Positions 1-64,000 of a stretch of DNA of 64,000 nt are shown here, in pieces (the first letter of the stretch is position 1; each line of letters opens with the position of its first letter). Source of the stretch: [Synechococcus] sp. NIES-970 (GTDB lineage Bacteria > Cyanobacteriota > Cyanobacteriia > Cyanobacteriales > MRBY01); the NCBI GenBank assembly GCA_002356215.1, contig AP017959.1, forward strand, positions 2,372,195 to 2,436,194, written 5' to 3'. The translations under genes and the position numbers were made by a program. The notes beneath the pieces are model-generated. The model had not been told where the DNA came from and did no database searches. It saw nothing but the letters and a program-made list of their open reading frames with translations.

Positions 1-599
1 AATTGCGGCGGGAAAAAATTACCTGGGTTTTAGAAACCTGCGGCTTGCTCGGTCGGGAAAAAATCACGACAGGTAGCTTACCGGGGGGCTGGAAACAGCG
101 GGTGGCATTTGGCGCGTCGGTGATGCATGAGCCGGATATTTTATTTCTCGATGAACCGACTTCGGGGGTAGACCCGGTGGCACGGCGGCAATTTTGGCGT
201 TTGATTCGGGATTTTGCCGGACAAGGGACGGCGGTCCTGGTGACGACCCATTATTTAGAAGAGGCGGAAAACTGTAATCGCATGGCGTTTATGGTGGCGG
301 GGGAGATTGTGGCCCAAGGTTCCCCGACGGAGATTAAGGCGGCGCAACCGGGGCAATTGATTGAGCTTTGTACCAACCACATTCAGCGCAGTTCGGATTT
401 ACTCAAGGAAAAATTAGATCATTGGCGGGTGTCCATTTTTGGCGATCGCCTGCACCTCGTTTTAGATCATCCCGCCGAAGAATTAGATTTTATTCAGCAA
501 ACCTTACAGCAAGCAGGGATTGAAATTTATAGCCAGCGCCCCATTCCCTTTACCCTCGAAGATGCTTTTATTGGCACAGTGCAACGGGCGGAGGCATAA
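1..599 (+). CDS. ABC-2 exporter ATP-binding protein (5' truncated by window edge)
   Basis: The frame is open at the left edge, so only the last 198 or so residues are seen and Walker A lies outside. Visible motifs are the ABC signature in the form LPGGWKQR, Walker B (ILFLDEP), the D-loop (SGVDP) and the switch histidine (TTH). About 85 further residues resemble the C-terminal domain of DrrA/CcmA/YbhF-type exporter ATPases. Two ABC-2 permease genes follow on the same strand (gap of 9 bases to the first), so this subunit most likely powers them. The signature has LP in place of the usual LS, a variation seen in this subfamily. The substrate cannot be inferred. Confidence 0.93.
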   Translation, partial: LRREKITWVLETCGLLGREKITTGSLPGGWKQRVAFGASVMHEPDILFLDEPTSGVDPVARRQFWRLIRDFAGQGTAVLVTTHYLEEAENCNRMAFMVAGEIVAQGSPTEIKAAQPGQLIELCTNHIQRSSDLLKEKLDHWRVSIFGDRLHLVLDHPAEELDFIQQTLQQAGIEIYSQRPIPFTLEDAFIGTVQRAEA

Positions 600-608
600 C
601 GTTAAACC

Positions 609-1715
609 ATGGGTCTGAAACGAATTTTATCCCAAGCAAAAAAGGAACTGGCACAGTTTAGCCGCGATCGCCTCACCGTTGCCTTAGCGTTGGTGCTGCC
701 CTTGGGGATGCTATTAATTTACGGCTATGCGATCCGTTTAGAAACAAAAAATATTCCCCTGAGCATTCAGGATTTCGATAATTCCCCCTTGAGTCGCAGC
801 TATGTGGAACGGCTTTTTGCCACCAATCAATTTATCCCCACGCCCCTTGCTGGAACTTCCCCCCTATCGTCGTTGGATCAAGGCACCGCCAAAGCGACCA
901 TCGTCATTCCCCCAACATTTGCAGAAGATGTGGCGGCGGGCAATGGGAAAGTACAAGCGCTCATTGACGGGACAGACGTGAATAATGCGCGGGTCATCCA
1001 AAACAGTGTGCGGGCGGTGACTAACTTTTTTAGCCAAACCCTACCCAATGTCCAACCCCCCGAAGGGATTCGTGCCAGGGTCAGGATTTGGTTTAATCCT
1101 GGTCGTGAGGAAGCCCTATATATTGTGCCGGGAATTTTTGGCGTCGTCTTTTGGGTATTTCCTTCAATGCTGGCGGCGATCGCCGTGGTGCGGGAAAAGG
1201 AACAGGGAACCGCAATTCAAGTCTACGCCTCGGATCTGAGTGCCACCGAATGGCTTTTGGGTAAAGGCCTGGCTTACTGGCTGGTGGCGATCGCCGAAGC
1301 CCTTGTTGTAATGGGCGTCTCGTTTCTCCTTTTCCATCTCCGCTTACAAACCAATCCCATACCGCTGCTTGTCGGCACAGCGATTTATCTGGCGGCGGCA
1401 GTGTCGTTTGGGTTATTTATCGGTGCCAGGGGCGGCAACCAAAATGCCGCAGTCCAAGGCACAGCCATTTTAGGTTTTCTTACTTCTTTTTTACTCTCCG
1501 GCTTCATTTATCGCCTTGAAAATATTCCCTTTCCGTTATCCTTGATTTCTAATATTATTCCCGCCCGCTACTATATTTTGCTTACCCGCGATGCCTTTGT
1601 GCGGGGCAGTGGTTGGCGCAGTATTTGGTACGTGCCGATTGTTGTTGGCATCATGGGATTAATTCTCTTTCGGGCAGCCACAAAATCCATGAAAAAAATG
1701 CAGTTATCGGAGTAA
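609..1715 (+). CDS. ABC-2 type exporter permease, first of two
   Basis: This 368-residue membrane protein has the ABC-2 permease layout of YbhR/YhhJ type. One N-terminal transmembrane helix lies at about residues 22-42. A large extracytoplasmic domain runs to about residue 170 and contains the family phrase IDGTDVNNA. Five or so C-terminal helices follow. The motif VVREKEQGT, on the cytoplasmic side after the second helix, is typical of ABC-2 permeases. The ATG at 609 lies 9 bases after the ATPase stop. With the next gene it probably forms a heterodimeric exporter for a drug, lipid or polymer precursor. The substrate is unknown. Confidence 0.92.
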   Translation: MGLKRILSQAKKELAQFSRDRLTVALALVLPLGMLLIYGYAIRLETKNIPLSIQDFDNSPLSRSYVERLFATNQFIPTPLAGTSPLSSLDQGTAKATIVIPPTFAEDVAAGNGKVQALIDGTDVNNARVIQNSVRAVTNFFSQTLPNVQPPEGIRARVRIWFNPGREEALYIVPGIFGVVFWVFPSMLAAIAVVREKEQGTAIQVYASDLSATEWLLGKGLAYWLVAIAEALVVMGVSFLLFHLRLQTNPIPLLVGTAIYLAAAVSFGLFIGARGGNQNAAVQGTAILGFLTSFLLSGFIYRLENIPFPLSLISNIIPARYYILLTRDAFVRGSGWRSIWYVPIVVGIMGLILFRAATKSMKKMQLSE

Positions 1716-1722
1716 ATTTAAC

Positions 1723-2856
1723 ATGATAAAAAATAATTTACTACAACGTTTTTTTGATGGTCGGTTCTGGGCTTTAGTTCTGAAAGAAATTCAGCAAATT
1801 CTTAAAAGTCGCCAATCTGTTTTTCTTCTCATTTTTCCACCCACAATTCAATTATTAGTTTTTGGTTTGGCTCTCAGTCCCAATGTAGATCACCTCAGTT
1901 TAGGCTTGGTAGACTATGCTAATTCTGCCCAAAGTCGCGAATTTGTTTCGGCCTTAATTGAAAATGACATTTTTCAAATTACTGCGGCCCCAACAAACGA
2001 AACTCAATTGCAACAAAAGGTACGCAACGGTCAATTAACCGCAGGTTTGATTATTCCCCCAAATTTTGATCGGGACTTAAATCAGGGTAGCTCTGCGGAG
2101 GTACAAGTTTTTATTGATGGGGTTGATGCGAACACTGCAGGCATTGCCAATGGTTATCTGAATCAAATTGTTAATCACTACAATCAACAAAAGAATGCCG
2201 TCTTTAATACATTGCCAATCGAAAGTCAGAGCCGTTTCTTGTACAATCCCGGTTTGACCAGTAGTTGGTTCTTTGTGCCGGGGGTAATTGGGGTGGTGCT
2301 GACTTTGACGGGTTCATTGATTTCTTCGATTACCGTGATCCGCGAAAAGGATGTTGGCACATTGGAGCAGTTGTTGATGACTCCGGCATCTAGCGGAGAA
2401 ATTTTGCTCGCTAAAATTGTGCCATTGTTTATTCTTTTAATGGGGGATGTTTTAATTGCTTCGGCAATGGGAAGGTTTATTTTTCATTTGCCATTCCGAG
2501 GTAATTTTTTGATTTTTTATCTCCTCTCTGGACTCTATGTTTTTGTCAGTATCGGTTTAGGTATTTTGCTCGCTACCCTGTCTCGTACCCAGCAACAAGT
2601 TGTTTTAACGTCCTTCTTTTTTAATGCGCCGATTATCCAACTCTCTGGGGCGATCGCCCCGATTGAGAGTATGCCAAAATTTTTCCAGATACTCTCGTGG
2701 TTTGACCCGTTGCGCCATTATGTGGCGATCGCCCGTAGCTTGGTGCTCAAAGGTGTCGCCCTTGAGGCGCTTTTCCCGAATATTATTGCCCTTTGTCTCT
2801 GCGCTGCTTTTCTTTTGACCGTCAGTATCCGTCGTTTCCGCTCTCAATTGAACTAA
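1723..2856 (+). CDS. ABC-2 type exporter permease, second of two
   Basis: This 377-residue paralogue of the preceding permease has the same topology: one N-terminal helix, a large external domain with FIDGVDANTAG, and a C-terminal bundle of about five helices. It carries the conserved phrase VIREKDVGTLEQLL, the usual cytoplasmic ABC-2 motif, here closer to the YbhS consensus than in its partner. It starts 7 bases after the upstream stop, so the three genes form one operon. Codon use is more AT-rich than in the neighbours. It is the last gene of the exporter unit, and the next gene lies on the opposite strand. Confidence 0.92.
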   Translation: MIKNNLLQRFFDGRFWALVLKEIQQILKSRQSVFLLIFPPTIQLLVFGLALSPNVDHLSLGLVDYANSAQSREFVSALIENDIFQITAAPTNETQLQQKVRNGQLTAGLIIPPNFDRDLNQGSSAEVQVFIDGVDANTAGIANGYLNQIVNHYNQQKNAVFNTLPIESQSRFLYNPGLTSSWFFVPGVIGVVLTLTGSLISSITVIREKDVGTLEQLLMTPASSGEILLAKIVPLFILLMGDVLIASAMGRFIFHLPFRGNFLIFYLLSGLYVFVSIGLGILLATLSRTQQQVVLTSFFFNAPIIQLSGAIAPIESMPKFFQILSWFDPLRHYVAIARSLVLKGVALEALFPNIIALCLCAAFLLTVSIRRFRSQLN

Positions 2857-2901
2857 ACCCTGAGCGATATTTTTAGAAAATTAGGCTAATTTGGGGTTTG
2901 C

Positions 2902-3564
2902 TTAGGTTATGTCCATGGGTTTTTCGTAGCCATTTTCATAGGCAAACCGTACCAATTGAGAACGATTTTCCAGATTCAATTTATTCAAAATACTGCTGAG
3001 GTGGGTCTGTACGGTGCGCGGGCTCACATAGAGATGGTCACTGATTTGCTTATTGGTCCATCCCTGTACAACTTCCCGAAAGACCCGCATTTCTGCTGGG
3101 GTCAGAGGTAATGGGTCGGGCTCACTTTGGGTTTCCTGGGGGGGTGCTTGTTCGGTTAGACGCTGTATTTCTGATTGAATTTTCTCCAGTCGCGCCAGCT
3201 GCCGTTCGATTTTTGCCAAGAGTTCCTTCATTTCAAAGGGTTTGACGATATAGTCATCTGCCCCTGAAAAATGCCCTTCTAGGCGATTCTCTAGATCGGC
3301 CTGACTTGAGAGGAATAAAAATGGCAGTAGATCTCCAGAGGGTTGGGCACGAATCCGCCGGCAGAGCTCAAAGCCATCCATTTTTGGCATACGCACATCG
3401 GAGACGATCAAGTTGGGTTGAAATTCTGGCCACACTTCTAACCCCTGTTCTCCGGATGAGGCGATCGCCACATCATAACCTGCTTGTTGCAATAGATTTT
3501 CTAAAATCTTTTGCAAGATTAGGTCATCATCAACCACGAGAATTCGTTTCATTAGATTGGCCAT
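2902..3564 (-). CDS. NarL/LuxR-family two-component response regulator
   Basis: A receiver domain (about residues 6-122) is joined by a Glu/Gln/Pro-rich linker to a LuxR-type helix-turn-helix (about 150-210). The acidic pocket DDD is at 12-14, the phosphoacceptor Asp is at 56 (IVSDVRMP), a switch Ser is in FLFLSSQ, and the conserved Lys is in YIVKPFE. The HTH holds the family phrase WTNKQISDHLYVSPRTVQTHL. It is therefore a phosphorylation-controlled DNA-binding protein. No sensor kinase is adjacent, so it is an orphan regulator here. The sequence differs from what I recall of Rre1/Ycf29, so no symbol is given. A second in-frame Met four residues later could be the true start. Confidence 0.9.
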   Translation of the reverse strand: MANLMKRILVVDDDLILQKILENLLQQAGYDVAIASSGEQGLEVWPEFQPNLIVSDVRMPKMDGFELCRRIRAQPSGDLLPFLFLSSQADLENRLEGHFSGADDYIVKPFEMKELLAKIERQLARLEKIQSEIQRLTEQAPPQETQSEPDPLPLTPAEMRVFREVVQGWTNKQISDHLYVSPRTVQTHLSSILNKLNLENRSQLVRFAYENGYEKPMDIT

Positions 3565-3778
3565 GATTGGGAAGGACTAGCTCATTAAAATCTTGACAAT
3601 AATTTGGCAAAAAACACCAAGGTCACCTTTAAGGTTAGTACGGATAGGTTCGGGTTGAGCTGTGGCTTTTGTAACCAATCTACAGATTTATTTACAATTT
3701 TTTGTAAACTATGGGGAGTGTCAATTGCTTCTCAGTTCAGTTTTGCGCCCCAGGGACGCCAGGAGGTCAGTGCCAGTT

Positions 3779-4687
3779 ATGAAGCTTAAGCTCAAACCGG
3801 AAGAATATTTATTGTGGGGTCATGGGTTAGCCATGGCATTTGGTCTTGCAGGCTTATTGCTTGTTTTACCAAATGCAGATTTTATTGCGAGTTTGCCAGA
3901 ATTCGGCAGGGTGGCCTTTCGTTTGTCGATGGCCAATGGTGGCGTGATGTATATGCTCTTAGGGATGGCGGCAGTGACGGTCTATGCTTATCGCACCCTC
4001 TCGAAGAGATATTTATTTTCTTTTCTCATCCCAGCCCTGACGATATCGGTATCGGCGGAACTACTGGGCACAAGCACGGGGTTTCCCTTTGGGGCTTATC
4101 ACTACACCAGTGGCCTCGGTTACAAGATCGCGGGTTTGGTTCCATTTACAATTCCTCTTTCTTGGTTTTATCTGGGTTTCAGCAGCTTTTTGATCGCCCG
4201 GGTGGGTTTGCAGAAATATAATCTACCCCGTTGGGTATATTCCCTGAGTGCGATCGCCCTCGGTGCTTTATTGCTGACCTCTTGGGATTTTGTCTTGGAT
4301 CCTGGCATGAGCCAGACCGCTGTACCCTTCTGGGAATGGGAAGTGGTGGGGCCTTTCTTTGGGATGCCCTATGAGAATTTTTCTGGTTGGTTCGGTACGG
4401 GCGCAATTTTTATGGGCATTGCCAGTCTGTTTTGGGGTCAGGCACCATTACATCTTTCTCGAGAACAGTTACAACTGCCCTTTGTGATGTATCTGTTTAA
4501 CTTTACCTTTGCCACCATGATGAGCATTGGTGGGGGAATTTATCCTCCCATCTTCCTGGGGATTTTGTTGGGTCTAGGGCCAGTGGTCGCTTTATATTTC
4601 AGCATTCCCAAAGCCAATGAAATGACAACGGTCATTCCGATAGTTGATGGCACTTCGACAAACATTCCGGTAGGTGCGGGTCGTTAA
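3779..4687 (+). CDS. cruF: gamma-carotene 1',2'-hydratase CruF
   Basis: A polytopic membrane protein of 302 residues, of the DUF422/carotenoid hydratase family, predicted to hydrate the psi end of gamma-carotene on the way to myxol. Family features are the run AELLGTSTGFPFGAYHYT, the segment SWDFVLDPGM and about eight hydrophobic helices. I choose the ATG at 3779 because AGGAGG lies 12 bases upstream (3761-3766) and the protein then has the usual length. An in-frame ATG at 3662 would add 39 residues without a family counterpart and with no good ribosome site. The next gene is cruG, the order known in Synechococcus PCC 7002 (Graham and Bryant). A hairpin with a T-run follows the stop. Confidence 0.9.
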   Translation: MKLKLKPEEYLLWGHGLAMAFGLAGLLLVLPNADFIASLPEFGRVAFRLSMANGGVMYMLLGMAAVTVYAYRTLSKRYLFSFLIPALTISVSAELLGTSTGFPFGAYHYTSGLGYKIAGLVPFTIPLSWFYLGFSSFLIARVGLQKYNLPRWVYSLSAIALGALLLTSWDFVLDPGMSQTAVPFWEWEVVGPFFGMPYENFSGWFGTGAIFMGIASLFWGQAPLHLSREQLQLPFVMYLFNFTFATMMSIGGGIYPPIFLGILLGLGPVVALYFSIPKANEMTTVIPIVDGTSTNIPVGAGR

Positions 4688-4708
4688 ATAAATCGTTCTA
4701 AATGTATT

Positions 4709-4735
4709 CCCCCATGGTGAAACTTGGGGGTTTTT
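4709..4735 (+). terminator. Intrinsic terminator between cruF and cruG
   Basis: CCCCCA (4709-4714) pairs with TGGGGG (4725-4730) across a 10-base loop, and five T follow directly. It sits 22 bases after the cruF stop and 30 bases before the cruG start, so it may separate or attenuate the two genes. Confidence 0.7.
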
Positions 4736-4764
4736 GTTGTTTATTTTTTTAGGTTAACTGGGTT

Positions 4765-5961
4765 ATGGATGGGTTTTCGCCGATGTGGTTGGGGGCAATG
4801 TGCCTGGCCGGACTCCTGCTTCAAGGGAGTGGTGCTTTAGTTGTCGTTGCTAGGTTGATGAAAGGGGCCGTGCGGCGATCGCCTTTGACGCCCAAGTCCT
4901 CTGAGCCACAAAATTTAGCTTCGGTGACAGTGGTCGTGCCGAGCTTAAACGAAGTGGAGCGGATCCAACCCTGTCTCGATGGCCTCAGTCACCAGGGCTA
5001 TGAGGTGCGGGAAATTTTGGTAGTTGATAGCAACTCCACCGATGGCACCCGGGAAAAGGTATTGGCCCAGACAGAAACAGACCCGCGCTTTCGTCTGTTA
5101 ACCGATGACCCGCTGCCCCAGGGCTGGGTAGGTCGTCCCTGGGCGCTCAATTGGGGCTTTACCCATAGTTCTCCAGGGAGTGAATGGTTCTTGGGGGTCG
5201 ATGCAGATACCCAACCCCAACGGGGGATGATTGCCAGTCTCTTGGCAGCCGCCGAGGAGGAAGGCTTTGATCTGGTTTCCCTCTCGCCCCAGTTTATTTT
5301 GCGATCGCCTGGGGAATGGTGGCTCCAACCGGCATTGTTAATGACCCTACTCTTCCGCTTTGATGTGGCGGGGATTCGCCAACCGGATCAAGATTCGGTG
5401 ATGGCCAATGGCCAATGTTTTCTCTGTCGGCGGGCTGTGCTCGAAAAAGTGGGTGGCTACCAGTCGGCGGCGGGTTCTTTCTGTGATGACGTCACCCTGG
5501 CGCGCAACATTGCCAAGGCGGGTTATAAAGTCGGATTTTTGGATGGGGCGAAGATTATTAAGGTACGCATGTATGAAGGGATGCGGGAAACCTGGGAGGA
5601 ATGGGGGCGATCGCTTGATTTAAAAGATGCCACCTCCCGGACAGAGTTGTGGGGCCAGTTGTGGTTATTAACGGCGGTGCAGGGACTACCGATTCCCCTG
5701 ACGATGTTGCTATTTGGCCTTGTGGAAGAAGGCTTTAGGGGTTTATTTCTCTCCCTTTGGTTGGGGCTAAATCTCTTCTTGCTGCTGGTACGCTTCGGGA
5801 TGCTCCTGGCCATTTCTGGTTCCTATGACCGCCGATTAAGCCCAGGAAAAAGTGCCCTCTTATTTTGGTTATCTCCTTTCGCTGACCCCTTTGCCGTGGC
5901 GCGGATTTTTCTCTCGGCGCGGCAAAAACCAAAAACATGGCGGGGGCGGGTGTACAGCTAA
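4765..5961 (+). CDS. cruG: Carotenoid 2-O-glycosyltransferase CruG
   Basis: Family 2 glycosyltransferase of 398 residues with one N-terminal helix, a GT-A domain (about residues 50-280) and two or three C-terminal helices. Visible motifs are VVVPSLNE and VVDSNSTDGT (nucleotide-sugar binding), the metal-binding DAD in GVDADTQP, and CDDVTLARN, the acceptor-side acidic motif. Next to cruF it is best read as CruG, which adds the sugar (fucose in PCC 7002) to the 2'-hydroxyl of myxol. The GDP-mannose dehydratase at 42583-43665 could supply the fucose donor pathway. Without the neighbour it would only be called a membrane glycosyltransferase. Confidence 0.85.
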   Translation: MDGFSPMWLGAMCLAGLLLQGSGALVVVARLMKGAVRRSPLTPKSSEPQNLASVTVVVPSLNEVERIQPCLDGLSHQGYEVREILVVDSNSTDGTREKVLAQTETDPRFRLLTDDPLPQGWVGRPWALNWGFTHSSPGSEWFLGVDADTQPQRGMIASLLAAAEEEGFDLVSLSPQFILRSPGEWWLQPALLMTLLFRFDVAGIRQPDQDSVMANGQCFLCRRAVLEKVGGYQSAAGSFCDDVTLARNIAKAGYKVGFLDGAKIIKVRMYEGMRETWEEWGRSLDLKDATSRTELWGQLWLLTAVQGLPIPLTMLLFGLVEEGFRGLFLSLWLGLNLFLLLVRFGMLLAISGSYDRRLSPGKSALLFWLSPFADPFAVARIFLSARQKPKTWRGRVYS

Positions 5962-6008
5962 AAACGGTATGATAGCTCTGTTTTGTTGTTGGTCATAGGG
6001 AAAAGAAA

Positions 6009-7172
6009 ATGGCGATCGCCTTACCGAAAAAAATCATGCTCTTGGGTGCTGGAGAACTGGGAAAAGAAGTGGCGATCGCTGCCCAGCGGTTAGGAAATAC
6101 CGTCATTGCCGTGGATCGCTATGACAATGCCCCAGCAATGCAGGTGGCCGACCAGCGGGAAGTGATTTCCATGCTTGATGGGGCCGCCCTCGAAGCCGTG
6201 ATTCGGAAACATCAACCCGATCTGATCGTGCCAGAAGTCGAAGCGATCCGCACCGAAAAACTGATGGCATTGGAAGAAGCTGGCTACACTGTGATCCCCA
6301 CCGCCGCCGCCACAAATTTCACCATGAACCGCGATCGCATCCGCGACCTCGCCAGTGAAGAATTGGGCCTACGCACCGCGAAATACGCCTATGCCACCAG
6401 CCTAGATGAACTCAAAATCGTCGCCAAAGACATTGGTTTTCCGAATGTGATCAAACCGGTGATGTCTTCCTCCGGGAAAGGGCAATCTGTCGTGAAAACC
6501 CCTGCCGAATTAGAACAAGCTTGGGACTATGCGATCGCCGGCGCGCGCGGGGATACGGCCAAAATCATCATTGAAGAATTCATCAACTTTGAGGTAGAAA
6601 TCACCCTCCTGACAATCCGCCAGTGGCAGGGAGAGACATTATTCTGTCCGGCGATCGCCCACCGCCAAGAGCGGGGAGATTACCAAGAATCTTGGCAGCC
6701 CGTTGGGTTAACCGAAGCGCAAATCCAAGCGGCCCAGAACATTGCCCGCCAAGTCACCGACACACTAGGGGGCGCTGGCATTTTCGGCGTCGAATTTTTT
6801 ATCACCAAAGATGAAGTGATTTTCTCAGAATTGTCCCCCCGGCCCCACGACACAGGCATGGTGACCCTCATTTCCCAAAATTTAAACGAATTTGAACTGC
6901 ACCTGCGGGCGATTCTCGGTTTGCCGATTCCCACCATTGAGCTATTGAGCCCTGCTGCCAGTGCGGTGATTCTCGCCACGGAAAGTAGTGATCAAATTAC
7001 TTTCACGGGGGTCGCCGAAGCCCTGGCCATTCCCGACACCGATTTACGCCTTTTTGGGAAACCCGATGCCCGTCCCTACCGCCGCATGGGTGTCGCCCTC
7101 GCCAAAGGAAAAACTGCCACCGAAGCGCGCCAGAAGGCAGCCACCGCAGCGGCCCAGGTCAAAATTGTCTAG
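6009..7172 (+). CDS. purT: Formate-dependent phosphoribosylglycinamide formyltransferase PurT
   Basis: ATP-grasp enzyme of 387 residues that uses formate and ATP to formylate GAR, the third step of de novo purine synthesis, independent of formyl-tetrahydrofolate. It begins with the dinucleotide-like loop [10 protein letters not shown], then has [14 protein letters not shown] and the ATP-grasp core ([42 protein letters not shown]). The PurT-specific ending [11 protein letters not shown] is present. Length matches E. coli PurT (392). A TATGAT box about 40 bases upstream (around 5968) could be its -10. The gene ends 17 bases before a convergent gene. Confidence 0.97.
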
Positions 7173-7189
7173 GGGGATGGGCTCTTTGT

Positions 7190-8689
7190 TTAATTGAAGG
7201 TTGTTGGTCGGCTCGGGGTACTATTCGCCAACATGAGCCAATCACGACCCAATTGAATGGTGATGTCAGAGTTCAATACTCCAGTGCTCTCTACCCGCAC
7301 CTCCCCGAAACCAAGGCTTGCGCGCATTTCTGAAGCGGTCAGGTCATCCCCCCGCTGGGCGACAATACGGGTATTTTCTAGAGGTTCTGACCAGTCCCGG
7401 GCGATGGAAACCCGCGTATAACCTGCCTCGTTGAGACGCTCTAAAAGTGATCGCACAGCTTGGGGATTGCCGGTACTGTCTTGGATCGCAATACGTATAC
7501 TACCGGGGGAGGGGAGGTCTCTGCTGGCGGTGTAATTGGTACTGAGCTCGAAGTGCTGGGCCATTACCCGACTAATGCTGTTGCGGTGGGGTAACCAATA
7601 GCTCACATTGCCATCACGGCCATCACCACTAAATTCTCCAGGCAACATCACCATTTGCATGTCACTGCGGTTGACCTGGGAGGCAAATCCTGCCAGGGCG
7701 ATCAATTCCTGAACGCTTAAATTGGTATCGATGTGGGACTGGATAATAGACATAATTTGGGGGAAACGCACCAAATTACTGGGGGTGAGTCCCTGTTCCA
7801 GCACCGCCCGGATTAAACTTTGTTGACGCTGTACCCGACCAATATCGCCAAATTCGTCGTAACGGAAGCGGAGAAATTGGAGGGCTCTTTCGCCGTCTAG
7901 GTGCTGTTCTCCTTTTTGGAGGTTGATATAGAGGCGTTGGCTATCGTCCTGGTAGCGCATATCTTGGGGAACATACACCGTAACGCCTCCCAGGGCATCA
8001 ATTAGTTTACCGATGCCTTGGACATTGACCCGGATATAGCGGTCAATTTCTACCCCACCGAGGGTCTCACTGACGGTTTTGGCGGCGAGAACGGCCCCAC
8101 CGTAGGCGTTAGCATGGTTAACTTTTGATGTGCCATAGCCAGGAATATTGACTTGGGTGTCCCGGGGAATCGACAGGAGTGAGAGGCGCTGAGCCGCAGG
8201 GTCAAATCGCAGCAGCAGCATGGTATCCGACAGCCCTTCAAAGGAATTTATGAGGGCATGATATCCAAGGTCTTCACTGTTTTCATCATTTACATCGGAG
8301 GTGAGGACTTTGGTGCCTAGGAGCAAAATATTGACGGGACGGGTGAGCTCCGGGAGCCGGAGAGATTGTTTGGCGATCGCCTCATCTTGAGAAAAAACAT
8401 CCAACTCTTCCGGAGCGAGGGGGGTTTGTCGGAGGGGCGTCGAAGAGAGGGATACCGCTAAGAGGGCACCAGCCGTTGCTGAGACAATCGACACCCCAGT
8501 CAAGCCACACCAAATCATCAGCCAGTGCCAAGGGGAAAGGGGACGACGTTTTTTTGCTGCAGACTTTTGAGCAATTTTGGCTTTAACTTTTTTTGCTGGT
8601 TGAGTTGCTGTAGACGGACGTTGATTTGTTTGGGATGACTTTGTTGCAGGCACGGGGTTCCTCACACCGACAAGACCACATTGAAGCAC
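7190..8689 (-). CDS. LytR-CpsA-Psr (LCP) family cell-wall glycopolymer ligase
   Basis: A 499-residue membrane-anchored protein. A basic cytoplasmic tail is followed by one helix (about residues 55-80), an LCP domain (about 117-290) and a C-terminal LytR_C domain (about 395-490). LCP hallmarks are LLLGTK, SDTMLLLRFDP, SIPRDTQV, KVNHANAYGG, and the pyrophosphate-binding arginines around FLRFRYDEFGDIGRVQRQQ. LCP enzymes transfer lipid-linked glycopolymers to peptidoglycan; in cyanobacteria the likely product is sheath or S-layer-linked polysaccharide. The first 15 or so residues are uncertain because GTG codons inside the frame could also start it. It is transcribed towards purT and has no partner gene nearby. 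Confidence 0.9.
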   Translation of the reverse strand: MLQCGLVGVRNPVPATKSSQTNQRPSTATQPAKKVKAKIAQKSAAKKRRPLSPWHWLMIWCGLTGVSIVSATAGALLAVSLSSTPLRQTPLAPEELDVFSQDEAIAKQSLRLPELTRPVNILLLGTKVLTSDVNDENSEDLGYHALINSFEGLSDTMLLLRFDPAAQRLSLLSIPRDTQVNIPGYGTSKVNHANAYGGAVLAAKTVSETLGGVEIDRYIRVNVQGIGKLIDALGGVTVYVPQDMRYQDDSQRLYINLQKGEQHLDGERALQFLRFRYDEFGDIGRVQRQQSLIRAVLEQGLTPSNLVRFPQIMSIIQSHIDTNLSVQELIALAGFASQVNRSDMQMVMLPGEFSGDGRDGNVSYWLPHRNSISRVMAQHFELSTNYTASRDLPSPGSIRIAIQDSTGNPQAVRSLLERLNEAGYTRVSIARDWSEPLENTRIVAQRGDDLTASEMRASLGFGEVRVESTGVLNSDITIQLGRDWLMLANSTPSRPTTFN

Positions 8690-8992
8690 AAGCGGGACAG
8701 AATACTTTGCTTTGATAGTTATGCTAAACCAGAGGTTCGACTTTTGGTGGGTTTTATCAGAGAAAATATCTGCTGATTGCGATGACGAGAGATAGGCTCC
8801 ACTGATGGGTCACTTTTATGTCAAGGACGGCGATCGCCAGTTACTATTTCTATCTCCACAGTCTGCAAACCAGCCGTCTCCAAATATACAAAAATCGATG
8901 GTTTTCAGTAGAACCCTAACTGAAAACCATCGACAGGATAGATTTATTGCAAGGGAACAGAACCGTTTTTGCCAGAAAATCGCCCCCTTAGC
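8690..8992. other. Intergenic region, 303 bases
   Basis: No credible gene. It holds the leader of the minus-strand LCP gene and, at its right end, the strong hairpin described separately. One HIP1 octamer is present near 8830. Confidence 0.6.
8890..8933 (-). terminator. Intrinsic terminator of the small secreted protein gene
   Basis: A perfect 15-base-pair stem (8895-8909 with 8919-8933, arms starting TCGATGGTTTT) closes a 9-base loop. On the minus strand it is followed by five T (8890-8894). It lies about 60 bases after the stop of the upstream minus-strand gene, as expected for a Rho-independent terminator. Confidence 0.85.
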
Positions 8993-9352
8993 CTAAAGCC
9001 CATTGGTGGGATTCACCATCTCGGTTGCTTCCGTCTCCGCCGTGGCCGGTTCTGGCTGTCTTCTCTGGCGCCAGTATTCTTGCAACTGGTTACGGTAATT
9101 GGCCGCGGCATTATCCAGGCTTGAGTTGGTGCTCTGTTGGAATTGCTCCGGATCGCGATTACCTAAGCGCATCATGTGGATCAGATTGTAGGGATTAAAG
9201 CCATCTGTGTTGCCATAGAGAGAAGAGTTTTCGCTGCGTTGGTAATTTCCCTCTAGATCTTGGGCGCTTTGGGCTTGGCCTGGGGTAAGGGTCGCGCCGA
9301 TGAGGGCCGCACTAAAGCTACAGGTGAGGGCAAGTAGGACAGATTTTTTCAT
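8993..9352 (-). CDS. Small exported protein of unknown function
   Basis: The protein has 119 residues from the Met that begins MKKSVLLALTCSF, a clear Sec signal peptide ending near GQAQSAQ. The mature part is polar and rich in Asn, Gln and Arg, including NPYNLIHMMRLGNRDPEQFQ and a Glu/Ala/Thr-rich tail. I do not recognise a named family, although related short Asn/Gln-rich exported proteins occur in cyanobacteria. An upstream in-frame Met at 9400 would place 16 extra residues before the signal peptide, which is unlikely. It has its own strong terminator, so it is probably expressed as a single gene. Confidence 0.75.
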   Translation of the reverse strand: MKKSVLLALTCSFSAALIGATLTPGQAQSAQDLEGNYQRSENSSLYGNTDGFNPYNLIHMMRLGNRDPEQFQQSTNSSLDNAAANYRNQLQEYWRQRRQPEPATAETEATEMVNPTNGL

Positions 9353-9519
9353 GGAACTTATCGGCAATGGGTTTATGCACAGGTTATCTTTGTTGACCAT
9401 TGTGCCGCAAAAAAGTTTCTCTGTTTTTTTGCATTTACTTTCGACGAAAAAACGCCCCCCGTGGGAGACGCCAATGGGAGCCAGTGATGAAATGCTCTAC
9501 TGGCATTGAGGGGTTTGCT

Positions 9520-9714
9520 TTAGGAGGCAGGACGCAGTTCATCCCCGAAAAACCAGGTGGTGGTTTTGTCTTCGAAGGTTACAACTGCCCCAATGCCACT
9601 GCCGTCGGTCACGCGAAAGTCTGTGATGGTGCCGACTTTACCAAGTTTGTCGACGAGATCTTTGCCGCCACGATCCCGCAAGCGGTGAACTTGTACTTTT
9701 TGCCCGATTTCCAT
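9520..9714 (-). CDS. DUF2862 family small cyanobacterial protein
   Basis: A 64-residue soluble protein that matches my memory of the DUF2862 family: MEIGQKVQVHRLRDR at the start, then KVGTITDFRVTDGSG and an ending with TTWFFGDELRP. The sequence suggests a small beta-barrel, like an SH3-type fold, but no function is established. It lies on the minus strand between the small exported protein and the recombinase-like gene, with about 40 bases to the latter. A G/C-rich imperfect hairpin with a T-run near 9448-9472 could end its transcript. Confidence 0.85.
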   Translation of the reverse strand: MEIGQKVQVHRLRDRGGKDLVDKLGKVGTITDFRVTDGSGIGAVVTFEDKTTTWFFGDELRPAS

Positions 9715-9756
9715 GCCGATTTTTTGATGTACTACTAGGTTAAAGGATGATTTTAA

Positions 9757-11073
9757 TCAACTTTCAGTGTATCGGAAACTGGTCGAAAAATTGAAGTTTA
9801 GCTGGATTTGCCATTCTTGGGACCCAGTTCGTTGGATCTGAATCTGAGCGAGAAATTCCCGTAAATAAAATCGTCGTTCGACTTCGGAGAGGTCATACCA
9901 AAAAGATTCGAGGCTGAGTGTCGTGGCGATCGCTTGGAGGTTTGCGGGGGGGAGCTGATTGAGCTGTGCTTGGAGTTGAGCAATCTCATTGTGGAGGGTA
10001 TAACGGCGCTGGGCAGCGGTATCAGGGTCAAAAATTCCCTGGGCAGCCAATGTTGGGAGGGCCGCGATCAGGGCTTCTTTTTTCTGTACTTCTGCCTGGA
10101 GCTGGGCTTGTTGCTCCCTGGGGGCAGGGCCTTGGGACTGTTGGGTGAGACTTGGTAGGTCTTGGCAGATTTTTTGAATGGTTGCTTGAAAGACTTGGTC
10201 ATAGGCGATCGCCCGACATTTTGGAGTCTGGGGACAGGTTAAGGGCCGTAAGTAGAGATATTCTTGGGCCTGGTGACGGCGGGTCACCCGGGCGATGGTG
10301 AGGGCACTACCGCAATTTTGACATTGCACTAAGCCGGCTAAACATCGAGGCGCACTGGCACTACGGGGCGCGAGGGAGCGGTTACGGCGCAACAGGCGAT
10401 CGATTTGGGCTGCTTCACCGGGGTTGAGAATGGCGGCGTGGGTTTTCAGCATGGTCTTGCCGTCACAATAGTGGAGATGGCCCCGGTAAACGGGATTGGT
10501 CAACCAGTTGCGGCCTGTAGAAACGGCAATTTTTTTCCCAAAACGTTGTTCCAGGTGGCGTACAGCCCCCCGCAGGGAACCAAATAGCAGAAAATGTTCA
10601 CAAAAATCCTTCACCACAGGGGCAGTACTGCGATCAATTAAATAGCGGTCTTGGCCCCGTTTATAGCCGTAGGGGGCGCGGCCTGGGGGAGGCAGGCATT
10701 GGCGACGATTTTTGGCATGACCCCGTTGGATTTTTTGTTGTCTGAGGCGATCGCCCATGGTGCGAAACAGTTGACCAAGGTCTGCTTTGTCTAAGGTTAT
10801 CCCAGTCTGATAGGGCGGCTCTGTGGCAATCACTTGGAGGGCAAAATTTTCGAGATGCTGGAGGCGATCGCCAATTTCTGCTAAGTTATCCCCCAGCTCA
10901 TCTAAGCGACGCAGAAGCAAATAATCTGGGCAATCAGTGGCCAGGTCTGCCAAGAGCGCCTGGAATTGATGGCGCTGCCCCAAATCACTGTAATGGCGAT
11001 CAACTTCTTCCCCCCATGGCACTGGTTCATCCCCCAGGAGCGGGTCGCTATAGCTATAGGCAAAAATGGTCAT
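9757..11073 (-). CDS. Serine-recombinase-like protein with degenerate catalytic domain
   Basis: Large-serine-recombinase architecture over 438 residues: a resolvase-like N-terminus (about 1-120), a recombinase domain (about 130-230, GRAPYGYKRG and WLTNPVYRGHL), a zinc ribbon (CQNCGSAL, then C279PQTPKC) and a coiled coil with a beta-rich tail. The catalytic part has lost key residues. Where active enzymes have YARVS this protein has AYSYS, so the Ser may remain but the Arg is gone; where they have DRLGR it has DELGD, so both catalytic arginines are replaced by acidic residues. Strand transfer is therefore unlikely and a DNA-binding or structural role is possible. XisF is the best-known cyanobacterial relative. 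No att-like repeats or phage genes flank it. Confidence 0.85.
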   Translation of the reverse strand: MTIFAYSYSDPLLGDEPVPWGEEVDRHYSDLGQRHQFQALLADLATDCPDYLLLRRLDELGDNLAEIGDRLQHLENFALQVIATEPPYQTGITLDKADLGQLFRTMGDRLRQQKIQRGHAKNRRQCLPPPGRAPYGYKRGQDRYLIDRSTAPVVKDFCEHFLLFGSLRGAVRHLEQRFGKKIAVSTGRNWLTNPVYRGHLHYCDGKTMLKTHAAILNPGEAAQIDRLLRRNRSLAPRSASAPRCLAGLVQCQNCGSALTIARVTRRHQAQEYLYLRPLTCPQTPKCRAIAYDQVFQATIQKICQDLPSLTQQSQGPAPREQQAQLQAEVQKKEALIAALPTLAAQGIFDPDTAAQRRYTLHNEIAQLQAQLNQLPPANLQAIATTLSLESFWYDLSEVERRFYLREFLAQIQIQRTGSQEWQIQLNFNFSTSFRYTES

Positions 11074-11100
11074 CGCAGCCTAAACAAAAATTCTTAGGGA

Positions 11101-11607
11101 TCAGCTCTCTTCCGGATTCGCCGATTGGCTGTGGCGAATAATGTCTTCGGGGCTAATTTGATCAACAAATTCCCGGAAAGCTCGCCGTTCTTCTTCATCT
11201 GCGTCGCGGTCTACGGGAATGGAGGCTTCCGAAATTACTTCTTCTACAACCCAGATCGGACTGTCTAGGCGCAGGGCAATGGCGATCGCATCACTGGGCC
11301 GACAATCGATCTCCTGGGTCAATGCACCTTGGCGGGTACAAAGCACCGCATAGAAAGTATGGTCTTCAAGGGCATGGATAATGACTTTTTCTAAGGTTAA
11401 ATCCCACACATCAAAGAGACTGATAAAAAGATCATGGGTGAGAGGACGGGGCGGCACTTTCTGATCCAGAACATTCATGATCGAACGGGCCTGATCCTGG
11501 GCAATGTAGATCGGTAAAGCACGGCGTTCAGAATCATCTTTCAGGAGGATAATCGGACTCCGGGTAATAGCATCTAGGGCAATCCCAGCAACGTGCATTT
11601 CAATCAT
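11101..11607 (-). CDS. Bifunctional nuclease (BFN/DUF151) family protein
   Basis: A 168-residue soluble protein. The DUF151 domain covers about residues 1-135, with IILLKDDSERRALPIYI, the acidic-basic core CRPSDAIAIALR and a conserved VHALED-like strand. Plant and bacterial members have been reported to have DNase/RNase activity, but the cellular role in cyanobacteria is unclear. An acidic tail follows (DRDADEEERRAFREF). I take the Met that begins MIEMHVAGI at 11607, because the 15 residues in front of it have no family counterpart. It is transcribed towards the recombinase-like gene, 27 bases away, and may share a transcript with it. Confidence 0.88.
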   Translation of the reverse strand: MIEMHVAGIALDAITRSPIILLKDDSERRALPIYIAQDQARSIMNVLDQKVPPRPLTHDLFISLFDVWDLTLEKVIIHALEDHTFYAVLCTRQGALTQEIDCRPSDAIAIALRLDSPIWVVEEVISEASIPVDRDADEEERRAFREFVDQISPEDIIRHSQSANPEES

Positions 11608-11699
11608 GGATTCTGAGCCTCGATGGGAAACAGGATTAGGGGCGCTCGGCAAAAACTTCTTATTACTAGTATCCTACCCGATTCCCCCGGCGCAAAAGG

Positions 11700-11728
11700 T
11701 GGTCAAATAATGCTTGAGTATTTATACT
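11700..11728 (+). promoter_or_regulatory. Possible sigma70-type promoter
   Basis: TATACT at 11723-11728 is a good -10, with the weaker TGGTCA 17 bases upstream as a possible -35. It would drive the 30-residue reading frame at 11799 or the binding-protein gene at 11996. Confidence 0.35.
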
Positions 11729-11798
11729 TAAAAGCAAGAAAGGTAGGCTCAACTTACGTTAACATTTGCGCCAAACTTTACGAGGAGGCCAGCGACGG

Positions 11799-11891
11799 AT
11801 GAAACTCAAACAAGAACTCCAAGAAATCGGGATTATTTCTGGGTTGGCACTGCTGATCTCTGGCTTTTTTACAGCCCTTATTTGTCTCTAG
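11799..11891 (+). CDS. Possible 30-residue single-helix membrane protein
   Basis: An ATG at 11799 is preceded at 10 bases by a strong ribosome site, GAGGAGG (11782-11788), much better than at most genes here. The peptide starts MKLKQELQEIGI, a charged N-terminus, followed by about 18 hydrophobic residues and a short end (ALICL). Size and topology resemble the small single-helix subunits of photosystems, cytochrome b6f or NDH-1, but it is not PetN, PsbM, PsaM or Psb30 as I know them. It may instead be a leader peptide for the following gene. Translation is suggested by the ribosome site only. Confidence 0.45.
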   Translation: MKLKQELQEIGIISGLALLISGFFTALICL

Positions 11892-11995
11892 CTGGGCCGA
11901 TTTGACGCCATGACAGGGACAGCATGTTGAAGGGAAAAGAGCTTAGGAGTATCCTGAGATGTCTGTCTGCTCAAAAGCGCCATCAAAAAATTTTT

Positions 11996-13204
11996 ATGTT
12001 TAAATATCGACGGTTTTTCCAGGGGGCGATCGCCTTTCTGACAGCAGTCTTGGTAATTGCCTGTAATGCCCCCAATCCCTCTGACAGTCAGGGTAATCTC
12101 ACAGAAGAAATTCCCCTCGGTCTAGCGGTGGCCCAAACCAGTAATGTTGCTCTTTTTGGCCAAGAACAGATTCTCGGCGGCCAAATTGCCGAAGCCTATT
12201 TCAACGACAATGGCGGAGTCAACGGTAAGCCTATCAAGATCATCACCCAAGATGTTGCGGCCGACGAACAGGGGGCAATTAACGCCTTCAATACCCTCAT
12301 CAACCAAAACCAAGTGGTGGGCATTGTGGGGCCAACTTTGTCCCAGCAAGCCTTTGCCGCTAATCCTATTGCTGAACGGGCCCAGGTGCCTGTACTCGGC
12401 CCGTCTAATACTGCCGAAGGGATCCCCCAAATCGGAGAATTTACGGGCCGCGTCTCTGCCCCGGTTTCTGTCGTTGCCCCTAATGCCCTAGCCTATGCCC
12501 TGACTTTGAATCCTGATCTGCAGCGGGTGGCAGTGCTCTATGCCCAAAACGATGCCTACAGCAATTCAGAAACTGAAATTTTCCAAGCGGCGGCCCGAGA
12601 CCTCAACCTTGAAATTGTCACGGTGCAAAGATTTCAAACCACGGATACTGATTTCCAAGCCCAGGCTACCGCAGCGATCAATGCTCAACCTGATTTGGTG
12701 ATTATTTCTGGCTTAGCCGCCGATGCTGGTAATTTGGTCAAACAGTTACGGGAATTGGGTTATGGCGGCTTAATTGTCGGCGGTAATGGCCTGAACACCT
12801 CGAATATTTTCCCGGTTTGCCAAGCCCAATGTGATGGGGTCTTGGTGGCCCAAGCCTACAGTGCCGACCTGGATAATGACATTAACCGCGCTTTCCGGGA
12901 AGCCTATTTTGAAAAAAATCAAAAGGACCCCCCCCAATTTAGCGCCCAGGCATTTACCGCCATTCAAGTCTTTGTGGAAGCCCTCCGGAGTTTGGATGCC
13001 AAAACGCCTTTAAGCACTCTTTCCCTCGCAGATCTGCGCCGACAACTGCGGGATGAGATTTTCGCGGGAACCTACACCACACCCCTGGGAGATATTTCTT
13101 TTACCGCCGAAGGCGACATCATCCAGCAGCAGTTTTTCGTGGCCCAAATCGAAATGGATGAATCGGGTCAGCAGGGACGCTTTGCGTTTATTCCTACCAA
13201 TTAG
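11996..13204 (+). CDS. Amino-acid ABC transporter substrate-binding lipoprotein (NatB/LivJ-like)
   Basis: Type I periplasmic binding protein of 402 residues. Starting at the Met of MFKYRRFFQG gives a lipoprotein signal with lipobox VIAC; an in-frame start 72 bases upstream would put an unlikely extension in front. The Peripla_BP_6 fold is shown by IAEAYFNDNGGVNGKPI, GIVGPTLSQQA, VPVLGPSNTA and LVIISGLAADAGNLVKQ. In cyanobacteria such proteins feed the N-I neutral amino-acid or urea-type ABC systems. No permease or ATPase gene is next to it; a LivH-type permease lies 28 kb away at 41626. Ligand identity is not readable from sequence. Confidence 0.88.
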   Translation: MFKYRRFFQGAIAFLTAVLVIACNAPNPSDSQGNLTEEIPLGLAVAQTSNVALFGQEQILGGQIAEAYFNDNGGVNGKPIKIITQDVAADEQGAINAFNTLINQNQVVGIVGPTLSQQAFAANPIAERAQVPVLGPSNTAEGIPQIGEFTGRVSAPVSVVAPNALAYALTLNPDLQRVAVLYAQNDAYSNSETEIFQAAARDLNLEIVTVQRFQTTDTDFQAQATAAINAQPDLVIISGLAADAGNLVKQLRELGYGGLIVGGNGLNTSNIFPVCQAQCDGVLVAQAYSADLDNDINRAFREAYFEKNQKDPPQFSAQAFTAIQVFVEALRSLDAKTPLSTLSLADLRRQLRDEIFAGTYTTPLGDISFTAEGDIIQQQFFVAQIEMDESGQQGRFAFIPTN

Positions 13205-13230
13205 TCATTCTCCTTCAATTTCTCCTTGGG

Positions 13231-13254
13231 AAAAAAAGGAGGGGAGACCCTCCT
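13231..13254 (-). terminator. Intrinsic terminator of acs
   Basis: On the minus strand AGGAGGG pairs with CCCTCCT (13237-13243 with 13248-13254) over a 4-base loop and is followed by six or more T. It lies about 80 bases past the acs stop. The surrounding 13220-13330 holds further short G/C-rich palindromes. Confidence 0.7.
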
Positions 13255-13331
13255 CTAACTCCCCCAGGGGGAAACCTTTTTCTGTCATCCTCCACAGGAG
13301 GGGCTAGGGGAGAGCTGTCCCCAAGGGAGCA

Positions 13332-15296
13332 TTAGCCCCGGAGCTGGTCGAGAACACTACGGTCTTCGAGGGTAGAGGTATCACCGACAATTTCCTGGCC
13401 AGCGGCGAGGTTCCGCAATAGACGACGCATGATTTTTCCAGATCGGGTTTTGGGCATGACATCGGCAAAGCGAATTTCTCCCGGTCGGGCGATCGCCCCA
13501 ATTTCTTTGACCACATGGGCCTTTAATTCTGCCACTAGATCATCGCTGGGGCTGTAGGTTCCCTCTAGGGTGACGAAGGCAAATACATCTTCCCCTTTAA
13601 TCGGATCAGGCTTGCCGACCACCGCCGCTTCCGCAACGGCAGGGTGAGAGACAAGGGCCGATTCCACTTCCATGGTGCCGAGGCGGTGACCGGACACATT
13701 CAGCACATCATCGACGCGCCCCATAATCCAGAAATAGCCATCTTCATCCTGCCGTGCCCCATCCCCCGCAAAGTAGAGATACTGGCCATCCTTCGGGGCG
13801 ATGTGCTCCCAATAGGTGGAGCGGAAGCGCTCAGGATTGCCATAGACAGTGCGCATCATACCAGGCCAGGGCTGTTTCACCACGAGATAACCGCCCTCAT
13901 TGGCGCCCACAGCATTGCCGTCGAGATCCACTACCTCCGCGACAATACCGGGGAAGGGTAGCGTTGCGGAGCCTGGTTTCGTCGGTGTTGCCCCAGGGAG
14001 CGGCGTAATCATCACCCCGCCCGTTTCGGTCTGCCACCAAGTATCAACGATGGGACAGTTCTCTTTCCCAATGACCCGGTGATACCACATCCAAGCTTCG
14101 GGGTTAATCGGTTCGCCGACGGTTCCTAAAAGGCGTAGGGAGCTCATGTCATATTTGTTGGGGATTTCTTCGCCCATTTTGATGAAGGCTCGGATTGCCG
14201 TAGGGGCAGTGTAGAAAATGGTGACGCCATATTTTTCGATCACTTCCCAATAGCAACCGGGGTTGGAAGCCCGGGGCGCCCCTTCATACATCAGCACCGT
14301 GGCGCCGTTGGAGAGAGGGCCATAGGTAGTGTAACTGTGACCGGTGATCCAGCCCACATCGGCGCCACACCAGTAAACATCGTCGTCTTTGAGATCAAAA
14401 ATCCACTTGGTGGTCATGTGGGTGTAGAGATTGTAACCACCCGTGGTGTGGACAACGCCCTTGGGTTTGCCGGTGGTGCCGCTGGTGTAGAGGATAAAGA
14501 GCATATCTTCGGCGTCCATCGGCTCGGCGGGGCAGTCAGCGGAGACTTCTTTTTGTAAATCGTGCCACCAATGGTCGCGGCCAGCTTCCATCTGGACAGG
14601 CTCCTTGGTGCGTTGAACCACGAGGACGTTTTCGACGCTGGGGGCATGGTGGTCGGCGATCGCCTCATCCACATGCTCCTTGAGAGCAACGGCTTTATCT
14701 TTCCGGAAACCCCCATCGGCGGTGATCACCAGTTTCGCTTCGGCATCTTCGAGGCGACTGCGGAGGGCTTCAGCGCTAAAGCCCCCAAAGATCACGGTGT
14801 GGGGCGCGCCAATGCGGGCACAGGCAAGTAGGGCAACTACCGCTTCGGGGATCATCGGCATATAGATGCCCACGCGATCGCCTTTTTTAACGCCTAGTTT
14901 TTTCATGGCGTTGGCGAACTGGCACACTTCCCGGTGGAGCTGGCCATAGGTGAGGGTGCGAGAATCACCGGGTTCCCCCTCCCAGATCAAGGCTGCTTTG
15001 TTTTTGCGCCAGGTTTTTAGGTGGCGATCGAGACAGTTATGGGAAATATTGAGCTTGCCGTTAACAAACCATTTCGCGAAGGGGGGCTGCCAATCAAGTA
15101 CTTTGTCCCATTTTTCAAACCACTCTAATTCTTGTTCGGCCAGTTCACCCCAAAAACCTTCGGGGTCATTTTTTGCCCGGTCATAGAGAGCTTGGTATTG
15201 CTCCAAATTACTGATTTGGGCCTGGGCCGAAAATGCTGCGCTCGGAGAAAAGAGGCGTTGTTCCTGGAGGATTGATTCAATGTTTTGTTCGGACAT
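13332..15296 (-). CDS. acs: Acetyl-CoA synthetase
   Basis: AMP-forming acetate:CoA ligase of 654 residues, the normal length. Motifs in order are the N-terminal [17 protein letters not shown], the acyl-adenylate P-loop [12 protein letters not shown], the acetate pocket around [10 protein letters not shown], the hinge region [16 protein letters not shown], and the C-terminal [11 protein letters not shown], whose Lys is the known acetylation site that switches the enzyme off. It activates free acetate to acetyl-CoA for lipid synthesis. It is a single gene; its 190-base upstream region separates it from the minus-strand TPR gene. Confidence 0.98.
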
Positions 15297-15484
15297 AACG
15301 GGATTGTTATCGTGGAATTTATTTGCCTCTATTGTCTCCCAAGTCCGGCCCGTCCGATGGGGAAATCATTAAGCCGTAATGGTTTGCAAGGTTTTTCCAA
15401 AACTTGAACAAGCACATTTCCCTAGGCAAGAAGCTTGCAGGGGGGCAATCTTCTCTTTTCTCGTAAGAAAGATTTTTAAGCCAA

Positions 15485-16876
15485 CTAGCCCTCTGGCGCT
15501 AGGGTGAGAAGATTTTGCCAAGTGGCGATCGTCTCAGCATTCCAGAGCCACTGTCCTTTGAGAACTTGGGGTTGGAGGTGAGTCGGATCAAGGTCAAGGG
15601 CGATCGCTCGCAACTTTTGGGCTTTCCCGAAAAAAATTTCTTGCTCAGGGTCGCCTTGGGTTTGAGCGATTTGATACATCCCGAGGGCAAGACCTGCATA
15701 GATTTGTGCTTGGGCCGGCGGCGGCAGGGCCAGAGAAGGTGGTGCGGAGAGGGCACGATACCAATATTCATTGGCGATTTCATATTCCCCCCGGACATAA
15801 TGGGCAAAACCCAAGGCCATCAAGCTTTCTGGATTATTAGGCTGATAGGTCAGTCCCCTTTCCCACTGGGCTTGGGCTGGGGCGATCGCCATCTCGGAGG
15901 TAGCCATGGCCACACCAGTCCCCGTTGAGCCTAAGGTCGTTTGCCAAAGATAGCGGCCCCGCAAAAAAGCAATGGTGGCATTGGCATTGTCCGGGGTGAT
16001 CGCCCCGCCAAACAAGAATGGCTCAACCGCAGTAAAAGCACCGCGATCTAACAGTATCTCAACCACCGTTTGGACATTTCCCCAATTGGCCTGGGCCATT
16101 TCTGTCTCCAAAAGCGCCGCTAGCTCTGTGCTTTCTGTATTTTTGAGGGCCGTATTCGTGAGCCGAACAATGCCAGGGCTAGCACTGGGATCTAATTCCT
16201 CGGGGACAGACCGCTGTAAATGTTGCCCGAGCAGAATTCCCCCTGTGGCGATCGCCAAAATTAAACCGAAACCCAGAATAGAAGTGCGGCGGGTCAAAAC
16301 TTTGCGTTCTGGCGCTACGGCTGGTTTACTGACCGGAAGAGAGGATGATTCTGGAGTCACAAAGAAAGTTTTATCCGGTACATTGGCAAAAATATCCTGG
16401 ATAAATGTCAAATCTTCCTCCGGATCGGGATCAACCCTAGTGAGCCAAGGTAAATCCATGTCTAGATTTTGTTGGTTAGTTTTGGTTGGGGCGGCCTGGT
16501 CATGTGCCGGGAGCTGGCGGCGTAAAAATTGTACATGCTCATATTCGGCTCCCATGAACATCGCTTCCCAGGGGAGAAACCACAAAATCCCCGGTGGCAA
16601 AGCCAAGGTTACTTGAATGGGTAGATGATCGGTTTGGGCGATCGCCAGAGTATCTTCCCATTGGTCCCGGATATCCCCCACAAATAGAGCCTCGAATAAA
16701 ATGTCGCCCCAGGTTTCTAAGGGGTAGTCGCCCCAAGTGGCAAGCCATTGCTCCGGTTGCCAAGTGACAACCGCGAGGGTCGGTTCCGCATCCAAGGCGA
16801 TCGCCAATTCCAACTGCAGTTGATACTGATGATCGTTCAGGGCCAAAATAGACAGTTGAAAACAGTGGGACGACAT
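15485..16876 (-). CDS. Membrane-anchored TPR-repeat protein of unknown function
   Basis: The protein has 463 residues from the ATG at 16876; an upstream in-frame codon at 16957 is only TTG. The N-terminal ~150 residues are Trp- and Leu-rich (TWQPEQWLATWGDYPLETWG) and match nothing I know. A hydrophobic segment (LGFGLILAIATGGILLG) at about 205-222 is probably a single helix, which would put the TPR-containing C-terminus (about 300-463, e.g. PNNPESLMALGFAHYVRGEYEIA) on the other side of the membrane. Such TPRs usually bind partner proteins. The family looks cyanobacteria-specific. Confidence 0.75.
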   Translation of the reverse strand: MSSHCFQLSILALNDHQYQLQLELAIALDAEPTLAVVTWQPEQWLATWGDYPLETWGDILFEALFVGDIRDQWEDTLAIAQTDHLPIQVTLALPPGILWFLPWEAMFMGAEYEHVQFLRRQLPAHDQAAPTKTNQQNLDMDLPWLTRVDPDPEEDLTFIQDIFANVPDKTFFVTPESSSLPVSKPAVAPERKVLTRRTSILGFGLILAIATGGILLGQHLQRSVPEELDPSASPGIVRLTNTALKNTESTELAALLETEMAQANWGNVQTVVEILLDRGAFTAVEPFLFGGAITPDNANATIAFLRGRYLWQTTLGSTGTGVAMATSEMAIAPAQAQWERGLTYQPNNPESLMALGFAHYVRGEYEIANEYWYRALSAPPSLALPPPAQAQIYAGLALGMYQIAQTQGDPEQEIFFGKAQKLRAIALDLDPTHLQPQVLKGQWLWNAETIATWQNLLTLAPEG

Positions 16877-17000
16877 ATGGGTTTTGAGGCCAGGGGATAT
16901 GTTTCCTGAATATAAAACAGGGGAAATTGTTTCCAGTTTTTGCTCGCTGAGGCACAAGCTTTAGCCGTGGTCGCAGAGAGGGTTTGTCTTGCCAACAGGA

Positions 17001-17666
17001 TTAGCCGAGTTCCTGTAACTTTGTCACTAAATCTGCCTGGGCAATCACATAAACACCCCGAATTTTTTTGTGGGAAACCGCTAACTGTGCCCTCGTGAAA
17101 ACCAGCAGGGGTGTGACAAAGTCTAGTTTCTTCCGTTCTCGCACCTGGAGTGCTTGTTTCATCACAATTTGCAAAAAATCCTTTTTAAAAGGGTAAATCG
17201 TCCGTCCCATTCGGCGGCAGAGGCGATGATCTTGAAAAATAATAGTCCCTTTATGGGATTTCACATCAATCACATAGGTTTTTTGTTGGGGCGAAACACA
17301 AATCACATCGGCATCCCCGAGGCCATGGTCTAGGCGCATCCCGTATTCAAAAGCCCAGCCCTTGGGTTCTAATTCTTTCAAAATTTCTGCAACTTTTTCC
17401 TCAGCCCTAGCCCCCTGCACAGCTCGGTTAGCGGCTTGCCAGAGATCTAAACCCCGAAAAATAAATCCTAAGGCGCCAAAGGCGGCGATCGCCACGATCA
17501 CAATGGCCGCAATAAACCCCAGGCCAATCGCCAAAACAGGAAACATAAACACCACCAAAATCGGCAGCCCCACTGCTGCCCCAAAAGCCCGCCAAGATTG
17601 GACCCGACGCTGGAAAGCCAAACGACGTACATTTTGACCCGCTGGTTTAGGGGAAGACGCAACCAT
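17001..17666 (-). CDS. NERD-like nuclease-fold membrane protein
   Basis: The protein has 221 residues: a basic N-terminus, two adjacent hydrophobic helices (about 33-70), then a domain resembling NERD (nuclease-related domain). That domain shows GARAEEKVAEIL, the acidic motif HGLGDADVICV, and YVIDVKSHKGTI, which supplies the D...D-x-K pattern of PD-(D/E)xK nucleases, followed by a Gln-containing helix. This suggests a nuclease fold tethered to the membrane with the active site inside. Substrate and role are unknown. It lies 44 bases upstream of the TPR gene's low-confidence leader and may be co-transcribed with it. Confidence 0.75.
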   Translation of the reverse strand: MVASSPKPAGQNVRRLAFQRRVQSWRAFGAAVGLPILVVFMFPVLAIGLGFIAAIVIVAIAAFGALGFIFRGLDLWQAANRAVQGARAEEKVAEILKELEPKGWAFEYGMRLDHGLGDADVICVSPQQKTYVIDVKSHKGTIIFQDHRLCRRMGRTIYPFKKDFLQIVMKQALQVRERKKLDFVTPLLVFTRAQLAVSHKKIRGVYVIAQADLVTKLQELG

Positions 17667-17770
17667 AACTAACTAGCCCAGATAAGTTTCAAGCTACAAA
17701 CATCCCAAAAAGTCGTTATCCTAAAGCTGGAATTTTGTTTTCCTTTGCTCACTATTTTGTCTTAGATCCC

Positions 17771-18367
17771 ATGGAAAAACTCGCTCACACCCAATATCCA
17801 ATTCATCCTCTCCTCCGTCAACGGTTTAGCACCCTGGCCTTCGCTGGCGATCGCCCCGTGGAAACAGACAAAATCGGCAGCCTTTTAGAAGCCGCTCGTT
17901 GGGCTTCTTCTTGCTTTAATGAACAGCCTTGGCGATTCTTGATTGCTACAAAAGCTGACCCTGTTGCCTATGGCAAAATGTTAGACTGCCTCGTGGAAAC
18001 AAACCAAGCTTGGGCGAAAAATGCCTATATTTTGATGATTTCTGTGGGCAAATCGAACTTTACCCGCAATGATAACCCGAATCCCTACGGAATGTATGAT
18101 GTGGGCCAAGCCTTGGGTAATTTGACGATTCAAGCAGAATCCATGGGTCTGCGAGTCCGTCAAATGGGTGGTTTTGATAAAGAAAAAGCCCGCACGGTTT
18201 ACCAAATCCCCATAGGCTTTGAGCCCGCTGCAGCGGTGGCAATTGGTTATCCCGGCGATCCTACGACCCTCCCAGAGGCTCTCCGAGAACGGGAAGAAGG
18301 TCCCCGCAGCCGTAAGCCTCTAACAGAAATTACCTTTACCCAAACCTGGGGGCATTCCTATTTTTAG
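17771..18367 (+). CDS. Nitroreductase family FMN oxidoreductase
   Basis: A 198-residue flavoprotein of the nitroreductase fold. The N-terminal helix RQRFSTLAF is followed by the FMN-phosphate contact ARWASSCFNEQPWRF, then the dimer core MYDVGQALGNLTIQAESMGLRVRQMGGFDK, and IPIGFEPAAAVAIGYPGD near the end. Such enzymes reduce nitro groups, quinones or dehydrogenate small molecules with NAD(P)H. I start at the Met of MEKLAHTQYPIHP because the 12 residues in front of it are not conserved in the family as far as I know. It is divergent from the NERD-like gene across about 100 bases. Confidence 0.88.
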   Translation: MEKLAHTQYPIHPLLRQRFSTLAFAGDRPVETDKIGSLLEAARWASSCFNEQPWRFLIATKADPVAYGKMLDCLVETNQAWAKNAYILMISVGKSNFTRNDNPNPYGMYDVGQALGNLTIQAESMGLRVRQMGGFDKEKARTVYQIPIGFEPAAAVAIGYPGDPTTLPEALREREEGPRSRKPLTEITFTQTWGHSYF

Positions 18368-18394
18368 TGCGTTTCAAAAATGTAAGATGACGAC

Positions 18395-18435
18395 ATCCTC
18401 CCCTTGAAATTTCCTTGAAGACACTAGGGGAGGAT
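18395..18435. terminator. Hairpin between convergent genes
   Basis: ATCCTCCCC (18395-18403) pairs with GGGGAGGAT (18427-18435), nine pairs around a 23-base loop that itself contains GAAATTTC. There is no T-run on either side. It sits between the ends of the nitroreductase and cytochrome genes, so a two-way terminator is possible. Confidence 0.4.
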
Positions 18436-18479
18436 CTCTTACCTCTAAGACGATAATGATGAACTGTCGCTTAGATTTA

Positions 18480-19148
18480 TCAGGCAAATAAAGGCACCAC
18501 CAGAGCGAAGAGAATTCCCCCAGCAACGAAAATTTCTAAGACTTGCAATACTCCGGTGTTCTGTTTTTTCTTGAAGCTCTTGAGCCATTGTTGGGGGCGA
18601 TCGCCTTCCCGCCAAACCACACTCACCATGGAAGTTAAAAGGGGAACACCGCCAACCTTTACCCCCAACAATAGATGTAAAGCAACGGCCCCAAGCATAA
18701 CGACCCAAGCCACAAGGTGCATCACATAGGCTTTGTGGTCAATTTCCCCCGCTGGGAGCCATTCTTCCTTCATCATTCGGCCGGTGACCACCGCGAAAGT
18801 TGCTGCCAAAAGCATCGCTGTATTGGCTAAACGATGGAGCGCGACCCACCCCGCCGGTTTCCCCACCATGGCCAATTGACCCAGGGAGTTGGGTTGCAAC
18901 AAACGGCGATCGCCCAAGCGAAAACTATACAAGGCAAATAAAGGAAACAGAAGAAAGAATGTGATGGCAATCGTGCCATGGAACCCTTGCATATCGCCCA
19001 CTTCAGGCAAGCCCAGAGCACCCCAACGCCCATCATAGAGATCATAGACCCAAAAACCTGTACCCAATGCCAAAAGCACCAGACAGGCGACTAAACCGTG
19101 TAGAACGCGCAATAAAAGAGGTTGGTAGGGTTTTGTCTGCAGCGTCAT
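18480..19148 (-). CDS. Cytochrome b561-type membrane protein
   Basis: A 222-residue protein with about five helices and histidines placed for two b-type haems: LLRVLHGLVA in helix 1, MQGFHGTIAI in helix 2, WVALHRLANT in helix 3, and HLVAWVVMLGAVALHLLLG in helix 4. This is the pattern of the bacterial cytochrome b561/DUF4405-like quinol oxidising family. It would pass electrons across the thylakoid or plasma membrane. No redox partner gene is adjacent, so the electron donor and acceptor are unknown. Confidence 0.85.
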   Translation of the reverse strand: MTLQTKPYQPLLLRVLHGLVACLVLLALGTGFWVYDLYDGRWGALGLPEVGDMQGFHGTIAITFFLLFPLFALYSFRLGDRRLLQPNSLGQLAMVGKPAGWVALHRLANTAMLLAATFAVVTGRMMKEEWLPAGEIDHKAYVMHLVAWVVMLGAVALHLLLGVKVGGVPLLTSMVSVVWREGDRPQQWLKSFKKKQNTGVLQVLEIFVAGGILFALVVPLFA

Positions 19149-19276
19149 GTTCGTTAGGAGAAATTACAGATTGATTTTAAGTTGCTAGGAGAATACCCTA
19201 AAACAATTGCGCTTTCTGGATTTTATTCAGTTCTAAGGAACTAAATAAAAGACTTTTTTTGCAAACGCTCCTCGGA

Positions 19277-21241
19277 TTATCGCAGCGCAGACTTTGGCAA
19301 AGGCAAGGGCCCCCGATAACGCATTACCTCATGGGCAGTGCTTTTATTTCCCGACGGCTGGTCTGCCAACAACACGTTGCGAATGAAGCGAGCTGCCACC
19401 CGTTGTAACAAACCCTCAGCGATTTTTTGCCCCAGTTGCTGGGTTTCTGGTTTCATCAGCACTTTCGGAATGAGGGGCAGAATAAACATTGGGTCGAAGT
19501 CCGGCGTTTCCTGCAAGATACGCCAGATATTTTGAATATGGACCAAATTAGCGCGGTCTTCCGCTCCCATTGTCCCAGAACGACTTTGGATTGGCTTTTG
19601 GCCCAGTTGTTCCTGCAATAGGCTTGTGATGTTCTGGAATGTGTTGCGTCCTAGAACATCCACCGATTGAATAATTTCTTCAGCGAGGCGTTCACGGATA
19701 AATTCCCCCCGCTCTGAAAAGATATAGTCGATACCTTGGTTAACAGCCCCCTTAAGGTCGTATTCTGCCGAATCTTTAGCGTTATTCAGCAGATTTTCCA
19801 AACGATTCCACCGAAAACTCCCATCTTTGAACAACAAGTCTTTGAGAGAATGGCGCAATTCTGGCGAGTTGTCTGTCAACAATCGCTTCGCGACGTAAGG
19901 ATAGGCTTTACTGAGGACTTTAAATTCGGGATCAACCCCAATGGCGATCCCTTCGAGGGTCACCATCGAACGGATGATTAAGGCATAGTAGGCAGGTACT
20001 TTAAAGGGAAATTCATACATAATTCCCGACATTTGGTCGGTGATACTTTTAAAATTCAACTCGGCGACACTGGCCCCCAGGGCATTGTTAAAAACAGTAC
20101 TCAGGGCCGGAATGATGGGGGTTAAATCTGTGTCTGGCTTGAGAAAGTCGAGTTTAACGTAGTCATGGGCAAGGGACTCAAAATCTCGATTCACGAGGTG
20201 AACAACGGCTTCGATCAATCCATAGCGTTGGTAGGGCTCGATGGTGCTCATCATGCCGAAATCTAGGTAGGCAAGGCGGCCGTCATCGAGGGCTAATAGG
20301 TTGCCGGGGTGGGGATCGGCGTGGAAAAAGCCAAATTCTAGTAATTGTCGGAGGGAGCATTCTACCCCTACTTCTACCAGGTGAGTTGCATCGATGCCTT
20401 TTGCAGCAACTTCTTTGAGGTTGGTGAGCTTAGTGCCATCGAGCCATTCCATCGTGAGGACTCTTGTCCCTGTGTACTCCCAGTAAATTTTGGGGACATA
20501 GATTTCTTTCATGCCGCCGTAGCATTGCTGAAACCGTTCAGCGTTACGCCCTTCTTGGGAATAATTCATTTCTTCAAAAATGCGGGCAGCAAATTCGTCG
20601 GTGATCCCGATGAGATCGGAGCGGACTTGCTTGATGTTGTTCTGGAGCCAGCGGGCGATGCGCCGCATGATGAAGATATCTAGGTTAATCCGTTGTTGGA
20701 GGTCGGGGCGTTGGACTTTGACGGCAACTTTTTCGCCGGTTTTTAGACGCGCTTGGTACACTTGGCCGAGGGATGCGGCCGCGAGGGGATGGTCTGAAAT
20801 CTCAGCATAAATTTCTTCTGGGGGTTGGCCCAATTCTTCTTCGATAAAGCGGAAGGCGATCGCATTCGGGAAAGAAGGCAATTGGTCCTGTAGGCTGGTG
20901 AGTTCTGAGAGATAAACGGGGGGGACAAGGTCGGGGCGAGTGGAGAGGGCTTGGCCGATTTTGATGTAGGTGGGGCCGAGCTTCGTGAGGATTCGCTTTA
21001 GTTGGTCCGCTTGTTGTTTTTGGGTTTTGGGATTTTTATTGGTGCCGATCGCCTTGGCCCACCAGATATTGATCAGGAGACTACTAAAACTGGTGATGAT
21101 TGTGAGGAGGCGCCCCAAAACGGCAAAGGGCTCATTTTTATACCGAGCTTCGATCGCCTCAGGATTGTAACGCCATGTTTCGGACGCCAGGGGATTTGGC
21201 TCGGTGACTGGGGTCGCGGGGGTGCGAGTCTGGTATGGCAT
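19277..21241 (-). CDS. ABC1/UbiB (AarF) family atypical kinase
   Basis: A 654-residue protein of the ABC1K group. It shows the invariant KxGQ region (LGPTYIKIGQALSTRPDLVP), the nucleotide-binding Ala-containing loop AAASLGQVYQA, the Lys in VAVKVQRP, the catalytic-loop-like HADPHPGNL and the metal-binding YLDFGMM. Bacterial relatives are linked to ubiquinone synthesis, and the cyanobacterial and plastid members to plastoquinone, tocopherol and stress responses. The gene lies downstream of the protease gene on the same strand with a gap of 120 bases. Cyanobacteria carry several paralogues, so I give no symbol. Confidence 0.93.
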   Translation of the reverse strand: MPYQTRTPATPVTEPNPLASETWRYNPEAIEARYKNEPFAVLGRLLTIITSFSSLLINIWWAKAIGTNKNPKTQKQQADQLKRILTKLGPTYIKIGQALSTRPDLVPPVYLSELTSLQDQLPSFPNAIAFRFIEEELGQPPEEIYAEISDHPLAAASLGQVYQARLKTGEKVAVKVQRPDLQQRINLDIFIMRRIARWLQNNIKQVRSDLIGITDEFAARIFEEMNYSQEGRNAERFQQCYGGMKEIYVPKIYWEYTGTRVLTMEWLDGTKLTNLKEVAAKGIDATHLVEVGVECSLRQLLEFGFFHADPHPGNLLALDDGRLAYLDFGMMSTIEPYQRYGLIEAVVHLVNRDFESLAHDYVKLDFLKPDTDLTPIIPALSTVFNNALGASVAELNFKSITDQMSGIMYEFPFKVPAYYALIIRSMVTLEGIAIGVDPEFKVLSKAYPYVAKRLLTDNSPELRHSLKDLLFKDGSFRWNRLENLLNNAKDSAEYDLKGAVNQGIDYIFSERGEFIRERLAEEIIQSVDVLGRNTFQNITSLLQEQLGQKPIQSRSGTMGAEDRANLVHIQNIWRILQETPDFDPMFILPLIPKVLMKPETQQLGQKIAEGLLQRVAARFIRNVLLADQPSGNKSTAHEVMRYRGPLPLPKSALR

Positions 21242-21361
21242 AGTTTATCCGATGCGATCGCCTACGGTGAAATGGATTGCATTGTAAATGATTGTAACAA
21301 ATGTTTTTGAGCTACTCATCTACGGCAAAACAACTGTAGGCGATCGGGATCACAAAATGCG

Positions 21362-22702
21362 CTAGTTGGCGATGGCACTCGCAGATCTCGCATTCAAGGG
21401 AGATTGGCGATCGCCCGTGTCACTCAAACGCTGATTCTGAAGAATATTCACCGCTTTCAGAAACTGGGGATCGGCGCTTGTCCCGATCAAACTGGGGTTG
21501 AGACGCAGCTGGGTAAACTGCTCATCATTGAGTTCGACCGTGACATCGGGGTTTACACCATTGAGGTTAATGCTCAAGCCACTGGGGGGGTAGTAACGAG
21601 CGATGGTTACCGCCAAACCAGAGCCATTGGAAAGCTCATGGACCGATTGTACAGTCCCCTTACCGTAGGTACGTGTCCCCACCAGGGTGGCCCGTCGATT
21701 ATCCTTGAGAGCTGCGGCGAGGATTTCGCTGGCACTGGCAGAGTTTTCATCCACCAGAACCGCCAGGGGAAGATCGGTAATCGCTGTTTTATTTGCACTA
21801 AATTGGCGATCGCCCCCCTGTCGATCAACAGTCCGCACAATTGCCCCTTCTTCCATCCACATCCGCGCAATATCAACACTGGAGTAGAGCAGCCCCCCAG
21901 GATTGCCGCGTAAGTCCAGAATAAAACCAGTCACACCGGCGGTTTCGAGCTCTTGGATCGCGCTGTGCATCTGCTCAGCAGCATGGCTGCTAAATTCATC
22001 TAGACGGATATAGCCGATTTTGTCGGTACCAATCGTCTGTACCTGATAATTCACCGTTTCCAGGGCAATTTTGGCGCGGGTAATCGCCAAATCCTGCAAT
22101 GGTTGGCGATCATCGCGGCGAATTTTTAAATTAACCGCAGTCCCTTCCATGCCGCGAATAAGCTCCGAAGACTGCTCCAGAGTTAATAGGGCCGTCACTT
22201 GATTATCAATTTGAATAATTTGGTCTCCGGTTTGAAGGCCTGCCATTGCCGCTGGGGATTCGGGCAAAACATCGACGACTGTCAAGGTTCCGGTGTCACC
22301 ATTAATCTCCATACGGATCCCGATGCCAGATAATTCCCCTGTGGTCTGACTAGTGAGGGTTTCGAACTCCCGTGGATCGAGAAAGCGCGTATAGGGATCA
22401 CCCAAGGTTCTGAGGGCATTGCGAATTTGGCGGTAAGCGCCCTCATAGCTGTCATAGTTCTGGCTCAAGAGTTCTTCCCGAAGTTTGAGCCAAGCTTCTG
22501 GTTCAAAATCCTTGGCTACAGATTCGGAATAGACAATTTGCCACATTTCGTCAACCACGGCTTTAGGACTATCTTCCATGGCGGCGACCGCTGGCTGAAA
22601 AATAGTCGGCATAAGCAACAAACCAAAAACGGACAACGGCCCTAAAACACCCTTAAAAACAGTTTTTGAGCCGAGCGGTAAGCACAGAGGGATCTTTTTC
22701 AT
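21362..22702 (-). CDS. Carboxyl-terminal processing protease (S41)
   Basis: A 446-residue exported serine protease. It has a signal or anchor segment (about residues 18-40), an N-terminal helical domain containing LGDPYTRFLDP, a PDZ domain (about 115-190, ELSGIGIRM to LELSSELIRG-like strands) and the S41 catalytic domain. The nucleophile Ser is in ENSASASEI and the general-base Lys in TYGKGTVQ. CtpA of this family trims the D1 precursor of photosystem II; cyanobacteria also have CtpB and CtpC paralogues. I cannot tell which one this is. Confidence 0.93.
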   Translation of the reverse strand: MKKIPLCLPLGSKTVFKGVLGPLSVFGLLLMPTIFQPAVAAMEDSPKAVVDEMWQIVYSESVAKDFEPEAWLKLREELLSQNYDSYEGAYRQIRNALRTLGDPYTRFLDPREFETLTSQTTGELSGIGIRMEINGDTGTLTVVDVLPESPAAMAGLQTGDQIIQIDNQVTALLTLEQSSELIRGMEGTAVNLKIRRDDRQPLQDLAITRAKIALETVNYQVQTIGTDKIGYIRLDEFSSHAAEQMHSAIQELETAGVTGFILDLRGNPGGLLYSSVDIARMWMEEGAIVRTVDRQGGDRQFSANKTAITDLPLAVLVDENSASASEILAAALKDNRRATLVGTRTYGKGTVQSVHELSNGSGLAVTIARYYPPSGLSINLNGVNPDVTVELNDEQFTQLRLNPSLIGTSADPQFLKAVNILQNQRLSDTGDRQSPLNARSASAIAN

Positions 22703-23629
22703 GGAAATCTTCAGGCGAAGGGGGGAAGGCGGAGAGGAGCGGCTTAAGTGAATCCGATTCGGATGGGGTCAAGGTCGAGTCTTTTTTTGCGAGGAGCTGC
22801 GGGTTGGGCAGTACCGCAAAAACTTCCATGGCCAATCTCTGGGCAACACCGCGGATGTGACAATACAAAATTTTCGAGTTTAAGGTTTTTGTATCGATCC
22901 CTGGGAGAGGCTGACTTGACCGAATCTTGAGCGGTTGTCATTCATTGTAATCAATTCAGTTTTGCTTTTACTTAAGGGTTTATGGAATTTTTCTGATGAT
23001 ATTTTTTGGCGTTGTTCCAGGGAGATCTTTTTGCCGTGAACCAGAGTCAGGATGGGCGATCGCCTCACACGGTGATTGGTCGACTCTGGCTCAGTTGCTC
23101 GTCTCGCACCACCGAAATCTGGGCGTCTGCTGGTAGCATTGTCCATTGCTATCCGTCCCTAGATTGGCAATGCTCTCTTGGGGTGAACCCGGCTAGGCAA
23201 TGAATAAAGACTGGCAGCCATGCGGGTTTGATAAAAAAATCCACGCACTAAATAATCCCCGAGGCCCTAATGAGCCTGCAGTTCAAGGGTTCGGCCTAGG
23301 GCAGTCAAAGTTAAGCCCATCAGGGAGCCAAAGAAATAGGCCGATTAAAATCTTGGCAAGAGGTTTTTAGGGCAATACAGCCTCCGATCAGCCAAGAAAA
23401 TCCGTAATAAATCTTCGTAATCTCGAGTAAGGATGGCCCATCGGCTTTAGGAGAGGCGAATTTTTTCATCCCATGAGCAAACCCAGGAAAAATTAAGAAA
23501 TTTATATTATTTTTGCCCCTAAATCGTTGTATCTCCTATTTTTTCTCGCTACCATTGGATCTAAAGCGGAAGCGCTCAATAACCCCTTGTCCTTTTACTG
23601 GCAACTGCGAGTAAAAGCTAAAGTGACCT
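22703..23629. ncRNA. Gene-free 927-base region with hairpins; possible structured RNA
   Basis: No reading frame here has a ribosome site or recognisable protein. Two hairpins stand out: CCAGAGTC (23041-23048) with GACTCTGG (23082-23089), enclosing a HIP1 octamer, and GCCCTA (23264-23269) with TAGGGC (23297-23302). The region does not match RNase P RNA, tmRNA, SRP RNA or the 6S RNA as I remember them. It may hold divergent promoters for the protease and remA genes and an unrecognised small RNA. The ncRNA call is a guess based on size, lack of genes and pairing. Confidence 0.25.
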
Positions 23630-23902
23630 ATGGAAATACAGCTCATTAACATCGGTTTCGGTAACATTGTCTCTGCGAATCGAGTCATCGCCATCGTCAG
23701 CCCTGAGTCAGCACCTATTAAACGAATTATTAGTGATGCCCGTGATCGTGGCCAGTTGATTGATGCAACCTACGGCAGACGAACCCGGGCTGTGATTATT
23801 ACAGACTCCAGCCATGTGGTACTATCAGCGATCCAACCAGAAACCGTGGCCCATCGCTTTGTTGTCCAAAAAGATATGACGATGCCGATGCCAAAGGTGT
23901 AA
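23630..23902 (+). CDS. remA: RemA-like DNA-binding regulator (DUF370)
   Basis: A 90-residue protein nearly colinear with Bacillus RemA/Ylz[23 protein letters not shown], then [25 protein letters not shown] and [12 protein letters not shown]. RemA forms octameric rings that bind DNA repeats and activates matrix genes in B. subtilis. It lies just before gmk, the same order as in Bacillus (remA-gmk), an old conserved pairing. What it controls in cyanobacteria is not shown by the sequence. The long gene-free region upstream may contain its promoter and sites. Confidence 0.92.
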
Positions 23903-23937
23903 GGTCGGGCGACTTTTTTCTACTGCAGCCTGAACCC

Positions 23938-24492
23938 ATGACCACTCCAGGAAAACTCATTGTCCTCACAGGGCCAAGCGGCGTTGGTAAAGGAACTTTG
24001 GTTCGCTCCCTGTTGCCACGTCATCAGAATCTGTTTCTATCAATCTCTGCAACGACTCGCCAACCCAGAGCTGGAGAAGTGGATGGGCAGGACTATTTTT
24101 TTAAGACTAGGGAACAGTTTGAAGGGATGATCGCGGCTGGGGAACTATTAGAGTGGGCTGAGTATGCAGGGAATTATTACGGTACACCCCTCCCCCCCGT
24201 AGAAACCCAGGTCAATCAAGGTAACTTCGTTCTCTTGGAAATCGAAGTGGTGGGCGCTAACTTTGTGAAAAAGATTTATCCAGAAGCCCTCAGAATTTTT
24301 ATCTTGCCTCCGTCTTTTACGGAATTAGAAGAGCGGTTACGGGGCCGAGGGAATGATTCGGAGGTGGCGATCGCCAAACGATTAGCCAGGGCCCAAGAAG
24401 AACTAGCCATGAGTCACGAATTTGACCACGAAATCATCAACGATGACCTTGAAACAGCCTTGGTAGAGCTTGAAAAAGTGATCTTCAGCTAG
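23938..24492 (+). CDS. gmk: Guanylate kinase
   Basis: P-loop kinase of 184 residues converting GMP to GDP with ATP. The Walker A loop is GPSGVGKGT, followed by the GMP-binding strand SATTRQPRAGEVDGQDY (the conserved Tyr and Arg residues), LEWAEYAGNYYGTP, and the lid region RLRGRGNDSEVAIAKRLA. The C-terminal YxxxxxxDD-type end reads FDHEIINDDLE. Length is slightly shorter than the E. coli enzyme (207). It starts 35 bases after the remA-like gene and is probably co-transcribed with it. Confidence 0.97.
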   Translation: MTTPGKLIVLTGPSGVGKGTLVRSLLPRHQNLFLSISATTRQPRAGEVDGQDYFFKTREQFEGMIAAGELLEWAEYAGNYYGTPLPPVETQVNQGNFVLLEIEVVGANFVKKIYPEALRIFILPPSFTELEERLRGRGNDSEVAIAKRLARAQEELAMSHEFDHEIINDDLETALVELEKVIFS

Positions 24493-24570
24493 TCACAACG
24501 CCGCCGCTGTCAACTGAATCCATTACAATCAAACAAATAAGACATAACCAACAACGAGCTTACAGACCCC

Positions 24571-25167
24571 ATGATTCCAACCGTTATCGAAAGTTCTGGT
24601 CGGGGCGAACGTGCCTTTGATATTTACTCTCGCTTGCTCCGGGAACGCATCGTTTTTCTCGGTACCCAGGTCAACGACGAAATTGCCAACCTCATCGTGG
24701 CCCAGCTACTGTTCCTTGAAGCCGACGACCCAGAAAAAGATATTTACCTCTACATCAACTCACCTGGGGGTTCTGTATCAGCCGGGATGGGGATCTTCGA
24801 TACGATGAACCAAGTCCGTCCAGATGTCTGCACCATCTGTATCGGTCTTGCAGCCAGTATGGGGGCTTTTCTCCTCAGCGCTGGGGCCAAAGGGAAACGC
24901 ATGAGTCTGCCCAACTCTCGCATCATGATCCACCAACCCCTCGGGGGCGCCCAGGGTCAGGCGACAGATATCGAAATCCAAGCGAAGGAAATTTTGTATC
25001 TCAAGGGGAAATTAAACCAACATTTGGCAGACCACACGGGGCAACCTTTAGAGAAAATTGAAGTGGACACGGACCGCGATTTCTTTATGTCTGCCGCCGA
25101 AGCCAGAGATTATGGCCTGATTGATCAGGTGATCGAAAAAAGTCCTTCTGCGGCGAACCCGGCCTAA
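24571..25167 (+). CDS. clpP: ATP-dependent Clp protease proteolytic subunit
   Basis: A 198-residue ClpP with the full catalytic triad: Ser in GLAASMGAF, His in [10 protein letters not shown] and Asp in [10 protein letters not shown]. The N-terminal [19 protein letters not shown] and oligomer contacts ([14 protein letters not shown]) are typical of the active paralogues, as opposed to the ClpR-type subunits that lack the triad. It forms tetradecamers that degrade proteins fed by ClpC or ClpX. Cyanobacteria have three ClpP paralogues and I do not assign the number. It is followed by a clear terminator. Confidence 0.96.
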
Positions 25168-25214
25168 TTAAATACCGAGCCTAATTACATAACGCCCTGG
25201 AATTTTAATTTTCC

Positions 25215-25239
25215 GCCCCCTGATTCAGGGGGCTTTTTT
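25215..25239 (+). terminator. Intrinsic terminator of clpP
   Basis: GCCCCCTGA (25215-25223) pairs perfectly with TCAGGGGGC (25225-25233) and is followed by six T. It lies about 50 bases after the clpP stop. Confidence 0.9.
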
Positions 25240-25303
25240 GCCTTGGTATCTATCTGTTGGGGAAGAGGCCCGCACCGCACTCGGAGAACTAGCATTGGGT
25301 AGT

Positions 25304-26116
25304 TTACAGCTTGGGTTTAATGCCCGTGGCCCGATAGATAGTTAGGGTGATTGCACCACCAGGATCGTCGGGAATAGAACGGAAATGCCTTAAGCCGTTT
25401 TCGAGGCGGGTTTGGTCTTTGTTTAGTTTTTCGACCATTTGCGGGATCATCAGCTTCAACCAGGTATCAAGGTGATTCACTAATCCCTGGAGGTCTTGAT
25501 TGTGGGCATTATGCCAATGGTGAACAGCGATCGCCTCATTATTGACCCGGACAAATCCGGCCTGTTCTAAATAAGCACCCAAACTACGGCCCACATAGGG
25601 ATTGCCGCCGGCAGCTTGGAACAATTCACAGAGAGCTTGCTGGAAATACTCAAAATCTGGGTGGAGTGGATGAATCAAAAGATTTTGATAATCTGTTTCC
25701 GTCAGGCAAATTTTGCCCCCTGGCCGTAGGACCCGCTGTGCTTCGGTGATAATCCCCGTCGGATTAGGCACATGTTCCAGCAGCCACACTGTCAGAGCAA
25801 AGTCAAAGGTATTTTCTGCCCAGGGTAGATGGTAAGCATTCCCTTCACGGAGATCATGATTTAGGCCAAGGCTTGTTAAATATTCTGTGGCATAGGCGAT
25901 TTGACGGGGTTGGTGATCAATGCCGGCAAAGGTTAGAGTCGGGAATTTTTCGCTGATAATCCCCAGAACAGCACCAACACCGCAGCCAATGTCCAAAATT
26001 TTGGCGTCGGCTTGAAAATCAAGGTCTTTGAGCAAGAGGCGATCGCCCCAAAAGCGCGCTTGATCTACGAGGCGTCCTTGCTCCTCTGGATCATAACCAT
26101 GGATATATTCAGTCAT
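25304..26116 (-). CDS. Class I SAM-dependent methyltransferase
   Basis: A 270-residue protein from the Met of MTEYIHGYDPEEQ, chosen because AGGAGC lies just upstream in the minus strand; an in-frame Met 20 residues earlier lacks such a site. The SAM fold shows motif I ILDIGCGVGAVL, an acidic motif II end FAGIDHQPRQI, motif post-I GNAYHLPWAENTFDFA, and motif III VLRPGGKICLTE. Known relatives modify small molecules such as sterols or quinones. The substrate is not evident. It is divergent from lexA across about 255 bases. Confidence 0.88.
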   Translation of the reverse strand: MTEYIHGYDPEEQGRLVDQARFWGDRLLLKDLDFQADAKILDIGCGVGAVLGIISEKFPTLTFAGIDHQPRQIAYATEYLTSLGLNHDLREGNAYHLPWAENTFDFALTVWLLEHVPNPTGIITEAQRVLRPGGKICLTETDYQNLLIHPLHPDFEYFQQALCELFQAAGGNPYVGRSLGAYLEQAGFVRVNNEAIAVHHWHNAHNQDLQGLVNHLDTWLKLMIPQMVEKLNKDQTRLENGLRHFRSIPDDPGGAITLTIYRATGIKPKL

Positions 26117-26371
26117 TTTTGCTCCTGGAAACCCTAAAGTATGGGGATCCCTGTGCCAGGTTTTGGGGACAAACAAGCATCAATAAAGTTCAAAAAATAT
26201 TACAGACTTTCGTCACAATTGTTGCCATTCAAGAGATAATTTAGTACAAATCATCTTAAGATCATCTGTTTTTACACAAGCTAAATTCAAGCAAATATAA
26301 AAAAACGCTGCTGTCATAACCCAAATTATGGCAAAACCCCAAAGCCCATAATATCTCCCCTGTCTTGAACC

Positions 26372-26986
26372 ATGGAAAAACTCACCATCGCCCAGAAAGA
26401 ACTCTATGATTGGCTTGTGCAATACATTCATACCAATCAACACGCTCCTTCCATTCGTCAGATGATGGTCGCGATGAACCTGCGATCGCCAGCACCAATC
26501 CAAAGCCGCCTCGAACGTCTACGTAAGAAAAAATACATCGACTGGATTGATGGGAAAGCCCGCACCCTCAAAATTCTGCAGTCCCGTCAGCCAGAAGGAT
26601 TGCCGATCCTCGGCACCATTACAGCCGGGGGACTGGTGGAGCCCTTTACCGATGATCAAAGCGAAATTCTGACACTCAATCTGCTTTTGACTCACCCCAA
26701 TTGCTATGCCCTCAAGGTCACTGGAGATAGCATGATCGAAGCTTTGATCACCGAGGGAGACTACGCCATTATGCAAAAAGTAGCCGATCCAGATAGGATC
26801 AAAGATGGGGCGATCGTTGCGGCTCGGGTTGATGGAGATGGTACGACTCTCAAGTATTTTCACCGGGAAGGGAGCACCGTTATGCTCAAGCCGGCTAACC
26901 CTAAATACAAACCGATTAAAACCGAAGCGATCAACGTTGAGTTGCAGGGAATTTTAGTGGGAGTTTGGCGCGGCTATAGCCATTAG
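26372..26986 (+). CDS. lexA: LexA-family transcriptional repressor
   Basis: A 204-residue protein: an N-terminal winged helix (about 1-70, APSIRQMMVAMNLRSPAPIQ) and a C-terminal S24 peptidase domain. The self-cleavage machinery is all present: the Ala85-Gly86 bond in ITAGGLVEP, Ser120 in GDSMIEA and Lys161 in TTLKYF, at spacings that match E. coli LexA (84/85, 119, 156). Some cyanobacterial LexA proteins lack these and act in redox or carbon control, so this one could still work in a classic damage response. A divergent methyltransferase lies upstream. I saw no site I could confidently call a LexA box. Confidence 0.93.
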   Translation: MEKLTIAQKELYDWLVQYIHTNQHAPSIRQMMVAMNLRSPAPIQSRLERLRKKKYIDWIDGKARTLKILQSRQPEGLPILGTITAGGLVEPFTDDQSEILTLNLLLTHPNCYALKVTGDSMIEALITEGDYAIMQKVADPDRIKDGAIVAARVDGDGTTLKYFHREGSTVMLKPANPKYKPIKTEAINVELQGILVGVWRGYSH

Positions 26987-27022
26987 CTCAATTTCTTTTT
27001 CAGACCGGTGCAAAGAAGGCCC

Positions 27023-27301
27023 TCAAATATCCTCGGGGCAGATGGTTAACTGGGCAGGTGGCATCATCTGGTTGAGGACAATTTGGGTGATTTGGGCCCG
27101 CTCCTGTTCTAAATCCGCTTGATAGCCAGGAAGATGGGCGCGGGCATTTTTTTCGCTCACAAAAGGGCCAAAGTAGTACACACAAAAAGGTTTGGCCGTT
27201 GTGATTTTGAGCCACCAATGGCGACCATAGGGCTGATTTAGGTAATAAAATACCCAGCTCAGCACCAGAGCATAGGCTCCGAAAATAATTAGACCAGTCA
27301 T
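27023..27301 (-). CDS. DUF1816 family small membrane-associated protein
   Basis: A 92-residue protein. One N-terminal hydrophobic segment (LIIFGAYALVLSWVFYYL) is followed by the DUF1816 signature WWLKITTAKPFCVYYFGPFV, KNARAHLPGYQADLEQE. In cyanobacteria this domain also occurs alone or next to phycobilisome linker domains, and its function is unknown. Convergent with lexA, it ends 36 bases from the lexA stop. Confidence 0.85.
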   Translation of the reverse strand: MTGLIIFGAYALVLSWVFYYLNQPYGRHWWLKITTAKPFCVYYFGPFVSEKNARAHLPGYQADLEQERAQITQIVLNQMMPPAQLTICPEDI

Positions 27302-27531
27302 GATTTGAACCTCACAACATCAAAGGTGGCAACCTCTGGACCGATTCATCTAAGCCTCAAGATGATTCTTAAATCAGCTTTTGAGGGGATCGAGCAGAAG
27401 CGATCGCCAACTATAAAATATGACTGCCCCAATGCTAGCGGAGTTTCCTTAGGCTGGGAGCGAAGCGCTTGAGGAAATTAACAAAAGCGTACTATCGTAT
27501 AAACAGTCCCATAAAGAAAACCAATACTGCG

Positions 27532-27891
27532 ATGACTGCCGAGAACAACGCTTCTGATAAGGCCCTAGAGCTGATGAAAAACTTCGCTGAAAAGTATGCC
27601 CAGCGCACAGGCACCTATTTCTGCGTCGATCCTTCCGTGACCGCAGTGGTGATTGAGGGCCTGGCCAAGCACAAAGAAGAATTAGGCGCACCCCTCTGTC
27701 CTTGCCGCCACTACGAAGACAAAAAAGCGGAGGTGGAAAATGCGTTCTGGAACTGTCCCTGTGTGCCGATGCGGGAGCGCAACGATTGTCACTGCATGCT
27801 CTTTATCACTGAAGACAATGACTTTGCAGGGGATAAGCAGGAAATCGAACTGGACTATATCAAAGAAGTTGCGGCCAGCATGAAAGGGTAG
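27532..27891 (+). CDS. ftrC: Ferredoxin-thioredoxin reductase, catalytic beta subunit
   Basis: A 119-residue protein with the complete signature CPC-x16-CPC-x8-CHC, which holds the 4Fe-4S cluster and the redox-active disulfide that pass electrons from ferredoxin to thioredoxin. The start at 27532 gives the family length; an in-frame start at 27469 would add 21 residues of no known function. It is part of light-driven thiol control of the Calvin cycle. The variable subunit gene is not in this window. A DUF309 gene starts 2 bases after its stop. Confidence 0.97.
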   Translation: MTAENNASDKALELMKNFAEKYAQRTGTYFCVDPSVTAVVIEGLAKHKEELGAPLCPCRHYEDKKAEVENAFWNCPCVPMRERNDCHCMLFITEDNDFAGDKQEIELDYIKEVAASMKG

Positions 27892-27893
27892 AG

Positions 27894-28280
27894 ATGATGG
27901 CAATTCCGGAGGCTTTTTTTGTGGGCGTCGAGCAACTAAATACGCAACAATTTTATGCTTGCCATGACACCCTCGAGGCTCTGTGGTTTGAAGCCATGGA
28001 GCCGGAAAAGTCTCTGTATCAGGGAATTCTACAGATTGCAGTGGGTTGCTATCATCTAGGCAACCACAACTTAAAGGGGGCCACGATTCTAGTCGGGGAG
28101 GGATTACGCCGCCTCCGCCAGACAGATGAAGCAGGGTATGGTGGGCTGGATATTTTAGGCTTTATTCAACAGGGGGAAATACTCCTGGCTCGTCTGCAGC
28201 AGCTACCCCGGGAAAAAGTGGCGCTGTTCCTCCAGGAGCTCCAGGAAAAAAATACTTTTCCCTGTTTGCAACCGCTTTAA
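27894..28280 (+). CDS. DUF309 family protein
   Basis: A 128-residue all-alpha protein with the DUF309 signature: QFYACHDTLEALWFEAM, YQGILQIAVGCYHLGNHNLKGA and GLRRLRQ. The conserved His and Glu residues suggest a metal or ligand site, but no function is known for the family. It starts 2 bases after ftrC, so the two genes form one transcript. A second in-frame ATG is the very next codon. Confidence 0.9.
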   Translation: MMAIPEAFFVGVEQLNTQQFYACHDTLEALWFEAMEPEKSLYQGILQIAVGCYHLGNHNLKGATILVGEGLRRLRQTDEAGYGGLDILGFIQQGEILLARLQQLPREKVALFLQELQEKNTFPCLQPL

Positions 28281-28299
28281 GTATTTATTTGCAACTATT

Positions 28300-29541
28300 T
28301 CAACAAAACCATCGCAAAAGATGGGCAGCGATGCGCTGGGCAGCTCCAGCGGTGCCCATGCGTTCTCGGCCATTGGTGGCGATCGCCTGGAGTAAATCAG
28401 GATGACTTAGTAGAAAATCTACTTTTTCTGGCACTGCGCTGGGGCCGGGGCAAAGAACAACTGATTCTCCCAGGAGGCGGGTTTGGGCCTCGGCAAAAGC
28501 CGGGGTAAATTGGGGGCCAGTGCCCATGATCGTTAAGGCAGGTTTGCCTAGACCAACAAATTGTTCCGTTGCTGTACCTGCCATGGCGATCGCGAAATCG
28601 GCAGCATGTAAGCTTTCAGCGTAATGATATTGGGTAAAGGCAAGTCGGGCTTTTTGCTGCTGGAAAACCTGGGCTTCCGAATCACCAAAAGTGAGTTCAG
28701 GGGGCTTAGAGTTGGTTGCTTGCCAACCCAACGGGGGCAGAAATGTGAGGAATTCCGTCGGATCAAGACTGGGGGCGATCGCCGCAATAAAGTTCACCGC
28801 CTGATATTTTTCGACGAGCAACTGAACTGCCCGGAGGATTTTTTGCCAATTTTCCAGCGCTTCCGGTGGGCGGGAACCGGGCAATAAAATAAAGGTTAGG
28901 CTTTCCTTTTCTATCTGAGACAAATTTTGGGGGGGTTCGAGGCCATCCATCATCGGATTCCCCAAATTTACCGCTGGAATTTTGTAGGTTTTTAAAATAT
29001 CTGTGGTCAGGCGATCGCGCGGATACACGGCCACACATTTTTTGCGACTGAGTAACCACCGTTCCCAGGGCAAATAAACGGATCCAAACCATTTTTCGAG
29101 GGCCGAGGTTTTCGGGAGCCAATTGCCTTGGCGATCGCGCAAATAGTATTCTGATTTTGCAGTACCGATAAAAGCATAGTCACAACCACTGAGACAAGAA
29201 AAAATAAGAGGAACAATATCCCCTACGGCAAGAATTAGAGATACTTCTTCTCTTTGCTTTGCCCATCGTTTAACGGCCTTGTATTGTTGCCAAGTGAGCT
29301 GTAATAATCCCCCCTTTAAGTCCCGCATTAATTGTCGATTATCCATATAAACAAATCCCCCGGAAGGCATTTGTTGGGTGCGGCCAATAATTGGAATATC
29401 TAATTTTTGGTAGGCGTGACCTGTGCCGACGATCGGCAGGGCGGCGAGGTTGATTGCTGGGTTCTGGGCTTGGATTGCACTGAGAATTTGAACGGCGATC
29501 GCATCTTCCCCATGGCCATTGCTAAGACATAAAATTCGCAT
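28300..29541 (-). CDS. Lipid-A-disaccharide synthase-related glycosyltransferase-like protein
   Basis: A 413-residue protein with a GT-B fold related to LpxB. N-terminal ILCLSNGHGEDAIAV is the nucleotide-like loop; later come FVYMDNRQLMRDL, AVGDIVPLIFS, LLPGSRPPEALENW and the family's sugar-nucleotide signature AIAMAGTATEQFVGLGKPAL. Cyanobacteria are thought to have little or no classic Kdo-lipid A, so this protein may act on another glycolipid or UDP-sugar. The next gene upstream is 3 bases away and co-transcribed. Confidence 0.85.
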   Translation of the reverse strand: MRILCLSNGHGEDAIAVQILSAIQAQNPAINLAALPIVGTGHAYQKLDIPIIGRTQQMPSGGFVYMDNRQLMRDLKGGLLQLTWQQYKAVKRWAKQREEVSLILAVGDIVPLIFSCLSGCDYAFIGTAKSEYYLRDRQGNWLPKTSALEKWFGSVYLPWERWLLSRKKCVAVYPRDRLTTDILKTYKIPAVNLGNPMMDGLEPPQNLSQIEKESLTFILLPGSRPPEALENWQKILRAVQLLVEKYQAVNFIAAIAPSLDPTEFLTFLPPLGWQATNSKPPELTFGDSEAQVFQQQKARLAFTQYHYAESLHAADFAIAMAGTATEQFVGLGKPALTIMGTGPQFTPAFAEAQTRLLGESVVLCPGPSAVPEKVDFLLSHPDLLQAIATNGRERMGTAGAAQRIAAHLLRWFC

Positions 29542-29544
29542 CAG

Positions 29545-30165
29545 TTAACCCCCAAACAAAAACTGTTTTGTTTCTTGCAAAAGAATAGCCAAACAATCAT
29601 TTAAGCTGTGATCACTATCGAGGGCAATGAAAGTTGTCCAGGGGCGATCTTTAGAATAATTTTCGCTCACTTGGATAGGCACTGTTTCATCATGAACACC
29701 ATGGAGAATCAAGGTTGGTGTTGTATTTTTAAACGTATAATTGGCGTATATTTCTGCATCTTGGAAAAAATTGTAGTGCAATGGTATTTCCCGTTGATAG
29801 CTGTAGTGAAAAACTGGGAGGTAGGTTTCTGTTTGCCATCTTGTCAGGGTCGTTTCTCCTAAACGGTGGCGCCAATGGATGGTGAATTGAAAAGCAGGCG
29901 CTAATAGGACAATTTTTTTGACCTGCTCTGGAAATTGTTCTGCGAGTATGGCGGCGGTGAGTCCCCCCAGGCTAGAGCCGATGATGTAACAAGGTTCCGT
30001 GAGCCAAGGCTGCATTTGCTCTAGTTGCCGAGAAAGGGTCAAACTACCGAAATCATCTTGGTTGAGGTCAGGAATAATGAGATCGGGGATATTTTGTGCG
30101 AAATACTGCGCTTTGCGAGACTGGGGACTGGAGGCAAAGCCGTGGAGATAGAGGGTACGGGTCAT
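29545..30165 (-). CDS. YqiA/UPF0227-type alpha/beta hydrolase (esterase)
   Basis: A 206-residue serine hydrolase from the Met of MTRTLYLHGFASSP. The nucleophile elbow is GSSLGG, the oxyanion-hole strand is LYLHGFASS, the acid is in GVHDETVPI and the His in LDSDHSLND. YqiA-like enzymes have carboxylesterase activity with broad substrates. The next gene, 3 bases downstream, is the LpxB-related protein, so the pair may act on the same lipid or glycan. An in-frame start 8 residues upstream is possible. Confidence 0.88.
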   Translation of the reverse strand: MTRTLYLHGFASSPQSRKAQYFAQNIPDLIIPDLNQDDFGSLTLSRQLEQMQPWLTEPCYIIGSSLGGLTAAILAEQFPEQVKKIVLLAPAFQFTIHWRHRLGETTLTRWQTETYLPVFHYSYQREIPLHYNFFQDAEIYANYTFKNTTPTLILHGVHDETVPIQVSENYSKDRPWTTFIALDSDHSLNDCLAILLQETKQFLFGG

Positions 30166-30462
30166 CGAGCAGGGAAACGGACAGCACAAACCATCATCTA
30201 ATATTTTGGGTTTTTGGGCGAAGGGCGATCGCCTTTCTAATCCTGGTCGGTAGTCTCCAGGGTCGCATTTTCATAGAGATTTGAGACAAAATATTCAAAT
30301 TCGATGCTGTCAAACCGATGGTTCTATTGCAATGGGCAGTCTTGAAATGGTTGAGACAAGATTTAGGCGATCGCCCTCGATCTTCCTTTGCCAGACGACG
30401 GGATAAAAAGATAAGGTTTAATATCTGCAGGGGTTTGGCCCAAATTTGTTGTTTGTGGTGCT

Positions 30463-32931
30463 ATGGATCAACCAGATTTTCTGCGATTACAAAAAGCATT
30501 GTCTATCGAAGCAGAACGGGGCTTTCAAGATCTCCAGGGCCATCAGCATCGCTTCAGTGAATTTCTATGCCTTAGTTTTGGGGCGGTTCCTCCCCCAGGC
30601 ATTACTCCCGATCAACGACGACGCTGGCAGGAATTTGCCCAGAAATTTGCCGACTATCCTACCGCAAACCCCCCTAAACGGCGGCTCTTGGTGGCGGGAG
30701 CCAGGAGTTTTTTGCAACAGGTCAAGGCGCAGCTGGAACAACCGCCCGAAAACTCGCCGAAAGTTAAATTACCCCGCACCCAATCCGTCCGCGAAAATAC
30801 GGCCAAAAGTTCGACCTATACCCAAAAAATCACCCTCGACCAACCGCTGATGTATCTGCCTGGGGTCGGGCCAAAACGCAGTGAACAGTTGGCAAAACTA
30901 GGACTGCAAACGGTGCGGGACGCGCTATTTTATTACCCCCGACAACACATCGACTACGCCAAGCAGGTCAAAATCACTGATCTGGAAGCGGGGGAAACAG
31001 TGACCCTAGTGGGCTATGTGGTGCGCTGTAGTATTTTTACCAGCCCGAAAAATCAGAAACTGAGTATTTTTGAGCTGTGGCTGCGCGATGGCAGTGGCCG
31101 CATTAAACTCAGTCGTTTCTACGCGGGTAGTCGTTACAGTAATCGGGGTTGGCAGGAAAAAATGAAGCGCCAATATCCGTCAGGGGTGGCGATCGCCGCA
31201 TCGGGATTGGTGAAAAAAAATAAATATGGCTTGACCCTTGATAACCCAGAAATTGAGGTCCTCGACAGCAGTGGGGCCGATATTAAATCTTTAAAAATTG
31301 GCCGGGTACTGCCGGTATATCCCCTCACGGAAGGGGTTCCCGCCGATCTGATTCGCAAAGTCGTTGTGAATGCACTGCCGGCCATTGAGCAGCTCAAGGA
31401 TCCGTTTCCGACAGCTTTTCGGGAGCAACATGGGCTGATGAAACTCAAAGAGGCGATCGCCAATATCCATTTCCCCGAAAATGCCGATATTCTCCAGCGA
31501 GCGCGCCAACGGTTGGTGTTCGATGAATTTTTCTACCTGCAACTGGGTTTTCTCCAACGGCGACAACAGGAAAAAGCCAGCCAAAAAAGTGCCGTGTTTA
31601 TCCCCCAGGGGGAGCTGATCAAGCGCTTTGAAGCCCTCCTGCCCTTCCAACTCACCAACGCCCAACAACGGGTGATCAACGAAATTCTCGCAGATTTGGC
31701 CCAGTCAACGCCGATGAATCGCCTTGTCCAAGGGGATGTGGGGGCCGGAAAAACGGTGGTGGCAGTCTTTGCGATCCTTGCCGCGATCCAGTCTGGCTAT
31801 CAGGCCGCTTTGATGGCACCCACGGAAGTCCTTGCCGAGCAACATTACCGCAAATTAGTCGGTTGGTTTAACTTGCTCCATTTGCCCGTAGAACTGCTCA
31901 CAGGGTCAACGAAAACAAAAAAACGCCGGGAGATCCACAGCCAACTGCAAACGGGGGAACTCAAAGTCCTGGTCGGGACCCATGCCCTAATCGAAGATCC
32001 AGTGCAGTTTCAAAATCTTGGTCTGGTGGTAATTGATGAACAACACCGCTTCGGTGTCCAACAGCGGGGCCGACTACTAGCGAAGGGGCAAGCGCCCCAT
32101 GTCCTGACCATGACCGCGACCCCCATTCCCCGGAGTCTGGCTCTCACCCTCCACGGGGATCTAGATGTCAGTCAAATTGATGAACTGCCCCCCGGTCGCC
32201 AACCCATTGATACCCGCGTTATTCCCGGAGGCGATCGCCACAAAGCCTATGAACTGATCAAGCGGGAAGTGGCCCAGGGCCGCCAAGCCTATGTCATTTT
32301 CCCCTTGATCGAAGAATCCGAAAAACTCGAAGCCAAGGCCGCCGTCGCTGAACACCAGCGGTTATCAGAGCAGGTTTTCAAAAGCTTTAATGTGGGGATC
32401 CTCCATGGGCGCATGAAATCAGAGGAAAAAGACAGCGCTCTCACAGCCTTCCGCGATAACCAAGATCAAATCATTGTTTCCACCACCGTGATCGAAGTGG
32501 GGGTTGATGTGCCTAATGCGACGGTGATGCTCATTGAAAATGCCGAACGCTTTGGCCTTTCCCAACTGCACCAGTTGCGGGGCCGGGTCGGTCGGGGTTC
32601 CCACCAGTCCCACTGTTTGCTGGTGACCAACAGTAAAAATCCCGACTCCCAAACCCGTCTCCGGGTGCTAGAGCAATCTACCGATGGCTTTTTTATCTCG
32701 GAAATGGATCTGCGGCTGCGGGGGCCGGGGGAAGTGCTGGGCACGAAGCAATCAGGCTTGCCAGATTTTGCCCTGGCTAGTCTCACGGAGGATCAAGAGG
32801 TATTATTAATTGCTCGCCAGGCTGCTGAACAATTGCTCCAAAAAGATTCCAGCTTGTCACAATACCCTCTGATGCAGCAGGAACTCCAGCGCAAATACCA
32901 GAAACTTCTCGGGGCGGATGTGCTTACCTAG
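30463..32931 (+). CDS. recG: ATP-dependent DNA helicase RecG
   Basis: An 822-residue RecG: a ~150-residue N-terminal extension, a wedge/OB domain (VTLVGYVVRCS, LWLRDGSGRIKLSRF), then helicase motifs: I GDVGAGKTV, Ia MAPTEVLAEQH, II VIDEQHRFG, III MTATPIPRSL, V VIEVGVDVPN and VI QLRGRVGRG. The C-terminal TRG region ends with PDFALASLTED. RecG reverses stalled forks and remodels branched DNA. The stop codon overlaps by 4 bases with that of the convergent transporter gene. Confidence 0.97.
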   Translation: MDQPDFLRLQKALSIEAERGFQDLQGHQHRFSEFLCLSFGAVPPPGITPDQRRRWQEFAQKFADYPTANPPKRRLLVAGARSFLQQVKAQLEQPPENSPKVKLPRTQSVRENTAKSSTYTQKITLDQPLMYLPGVGPKRSEQLAKLGLQTVRDALFYYPRQHIDYAKQVKITDLEAGETVTLVGYVVRCSIFTSPKNQKLSIFELWLRDGSGRIKLSRFYAGSRYSNRGWQEKMKRQYPSGVAIAASGLVKKNKYGLTLDNPEIEVLDSSGADIKSLKIGRVLPVYPLTEGVPADLIRKVVVNALPAIEQLKDPFPTAFREQHGLMKLKEAIANIHFPENADILQRARQRLVFDEFFYLQLGFLQRRQQEKASQKSAVFIPQGELIKRFEALLPFQLTNAQQRVINEILADLAQSTPMNRLVQGDVGAGKTVVAVFAILAAIQSGYQAALMAPTEVLAEQHYRKLVGWFNLLHLPVELLTGSTKTKKRREIHSQLQTGELKVLVGTHALIEDPVQFQNLGLVVIDEQHRFGVQQRGRLLAKGQAPHVLTMTATPIPRSLALTLHGDLDVSQIDELPPGRQPIDTRVIPGGDRHKAYELIKREVAQGRQAYVIFPLIEESEKLEAKAAVAEHQRLSEQVFKSFNVGILHGRMKSEEKDSALTAFRDNQDQIIVSTTVIEVGVDVPNATVMLIENAERFGLSQLHQLRGRVGRGSHQSHCLLVTNSKNPDSQTRLRVLEQSTDGFFISEMDLRLRGPGEVLGTKQSGLPDFALASLTEDQEVLLIARQAAEQLLQKDSSLSQYPLMQQELQRKYQKLLGADVLT

Positions 32932-33773
32932 GGAGTGATGTCACTGGTTTTTTTCAGGCAGAAACTGGCGCCTAAAATTAGGCCAGCTCCCAGAATGACG
33001 TTGGGAGAAAGCTGCTCTTGAAAAAAGACGATGCCACAGAAAATCGTGCTTAAAATCTCTAGGTAGCACAGCAAAGCGGTGGTTGAGGCGGGTAACTTTG
33101 TCAGTGCAGAAAAAAATAGCATAAAGCCAATAATGCCAATGGAGACACCATAAATGCCCCCCATGGTGAATTGGAAGGGATTAGGCCCAGGGTAGGTTCC
33201 CAAAAGAAAAGGAAAGGAAACGACCCCAGCCACAAGATTCTGGTAGAAAATTAGGCGATATACCGAAAAATCGGCAGCTTTTATTTTGTACATCACCACC
33301 GTTGCCGCAACGAGAACGGCGGCGATGAGAACGCTGGTCAAGCCCAGAAAGCTGCGACTAGAAAGGTTGATTTCACTATTGGCATAGATAACGGCAATCC
33401 CCAAGATAAAGCAGGGTAATAGCCAAAGGTTCCGACGGGGAATGGCTTCTTTGAGAAAAATCCAGCTAAAGAGAGTCGTGAAGAGGGGCCAGGTATAGAG
33501 GATAACTACGGCACTGCTGAGGTCGGCATAGCTAAAACCAATGATGTAGCATAGTCCCCGCACAGCGTCGAGAAAAGAAATCAGCAAGAGGAAGGGGGTG
33601 GCTCCCCAAAAAAGCGGTTCTCGACGGTAGAGAAATAGGGCTGAGACAAAGATCAGCGGAATTCCGGCCCGAAAAAATGTCATCACGAAGGGGGACAGAT
33701 CAGCCAGTTTGATGTAGACGCCGGATGTTCCTAAAATCAGGGTGGCGATCGCCAATTGCAGGACAGGATTCAT
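32928..33773 (-). CDS. EamA/DMT superfamily transporter
   Basis: A protein of about 281 residues from the Met of MNPVLQLAIATL, with about ten hydrophobic helices and two EamA repeats. The second repeat contains GVSIGIIGFMLFFSALTKLPAST and GAGLILGASFCL. Such proteins export amino acids, nucleobases or other metabolites. An in-frame start 27 residues earlier is not favoured because those residues are not hydrophobic. It is convergent with recG. Confidence 0.88.
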   Translation of the reverse strand: MNPVLQLAIATLILGTSGVYIKLADLSPFVMTFFRAGIPLIFVSALFLYRREPLFWGATPFLLLISFLDAVRGLCYIIGFSYADLSSAVVILYTWPLFTTLFSWIFLKEAIPRRNLWLLPCFILGIAVIYANSEINLSSRSFLGLTSVLIAAVLVAATVVMYKIKAADFSVYRLIFYQNLVAGVVSFPFLLGTYPGPNPFQFTMGGIYGVSIGIIGFMLFFSALTKLPASTTALLCYLEILSTIFCGIVFFQEQLSPNVILGAGLILGASFCLKKTSDITP

Positions 33774-33897
33774 GCTAGAAAGGCTCGTAAAAAAACCCAG
33801 GGAATCACAACCCACGGACGGGTTGATTATCCTTGAGTTTCTAGTGAGTATCAAGCGATTCTAGTGATCGGATTCCCTCTAAGGGAGAAAGATATCT

Positions 33898-34881
33898 TTA
33901 TTGAGCGGCTTCGATCGCCGAATTACCAGAACTTTGGGGCCGGGGAGCAACCGTTTGGAACAGACCCCAACCGACCAAGGCGATCGCCGCAATGCCACCG
34001 ACAATCCCCGCCACCTTCCAGAGCGGATTAGGGGCAACTTCGTCTTCTAATTCTTCCTCTTCATCATGGGCATAACGGTGATATAGGTAATCGAGGGCAT
34101 AGTTCCGCAGTTCCATATATTTCGGATCGTCCGTCAGCTGCTCCCGATTACGGGGGCGATCGAAGGGCACTTCGAGAATTTCACCAACATTTGCCCTGGG
34201 GCCATTGGTCATCATGACAATGCGATCCGCAAGAAATAACGCCTCGTCAATGTCGTGGGTAATCATCAACACAGTGATTTTATTTTCTCGCCAGATTTGC
34301 AGTAATTCCTCCTGCAACTCCTCCTTGGTGATTGCATCCAAGGCCCCAAAGGGTTCATCCAAAATCAGGACCTCTGGGTGAATGGACAGGGCGCGGGCGA
34401 TCGCCACCCGTTGTTTCATCCCGCCGGAAATTTGATGGGGTTTCTTTTTCGCTGCTTCGGTTAACCCCACCATCTCCATGTATTTTCTGACGGTCGCTTC
34501 CCGCTCTGCCTTTGGTTGATCCTTGCAGACTGTATTCACCGCCAGGGCCACATTGTCGTGGGCATTTTTCCACGGCAACAGGCAGTAGTTTTGGAACACC
34601 ATCATCCGGTCGGGACCTGGAGCCGTAATGGGTTCCCCATGGAGTTTTACCGTGCCAGTGGTCGGTTGATTAAACCCTGAGATCATATTGAGCATCGTGG
34701 ATTTACCACAGCCAGAGTGACCGATGATGCAGATAAATTCCCCTTCATTGACTGTTAGATTTACATTTTCTAAAACGGTGAGGGGACCTTTGGCTGTCGG
34801 GTAAACTTTACTGACATTTTCAAGGGCGAGAAATGTGCTTTGAGCTTCTTTTTTGAGGGTGGTGTCAGGTGCAGTCATCAT
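33898..34881 (-). CDS. nrtD: Nitrate ABC transporter ATP-binding protein NrtD, with C-terminal membrane tail
   Basis: ATPase of the NrtABCD high-affinity nitrate/nitrite system. From the first Met of MMTAPDTTLKK (34881) it has 327 residues; an in-frame ATG at 34977 overlaps the end of nrtC by 14 bases and would give 359. Walker A is GHSGCGKST, signature ISGGMKQR, Walker B LILDEP, H-loop THDIDEAL. After the usual NrtD end (about residue 270) an acidic stretch EEEELEDE leads to a hydrophobic helix (VAGIVGGIAAIALVGWGLF) and a short polar end. I do not recall this tail in NrtD of other cyanobacteria. Confidence 0.92.
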   Translation of the reverse strand: MMTAPDTTLKKEAQSTFLALENVSKVYPTAKGPLTVLENVNLTVNEGEFICIIGHSGCGKSTMLNMISGFNQPTTGTVKLHGEPITAPGPDRMMVFQNYCLLPWKNAHDNVALAVNTVCKDQPKAEREATVRKYMEMVGLTEAAKKKPHQISGGMKQRVAIARALSIHPEVLILDEPFGALDAITKEELQEELLQIWRENKITVLMITHDIDEALFLADRIVMMTNGPRANVGEILEVPFDRPRNREQLTDDPKYMELRNYALDYLYHRYAHDEEEELEDEVAPNPLWKVAGIVGGIAAIALVGWGLFQTVAPRPQSSGNSAIEAAQ

Positions 34882-34963
34882 GGTTGTTACTGGAGTAGAA
34901 TCGATGGGTTTAATCCGGTTGCATCTCCCTGAGGTTGGGATGGTAATCCCCAGGCAATGCCCT

Positions 34964-36982
34964 TTAGCGAACGGCATTAGAAGTCTGTTCTAGGGGAATT
35001 TCAATGCTGATAAAGTCCCGATAGATATTGAAGCGCTTGATATAGCCAATCGGATCGTCGGCGGTAAAGACCATTTGATCCATCAGTTTTAGGGTTTGGC
35101 GATCGCCTTCGATATCAGGCCAACCCAACTGGCGACAGGCTTCCCCAAACAGGTCAGGGCGGCGCACTCGCTCGGTAATTTCCACCCAGTTTTTCGGGAA
35201 GGGCACATAACCCCAACGGGCCAGTTGCGTAAGCAGCCACAGCCCTTCACCCCGGGCCGGGAAGTTGGCCTGTTCGTTGTGAAACTGGTGAAAACGGGGC
35301 AATGTTTCAGGCGCCGTGCCATCGCCGCGATCAAAGCTGCCGATAAAGCCAGCCTGGGCCATCTGGGGATCAAAATCTAAATAATTGGGCTGGGTTAACA
35401 TGCCTAAAATCTCGGGGCGATTGCGGTGATCGTCGCAGTAGGCACAGGCTTCGAGCAACGCTTTAACGAGGGCGATATGGGTTTTCGGGAACTGTTCTAC
35501 CCAAGTTTCCTTTACCCCTAAAACCTTTTCAGGATGCCCCGCCCAAATATCGAGATCCGTTGCGACCACATAACCTAGCCCTGCTGCCACCGCTTGGGAA
35601 TTCCACGGGTTACCGACACAAAAGCCATCGATCGCCCCGGATTGTAGATTTTCTAGCATCTCTCCAGGGGAGAGGGTCGTGAGAATGACATCTTGATCGG
35701 GGTCAATGCCACCGGAAGCCAACCAGTAGCGCAGCAACAGATTTTCCATGGAGGCGGGATACACTGTGCCAAAGGTGAGGATCCGATCTGGCGTTTGTTG
35801 GAGATACGCCTTGAGTTCCTGGGGGGTTTTGATCCCAGCATCAAGAAATTCCCGACCAAGGGTGATTGCATTGCCATTGCGACTCAACACCATCGCGCTC
35901 ACCATTGGGATCGAGACGTTGTTTTTTAAACCGACGGTCATGGCAATGGGCATCCCTGCGACCATTTGCGCCGCATCCAGCTCCCCCGTGGCAACCCCAT
36001 CGGCGATCGCCTGCCAGCTCTCCTGTTGAATCAGGTTGACCTGTTGGATGCCATGTTTTTGGAACAAACCCAATTCCTGGGCCACGATAAATGGCGCACT
36101 GTCGGTTAAGGGGAGATAACCCAGGTTGACCGTCGCTTTTTCGGGTAAATTGTTCGTCTCCGGTGCGTGACTGATCTGCCCGACCTTTTTCACCCGTTTT
36201 TGCTGATTGAGGAAATAAACAATTTCGTGGCGCAAATTATAGTAATCAGGATGATTGACCACCTCTAACCGATGGCGGGGACGGGGAATCGGCACATCTA
36301 GAATTTGTCCAATGTGGGCTTCGGGGCCAGTGGTCAACATCACCACCCGGTCTGAGAGCAACAGCGCTTCATCCACATCATGGGTGACCATTACACAGGT
36401 GATTTGTTTTTCCTGGACGATCTCCATTAATTTTTCTTGCAGATTCCCCCGTGTCAGGGCGTCCAACGCCCCAAAGGGTTCATCTAGCAGCAAAACTTTT
36501 GGTTTGATGGCTAGGGCACGGGCGATCGCCACCCGTTGTTTCATCCCCCCAGACAAAGCGCCGGGCTTACGATTGGCGGCCCGTTTTAGACCGACTAATT
36601 CAATGTTTTCATCAACAATGCGGCGTCGCTCTGCCTTGGGCAGATCCTTAAGCACCTGATTGACCGCCAGCCCGATGTTTTGCCGTACCGTGAGCCAAGG
36701 CAAGAGGGAATAATTCTGAAAGACGACCATCCGGTCAGGACCAGGGCCAGCTACTTCTTTTCCTTCTACCACCACACCGCCAAAGGTGGGACAATCCAAC
36801 CCCGAAATCATATTGAGGAGTGTCGATTTACCGCAGCCAGAGTGACCGATGAGCGAAATAAATTCCCCCTGTTGAATTTTGAGGTCAATATTTTTTAAGG
36901 CAATATAGCGATCGCCATTGGGGAGCGGAAAAATTTTGTCAACGTGATCAACATCAATGAAATCCACAAATTTATTCGACAT
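34964..36982 (-). CDS. nrtC: Nitrate ABC transporter fused ATPase/sensor protein NrtC
   Basis: A 672-residue protein: an NrtD-like ATPase (about 1-260; GHSGCGKST, LSGGMKQR, LLLDEP, THDVDEAL) fused to an NrtA-like solute-binding domain (about 285-650, LGYLPLTDSAPFIVAQELG, SGGIDPDQD and DGFCVGNPWN). In NrtC the C-terminal domain senses ammonium and closes the transporter. The next genes are nrtB upstream (85-base gap) and nrtD downstream. It is also the architecture of CmpC, but the neighbour NrtA decides for nitrate. Confidence 0.94.
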   Translation of the reverse strand: MSNKFVDFIDVDHVDKIFPLPNGDRYIALKNIDLKIQQGEFISLIGHSGCGKSTLLNMISGLDCPTFGGVVVEGKEVAGPGPDRMVVFQNYSLLPWLTVRQNIGLAVNQVLKDLPKAERRRIVDENIELVGLKRAANRKPGALSGGMKQRVAIARALAIKPKVLLLDEPFGALDALTRGNLQEKLMEIVQEKQITCVMVTHDVDEALLLSDRVVMLTTGPEAHIGQILDVPIPRPRHRLEVVNHPDYYNLRHEIVYFLNQQKRVKKVGQISHAPETNNLPEKATVNLGYLPLTDSAPFIVAQELGLFQKHGIQQVNLIQQESWQAIADGVATGELDAAQMVAGMPIAMTVGLKNNVSIPMVSAMVLSRNGNAITLGREFLDAGIKTPQELKAYLQQTPDRILTFGTVYPASMENLLLRYWLASGGIDPDQDVILTTLSPGEMLENLQSGAIDGFCVGNPWNSQAVAAGLGYVVATDLDIWAGHPEKVLGVKETWVEQFPKTHIALVKALLEACAYCDDHRNRPEILGMLTQPNYLDFDPQMAQAGFIGSFDRGDGTAPETLPRFHQFHNEQANFPARGEGLWLLTQLARWGYVPFPKNWVEITERVRRPDLFGEACRQLGWPDIEGDRQTLKLMDQMVFTADDPIGYIKRFNIYRDFISIEIPLEQTSNAVR

Positions 36983-37067
36983 AACGTAGTCACCAGCTAA
37001 CAGGTTTGGCAGGGAAAAATAGATGGCGAAATTTAGTCTCTATTTCACCAGTTCTAGCACTTGATAT

Positions 37068-37916
37068 TTAATGTTTTTGTTCAGAGGGAACCACAAATCG
37101 CGCCAGGAATTCCACCAGGCGATCGAGCACCAAGCCGACAATACCCACATAAACGAGGGCCAGAATAATTTGACTCATTTGAGAACTGTTATAGGAATCC
37201 CAAATAAAGAAGCCAATGCCGACGCCTCCCACCAACATTTCAGCCGCAATAATTGCCAACCAAGACAGGCCGATACCAATTCTCAGGCCAGTGAAAATAT
37301 AGGGCACTGCCGAAGGAAACAAAATATTGAAGAAATAGCCAATTTTTGAGAGTTTGAGTACCCTCGCTACATTACGATAGTCCTGGGGCAACTGTTGTAC
37401 ACCAACTGTGGTGTTGATAATAATCGGCCAGATCGCCGTAATAAAAATCACGAAGATGGCAGAAGGCTCACTCTGTCTGAGGGCCGCCAAAGAAATTGGC
37501 AACCAGGCCAAGGGGGGGATCGTTCTTAAGACTTGAAAAATAGGATCAAGGGCATCATACATAAAACGATTGGCGCCAATGAGAATCCCTAGGCCAATCC
37601 CCACGATGGCAGCGAGGGAAAAGCCCACCGCCACCCGTTTTAAACTAGCAAAAATCTGTAAACCCAGTCCTTTATCCACACCACCATTGTCGTAGAAAGG
37701 ATTGATGATCAGGGGATCCCAGGTATCTTGTAACACTGTTATGGGACTCGGTAAACGGGACGCTTCGCCGCTACAGAGAATTTGCCAGATTACTAACAAA
37801 ATGGCGATCGCCACCACCGGAGCTGCAATCTTGCGGAGCCAAGGGAAACGCCGCAGAATCATCTGAAGCGGGTTAGCCTTGCGTCCACGGGTTGGAAAAG
37901 TTGAACTAGCCATCAC
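37068..37916 (-). CDS. nrtB: Nitrate ABC transporter permease NrtB
   Basis: A 282-residue permease with about six helices of the SsuC/TauC/NrtB type. The EAA-like coupling loop with the ATPases is around GVQQLPQDYRNVARVLKLSK, followed by NILFPSAVPYIFTGLRIGIG. It dimerises to form the membrane channel. It starts 99 bases downstream of nrtA, and that gap contains a hairpin with a T-run. Confidence 0.95.
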   Translation of the reverse strand: MMASSTFPTRGRKANPLQMILRRFPWLRKIAAPVVAIAILLVIWQILCSGEASRLPSPITVLQDTWDPLIINPFYDNGGVDKGLGLQIFASLKRVAVGFSLAAIVGIGLGILIGANRFMYDALDPIFQVLRTIPPLAWLPISLAALRQSEPSAIFVIFITAIWPIIINTTVGVQQLPQDYRNVARVLKLSKIGYFFNILFPSAVPYIFTGLRIGIGLSWLAIIAAEMLVGGVGIGFFIWDSYNSSQMSQIILALVYVGIVGLVLDRLVEFLARFVVPSEQKH

Positions 37917-37957
37917 AATAAATCCCTGGAAACTAATAAAAACTGGATTGAGATTGC

Positions 37958-38008
37958 AAAAAGAACAGATATCAGCAATGGTTTCACTTCAGTCCGTGAT
38001 ATCTGTTC
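37958..38008 (-). terminator. Hairpin with T-run between nrtA and nrtB
   Basis: On the minus strand GAACAGATATCA (38008-37997) pairs perfectly over 12 bases with TGATATCTGTTC (37974-37963), closing a 22-base loop, and five T follow (37962-37958). It lies 8 bases after the nrtA stop. It may be a partial terminator that yields more nrtA than nrtBCD mRNA, or a 3' end that protects nrtA mRNA. Confidence 0.75.
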
Positions 38009-38015
38009 CCTAAAC

Positions 38016-39341
38016 CTATGCCTTAATCGCCTTGATTTGCAGACTATCGAGGTACGCTTGGGGATTTTCAGGATCAAAGGTAACCCCATCAAAGAAAGTC
38101 TCTACCCCACGGGAATCTGTTGATGGAATTTCTGCCTCAGGAACACCGAGCGCGATCGCCGCCTCCCGCCATAAATCTGCACGGTTCACCTGATCTACCA
38201 ATGCTGTCGTATCCGTACTGGCCGGAATATAACCCCAACGAATATCCTCCGTCAGGAACCAGAGGTCATGGCTCTTGTAGGGGAAAGACGCGTTATCTGC
38301 CCAGAATTTCATTTTTTCGGGGAAATCTGTCACAACTCGGCCATCGCCATAGTCAATATTGCCTTTTGAACGCTCCACAATATCCGCCACTGGCACCCTA
38401 AACCATTTGTCTTGGGAGACAATTTCACACATTTCGTCAACGTTTGCTGGATCCTGACACCACTGTTGTGCCTCCAGTACCGCCATCAAGACCGACTTTG
38501 CGGCCTTCGGGTTTGCATCAACCCAATCCTGCCGTAAACCCAAGGCTTTCTCTGGGTGATCTTTCCACAATTCTCCAGTTACCAACGCGCTATACCCAAC
38601 ATCCTGGTTAATCAATTGCGCATTCCAAGGCTCACCGACACAGAAGGCCTCCATGTTACTCACCTTCATATTGGCAACCATCTGGGGTGGCGGTACAGGA
38701 ATGACTGAAACATCATTGTTCGGATCGATGCCCCCTGCGGCTAACCAGTAGCGCATCCAGAGATCATGGGTTCCCCCAGGAAAAGTCATGGCACATTTAA
38801 TGTCTTTGCCGCCTGCCTTTGCTTGGGCAAAAACATCCTTTAAGGGTGAACTATCAACAGTCACATTCAAATCTTTATACTCATTACTGACAGAAATTCC
38901 TTGGCCATTGGTATTTAACCGTGCCAAGATATACATCGGCACAGGCCCACTGTTCGTAATTGTTCCCAAGGTCATTAAATAAGGCATTGGTGTCAGAATA
39001 TGTGCTCCATCAATGCCTCCCCCAGCGGAACCCAGTTCGATATTGTCACGGGTCACAGGCCAAGAAGCTTGCTTGAGAATTTCTGCCCCAGTCATCCCAT
39101 ATTTGTCAAAGAAACCTTTTTCTTTAGCGACGATTAATGGGGCGGAGTCAGTAAGAGCAATAAAGCCTAGTTTAACAACATTGGTTTCTGGGGCATCCTC
39201 CGGCGCGAGTACAGATTCTACGGTGGGCGCAGGGGTAGAAGTTTGAGATGTTTGCGAACTGCCACAGGCATGGAGAATCGTCGTACCAACAGCCGCACTA
39301 GCTGCAGTAAAAATAAACTTGCGACGGGAAAGATTGCTCAT
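38016..39341 (-). CDS. nrtA: Nitrate/nitrite-binding lipoprotein NrtA
   Basis: A 441-residue binding protein. The N-terminus has a twin-arginine motif (SRRKFIF) and a lipobox-like LHAC, so it may be a Tat-exported lipoprotein. The sequence follows Synechocystis NrtA closely. It keeps the residues known to bind nitrate in that structure: Trp in KQASWPVTRDN, Gln in NTNGQGI, His in GGTHDLW and Lys in DHPEKALG. In CmpA (bicarbonate) the His and Lys positions differ. It is the first gene of nrtABCD; a GT-N10-AC NtcA-type site lies about 170 bases upstream. Confidence 0.95.
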   Translation of the reverse strand: MSNLSRRKFIFTAASAAVGTTILHACGSSQTSQTSTPAPTVESVLAPEDAPETNVVKLGFIALTDSAPLIVAKEKGFFDKYGMTGAEILKQASWPVTRDNIELGSAGGGIDGAHILTPMPYLMTLGTITNSGPVPMYILARLNTNGQGISVSNEYKDLNVTVDSSPLKDVFAQAKAGGKDIKCAMTFPGGTHDLWMRYWLAAGGIDPNNDVSVIPVPPPQMVANMKVSNMEAFCVGEPWNAQLINQDVGYSALVTGELWKDHPEKALGLRQDWVDANPKAAKSVLMAVLEAQQWCQDPANVDEMCEIVSQDKWFRVPVADIVERSKGNIDYGDGRVVTDFPEKMKFWADNASFPYKSHDLWFLTEDIRWGYIPASTDTTALVDQVNRADLWREAAIALGVPEAEIPSTDSRGVETFFDGVTFDPENPQAYLDSLQIKAIKA

Positions 39342-39639
39342 AGTTCTAATTAGCTTGAAGGCGATGAAAATTAGGAATTATTGCGACATCCATAGCCCAT
39401 GCGACATGGATAGTGCAGACAACAATTAACAACATCTTTTCCCAAGGTTTTGTGAATGCCTAATTAGGAATCGATAATTAAGAGAGTCGAATTTCTAGCC
39501 ATAAAGTTTTGTATCTTAAGTAACATTGCCTGTTTGTTAATCCTTTTTTTTGAGAATGCAATGCATTTTCTACATTTCTCAAAAGATTTCCGGAGAACAT
39601 GCGAAGAATACATAACTTTTTTCAAAAAACAACAGGGTT
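39342..39639. other. nrtA upstream region, 298 bases
   Basis: AT-rich and gene-free. It contains the NtcA-like site listed separately and, at 39556-39568, the palindrome AATGCAATGCATT. No further promoter box is clear. Confidence 0.5.
39511..39524 (-). promoter_or_regulatory. Candidate NtcA-binding site for nrtABCD
   Basis: On the minus strand GTTACTTAAGATAC fits the core GT-N10-AC of the NtcA consensus GTA-N8-TAC, with one mismatch. A -10 at the usual 22-base spacing is not clear. NtcA control of nrt genes is well established, so the site is plausible by position and known biology. Confidence 0.4.
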
Positions 39640-41184
39640 TTACCAGGTAAGGGGGAGCGTCACTGTAGCAGGATTTTGGCGAGTTGTTTCTATGTCCAGG
39701 GCCTGTTCTACCTGTTGATAAATTTGGGCAGCTTCCGTGGGGGAGTTGCCGATGCTAGTCAGCCCAAGTTTACCAAATTCAGATAAGGTTCCCATTAGGT
39801 GAAAGACGCTGCCTGTCTTGGTGCTGCTATCGAAATGAAGACCATGGGCGGCAATGATATCCATCAAGTCGCTTGGGAGTAGACCTTGGTATTGGGGCTT
39901 TTGTAGGTTATCGGAGGCGATGTAATATTTTGGCTGATGCTGGGGGGTAAAAAATGATCCAGTAGACCAGTCATAGAAGCCATTGGTCAGGAGTTGCAGG
40001 GTCATCAGGGGGTGAGTTGTCCCACCTTTGCGCAGATTGATTTCGATCGCCTGGAGATCCCAGCTGCCATTGGTATTTTCGGTGGCGATGAAATCGACGC
40101 CATAGCGTTCCATGGCGCCTTTTGCAGCGAGGGCTTTCCCTACCTTGAGGCCCAGCTCTTGCAATTGGAGACGATATTCACTGGCGGCGGGGAAATGACA
40201 GCCTAAGTAAATCTGGCCGTCGCTACCGCCGAGGATTTGGTCATGGGTCGAGAGGATCCGTACGTCGCCCCCAGGGGTGATTAGTCCCTGGACGCTTGGC
40301 GATCGCTTGGTTTCTCCTTCGATAAAAGCTTCGGCGATCGCCCCCAGTTCGGGAACGCGGGAGGCAAAATTATCCCAGGTTTCCCCGGCCGCTTGAAAGC
40401 TTAATCGGGGAAGTGCTTTGGTGATTTGTGTACACCGTTCCGCAAAACTTGTTCCTGGGGAATCAAACGGGAGGGTTAACACCGCATTTCCTTCCCCAGA
40501 AAAGCCCTCATTGAGCTTGATCACAATTCGTTTGAGGTCTGGTTGCCGGTCCCACAGTTGGGCTGTGACCTGGATTAACTCTGGCACTGTTTTCACCAAG
40601 GCGCTGCCATCGGGATAGGGGACACCCGCCGTTTGAAAAATCTCTCGACTACCACTTTTTGAACCCCAATAGCTCAGGCTGGGACTAGCCGCAAATAGGG
40701 GAATTTGCAACCGTTCCGAGAGTTCCTGCTCTAAGGGGGTGGAGTTATAACAGACCATATAGGACTGGTTGGGACGGAGGGCACGGCGAATTCGCTCCAC
40801 TAGACGGGGCCGCTCCAAAATCTTTTGGGTCAGGGGTTTATAGGAATTGTCATAGGTGGTGATCAGCAACAGGCGATCGCGTGCGTGGGAAAAAGGAATC
40901 CCTGGGAGCAACTGGAGATAGTAGTCAATAATTAGAGGCGCCAGGGGCTGGGCCGTAACGTAGATCAAGCGCGTGTGGGGATTGCGCAGGCGAATCAGTG
41001 AAAATAAAAGGCGCTCTTCATAGTGCAAAAAACCAGCCACCTTTTGGCCTACCCGCTGATCCACACTAAAAGAAGGCACAACCAAGATATCCTGGTCATC
41101 GGCCTCAAAGTCATCGAAATGTTGCCAACGGTGGCGCAGTTGCGCTTGGAGTGCCTCAAAGGTTTGAAAAGAAGGATTATTCAC
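39640..41184 (-). CDS. ATP-grasp peptide ligase-like protein (PGM1-related)
   Basis: A 514-residue enzyme with an ATP-grasp core (about 150-370): the Lys in KRIVIKLNEGFSGEG, the acid-binding EAFIEGETKRSPSVQ, and the Mg-binding end AIEINLRKGGTTHPL. The N-terminal part (about 1-140) resembles the carboxylate-binding region of this group. PGM1 joins peptide bonds in pheganomycin synthesis; cyanobacterial homologues are common but uncharacterised. No peptide or natural-product gene is adjacent, so the substrate is open. Confidence 0.82.
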   Translation of the reverse strand: MNNPSFQTFEALQAQLRHRWQHFDDFEADDQDILVVPSFSVDQRVGQKVAGFLHYEERLLFSLIRLRNPHTRLIYVTAQPLAPLIIDYYLQLLPGIPFSHARDRLLLITTYDNSYKPLTQKILERPRLVERIRRALRPNQSYMVCYNSTPLEQELSERLQIPLFAASPSLSYWGSKSGSREIFQTAGVPYPDGSALVKTVPELIQVTAQLWDRQPDLKRIVIKLNEGFSGEGNAVLTLPFDSPGTSFAERCTQITKALPRLSFQAAGETWDNFASRVPELGAIAEAFIEGETKRSPSVQGLITPGGDVRILSTHDQILGGSDGQIYLGCHFPAASEYRLQLQELGLKVGKALAAKGAMERYGVDFIATENTNGSWDLQAIEINLRKGGTTHPLMTLQLLTNGFYDWSTGSFFTPQHQPKYYIASDNLQKPQYQGLLPSDLMDIIAAHGLHFDSSTKTGSVFHLMGTLSEFGKLGLTSIGNSPTEAAQIYQQVEQALDIETTRQNPATVTLPLTW

Positions 41185-41269
41185 CGCTTTTTGCCCAGAT
41201 CAAACTTAAAGGGCAACATAATCTACCCTACATTTGATCATAGATTTTTCTGCCCGGCTTCTAAAAAAC

Positions 41270-41476
41270 CTATACAACACTTAAACCAAGCATCGCCCGG
41301 AGGGTGAAGTAGAGAAAGGCAAACGCTCCAACTAAAAGGCCTACCGTTGCCGTTGCTGTCACTTTATTTTTGAAAAATAAGGGCTTCAGCCATTCAAACA
41401 CGCTAATAAAAATCCCCAAGATCAAACTGATCATATAGCGGGGATAGCGGAGGACGTTCTCAAAAAACTCTTGCAT
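41270..41476 (-). CDS. Ycf33/DUF751 family membrane protein
   Basis: A 68-residue protein from the Met of MQEFFENVLRYPRY with two hydrophobic helices (MISLILGIFISVFEW and a second ending TLRAMLGLS). This is the DUF751/Ycf33 pattern, which is conserved in cyanobacteria and red-algal plastids and has no established role. An in-frame start at 41542 would add 22 residues with no family counterpart. Confidence 0.88.
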   Translation of the reverse strand: MQEFFENVLRYPRYMISLILGIFISVFEWLKPLFFKNKVTATATVGLLVGAFAFLYFTLRAMLGLSVV

Positions 41477-41625
41477 GGCGCTGAAGGGAGAAGTGTTTAG
41501 ACAAAGACTTTCTGGGTTCAAATTGTAGCATTCCCCTCCCATTCACAGTTGTCCCTTGTCAGGGTAGGCTTGTGGGGTGAAATTTCGCGAAATTTTGTTT
41601 CATTAGCCCTTATCTTGCCCCTGCT

Positions 41626-42516
41626 ATGGACACTCTCCAACTCGTTCTCAATGGTCTATCAATCGGCAGTATCCTCGCTCTGGCGGCGGTGGGTTTGACT
41701 CTCACCTATGGGATTCTGCGTTTATCTAATTTTGCCCATGGAGACTATATGACCTTGGGAGCCTACATTACCTGGCTGAGTAATTCCCTGGGGCTAAATA
41801 TTTGGCCTTCGATGGCAATCGGCGCTTTTGGTACTATTGGTGGAATGCTGATAGCAGAAAAACTACTCTGGCAACCGATGCGAGACAAGCGAGCAACACC
41901 AACAACGCTAATTATTATCTCCATTGGCTTGGCGCTGTTTCTTCGCAGTACAGTGCTATTTATTTGGGGTAGTAGTAACCAACAATATGACCTTCCTGTG
42001 GTGCAGGCAATCAACTTAACGGCCCTGGTAGGTTTACCAGATACAGTACCAGCCTTGCGTATTGCTTATTATCGGGTCGTAGTGGTGGTACTGACGATCC
42101 TGGTAATTTTAGGGCTACATTTTATTTTACAGAATAGTAAAATTGGCAAAGCAATGCGGGCTGTGGCGGATAATATTGACCTGGCAAGGGTTTCGGGGAT
42201 CGATGTGGAGCGGGTAGTGCTCTGGACTTGGGTGATTACGGGCTCTCTGACGGCGATCGCCGGCAGTATGTACGGGTTGATCACCACAGTGCGACCAAAT
42301 ATGGGCTGGTTTTTGATTCTGCCAATGTTTGCCTCGGTCATCCTCGGGGGTATTGGCAATCCTTATGGGGCGATCGCTGGTGCTTTTGTGATTGGTATTG
42401 CCCAGGAAGTGAGTGTAACGTTTCTTGGTCCGGATTATAAGCTTGGGGTAGCCTTGTTTATCATGGTGGTCTTATTGTTAATTCGCCCCCAGGGTCTATT
42501 TAAGGGGACAATGTAA
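41626..42516 (+). CDS. natD: Branched-chain/neutral amino-acid ABC permease (LivH/NatD type)
   Basis: A 296-residue permease with about eight helices. Family features are the start LSIGSILALAAVGLTLTYGILRLSNFAHGDYM, the loop KAMRAVADNIDLARVSGIDVE that contacts the ATPase, and GGIGNPYGAIAGAFVIG. In Synechocystis such genes (NatD) belong to the N-I neutral amino-acid system whose subunits are scattered. The binding protein at 11996 could be its partner. No ATPase gene is adjacent. Confidence 0.88.
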   Translation: MDTLQLVLNGLSIGSILALAAVGLTLTYGILRLSNFAHGDYMTLGAYITWLSNSLGLNIWPSMAIGAFGTIGGMLIAEKLLWQPMRDKRATPTTLIIISIGLALFLRSTVLFIWGSSNQQYDLPVVQAINLTALVGLPDTVPALRIAYYRVVVVVLTILVILGLHFILQNSKIGKAMRAVADNIDLARVSGIDVERVVLWTWVITGSLTAIAGSMYGLITTVRPNMGWFLILPMFASVILGGIGNPYGAIAGAFVIGIAQEVSVTFLGPDYKLGVALFIMVVLLLIRPQGLFKGTM

Positions 42517-42582
42517 ATTAAATTTGTCTAAAGTGTTATTGCACAGGTCAATTGTGCTTCTCGCAATTTTACAGAGAGTTTT

Positions 42583-43665
42583 ATGGATAATCACAAAAAA
42601 GCATTAGTCACAGGAATCACAGGCCAAGACGGCTCTTATTTGGCAGAGCTCCTCCTGGAAAAGGGCTACGAGGTCCATGGCATTCTTCGCCGCACATCCA
42701 CTTTTAATACAGACCGCATCGACCATCTTTATGTGGATCCCCATACCCCTGATACCCGCTTCTTTTTGCATCATGGTGATTTGACTGATGGTACTTCCCT
42801 GGGACGGCTGCTAGAAAAAATCCAACCCCATGAAGTTTACAATCTCGGAGCTCAATCCCATGTACGGGTGAGTTTTGATTCGCCCGAATATACCGTAGAT
42901 GCGGTAGCCATGGGCACATTGCGAATCCTCGAAGCAATTCGCGATTACCAAGAACGGACAGGCAACGAGGTGCGTTTCTATCAGGCAGGCTCATCGGAAA
43001 TGTATGGCCTTGTGCAGGAAGTCCCCCAAAAGGAAACAACGCCGTTTTATCCCCGGAGTCCCTATGCTTGTGCCAAGGTCTATGGCTACTGGCAGACAGT
43101 GAATTATCGGGAATCCTATGACCTGTTTGCCTGTAACGGTATTTTGTTTAACCATGAAGGGCCGCGCCGGGGAGAAACCTTTGTTACCCGCAAAATCACT
43201 AGGGCGATCGCCAGAATTATCGCTGGCCAGCAAGACAAACTATTCCTTGGCAACCTCGACTCGAAGCGGGACTGGGGCTATGCCAAAGACTATGTACGAG
43301 CCATGTGGCTGATGCTACAGCAGGATAAACCCGATGATTATGTTATTGCCACAGGTGAAACCTACTCTGTGCGTCAGTTTTTAGAAACCGCTTTTGATTA
43401 TGTCAAGCTCAATTGGGAAGACTATGTGGCCTTTGACCCCCGTTATTTGCGGCCAGCAGAGGTGGATCTACTCATCGGCGATGCCACAAAAGCGAAAAAA
43501 CAATTAAATTGGGAACCCAGCATTGATTTTCCGACCCTGGTAGCCATCATGGTGGAAGCCGACCTGGCAATTCTCGGTCTACCGCCCCAAAATCCTGAGA
43601 TGGGTCAACTCTCTAAGGCTGACCGAGCTTATGTGCGCCAAGCTGCTGGCAGTCGTGTCGATTAG
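42583..43665 (+). CDS. gmd: GDP-mannose 4,6-dehydratase
   Basis: A 360-residue extended short-chain dehydrogenase that converts GDP-mannose to GDP-4-keto-6-deoxymannose, precursor of GDP-fucose and rhamnose-like sugars. It shows the NADP loop [24 protein letters not shown], the catalytic Thr/Ser-Tyr-Lys set with SSEMYG and [10 protein letters not shown], and the GDP-sugar site [16 protein letters not shown]. Length is normal. The epimerase/reductase (wcaG) that usually follows is not here. It may supply the sugar for cruG. Its stop overlaps the convergent smtB stop by 4 bases. Confidence 0.96.
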
Positions 43666-43991
43666 TGACGATGGTCATCCTCTGGCTCATCTAAATGTTC
43701 AGAGGCATCACGATATAAGTTAAAAATGTGGTGATCCTTAAGGCGATAAATAACACTTCGTCCTTCCTTGCGGTAGCTGACCAAACGGGCACTCCGCAAG
43801 GTTCTAAGCTGATGGGACACCGCTGATTCTCCCATGGCGACAACCTGAGCCAAGTCACTCACCCGCATTTCTCCATCAGCGAGAGCTGATAGAATGCGCC
43901 AGCGGTTGGCATCCCCAAGGATACTAAAAAATTCGGCCATCCGCTGGGCCTTGGCATAGCTTAAAATTCCTCGATTCTTCTGATCTGTCAC
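43662..43991 (-). CDS. smtB: SmtB/ArsR-family zinc-responsive repressor
   Basis: A 109-residue winged-helix repressor starting at a GTG codon (43991). The DNA-reading helix is [11 protein letters not shown]. The zinc site between subunits is kept: Asp86, His88, His99 and Glu102 correspond exactly to Asp104, His106, His117 and Glu120 of SmtB of PCC 7942. The Cys of the alpha-3 site is replaced (EMRVSDL where SmtB has ELCVGDL), so only the alpha-5 site should work. A His-rich tail (DDHRH) ends the protein. It is divergent from smtA, which it should repress until zinc binds. Confidence 0.93.
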
Positions 43992-44009
43992 GGTTTTTTA
44001 ATTTTGATG

Positions 44010-44034
44010 ATATCTGAATAATTGCTCATGTGTT
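44010..44034. promoter_or_regulatory. SmtB operator, smtB-proximal
   Basis: The minus strand reads AACACATGAGCAATTATTC then AGATAT. It agrees at nearly every position with the S1/S2 operator of the smt locus of PCC 7942 as I remember it, including the core TGAGCA-N2-TATTCA. It lies 19 bases upstream of the smtB start. Confidence 0.75.
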
Positions 44035-44045
44035 GGTCTAAAATA

Positions 44046-44059
44046 TGAACAACTGTTCA
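44046..44059. promoter_or_regulatory. SmtB operator, smtA-proximal
   Basis: TGAACA-N2-TGTTCA is a perfect 6-2-6 inverted repeat, the consensus half-sites of the SmtB/ArsR zinc operator. It is 34 bases before the smtA start and would control both directions. Confidence 0.75.
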
Positions 44060-44093
44060 GCCATTGAAAAAGCATACCCCGGAGAAACAACCC

Positions 44094-44264
44094 ATGGTAA
44101 CTGTGACCCAAATGAAGTGTGCCTGTGAATCTTGTCTTTGTATTGTTGAGCTCAGTAACGCGATCCAAAAGGAAGGGAAGGGTTATTGTAGCCAAGCCTG
44201 TGCCGATGGCCACCCCAACGGAAGTGAAGGATGTGGTCATACCGGTTGCACCTGTCACCAGTAA
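44094..44264 (+). CDS. smtA: Metallothionein SmtA
   Basis: A 56-residue zinc/cadmium-binding protein with nine Cys (positions 9, 11, 14, 16, 32, 36, 47, 52, 54) and three His, arranged CACxxCxC ... YCSQACADGH ... GCGHTGCTC, as in SmtA of PCC 7942. It holds a four-zinc cluster and also resembles a zinc-finger fold. The start at 44094 has GGAG 9 bases upstream. The gene is divergent from smtB and is expected to be induced by zinc or cadmium. Confidence 0.97.
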   Translation: MVTVTQMKCACESCLCIVELSNAIQKEGKGYCSQACADGHPNGSEGCGHTGCTCHQ

Positions 44265-44283
44265 CAATACCCAGTTAGTTTGG

Positions 44284-44316
44284 AAAAATATCCGTCGTTT
44301 AGGGCGGATATTTTTT
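44284..44316. terminator. Terminator between smtA and a convergent TPR gene
   Basis: AAAAATATCCG (44284-44294) pairs with CGGATATTTTT (44305-44315), an 11-base stem with A- and T-rich flanks that would end transcripts on both strands. Confidence 0.8.
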
Positions 44317-44321
44317 ATGTC

Positions 44322-45119
44322 TCAGGGGTTCAAAATTTCTAACACTAGCTCGCGGTTATTGAGGGCATCGCCGTAATCAGGATCAATCGCCAAAGCTTGA
44401 TCATAGCTGGCTAAAGCTGCTTCATATTGGCCCATTTTTTCGAGGGAAATACCACGATTGTTCCAGGCTTCAGCGTCATTGGGATCTAGATTTAAGAGGG
44501 CTTCATAGGCAGCGATCGCCTCATCATGGCGGCCCAAGTCTGCGAGCACATAACCACTGTTAAACCAGGCATCCAGATAGGCAGGATCAACGGCTAATGC
44601 CTGTTCATAACTGAGTAATTCCTCTTCCGGGCGGCCCAGTTCTCCCAGTTCTAGGGCGCGGTTGTACCAGGCATCGGCATCTGTGGGATCCAATGCTACG
44701 GCTTGGTCATAGCTGGCGATCGCTTCCGCATGGCGACCGAGAATTCCCAAGGTTACGCCCTGGTTGTACCACAGTAAACCCCGCTCTGGATTGAGGGCGA
44801 TCGCCTGTTCATAGCTCGCTAATTCCTCTCCGTAACGCTCTAGGGCGCCCAGGGCTAAACCTCGTCTAAGCCAAATTTGGTCGTTATTTTCGTCCAGGAT
44901 AAGGGCCGCATCATAGGCCTCTAGGGCTGCCTCATAGATCTCAAGGTCATAGTATGTATTGCCATCTTCTAAAAGCTCAGCAGCAGTCTCCATCAGACCC
45001 TGGGCAACGATGCAAGCTTCAGAACGGCAGAAAGATTGAGCGATCGCCGGAGTCATGCCTCCTCCAAAGACCAATGTCAAACCGATGCTACCCAGCAGCC
45101 CAAAAAAAATACGCCCCAT
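44322..45119 (-). CDS. Exported TPR-repeat protein
   Basis: A 265-residue protein with a Sec signal (GLTLVFGGGMTPAIAQS) and at least six TPR units of 34 residues from about 50 onward, each with the consensus -W/Y-N-G--L-LG---EA---YD-A--LDP. Repeats are very similar to each other, so they probably arose by recent duplication. It should act in the periplasm as a protein-protein scaffold. Partner unknown. Confidence 0.88.
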   Translation of the reverse strand: MGRIFFGLLGSIGLTLVFGGGMTPAIAQSFCRSEACIVAQGLMETAAELLEDGNTYYDLEIYEAALEAYDAALILDENNDQIWLRRGLALGALERYGEELASYEQAIALNPERGLLWYNQGVTLGILGRHAEAIASYDQAVALDPTDADAWYNRALELGELGRPEEELLSYEQALAVDPAYLDAWFNSGYVLADLGRHDEAIAAYEALLNLDPNDAEAWNNRGISLEKMGQYEAALASYDQALAIDPDYGDALNNRELVLEILNP

Positions 45120-45246
45120 GGGAAAACTCCACCAATAATTGCCATTTTTGTGATGCTTTCAATCATAGTGAGAATTGCTGCCACCACTACTTTTTCTGGG
45201 GGGAGATGTTTACAATCAACAACAGTCCGTACCCGAAAATCAGACT

Positions 45247-46554
45247 ATGACTCCACAATTACCTTTGCCCCCCGGTAGGAACGGTTTACCTTTTGTTGGG
45301 GAAACCCTCGCTTTTATTTTTGATCCAGAGTTTGCCGAGAAGCGTGCCAACCGGTATGGAGCTATTTTTCGAACGAATATTTTGGGTCAACCCACGGTGG
45401 TGATGTCTGGGCCGGAGGCGAATAAATTAATTTTGTCGACCCACTTTGATCATTTCTCTTGGCGGGAAGGGTGGCCCGCAAATTTTCGAGAACTGTTGGG
45501 GGAATCTCTCTTTCTTCAGGATGGGGCCGAGCATCGACGTAACCGTAAGCTCTTGATGCCGGCTTTCCACGGGGCCGCCTTACAAAACTATTTCGTCACG
45601 ATGGAGGCGATCGCCACCCGCCACCTCGAAACCTGTGCGGACTTGGGAGAATATACCTGGCTCCCTTTACTGAAGGAAATGACCTTTGAAATTGCCAGTG
45701 TGCTACTGGTGGGCGGTGAATCTGGCCCAGAAACAAGCCGACTTTCTGAAATTTTTACCGCGCTGACCCAAGGATTGTTTGCTTTTCCGATTCGTTTGCC
45801 TTTTACCACCTATGGCAAAGCCCTCAAAGCACGGGATCAACTCCTCAAGCACATCGAACAGGCGATCGCCTCGCGCCGCAAAAATCCTCGTAATGATGCC
45901 CTGGGGTTACTGCTCCAGAGCCGGGATGAAGACGGAAACGCCCTATCCGATGCAGAAATCAAAGTGCAGGCCTTACTGATGCTCTTTGCCGGCCACGAAA
46001 CCACCACCTCGATGCTTATTTCCGCTGCCATGGCCCTCGCCCAAAACCCAAAAGTCTTAGCCCAGGCCCGCCAAGAACAGGCACAATTTTCGGAGCCTTT
46101 GGACTTTGAACAACTTAAGCAAATGCCCTATCTCAGCCAAATTCTCAAGGAAGTAGAGCGGCTGTATCCACCAGTGGCCGGGGGCTTTCGGGGTGTGGTG
46201 AAGCCTTTTGAATTTGGTGGTTATCATATTCCCGCTGGCTGGAAGGTGCTGTACCAAGTGAAACCGACCCACCGCAGCGGTGAAATCTACAGCAATCCCG
46301 ATGTCTTCGATCCAGACCGCTTTAGTCCTGAACGCAATGAATACAAAAATGCTGAATTTAGTCTCGTGGGATTTGGGGGTGGCGCCCGGGTCTGCCTCGG
46401 TTTAGCTTTTGCCCAGCTGGAGATGAAAATTTTCTTGGCGCTGCTCCTCAGAAGCTATGACTGGGAACTGTTGCCCGGCCAAGATCTTTCCCTTGACCGA
46501 ATTCCTTCCCTCCATCCCCGTTCTGGTTTACAGGTGAAATTAACAAGACGATGA
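45247..46554 (+). CDS. Cytochrome P450 (CYP120-like)
   Basis: A 435-residue P450. The I-helix oxygen-binding motif is AGHETTT, the K-helix ExxR is EVER (in KEVERLYPP), and the haem Cys is in FGGGARVCLG. The N-terminal PPGRNGLPFVGETLAF is the usual proline hinge. Cyanobacterial CYP120A1 binds retinoic acid and carotenoid-derived compounds, so a terpenoid or apocarotenoid substrate is likely. An in-frame start at 45175 would add 24 unconserved residues. No redox partner is adjacent. Confidence 0.93.
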   Translation: MTPQLPLPPGRNGLPFVGETLAFIFDPEFAEKRANRYGAIFRTNILGQPTVVMSGPEANKLILSTHFDHFSWREGWPANFRELLGESLFLQDGAEHRRNRKLLMPAFHGAALQNYFVTMEAIATRHLETCADLGEYTWLPLLKEMTFEIASVLLVGGESGPETSRLSEIFTALTQGLFAFPIRLPFTTYGKALKARDQLLKHIEQAIASRRKNPRNDALGLLLQSRDEDGNALSDAEIKVQALLMLFAGHETTTSMLISAAMALAQNPKVLAQARQEQAQFSEPLDFEQLKQMPYLSQILKEVERLYPPVAGGFRGVVKPFEFGGYHIPAGWKVLYQVKPTHRSGEIYSNPDVFDPDRFSPERNEYKNAEFSLVGFGGGARVCLGLAFAQLEMKIFLALLLRSYDWELLPGQDLSLDRIPSLHPRSGLQVKLTRR

Positions 46555-46580
46555 AGGCGATCGCCTTTCTGTGTTTGACC

Positions 46581-46606
46581 AAAAAAAGGGGGGATAAATT
46601 TCCCCC
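46581..46606 (-). terminator. Intrinsic terminator of the DUF3386 gene
   Basis: On the minus strand GGGGGA pairs with TCCCCC over a 6-base loop and is followed by seven T. It lies 11 bases after the DUF3386 stop. Confidence 0.75.
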
Positions 46607-46617
46607 AGAATCAAGCT

Positions 46618-47256
46618 CTAGAACTGAATATCTGTGAAGGTGAAGACTTTTTGATCTACAACTTGCTCATTTTCAACGTAGGTGATCTCCCGTTTTGTGA
46701 GGAGATAATAACCACCGATTTTCTCGAAACTGTCCCGAAATAAGCTTTTCGTGCCCTTGGGTTCGTGGGTTGCCGCATCAAAATAAACAGAATCATAGCC
46801 CTGGGATAAATACCCCTCAGCGGTGTTCAGCACATCGAAAGTGTTGATATTAACGATGACATCACGGATTTTCCGGTTGACGAAGGTGACGACATTGTTG
46901 TGAATTTTGTAGGAATTGCCCATGGCTGCACCAGTGACTTTGATTTCCTGGGAACCATCGGCAAATGTTTCGCCGAATTCAAAGCTATTTTTGCCGTGGC
47001 TTTCTTCGAAAGTGCGACGCACCCGGTGAACGGTAATTTCCCACAATTGCCCTTCGATTTCTTTCTGGGCACCAATGGCCTCAATGCCCGTCACTTCAAA
47101 GGACATATCCGCCTTGATCGCCACTTTCCCGGTGTGGGTCTGTTCCCCATGGGTAAAAGTGACCGTCGCCGTAAAGCCGGGGAATTTTTCGTCCCAGGTG
47201 TAGCGGTTTTCGTAGGCAGCCCGGAAAGCATCTTGGGCAGTTAAAGTCTGGGTCAT
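46618..47256 (-). CDS. DUF3386 family protein
   Basis: A 212-residue soluble beta-rich protein of the DUF3386 family: TAQDAFRAAYENRYTWDEKFPGF at the start, then TVHRVRRTFEESHGKNSF, VTGAAMGNSYKIHNN and GGYYLLTKREI. The family is widely conserved in cyanobacteria and plants and its role is unclear. There is no signal peptide. It precedes pyrR on the same strand, with about 117 bases between them. Confidence 0.88.
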   Translation of the reverse strand: MTQTLTAQDAFRAAYENRYTWDEKFPGFTATVTFTHGEQTHTGKVAIKADMSFEVTGIEAIGAQKEIEGQLWEITVHRVRRTFEESHGKNSFEFGETFADGSQEIKVTGAAMGNSYKIHNNVVTFVNRKIRDVIVNINTFDVLNTAEGYLSQGYDSVYFDAATHEPKGTKSLFRDSFEKIGGYYLLTKREITYVENEQVVDQKVFTFTDIQF

Positions 47257-47373
47257 GGTTAAACTCCGACAGTGGTGACTATATTTTGACCATCTTTAGC
47301 TTGACACTCCGAGAGGGTTGGCGACAAGGTGCGGTTGACCGCCTTCACCATCGCGATCAAGGTATGTGCTCGA

Positions 47374-47907
47374 TTATTTGATCAGCTCTACTGCATCATG
47401 GCCATCGAGATCTTGGAAATAGACTTTCACTTTTTCTTCTTTGGCAGTGGGGAGTTTTTTCCCGGTAAAGTCTGGCTGGATCGGCAATTGGCGGTGGCCC
47501 CGGTCGACCAAAACCGCTAAGCGAATCACCTCCGGGCGACCATAGTCATTAACGGCATTCAAGGCCGCTCGGATGGTGCGGCCTTTGTAGATCACATCAT
47601 CGATCAGTACTAAATTTTTCCCATTGACGTCAAAAGGAATATCAGTTTTTGAGGGCGTGCGCACCCGGATTTGGTCTAGGTCATCTCGATAAAAAGTGAT
47701 ATCTAAGGCCCCTACTGGTACAGCCACCCCCTCGAGGATTTCAATTTGCTTGGCGATATTTTCGGCGAGGGGAACGCCTCGGGTATGGATCCCCAGGAGC
47801 GCCAAATGTTGCAAATCACCGGCTTTTTCAATAATTTGAGAAGCGAGCCGGGTGATGGTGCGACGCATCTCCTCAGCGGATAGGATTTCGATGACGCTCT
47901 TTGTCAT
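47374..47907 (-). CDS. pyrR: PyrR pyrimidine regulator/uracil phosphoribosyltransferase
   Basis: A 177-residue type I phosphoribosyltransferase. It carries the PRPP loop [20 protein letters not shown] and the PyrR-type features [19 protein letters not shown] and [16 protein letters not shown]. In firmicutes PyrR attenuates pyr operons by binding mRNA; cyanobacterial PyrR is thought mainly to salvage uracil. No pyr genes are adjacent. A promoter should lie in the 277 bases up to the next gene. Confidence 0.95.
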
Positions 47908-48043
47908 GGGCCAGTTTTTGAAAAAATTATTGTCATTGTAGAGCTTGTTTTGGGTGAATGGGAATTGGCGATCGCCCCCCTAGACCGTTAGAAAAATTCA
48001 TAAATAACGCTACTTTGCTCTGGCCAGTGCCATGCTGTAGGTA

Positions 48044-48115
48044 GATCAAAAAGTAAGTTTGTCTGTTTTTTGATCTTGGGCTTAGGCCAAATATAAAAAG
48101 TAAGCTTGATTGTTT
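48044..48115 (+). repeat. Direct repeat and hairpin upstream of a small gene
   Basis: Two near-identical 21-base copies beginning AAAAAGTAAG (48048-48068 and 48095-48115) differ at 3 positions and lie 47 bases apart. The first also forms a 9-base-pair hairpin, GATCAAAAA (48044) with TTTTTGATC (48067). Both lie 70-140 bases before the small protein gene at 48185, so a regulator site is possible. Confidence 0.4.
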
Positions 48116-48184
48116 AGGTAAATTGCCTCGAACGCCTGAGTCTCGTGATTTTTAATAAGTTCTAAGTTGCTGCGGAGGTTTGTT

Positions 48185-48436
48185 ATGTTTCTCAACCATG
48201 CACCAGAGCATATTTTGATCGAAGTACTGAACTTGCATGATTTATGGGACCCCTTTAAAGGGGAAGTTTGGGGCCGCGCCCATGCTGGCGAAGAGATGCA
48301 AGATCCAGAACTTTACCCAAAAGCTGAACTAATATTTCCTTCGGGAGAACCACTACCAAAGGCTTGGCTTGATCCCCGTTATCGGGCGCATATGTCGACA
48401 TCAGAGCCCCTGCCTGCCTTTGCTGTGATGGGCTGA
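48185..48436 (+). CDS. Conserved small cyanobacterial protein
   Basis: An 83-residue soluble protein with GCGGAGG about 8 bases before the ATG, a strong ribosome site. It contains EVLNLHDLWDPF, GEEMQDPELYPKAELIFPSGEPLPKAWLDPRYR. I recall similar short proteins in other cyanobacteria, but no name or function. It is a single gene, convergent with leuS, with the direct repeat described above in its leader. Confidence 0.75.
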   Translation: MFLNHAPEHILIEVLNLHDLWDPFKGEVWGRAHAGEEMQDPELYPKAELIFPSGEPLPKAWLDPRYRAHMSTSEPLPAFAVMG

Positions 48437-48473
48437 AGCAGTATTTCTCGGAATCTGCTTGACTTTTGCCATT

Positions 48474-48510
48474 AAAAAAAGGGGTTGGCCCTTCGTCTGG
48501 ACTCAACCCC
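48474..48510 (-). terminator. Intrinsic terminator of leuS
   Basis: On the minus strand GGGGTTG (48510-48504) pairs with CAACCCC (48487-48481), followed by seven T. It is 25 bases past the leuS stop. Confidence 0.8.
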
Positions 48511-48534
48511 TGAAGATTTATCTGGGTAGCGAAC

Positions 48535-51114
48535 TTACGGCGTCACCACGAAGTTCACCAGTTTATTGGGCACAACGATTACTTTACGGATTTCTTTGCC
48601 CGCGATGTACCGTTGGGCGATGTCAGAGGCCGTAGCGGTTTTTTCCAAGTCATCTTTACCGATCCCCGCCGGAACTTGAATGGTTCCGCGAGTTTTACCA
48701 AGGATCTGGATCACGATGGTAATTTCATCGACAGTGAGCGCTGTTTCGTCCAGTTGCGGGAAAGCGACAGTATGAATAGATTCGCTGTGACCGAGACTGA
48801 GCCAGAGCTCATCGGCGATGTGGGGGGCAAAGGGGGCTAGTAATAAAATCAGCGTTTCGATCGCCTCTTTATAAACGGGGGAATCAAGGCATTTAACCTC
48901 TTTAATCGCGTTGTTGAGTTTCATCAGTTCGGCGATCGCCGTATTGAATTGATAGTCTCCTTCAAGATCTTCCTGGATTTCTTTGATTGCGGTGTGGACG
49001 GCCCGGCGCAGGTTTTTTTCTTCCTTCGACAGTTCCCCTGCGGCTTGTACAGTAATGTCAGCGGCTTGATAGGCGGCGACTAAATTCCAGATTCGGTTCA
49101 AAAAGCGGAATTGCCCTTCTACATCGGCGTCATCCCACTCTAAATCCTTCTCGGGGGGCGCTTTAAAGAGAATAAACATCCGCGCTGTATCTGCCCCGTA
49201 TTTGTCTAACACCAGGGCCGGGTCGACGCCGTTGTATTTGGACTTGGACATTTTTTCGTAGAAACCCGTCAGGGATTCACCGGTTTCTGGATCCTTGGGA
49301 TCATTGGGATCAATTTGATCGGCGGGCACATATTTATTCGTGCGGGGATTTTTGTAGGTCAAGGCTTGCACCATCCCCTGGGTTAGCAAACGCTTAAAGG
49401 GTTCATCGACAGAAACCAGTTGGCGATCGCGCACCACCTTTGTGAAAAAGCGGGAATAGAGCAGGTGGAGAATGGCATGCTCAATGCCCCCCACATACTG
49501 ATCGACGGCCATCCAGTCATTAACATGGCCTAAAGCAAAGGGCTGCTCTGTGTTATTCGCATCGGTGTAGCGCAGAAAATACCAGGACGAATCAATAAAC
49601 GTATCCATGGTGTCGGTTTCCCGGCGGGCCGCTTTGCCACAACAGGGACAGTCCACCGCCTGCCAGTCTGCCATCTGGGCCAAGGGGGAGCCCCCGCGGG
49701 CGGAAAATTCCACATCTTCGGGTAGCACTACGGGCAGATCGCTATCCGGTACAGGCACGACGCCACAATCATCACAGTAGATCATTGGGATCGGGCAGCC
49801 CCAGTACCTTTGCCGGGAAATCAGCCAATCCCGCAGACGATATTGGATTTGTTCTCGGCCCCAGCCATTTTCTGTCGCGAATTGGGCGATCGCCTTTTTC
49901 CCTTCGATCGAAACCAAACCATCAAACTGGCCGCTGTTGACCATGATGCCTGCCTCGGTATAAGCCTCCGTGAGTGTTGCACTGGCATCACCCCCTTCTG
50001 GAATAATCACTGTTTTGATGGGGAGATTATTCTCCTGGGCAAACTTAAAGTCACGGCTATCATGGGCCGGCACGCCCATCACTGCCCCGGTCCCATACTC
50101 ATAGAGCACATAGTTGGCAATTAAAATGGGCACTGCTTCCCCCGTGAAGGGATTAGTTACCATCCCCCCAGTTGCAACGCCTTTTTTCGGTTTATCGTCG
50201 GCGGTCCGTTCCTGCTCACTTTCCTTGCTCACCTCAGCGATAAAAGCATCCACGGCGGCTTGTTGTTCTGGGGTTGTCACTTTCGCGACGAGGGGATGTT
50301 CCGGTGCAAGGACAACATAGGTCACCCCAAACACCGTATCCGGGCGCGTGGTAAAGACAGCCACTTTTTCAGCGCTGCCCACAACGGGAAACTCTAAATG
50401 AGCCCCCACAGATTTACCGATCCAGTTTTCCTGCATCAACTTCACCCGTTCGGGCCAACCCCCAAGCTTTTGTAAATCTTGTAAAAGCTCTTCGGCGTAG
50501 TCGGTGATCTTCAGGAACCATTGGCGCAGTAATTTCTTTTCAACGATCGCCCCCGATCGCCAGGATCGTCCTTCCGCGTCTACCTGCTCATTGGCAAGGA
50601 CCGTTTGGTCAATGGGGTCCCAATTTACTGCCGCTTCCTTCTGGTAGGCTAAGCCTGCTTTATAAAACTGTAAAAAGAGCCATTGAGTCCATTTGTAATA
50701 GTCAGGAGAACAGGTGGCCACTTCCCGGTCCCAGTCAATGGAGAGGCCTAACTGTTTGAGCTGATCGCGCATCTGCTCAATATTTTGGTATGTCCATTGC
50801 GCGGGGGGAATCCCCCGGTCGATCGCCGCATTTTCTGCGGGCAAACCAAAGGCATCCCAACCCATGGGGTGGAGCACTCGATAGCCTTGCATTCTTTTGT
50901 AGCGGGCAATGACATCGGTGATTACATAGTTGCGCACATGACCCATGTGGAGCTTGCCGGAGGGATAGGGAAACATCGACAGAGCGTAAAATTTTGGCTT
51001 GTCACTTTGGCTCGGGGTTTTGTCTAAGCCAAGCTCTAGCCATTGCTGTTGCCATTTAGCTTCGATGTCTGCAGCACTGTATCGCGTTTCCACTCTTGGT
51101 TCTCCGTAACTCAT
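48535..51114 (-). CDS. leuS: Leucyl-tRNA synthetase
   Basis: An 859-residue class I synthetase, normal size. The HIGH motif is in [16 protein letters not shown], the KMSKS loop is MSKSKYNG, and the editing domain (about 220-420, including [12 protein letters not shown] and [15 protein letters not shown]) is present. A zinc-binding region (CPCCGK) lies near residue 480. It ends with the usual PNKLVNFVV. It is a single gene with its own terminator. Confidence 0.98.
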
Positions 51115-51305
51115 GGGGTCAGTGGCTTATTTTACCCTTCCGATGACGGCATTGAAGCAGAGGAAGCCTACGGTCGGCATGCTTTTTGTAATTTTAATCA
51201 ATTCAGTAAAAACGGGACTTTCTAGAGATAGGGAAGACTTTCCCGATTAGAATGGCAAGGGAAACAAAGGGTAATCTTGTTCTATTCCCAAGGAATGATA
51301 AAGAA

Positions 51306-51911
51306 ATGGCCAAAGTTCGAGGGATTTTATGTCTCGTTGCGGTTGTCGTTAGCTTGACAGCCTGTGGTTTGAGCCAGGGTTCTAATTCTCAAAGTCCTTC
51401 CACAGAAGAGACGGTAAATCCAAACGCTTCTGGTAGTCCTTCAACGCGTGCTGGGACTGGTGAGACTCGGGAGACACCGGAGCAAAATGCTGCGGGAAAT
51501 GGGGGTGGTGCAATACAAACTGCACCGGAAAATCCTCAGGCGATCGCCCAGGCACCTCCCCCGACAAGTCCTCCACCCCAACCGACAACTTCTACTTCCC
51601 TGGAAACCCGCTGCGGTTGGTTCTCAAACCCGACTCCAGGCAATATTTCCCTCTATGACGCAGACAGAGAATGGATTATCGGCGTCCAAGGAGGGCATCA
51701 GGTAGCAGCGGATTGGGACTGGCCAAACTTTGCCCCAGACCAGTGGGTGGTCACCAACGCCGGCAGCTATGGCTATGGGTGCGCTTGCATGGATGTGCGC
51801 GCTAACCCAAGCACAGGCACAATCGCCGAAATTCGGAATGTCCGCGCCCAGGCGATCGCCATTTGTCAGCAAGACCCGGCCCTCAATCGCTGGGCTAATC
51901 TTTTCCCATAA
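51306..51911 (+). CDS. DUF4087 lipoprotein
   Basis: A 201-residue lipoprotein. The start at 51306 has AAGGA upstream and gives a signal ending in lipobox LTAC; an earlier in-frame start at 51252 would add 18 residues. A Ser/Thr/Pro/Asn-rich linker (about 20-115) leads to a C-terminal DUF4087 domain: RCGWFSNPTPGN, DREWIIGVQGGHQ, and the Cys-rich NAGSYGYGCACM. The function is unknown. The long linker suggests it spans the peptidoglycan layer. Confidence 0.85.
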   Translation: MAKVRGILCLVAVVVSLTACGLSQGSNSQSPSTEETVNPNASGSPSTRAGTGETRETPEQNAAGNGGGAIQTAPENPQAIAQAPPPTSPPPQPTTSTSLETRCGWFSNPTPGNISLYDADREWIIGVQGGHQVAADWDWPNFAPDQWVVTNAGSYGYGCACMDVRANPSTGTIAEIRNVRAQAIAICQQDPALNRWANLFP

Positions 51912-51969
51912 ACTCGCCTCCGGTTTTGTAATCTAGGGGAATAAGGCGATCGCCCCCGGAGAAATCCCC

Positions 51970-52737
51970 ATGTTTTACCTGTCCCAAGGCCACCTCGAAC
52001 GGTTTCAGCGCTGTCCTCCTGATTTTCAAGCCGTTTATCTAGAGCAGCTTGTTGCCCCCAGTGACCCTAGCAGTCTAGAAAATCAACAATGGGGGACAAA
52101 ATTTCACCAGGCGATGCAGCAACTCCAATTGGGCCTCCCCCTAGAGCATGTGACCACCGAGCCTAATCTACGCCAAGCGCTGACAGCCCTTTTGCAAGCT
52201 GAGCCCCAGCTCCTATATCCCCCCCACCAACAGACCGCCGCCGAATATCGCCGTACCCTAACTATTGGCAATTTTTTGTTGACCATTATCTGCGACTGGA
52301 TTGCCTTTGGTGAAAATACGCTCCAGATCTATGACTGGAAAACCTACCGTCAACCCAAACACAGTAGCTATCTAAAAAACCATTGGCAGACAAAGCTCTA
52401 TCTCTATGTCATGGCTGCAACAACAAATTATTTACCCGAGCAATTGACAATGACCTACTGGTTTGTGGCACCGGAAGAAAGGCCCCAATCCCTCACGTTC
52501 TCATATGACCAAGCTTGGCATCAGCAAATTGAAAACGAGCTCACCGAAACACTCCAACAACTCCAAAAGGATTTAGACCAATATTTTCAGCAGGGGACTG
52601 CCTTGCGCCACCCAAATCAGCAAAGTTGCCCTTTTTGTCCGCTCCACCAACAACCGAAAAATTCGGCATTTGCGGATTTTCTGGGGGATCAAAGTCTAGA
52701 AGACTTCTTGGGCGGAATCGAGGCAGTACAATTGTAA
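51970..52737 (+). CDS. PD-(D/E)XK (RecB/Cas4-like) nuclease family protein
   Basis: A 255-residue protein with a PDDEXK_1 fold. The N-terminal Cys is in HLERFQRCPPDF, then WGTKFHQAM, the catalytic core ICDWIAFGENTLQIYDWKTYRQ (D...D-x-K), a Gln/Tyr helix HWQTKLYLYVM, and C-terminal Cys in SCPFCPLH. RecB- and Cas4-type relatives use four Cys for an Fe-S cluster, and only three are seen here. The substrate and partners are unknown. No CRISPR or helicase gene is adjacent. Confidence 0.82.
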   Translation: MFYLSQGHLERFQRCPPDFQAVYLEQLVAPSDPSSLENQQWGTKFHQAMQQLQLGLPLEHVTTEPNLRQALTALLQAEPQLLYPPHQQTAAEYRRTLTIGNFLLTIICDWIAFGENTLQIYDWKTYRQPKHSSYLKNHWQTKLYLYVMAATTNYLPEQLTMTYWFVAPEERPQSLTFSYDQAWHQQIENELTETLQQLQKDLDQYFQQGTALRHPNQQSCPFCPLHQQPKNSAFADFLGDQSLEDFLGGIEAVQL

Positions 52738-52779
52738 ACAGACCGTTTAGCGAAAAAGCGCGCCCATCAGACCAGATTT

Positions 52780-54396
52780 ATGTCCACTGAATTGCTCACC
52801 GAGCTAGAAAGAGCCGTCCGCATCCGCCGGAATTTTGCGATCATCTCCCACCCCGACGCGGGGAAAACCACCCTTACGGAAAAACTTCTTCTGTACGGTG
52901 GGGCTATCCATGAAGCCGGGGCGGTGAAAGCACGGCGGGAACAGCGCAAGGTCACCTCCGACTGGATGGAGATGGAACAGCAGCGGGGAATCTCGATCAC
53001 CTCGACAGTGCTGCAATTTCTCTACAACGGCTATCAGATCAATCTATTGGACACCCCCGGTCACCAGGACTTTAGTGAAGATACCTATCGCACCCTGGCG
53101 GCAGCAGACAACGCGGTCATGCTAGTGGATGCGGCCAAGGGTTTAGAGACACAAACCCGCAAATTATTTGAAGTGTGTAAATTGCGATCGCTACCGATTT
53201 TCACCTTTATCAATAAACTCGATCGCCCTGGACGAGAACCCCTCGAATTGCTCGATGAAATTGAACAGGAACTGGGCCTGCAAACCTACGCCGTGAACTG
53301 GCCCATTGGTATGGGAGACCGGTTCCAAGGGGTCTATGACCGTCGCTTAAAGGAAGTGCATTTGTTTGAGCGCACCGCCCACGGCACCAAGGCAGCCACG
53401 GAAACCGTTTATAAAATAGATGACCCAGCCCTCGAAAATATCCTTGATGCCGAACTCTATGGACAGCTCCAGGAAGAACTGGAAATTCTCGAAGAAATTG
53501 GCGCAGATTTTGACCTAGAAGCTATTCATGCTGGGAAGCAAACCCCCATTTTCTTTGGGAGCGCCATGACCAACTTTGGGGTAGAGCTTTTCCTGAATGC
53601 GTTCCTAGAATATGCCCTCAAACCAGAACCCCGCGCTTCCACCCTAGGGGATCTAGAGCCCACTTACCCAGAATTTACGGGCTTTGTGTTTAAGCTCCAG
53701 GCAAATATGGACCCGAAGCACCGCGATCGCGTTGCCTTTGTGCGGGTCTGTACCGGGAAGTTTGAAAAGGACATGACCGTCAGCCATGCCCGAACGGGGA
53801 AAACCGTGCGCCTTTCCCGACCCCAGAAGCTCTTTGCCCAGGGTCGCGAATCCCTTGAAGAAGCCTATGCCGGAGACGTGATTGGCCTGAACAATCCGGG
53901 GGTTTTTGCGATCGGTGACACCATTTACTGCGGCAAAAAATTAGAGTATGACGGTATTCCCTGTTTCTCACCGGAACTGTTTGCTTACCTCAAAAATCCC
54001 AACCCCTCGAAGTTCAAACAATTCCAAAAAGGGGTCACAGAGCTACAGGAAGAAGGGGCCGTGCAAATTATGTACTCAACTAATGAGTTTAAGCGCGAAC
54101 CGATTCTCGCGGCGGTGGGGCAACTACAGTTTGAAGTGGTGCAACACCGGCTCCAGAGTGAATATGGCGTAGAAAGCACCCTCGAATTGATTCCTTACAG
54201 TGTGGCGCGCTGGGTGACCAATGGGTGGGAAGCCCTAGAGAAAGCAGGCAAGATTTTTAATACGATGATCGTTAAGGATCTTTGGGATCGCCCAGTGATT
54301 TTGTTTAAAAATGAGTGGAATTTACACCAAATTCAAGGGGATCACCCCCACCTCAAGTTATCGGCGATCGCCCCCATTGGTTCTGCTGCAAAATAG
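52780..54396 (+). CDS. prfC: Peptide chain release factor 3
   Basis: A 538-residue translational GTPase that recycles RF1/RF2. G1 is HPDAGKTT, G2 RGISITS, G3 DTPGHQDF and G4 NKLD. The RF3-specific sequence [19 protein letters not shown] and the C-terminal domain ending [12 protein letters not shown] are present. It starts 42 bases after the nuclease-like gene and precedes terD by 22 bases, so co-transcription is possible. Confidence 0.97.
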
Positions 54397-54418
54397 ATGT
54401 TTAGCTTGGTGAGACCCC

Positions 54419-55024
54419 ATGGCCATTGAACTCAAAAAAGGCAACCGTATTTCCCTGAAAAAAGAAGCACCCGGCCTCCAAAAGGTGATGCTGGGCCTTG
54501 GCTGGGATATGGTGGAGGCTCCATCAGGGGGGCTATTTGGTCTTTTTAAAAAAACAGCGGCAGCCATTGACCTCGATGCTGGTGTCCTCTGTCTCAATGA
54601 CCAGGGTAAACTCACCGGCGCCAGTGATTTTATCTACTACGCCAACCTCAAACACAAATCCGGGGCGATCGCCCACCAGGGAGACAATCTCACCGGCGAG
54701 GGCGAAGGAGATGATGAACAAATTTTTGTCGATCTCGATCTTGTGCCCACCACAATTCAGACCTTGCTGTTCGCAGTGATCATTTACCAAGGCCGACAAC
54801 GAAACCAAGAATTTAGCCAGATCAAAAATGCCTTCGTGCGTTTGGTCGATCTCAGCAATAATCGCGAAATTGCCCATTATCAGCTTTCTGGGGCAACCTA
54901 CCAAGGCAAAACCGGGATGCTGATGGCAGAACTGCGTCGAGAGGAAAACGGTTGGGTGATGGCGGCCCTCGGGGAGGGACTCGATCCTCAATTCTCCGAA
55001 AATCTGCTCAAAAAATATCTGTAG
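54419..55024 (+). CDS. TerD-family calcium-binding stress protein
   Basis: A 201-residue TerD domain protein: ELKKGNRISLKKE at the start, LGLGWDM, the acidic calcium site GDNLTGEGEGDDEQIFVDL, and NAFVRLVDLSNNREIAHYQL. TerD proteins bind calcium and are tied to tellurite, oxidative and phage stress in other bacteria; cyanobacterial roles are not known. No terB, terC or terE genes are adjacent. Confidence 0.92.
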   Translation: MAIELKKGNRISLKKEAPGLQKVMLGLGWDMVEAPSGGLFGLFKKTAAAIDLDAGVLCLNDQGKLTGASDFIYYANLKHKSGAIAHQGDNLTGEGEGDDEQIFVDLDLVPTTIQTLLFAVIIYQGRQRNQEFSQIKNAFVRLVDLSNNREIAHYQLSGATYQGKTGMLMAELRREENGWVMAALGEGLDPQFSENLLKKYL

Positions 55025-55525
55025 ATCTCTTGATTTTTTGACGTTCAGCCAGGCTTAAATTCGGACCATAATGGCTTGAATAAAATTAACTCTAAGCCTA
55101 ATATCATCAACTGGCCTTGGTTATTGATGAAAACAAAATCGTCTGTTTAAGTTCTAAGGGTTAACTTGAAAATCAACTTCAATAGCCGCCCTTGAACTCA
55201 GTAGACAGAACCCGGCTCAGCAGGGCTTGGCGCAAATAAAATGGGGCACCCAGGAAGAAATAAGTGAGAGATTATCACTGTTTGAGAGCCCTTTCTGTAA
55301 CCGAAAATAAGAACCAGGCGATCGCCCTATCCAGCAAGAAAATTCGCCAAATCGAGGGAAATCCCTTAAGATAGTTCTTTAAGAAAGGTAAACTTTTCTC
55401 ACATTTGCTTAGGTTCACTATCATTTTTTTGGCGGAAGCTAAGCAGAGACAAGGCATCCCTGTCCATGGGAGCCCGAAATTATATCTACTTTTTGTTGCT
55501 TATTTAATTTGGAGACTTCGTCCCT
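55025..55525. other. psbD upstream region, 501 bases
   Basis: No gene of usual size is present. A possible promoter is TATCAT (55419-55424) with a weak TTCTCA 17 bases upstream. A 13-codon frame (55466-55507) ends just before the psbD ribosome site GGAGA (55511-55515), which is 11 bases from the ATG. The long leader suggests RNA-level control; a clear HLR1 (RpaB) motif was not found. Confidence 0.4.
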
Positions 55526-56584
55526 ATGACCATTGCAGTCGGACGCGCGTCCCAGGAACGAGGCTGGTTTGATGTCCTCGATGACTGGCTCAAGCGAGAT
55601 CGATTTGTCTTCGTCGGTTGGTCCGGTATCCTCCTGTTCCCCTGTGCTTTCATGGCACTGGGCGGCTGGTTGACTGGTACTACCTTCGTCACTTCTTGGT
55701 ACACCCACGGCCTTGCCTCCTCCTACCTCGAAGGTTGTAACTTCCTGACCGTTGCTGTTTCTAGCCCCGCTGACAGCCTCGGCCACTCCCTCCTTTTCCT
55801 CTGGGGCCCCGAAGCTAACTGGAACTTCGCCCGTTGGTGCCAACTCGGTGGTCTCTGGAGTTTCGTTGCCCTCCACGGTGCCTTCGGTCTGATCGGCTTC
55901 ATGCTCCGTCAGTTCGAAATCGCTCGTCTGGTTGGCATTCGTCCCTACAATGCGATCGCCTTCTCTGGCCCCATCGCGGTATTTGTCAGTGTGTTTCTGA
56001 TGTACCCCTTGGGTCAGTCTAGCTGGTTCTTTGCTCCTAGCTTTGGCGTTGCTGGTATCTTCCGTTTCATTCTGTTCTTACAAGGTTTCCACAACTGGAC
56101 CCTGAACCCCTTCCACATGATGGGTGTTGCCGGGATTCTTGGCGGTGCACTGCTCTGTGCAATCCACGGGGCGACCGTAGAGAATACCTTGTTTGAAGAT
56201 GGTGACCAAGCGAACACCTTCCGGGCATTCGAGCCGACCCAAGCAGAAGAAACCTACTCCATGGTGACCGCGAACCGTTTCTGGTCTCAGATTTTCGGGA
56301 TTGCGTTCTCCAACAAACGTTGGTTGCACTTCTTCATGCTGTTTGTCCCTGTAACGGGTCTGTGGATGAGCTCTGTGGGTATCGTCGGTTTAGCATTGAA
56401 CCTGCGTGCTTATGATTTCGTATCCCAGGAAATCCGTGCAGCGGAAGACCCCGAGTTTGAGACGTTCTACACGAAGAACATTCTGTTGAACGAAGGTATG
56501 CGTGCTTGGATGGCCCCCCAAGACCAAATTCACGAACAATTTGTATTCCCCGAAGAAGTTCTACCTCGCGGTAACGCTCTGTAA
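55526..56584 (+). CDS. psbD: Photosystem II D2 protein, lone copy
   Basis: A 352-residue D2 protein that binds P680, pheophytin, QA and the non-haem iron. All key residues are seen: the YD Tyr in IRPYNAIAF, His in LNPFHMMGV (P680), His in AIHGATVEN and RWLHFFMLF (iron and QA), and the conserved end EVLPRGNAL. It has no overlapping psbC, unlike the usual psbDC operon, so it is the second copy (psbD2 type) known in cyanobacteria such as PCC 7002. It has its own terminator, so it is a single unit, often induced by high light. Confidence 0.97.
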
Positions 56585-56620
56585 GACTTCTCTCAGAAAT
56601 TCGATTGGTTTAGAGTTTCG

Positions 56621-56643
56621 CCCTCCCGAGTGGAGGGTTTTTT
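56621..56643 (+). terminator. Intrinsic terminator of psbD
   Basis: CCCTCC (56621-56626) pairs with GGAGGG (56632-56637) over a 5-base loop, followed by six T. It lies 37 bases after the psbD stop. Confidence 0.8.
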
Positions 56644-56803
56644 ATTGGTAATTTTTTGAAAGCGTTTGATTGCCCTCTGCCACAGATATCCCAGCAGATT
56701 GTGAATCCAAGTCCCCAAGATATTAGACGGCTGTCAGCCAACCTTCTCCAGACGTTAATACTCCCCAAAAGAGCCTGGGCAAAGTTTGATTTTTGTAAAC
56801 AAA

Positions 56804-56846
56804 CGATACTCCTTTGAGATTGCATTTCTATGATTGCGGAGTATCG
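56804..56846. promoter_or_regulatory. Inverted repeat upstream of the accessory cluster
   Basis: CGATACTCC (56804-56812) pairs perfectly with GGAGTATCG (56838-56846), 25 bases apart, about 60 bases before the first gene of the cluster. No T-run follows, so it is more like an operator pair or a leader hairpin than a terminator. Confidence 0.4.
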
Positions 56847-56907
56847 CGCCATATTTTGGGTGAAATTGTCCCCATTACTTCTATGAACATGGCACGAATT
56901 AAGCGTA

Positions 56908-57216
56908 ATGAGTACTGAAATTATCGTGGCCGGGAGCATGAAGGTCAAACCTGAGAAACGCCAAGCTTTTCTCGATTTAGCTCAAAGCTGCATTCAACCA
57001 TCTCGGTCTGAACCTGGCTGTATTTCCTATAGTTTTTATGAAGATGGTACAGAAGAGAATCAATTTCTTTTCTTTGAAGAATGGCAGAGTCGAGAAGCCT
57101 TAGAACAACATTTTCAAACTGCCTATTTTCAACAATTTGCCGCACAAGTTCCAGAGCTCTTTGAAGGGGCAGTGACGATTAAAATCTATCAAGTTTCTGG
57201 TATTGAAAAGCTCTGA
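56908..57216 (+). CDS. Antibiotic-biosynthesis-monooxygenase (ABM/YgiN)-like protein
   Basis: A 102-residue ferredoxin-fold protein: VAGSMKVKPEKRQAFLDLAQ, then EPGCISYSFYEDG, FLFFEEWQSREALEQHFQTAYF. This is the YgiN/ABM pattern; relatives oxidise quinols or degrade haem, or have no catalytic role. It is the first gene of a same-strand run that continues to 63 kb. The gap to the next gene is about 53 bases. Confidence 0.85.
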   Translation: MSTEIIVAGSMKVKPEKRQAFLDLAQSCIQPSRSEPGCISYSFYEDGTEENQFLFFEEWQSREALEQHFQTAYFQQFAAQVPELFEGAVTIKIYQVSGIEKL

Positions 57217-57269
57217 CCTTAGCTAATGCTTAATTTTTAATTACTCTTCACTCATTCCCAATTTTAGTC

Positions 57270-58043
57270 ATGGTGCGTCTACTTCTCGCTCTTTTTTGGG
57301 TCATAATCGCTTCATTTACCCTAGGCGATCGCGTTTTAGCGGCTACCCTTGAAAACTTACCCATGCCCAATGTGGCGAACACTGAAAAAATTCTTGGCCC
57401 CGCCGGAGAAATTTTTGAATTTGCCACCTGCAATACTGACGACATTGGCTTTACGATCGCCCAGGCCCAAATTCCTCCAGGCGCAGGCCCTTTACCCCAC
57501 ATTCATCACTACACCAACGAATGGTTTTGGACGCCAGAAGGTGACTTAAGGCTGTTTCAAAGCATTAAAGAATACCCTGATCTTAATCAGCCGGCCACCT
57601 CAGATCAGGCGGGAAATGCCATCGTTTATACCGTGAATACCGAGCCTAAACAAATTGTTTATGGCCCAAAGTATCGAGTACATGGGTTTAGCAATACTTC
57701 TAATGTCACTAAACCTTTAACTTTTATTTGGTTAGAAGATCCTAGCTCTCCAGAATATAAGTATAAAGATGGTGGCATTCGAGAATATTTTCAAGATGTA
57801 GGGATTCCCATTGAAGATTTGAATAATTTACCCGCTATTACCGATGAAGCTCGGGAAAAATTTGTCACCCAAGCAACGCAGTATGGCATCAATCAAAGTT
57901 ATTACTTTTTTCAATATGTCGATGGTGTATTCAGTAGTTTACCAAAGGGCTTGGCAGGATTAAATGACGATCAAAACTTAGCCCGAATCATTCAGGCAAT
58001 CAATGATTATAACCAAGGCAAAATTTCTGTGAATTGCTTTTAA
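57270..58043 (+). CDS. Exported cupin, copy 1
   Basis: A 257-residue protein with a signal peptide (LALFWVIIASFTLGDRVLA). Cupin motif 1 is PHIHHYTNEWFW (His77, His79, Glu84) and motif 2 gives His138 in YRVHGFSN, so a metal site of the usual 3-His/1-Glu type. Two Cys only, at 54 and 256, likely form a disulfide. It is paralogous to the protein at 58287, with shared phrases such as AQAQIPPG, NEWFW and QYGINQS. Function unknown; cupins of this size include dioxygenases and isomerases. Transcription probably runs on into the XapX gene. Confidence 0.87.
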   Translation: MVRLLLALFWVIIASFTLGDRVLAATLENLPMPNVANTEKILGPAGEIFEFATCNTDDIGFTIAQAQIPPGAGPLPHIHHYTNEWFWTPEGDLRLFQSIKEYPDLNQPATSDQAGNAIVYTVNTEPKQIVYGPKYRVHGFSNTSNVTKPLTFIWLEDPSSPEYKYKDGGIREYFQDVGIPIEDLNNLPAITDEAREKFVTQATQYGINQSYYFFQYVDGVFSSLPKGLAGLNDDQNLARIIQAINDYNQGKISVNCF

Positions 58044-58072
58044 AAAAACACAAACTATCATAAAAAAAAATT

Positions 58073-58243
58073 ATGAACAAAGAATTAGGGTTTGCAATTT
58101 TAGGCGGCTGGATACTAGGTGTGATTTTTGGCTTTTTTAAATTGCCATTACCTGTTCCGCCTTTTGAGGGCCTAGTCGCGGCGGCTGCTTGTCTGTTGGG
58201 GCAAGTTACCTATGGTTTTATTAAGCAAAAATTTGGTTTTTAA
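58073..58243 (+). CDS. XapX/DUF1427-type small membrane protein
   Basis: A 56-residue protein beginning MNKELGFAILGGWILG, with two hydrophobic helices and the XapX signature KLPLPVPPFEGLV between them. XapX-type proteins occur in nucleoside- or sulfur-compound operons and their role is not settled. It lies between the two cupin genes, 29 bases after the first and 43 bases before the second, on the same strand. It has a poor ribosome site (AAAAAAAAATT upstream). Confidence 0.8.
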   Translation: MNKELGFAILGGWILGVIFGFFKLPLPVPPFEGLVAAAACLLGQVTYGFIKQKFGF

Positions 58244-58286
58244 GAGCAGCTAAATTACTAGCTAAACAAAAAATGGAGTCTATGGA

Positions 58287-59093
58287 ATGATTTTAAAAAT
58301 CAGAAAATGGGGTGCTGGAACAGCATTGGTTCTCGCTTTGGGGTTGGTTATATTTCTAAACAATATAGGGGGTGCTAATACTCCGCCTATTCACACATTT
58401 GACAATATTCCCATGCCCCAATTGGCGGATCCATTGTTGATTTATACACCAGCGAATGAGATTTTCAACATTGCTTCCTGTAGTACTAATGACATGGGGT
58501 TTGCGATCGCCCAAGCACAGATCCCCCCGGGGGGTGGCCCCATGCCCCATGTCCACTATTTCATTAACGAGTGGTTCTGGATGCCAGAAGGGGGGATTCA
58601 GTTATTTCATAGCACTCGCCAATATCCTGACCGCGAACATTTACCGACGATCAATGACGCAGGGCGAGCAGATTTATACAGTATTTCTAGTCAGCCAAAA
58701 CAATTAATTTATTCCCCAAATCATTATGTCCATGGTTTTGTGAATCCAACGGATCAGACTTTGCCCATCACATTTGTTTGGTTGCGGAATGAAGTCGCCC
58801 CTGCCTTTTCCTATCAGGATGGAGGCATGCGTGAATATTTCGAGGCAGTTGGCCCCCGGATTACAGATCTCAATAACCTTCCAGAATTAACCAATGCTCA
58901 AAAGGCCGCATTTGCCAGTGAAGCGCCGAAATATGGCATTAACCAAAGTCATTACTTCATGGAATATATCAATTCAATTAGTAACCAATTACCCGCAGAA
59001 ATTGCCAGTCTTACGAACGATCAAGATCTAGATAAAATCGTTAAAGTTATCAATGCCTTTAACCGCGGTGATCAATCGGTGAAATGCTCATGA
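58287..59093 (+). CDS. Exported cupin, copy 2
   Basis: A 268-residue paralogue of the cupin at 57270, with an N-terminal export or anchor segment (ALVLALGLVIFL). The metal ligands are again present: His88, His90 and Glu95 in PHVHYFINEWFW, and His149 in NHYVHGFV. The two Cys are at 65 and 267, matching copy 1 and supporting a disulfide between N- and C-terminal parts. Its stop overlaps the next gene's ATG by 4 bases (ATGA), which implies translational coupling. Confidence 0.87.
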   Translation: MILKIRKWGAGTALVLALGLVIFLNNIGGANTPPIHTFDNIPMPQLADPLLIYTPANEIFNIASCSTNDMGFAIAQAQIPPGGGPMPHVHYFINEWFWMPEGGIQLFHSTRQYPDREHLPTINDAGRADLYSISSQPKQLIYSPNHYVHGFVNPTDQTLPITFVWLRNEVAPAFSYQDGGMREYFEAVGPRITDLNNLPELTNAQKAAFASEAPKYGINQSHYFMEYINSISNQLPAEIASLTNDQDLDKIVKVINAFNRGDQSVKCS

Positions 59094-59956
59094 AAACCGA
59101 TCAATCTTTAAAGTTTGGGGTACATACTTTTATTTGGAAGAAAGAATTTCTAGGGCAGGAAGAATATATCTTTTCTGAAGCAAAAGCATGGGGATTTGAT
59201 GGGGTGGAGATTGCCACCCATTACTTCGATCAAATTGATCCTAGTATGCTAAAAAAATATGCGGAGCAAGATGATTTAGAGCTAACCTTTTGTACTAGCT
59301 TGCCCTCAGGTCTATCGCTCACAACCATGGACGAAGACATTTGGCGACAGTCCCTCGATTATATCCAGCGGGCGATCGCCTTTTGCCAGGCCTGTGAAAT
59401 TACACAACTATCCGGCCCTCTGATTCATCCTGTAGGCCATCTCAGTGGTCAGCCCCTGCAACCCCAAGAAAAAAAACGCCTCCACCAAGCTTTCAAAGAA
59501 GTGGCCACAATGCTTGCGGGGACAGATATCAAATTGGCGATCGAACCCCTAAACCGTTTTCAAGGCTACGCCCTCAACACCGTAGAACAAGGCCTCGAAT
59601 TGCTTGCCGCAGTTGGCTGTCCCCAACTGGGACTCCTCCTTGATTTATTCCACATGAATATCGAAGAAAAAGACGTATTACAAGCTTTTCATAATGCTGG
59701 CGAAGCCTGCTTCCACGTCCATGCCTGCGCCAAAGACCGGGGGACACCGGGGAGTGATGCGTTTCCCTGGGCCGAATGGTTCACAGTACTAAAAGAGATC
59801 AATTATCAAGGCTGGGTCGTGATCGAAAGCTTTAATTTTGAGGATACTGAGCTCGCCTCTGGTGCTCGTTTATGGCGACCTGTCGCCTCCAGTAATAAAG
59901 CCTTGGCCCAAGACGGTCTTCAGTTTCTCCACCAAACCTACCAATCAATGCCCTAA
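59090..59956 (+). CDS. TIM-barrel ketose 3-epimerase-like protein
   Basis: A 288-residue protein of the xylose-isomerase-like TIM barrel group. The start at 59090 is chosen for its ATGA overlap with the cupin gene; an ATG at 59084 is also in frame. Metal and catalytic ligands fit D-tagatose/D-psicose 3-epimerases: Glu in AIEPLNRFQ, Asp in LLDLFHMNIEE, His in FHVHACAKDRG and Glu in VVIESFNF. A ketose 3-epimerase or related sugar isomerase is the best guess; hydroxypyruvate isomerase is another. No signal peptide, so it is cytoplasmic. Confidence 0.87.
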   Translation: MKTDQSLKFGVHTFIWKKEFLGQEEYIFSEAKAWGFDGVEIATHYFDQIDPSMLKKYAEQDDLELTFCTSLPSGLSLTTMDEDIWRQSLDYIQRAIAFCQACEITQLSGPLIHPVGHLSGQPLQPQEKKRLHQAFKEVATMLAGTDIKLAIEPLNRFQGYALNTVEQGLELLAAVGCPQLGLLLDLFHMNIEEKDVLQAFHNAGEACFHVHACAKDRGTPGSDAFPWAEWFTVLKEINYQGWVVIESFNFEDTELASGARLWRPVASSNKALAQDGLQFLHQTYQSMP

Positions 59957-59958
59957 CC

Positions 59959-60837
59959 ATGACCCAAGCACCTTTTATTCCGATCAATTTACCCCCCGGT
60001 TTTGAACATACCTACAGCACCGTTGATGGTGTAACTCTCCATGCTATAGAAGGGGGCCAGGGAACTCCTTTATTGCTTCTGGGGGGCTGGCCCCAAACCT
60101 GTTATGTTTGGCGCTTACTGCTCGAACCATTGGGGCAAAATTTTCACGTTATCGCCTTAGATATGCGCGGTCAAGGAGACTCTAACATCCCCGAAGGCTC
60201 CTATGACTGTGGTACAGCAGCCCAAGAAATTATCGCCTATCTTCAACAAAAAGGTATTACTTCGTTTTATCTTGTCGGTCACGATGTGGGCGCTTGGGTT
60301 GCCTTCACAATCCTAAAACTTTTCCCTCAGTCTGTTTTAGGCGCTGGACTTATTGATGCCGCCATTCCTGGTCTAGTGAGTGATGATTTCTTTTCTGTGG
60401 TTAATGCGGCTAAAGTGTGGCAATTTTATTTCCATAAAGTTCCTGATCTTGCTGATAGTCTGGTTGCTGGCAAAGAAAAAGAATATCTCAGCTGGTACTT
60501 TACGAATAAATCAAAGCGAAAGGATAACTTAACGCCGGAAGTGATGGATTATTATGCTCGTTATTACAGTCGTCCAGGGGCGATGAAGGCAGGTTTTCTC
60601 TGGTACTCAGCTTTAGAAGAAACGATCGCCACCAATGCATTAGAGCCAGGGGTGCGGTTTAGCCAACCTATCTTTGCAATGGGGGGAGAATTTGCCACAA
60701 AAAATTTAATATACAGCGGCCTAGAGCCATACTGCGATCGCCTTAGCCCTTATCTGATCGATGGCTGCGGTCACTATATCCCCGAAGAAGCGCCAGCAGA
60801 AATTGTGCAGGCAATTATTGAAACTTTTAAACCCTAG
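59959..60837 (+). CDS. Alpha/beta hydrolase with Asp nucleophile (epoxide hydrolase/dehalogenase type)
   Basis: A 292-residue enzyme with the nucleophile elbow GHDVGAW, in which an Asp takes the place of Ser, as in epoxide hydrolases and haloalkane/haloacid dehalogenases. The oxyanion-hole motif, HGxP in most relatives, reads GGWPQT here. The His is in DGCGHYIPEEAP. The gene follows the epimerase by only 2 bases. It is a cytoplasmic protein with an unknown substrate. Confidence 0.88.
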   Translation: MTQAPFIPINLPPGFEHTYSTVDGVTLHAIEGGQGTPLLLLGGWPQTCYVWRLLLEPLGQNFHVIALDMRGQGDSNIPEGSYDCGTAAQEIIAYLQQKGITSFYLVGHDVGAWVAFTILKLFPQSVLGAGLIDAAIPGLVSDDFFSVVNAAKVWQFYFHKVPDLADSLVAGKEKEYLSWYFTNKSKRKDNLTPEVMDYYARYYSRPGAMKAGFLWYSALEETIATNALEPGVRFSQPIFAMGGEFATKNLIYSGLEPYCDRLSPYLIDGCGHYIPEEAPAEIVQAIIETFKP

Positions 60838-60885
60838 GTATTTTGGCAATTATTTCTCTCTATTCTTATACCAAGGCCCATCACT

Positions 60886-62007
60886 ATGACCTATTCTCGC
60901 CGTAATTTTCTTTGGTTAACTGGTGCAACTTCTTCTCTGGCGATCGCCACTTCTCAGTGGATGCCCCAAGCCCGGGGAGCCTCAACAGTAGACCAGGATA
61001 TTTTAAATCAAGTTTTACCTTTTCCTGGTCAATATGGAGAATACTACCAGCAAGCAAAAATCAAAGCTTATCATCTCCACAATCAGCCCACAGAGAGTAT
61101 CCTACATCAGGCTCTAGAGAGTTTTTGGATAGATGTTTTTAAACAAACTCAGGGAGAATTATTCGTTACCCCCATTCCCCTTGATGCATCTATGCCAGCG
61201 GGAGATCCCCAAGCGGTACAGTTAGTCGCCGCAGGACGTTTCGAAATTGTCAGTGTGGCTGGCCCAATTATTGATAAGCTCTGCCCCGAAGTAATTGGCA
61301 TTCAAAATATTGGCTTTATTCATGAATCTTCTCAAGATGTTTTTGAAATAATTAATCAACCACTCTTTGCTGAGATTTGCCATCAATCTGTTTCTCGTTA
61401 CAACCTAACTTACTTGCCCCATGGCACTTTTAATAATGGCATGAGAAACATCACTTCAATTGAAGGAAAACCCCTCTATACAATTGAAGACTTCCAAGAT
61501 TTAATTATTCGAGTTCCTCCATCCCAAGACATCAGTGAAACAATGAAAGCTTTGGGCGCAATACCTAAACAATACACAATGAATCAGGTTTTTACTGTCC
61601 TTCAAAATAGCACAGTTCAAGCTCAGGAAAATCCCCTCTCCGTTGTCAAAGGTTTCCAATTATATGAGGTCACCAAATACTTAAACATAACAAACCATAC
61701 TTGGTCAGGTTACAATATGTTTTTCAATACTCCTTTTTGGGAGAGTTTATCTGTCTCTGTTCAAGAAGTTATCTCTAGGTTATTACCTATTTACCAAGCC
61801 CAACAAATCAAAGCGCAAGAAGATTATAATACTCAGCTTTTTTCAGAACTCACCGAAGAATTAGGCATGATCGCGACACAGCCTGACACATCTATGGCTC
61901 CCCGAAAATTGGTCCCTGTTTATCGGTCTATCTATCAACAGCTAAATCCCCAAGCTCGCTCTCTTATTAAAGCCAAACTGGAAGCAAAAACGGGTGTTTC
62001 TTTTTGA
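60886..62007 (+). CDS. Tat-exported TRAP-transporter solute receptor (DctP type)
   Basis: A 373-residue binding protein with a twin-arginine signal (SRRNFLWLTG). The TRAP receptor fold shows WIDVFKQTQGEL, VQLVAAGRFEIVSVAGP, and KPLYTIEDFQDLIIRVPPSQDISETMKALGAIP, which includes the conserved carboxylate-binding Arg (IRVP). Receptors of this type bind organic acids, sugar acids or keto acids. No DctQ/DctM membrane subunits are in this window. Confidence 0.87.
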   Translation: MTYSRRNFLWLTGATSSLAIATSQWMPQARGASTVDQDILNQVLPFPGQYGEYYQQAKIKAYHLHNQPTESILHQALESFWIDVFKQTQGELFVTPIPLDASMPAGDPQAVQLVAAGRFEIVSVAGPIIDKLCPEVIGIQNIGFIHESSQDVFEIINQPLFAEICHQSVSRYNLTYLPHGTFNNGMRNITSIEGKPLYTIEDFQDLIIRVPPSQDISETMKALGAIPKQYTMNQVFTVLQNSTVQAQENPLSVVKGFQLYEVTKYLNITNHTWSGYNMFFNTPFWESLSVSVQEVISRLLPIYQAQQIKAQEDYNTQLFSELTEELGMIATQPDTSMAPRKLVPVYRSIYQQLNPQARSLIKAKLEAKTGVSF

Positions 62008-62095
62008 TCGATAAAATTGAGATTTCCTTCTCCCTAAGCTACGTAGACCAGGAAATGAATTATTAAAAAAAATAGAACCTATTGAATAAAAAAGT

Positions 62096-63154
62096 GTGAC
62101 TCAATTGAAAAAAATATTTTTATACCAAAAAACTTTAGGCATTGCCTTTACCACAGCTTTGATACTAGGAGGAACTCAGAGCTCTTTACCCGAAAATCAA
62201 AATAGCGTTATCGAAAAAACAATTGATCTAAGCCAGTATGGAACGGCAGCCTCCCTTGATATAAATAGCACAAGAGAAAAAATTGTTATCAGCTTTACTG
62301 GGTGTGATTTAGTTGTTCTAGACCAAGAATTAAATCAGCAGAAAAATTCAAAAATAGAAAACTGCAAGCGTTTTTTCAAAGCTAGATATGGGATTCTTGA
62401 CAACCAAGAATTTGTTATTTCCTCTATTTATACTGGTGAGAGTGTCTTATCCGACTCCCAGCAGAGTATAGCTATTCCTCTGCATACTGCTGCTGTCACT
62501 GATTCTCTGGTATTTCAGAATTATTTGTTATCTTCCTCAGATGATGGTTCAGTACAAGTTGCTCATTTATCAACACTTAATCTCTCTGACATCAAAAGCC
62601 AGTCATTATATCAATCCATTGGTGTTGCCCGAAATCTTGCTTATACAATGACTGAAGATGAAGAGCGATCAATGATTGCGGTTAGCTATGATAGTGGCGA
62701 AATTGCTATTTTTCCTTTAAAGGATGGAAGTTTAAACCCAACAACCGCACCAAATATCATTCATCCTATTAGGAGTCGGGTGAATACTTTTGATTTCACA
62801 CCAGATGGTTCTAAGTTATTAATTGGTTATTTTACTGGGGAGTTACTAGAATTTGATCTTACAACAAATAACAGTCGTGTCTTAGCTCAAACTCCGGCCA
62901 ATGCTTGGCTTAATTCCCTGGATATAAACAATCAAGATATTGTGGCTTTCGGAGATGATCAAGGATATGTCAAAACTGTTTCTTTGCAGACAGGACAAAT
63001 ACTAGAAGAACGTCAAATATCGACAACTGGTATTACTACAGTTTTGTTTATAGATGACAGAACACTTTTGGCCGCAGATGCTCAGGGGATACTGTATCAA
63101 ATTCGTTTGGCGTTTAATGTGCAGGCTAACCATCATGAAACACCTGAGAATTAA
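62096..63154 (+). CDS. Exported beta-propeller-like protein
   Basis: A 352-residue protein from a GTG start at 62096 with an N-terminal hydrophobic segment (FTTALILGGTQSS). The rest shows repeated strands of WD40-like type: LSSSDDGSVQVAHL, ALSYDSGEIAIFPLKDG-like and FTPDGSKLLIGYFTGELLEFDL, LGDDQGYVKTVSLQTG-like. A seven-blade propeller is likely. The gene is visibly AT-rich and has no GCGATCGC octamer, unlike most neighbours. It has no clear ribosome site. Function unknown. Confidence 0.75.
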   Translation: MTQLKKIFLYQKTLGIAFTTALILGGTQSSLPENQNSVIEKTIDLSQYGTAASLDINSTREKIVISFTGCDLVVLDQELNQQKNSKIENCKRFFKARYGILDNQEFVISSIYTGESVLSDSQQSIAIPLHTAAVTDSLVFQNYLLSSSDDGSVQVAHLSTLNLSDIKSQSLYQSIGVARNLAYTMTEDEERSMIAVSYDSGEIAIFPLKDGSLNPTTAPNIIHPIRSRVNTFDFTPDGSKLLIGYFTGELLEFDLTTNNSRVLAQTPANAWLNSLDINNQDIVAFGDDQGYVKTVSLQTGQILEERQISTTGITTVLFIDDRTLLAADAQGILYQIRLAFNVQANHHETPEN

Positions 63155-63234
63155 AGGACATCTTTAGAGCTATTAAAATCATTTATTTATCCTTTAAGTT
63201 CAGCGAATTGAGAAATCTTATCTTAGAGTGAACT

Positions 63235-63798
63235 TTATTCATTAGGGCTTAAATGAGGTTTGATCTTATCCAGTCCTTTTTGGGCACAAGCTTGATCTAG
63301 GCTTCCTCCTGGAGCACCAGATACGGCGATCGCTCCTACCAATTGATCACCCACTTTAATCGCTAATCCTCCAGTACTAAAACTGATACCCGATAATGGA
63401 TTGGGAGCTAGGGGCAGATTTCCAATCGGTAATGATGCGGGAGTCATCTTTTTGGCGATTTCTTCGGTGGAATCCCTATCAACAACAGGGCCAAGGGTAA
63501 TTACAGTAAAGGCTTTATAAAAACTATTTTCAATAGTGTGAGGAGTTGCATTATCTCCCCGGATAACGACTTGGACTAGACCTTCTCGATTCACAACTGT
63601 GGCAGTCACATGGTAGCCCTCTTCTTGGCATGTTTGGACAGCTGTATGAGCGGCTTCCAGAGCAAGGCTACTGGGTAGTTGATAAAAAGTTTGGAGGGCA
63701 AATGCTGGCTTAGTAAAAGTCAAAAAAAGACCGAGAAAAGCTAAGGCAAGGATATTTTTCTTAAATAGATTAGGTGGATTTTTTCTGTATTTTGCCAT
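63235..63798 (-). CDS. Exported GlcG/HbpS-like protein
   Basis: A 187-residue secreted protein (signal ILALAFLGLFLTFTKPAFA) of the PF03928 family: ALEAAHTAVQTCQEEGYHVTATVVNREG, SFYKAFTVI, then SGISFSTGGLAIKVGDQLVGAIAVSGAPGG. Relatives (GlcG, HbpS) bind haem or sense redox state in the periplasm. It is convergent with the propeller gene, about 80 bases away. An earlier in-frame start would add 17 residues. Confidence 0.87.
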   Translation of the reverse strand: MAKYRKNPPNLFKKNILALAFLGLFLTFTKPAFALQTFYQLPSSLALEAAHTAVQTCQEEGYHVTATVVNREGLVQVVIRGDNATPHTIENSFYKAFTVITLGPVVDRDSTEEIAKKMTPASLPIGNLPLAPNPLSGISFSTGGLAIKVGDQLVGAIAVSGAPGGSLDQACAQKGLDKIKPHLSPNE

Positions 63799-64000
63799 GT
63801 TTAAAAATGTTAATTTGAAGCATGTATTAAAAGCAGTCGAAATCAACAATTAATACGGTGATGCTTCTAGTAAAGCAAAGGATTCTAGGAAAAAATCAGA
63901 CAATATTTTAATTTTTGTGATCTAGGGCTTCTGGCTGCCATTTGCCATGGAAGCTTGGGGGAATAATTTTGGGAAACTCTAGGGTGCAAAGGGGCTCTTC

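Follow-up and report, generated by a model that had tools for sequence, protein, structure and literature searches.

Large serine integrases such as the A118 integrase are active enzymes with a catalytic serine and belong to the DNA-cutting enzymes with which phages insert themselves into chromosomes. TldR, which is of TnpB origin, is a dead nuclease. In the available portion of PMC13418256, TldR is referred to as a transcription factor guided by RNA, and in that of PMC4874684, XisF is presented as the recombinase that excises the fdxN element and is encoded on this excisable element.

The gene described here (9757..11073, minus strand) lies in a 64,000-nucleotide stretch of DNA from [Synechococcus] sp. 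NIES-970, the whole of which is referred to as the window. We call it the dead large-serine-recombinase-like gene (dead-LSR gene). XisF (NCBIfam NF041201) was the best named family for its product, with a score of 116.7 bits over residues 33-415 that missed the equivalog cut-off of 375; three other members of the dead-LSR family scored 105.7-124.2 bits against the same model. Two of the active recombinases used for comparison, L159 and L162, were assigned to XisF by NCBIfam with 531 and 488 bits, respectively. The dead-LSR protein and XisF have the same domain order; however, XisF keeps every catalytic residue, as was confirmed in L159 and L162, whereas the dead-LSR family has lost Ser10 and three arginine positions. 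In addition, the XisF gene resides on an excisable element, whereas the dead-LSR gene was not seen on one. The recombinase domain, zinc ribbon, and C-terminal region of the A118 integrase (PDB 4kis) likewise align to the dead-LSR family, which differs from this integrase in that it has no catalytic serine and is chromosomal, outside any recognised element. A likeness to TldR would be one of logic only, namely that a mobile-element enzyme may have lost catalysis and been retained for DNA targeting; TldR is an unrelated, RNA-guided, and phage-encoded protein, whereas the dead-LSR gene is a bacterial chromosomal gene whose product has its own DNA-binding domains. Judged from its sequences, the dead-LSR family lacks several of the tested defining features of active large serine recombinases, namely the serine, the arginines, and the location on a mobile element.

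A search of the literature by title and the start of the abstract returned no catalytically dead cyanobacterial serine recombinase, which is weak evidence of absence with subscription papers mostly outside the coverage. The available portions of PMC4874684, PMC5101192, and PMC8987985 deal with active xis recombinases, DNA repair genes, and recruited mobile elements, and do not describe the dead-LSR family.

Results

The dead-LSR open reading frame was intact and encoded 438 amino acids from an ATG. Pfam matches together with alignments divided the protein, which is encoded throughout on the minus strand, into five parts. Residues 1-110 (10744..11073) are the former catalytic (resolvase-like) domain, which is acidic and the least conserved part, and are followed by the hinge and the recombinase (DNA-binding) domain at residues 111-242 (10348..10743), the best conserved part. 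Residues 243-291 (10201..10347) form a zinc ribbon with Cys251, Cys254, Cys280, and Cys286. A helical and coiled-coil region (residues 292-374, 9952..10200) precedes the C-terminal segment (residues 375-438, 9757..9951), in which alignment showed a conserved E-x-R-R-F-Y-x-R-E-F stretch. In the window protein, the Pfam Recombinase score was above its cut-off (24.6 bits, cut-off 21.1), and those of the zinc ribbon (21.6 bits, cut-off 25.3) and Resolvase (17.9 bits, cut-off 23.3) were below theirs. At E up to 0.01, Recombinase was found in 44/44 members of the family, the zinc ribbon in 41/44, and Resolvase in 40/44. This last count and a match to gamma-delta resolvase predict a resolvase-fold N-terminal domain. 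The family profile matched the catalytic domain of the gamma-delta resolvase structures with an E-value of 7.7e-5 (HMMER), and the DNA-binding part of the A118 integrase with an E-value of 1.9e-11, the latter match reaching through the C-terminal region. AlphaFold gave a mean pLDDT of 41 on two sequences, a model too poor to use; the coiled coil is assigned only by the A118 integrase alignment and this low-confidence model. The intact gene and the recombinase domain, zinc ribbon, and coiled coil had all been recognised in an earlier sequence-only reading of the window, and the present analysis agrees with it on these points.

For the counts of active-site residues, 99 orthologues remained after removal of rows with identical ends, and we used the 91 that had at least 380 amino acids, excluding eight short or partial ones; L058 was included in the 91 though its N-terminal motif does not align. 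The comparators were 20 active serine recombinases picked by similarity to the dead-LSR family, with near-copies among them, after L066 (taken in an incorrect frame) and L148 (the same protein as L147) had been dropped. Positions are given in the numbering of gamma-delta resolvase, from which we also take the presumed catalytic roles of Arg8, Ser10, Asp36, Arg45, Asp67, Arg68, and Arg71. In the alignment, all these positions were kept in 20/20 active enzymes. In the window protein, the Arg8, Ser10, Arg68, and Arg71 positions were lost and Arg45 was kept. YSYSD (residues 6-10, 11044..11058) stands where the active enzymes have the active-site YARVS, and the nucleophilic serine of YxRVS is absent. 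DELGD (residues 58-62, 10888..10902) stands where they have DRLGR; the register of this motif is fixed by the HMMER alignment of the family profile to gamma-delta resolvase, in which the family 'eeLGd' falls on DRLGR. Thus, the sequence-only reading was right in reporting Glu and Asp for the two DRLGR arginines and the loss of the N-terminal Arg; the loss of the Ser10 position and the retention of Arg45, neither of which it mentioned, can be added.

The same picture was obtained across the family. A search for arginine-retaining orthologues, which does not contradict the loss, found none of the 91 relatives with Arg at the Arg8 or the Arg71 position and one with Arg at the Arg68 position. The Arg8 position was Tyr in 84/91, and Tyr6 was kept in 89/91. 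The nucleophile stretch was shortened in the family alignment and then continued with Ser or Thr at residue 9 (63/91) and Asp (70/91), leaving no invariant Ser. The Arg68 position was Glu in 66/91 and Asp in 19/91, with the single Arg in L055 (DRLGD), and the Arg71 position was Asp in 65/91 and Glu in 12/91. The Asp36 and Arg45 positions were kept in 89/91 and 88/91, respectively. These replacements are consistent across the family, unlike random decay. The N-terminus was common to the orthologues, and only 27 bases lie between the upstream gene and the ATG; therefore, there is no hidden N-terminal frame, and a frameshift does not account for the altered motifs. The 438-aa protein descends from a large serine recombinase and lacks the residues for cutting DNA by that known mechanism.

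Two kinds of N-terminal variants were seen. One gene of genome G040 (L055 / L141) is a divergent DRLGD copy, with Asp67 and Arg68 kept and Arg71 lost, and may represent an intermediate stage on the way to a dead enzyme. Four orthologues (L104, L109, L119, and L122) have long variable insertions between the positions equivalent to residues 32 and 34 of the window protein, just before the Arg45 position.

Nei-Gojobori dN/dS was far below 1. In the 40 closest of 83 pairs, the N-terminal domain gave values of 0.04-0.27, with one pair undefined, and the remainder of the protein 0.04-0.16; the 83 pairs had 72 to 98.5% identity, and sequences recur between them so that they are not independent. The mean pairwise identity in the family was highest in the recombinase domain (0.68), followed by the C-terminal segment (0.60), the zinc ribbon (0.56), the coiled coil (0.45), and residues 1-110 (0.41). 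In the 20 active enzymes the order was reversed, with 0.36 for the N-terminal domain, 0.27 for the recombinase domain, and 0.26 for the zinc ribbon. The four zinc-ligand Cys residues were kept in 91, 91, 91, and 89 of 91. The N-terminal domain had a median net charge of -10 in the family (range -20 to 0) versus 0 in the active enzymes (range -7 to 2), and the two DNA-binding domains had a net charge of +24 versus +16. Constraint thus falls mainly on the DNA-binding half. The N-terminal domain is also under purifying selection and keeps the Asp36 and Arg45 positions, indicating that it has some role.

In four genomes, the orthologue (L134, L135, L136, and L142) has its start at the recombinase domain or shortly ahead of it. 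When family N-terminal domains were used as queries in translated searches, no catalytic core was found upstream of these four; the sole matches were to the hinge in L134 and, weakly, over 71 codons in L135 (E 4.8e-4), and an unrelated open frame ends upstream of each. Diagnostic residues of the DNA-binding half were kept at 29, 28, 29, and 25 of 29 positions in L134, L135, L136, and L142, respectively. In the tree, from which L134 is absent, the other three and L061 occupied four positions, and the well-supported branches require two of these positions or more to be separate; L061, labelled there as domain-lacking, is a contig-edge fragment. The one part that selection has retained across all intact copies seen is the DNA-binding half.

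The dead-LSR gene was present in 6/6 genomes of the genus and in 241/388 genomes of the class (254 matches at E up to 1e-3 minus 13 weak ones), with identities outside the genus of mostly 45-57% over the full length. It was missing from 147/388 genomes of the class, including 63/63 of family f16 (genomes of 1.6-3.7 Mb, probably of picocyanobacteria), and is therefore not required by all cyanobacteria. In a phylum search of 194 genomes, the best match beyond the class was 1.1e-22, and the orthologues counted in the class were at 1.2e-109 or better; in three class genomes (G141, G292, and G357) the matches reached just 1e-14 to 1e-22 and were to either a remnant or different recombinases. The family formed one clade separate from 19 active enzymes (SH-aLRT 91) in a quick tree that has several long active branches and leaves out L066, L148, and L064. 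No close relatives were found in plasmids and phages, with 22.8-24.9% identity among the matches listed (15 of the 29 phage records), or in viral contigs, which gave distant recombinases only, with 24% identity among the matches listed.

The neighbours of the dead-LSR gene in the window are ordinary genes. A gene for a bifunctional nuclease (BFN) domain protein, identified by Pfam (11101..11652, minus strand), is the one that ends 27 bases before the ATG. In a survey of 75 loci, neighbours were not conserved beyond the genus. The sequence-only reading had placed the gene among conserved genes, which did not hold: the gene is conserved and its neighbours are not. Its other statement on the surroundings, that att repeats are lacking, stood, as no direct repeat of at least 14 nt was found within 8500-12500 that had copies to the left and to the right of the gene. 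With neither flanking direct repeats nor close plasmid or phage copies, there was no sign of a mobile element with att repeats. These surroundings suggest a gene that acts in trans.

Several candidate associations were rejected. The BFN gene was adjacent in 3/75 loci, all of this genus, and is not counted as a functional part. When the upstream regions of 10 family f6 loci and of 6 loci of the genus were aligned, no conserved non-coding block was seen, and autoregulation was discarded; no target site of the protein was found. The HIP1 palindrome GGCGATCGCC was dismissed as a target because its occurrence, counted in 388 genomes, did not match the presence of the gene: f37 g59 and f25 genomes have no dead-LSR gene yet hundreds to thousands of copies, and G009, G363, and G155 have the gene with just 4, 2, and 11 copies. 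Elsewhere in the window, a terminator-like inverted repeat (8895-8933), with perfect 15-nt arms around a 9-nt loop, lies between a LytR-family gene and the open reading frame at 8993-9400.

Discussion

The dead-LSR protein is, in our judgement, quite probably a repurposed, non-cutting host protein that is predicted to bind DNA sequence-specifically and to act in trans. A large serine recombinase would have been taken over by the host early in the history of cyanobacteria and would have lost catalysis, while strong constraint persisted on the recombinase domain, zinc ribbon, and C-terminal region. The protein may bind one or a few attachment-site-like DNA sequences via the recombinase domain and the zinc ribbon, probably as a dimer. 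It would act in trans and not cut, its most likely role being that of a regulator or a site-specific chromosome-binding protein. The acidic N-terminal domain could prevent the protein from adopting the cleaving configuration or could provide a contact surface. Lost catalysis, purifying selection, and occurrence in many lineages are what is expected of a repurposed mobile-element protein. The sequence-only reading had proposed a DNA-binding protein retained for another purpose, and this proposal gains support from the purifying selection, the wide retention, the inverted conservation, and the natural orthologues without the catalytic domain, both binding and purpose being predictions. A more far-reaching version, in which the protein recognises the descendant of an ancient attachment site throughout the class, pairs the bound copies without cutting, and thereby organises, partitions, or regulates many chromosome copies, seems improbable to us.

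Other explanations were weighed against the same data. The conserved C-terminal region, which mediates subunit contacts in such enzymes, and the presence of the dead-LSR gene together with other large serine recombinases in some genomes (e.g., G303, G354, and G366) would suit an accessory or dominant-negative partner, which restrains or directs an active serine recombinase of the same cell through mixed dimers. We think this improbable overall: the N-terminal domain can be missing, and a search of the window genome with the family profile gave no second hit at E up to 10. The only PF00239 matches of that genome are on two small contigs (C3 and C5), and such a role is unlikely there. An enzyme still active as a recombinase or nuclease with other residues, such as the conserved Tyr at the Arg8 position, might be read from the near-invariance of that Tyr, Tyr6, Asp36, and Arg45. 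However, two of the arginines that hold the scissile phosphate are acids in most relatives, Ser or Thr at residue 9 occurs in just 63/91, the gene has no flanking direct repeats, and some orthologues lack the whole domain. Unorthodox catalysis is very unlikely because the candidate residues vary or have no partners and the domain that would carry them can be absent. A decaying relic awaiting loss would agree with the destroyed catalytic motif and with the broken copies in G357, G375, and G188, but it is scarcely credible given the intact reading frame, the retention in 241/388 genomes at mostly 45-57% full-length identity outside the genus, and the selection test, which contradicts it within the limits of that test.

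If the dead-LSR gene indeed encodes a non-cutting host protein, it would represent the conversion of a large serine recombinase to that use, and it probably points to a new DNA site and a new process in organisms that are genetically tractable. A gene placed among recombinases by sequence tools and unable to recombine by the known mechanism is nevertheless kept in most of the class genomes examined. The family would also provide a natural series of enzyme disarming, from L055/L141 with Arg68, through acids in place of the arginines in most members, to some without the catalytic domain.

A possible partner gene was seen in the neighbourhood survey. In 21/75 loci from nine families (e.g., L072, L081, L107, and L126), a VOC/glyoxalase-like gene is encoded nearby on the same strand, upstream of the orthologue, and it is the neighbour seen in most families. 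It is within 250 bases in 18 of the 21, and in three its overlap with the orthologue is 1 to 4 bases; the two genes may represent an ancestral operon. Outside f16, both genes were present in 178 genomes, dead-LSR only in 63, VOC only in 33, and neither in 51 (Fisher p 2.7e-8, a statistic that ignores shared ancestry and assembly completeness). The f28, g71, and most g53 genomes depart from this pattern, so that the correlation is partial, and we treat the link to the VOC protein as a lead only. In G357, a 2.8-Mb genome, the dead-LSR gene is a remnant with ten stops (G357:C1:1826504-1826869), and it is intact in the congener G351 (4.8 Mb); the VOC gene is likewise just a remnant in G357 and G387, which suggests joint decay in reduced genomes. 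A degenerate extra N-terminal copy with two stops (G182:C1:3060000-3060275), about 16 kb from the intact gene, hints at a partial duplication.
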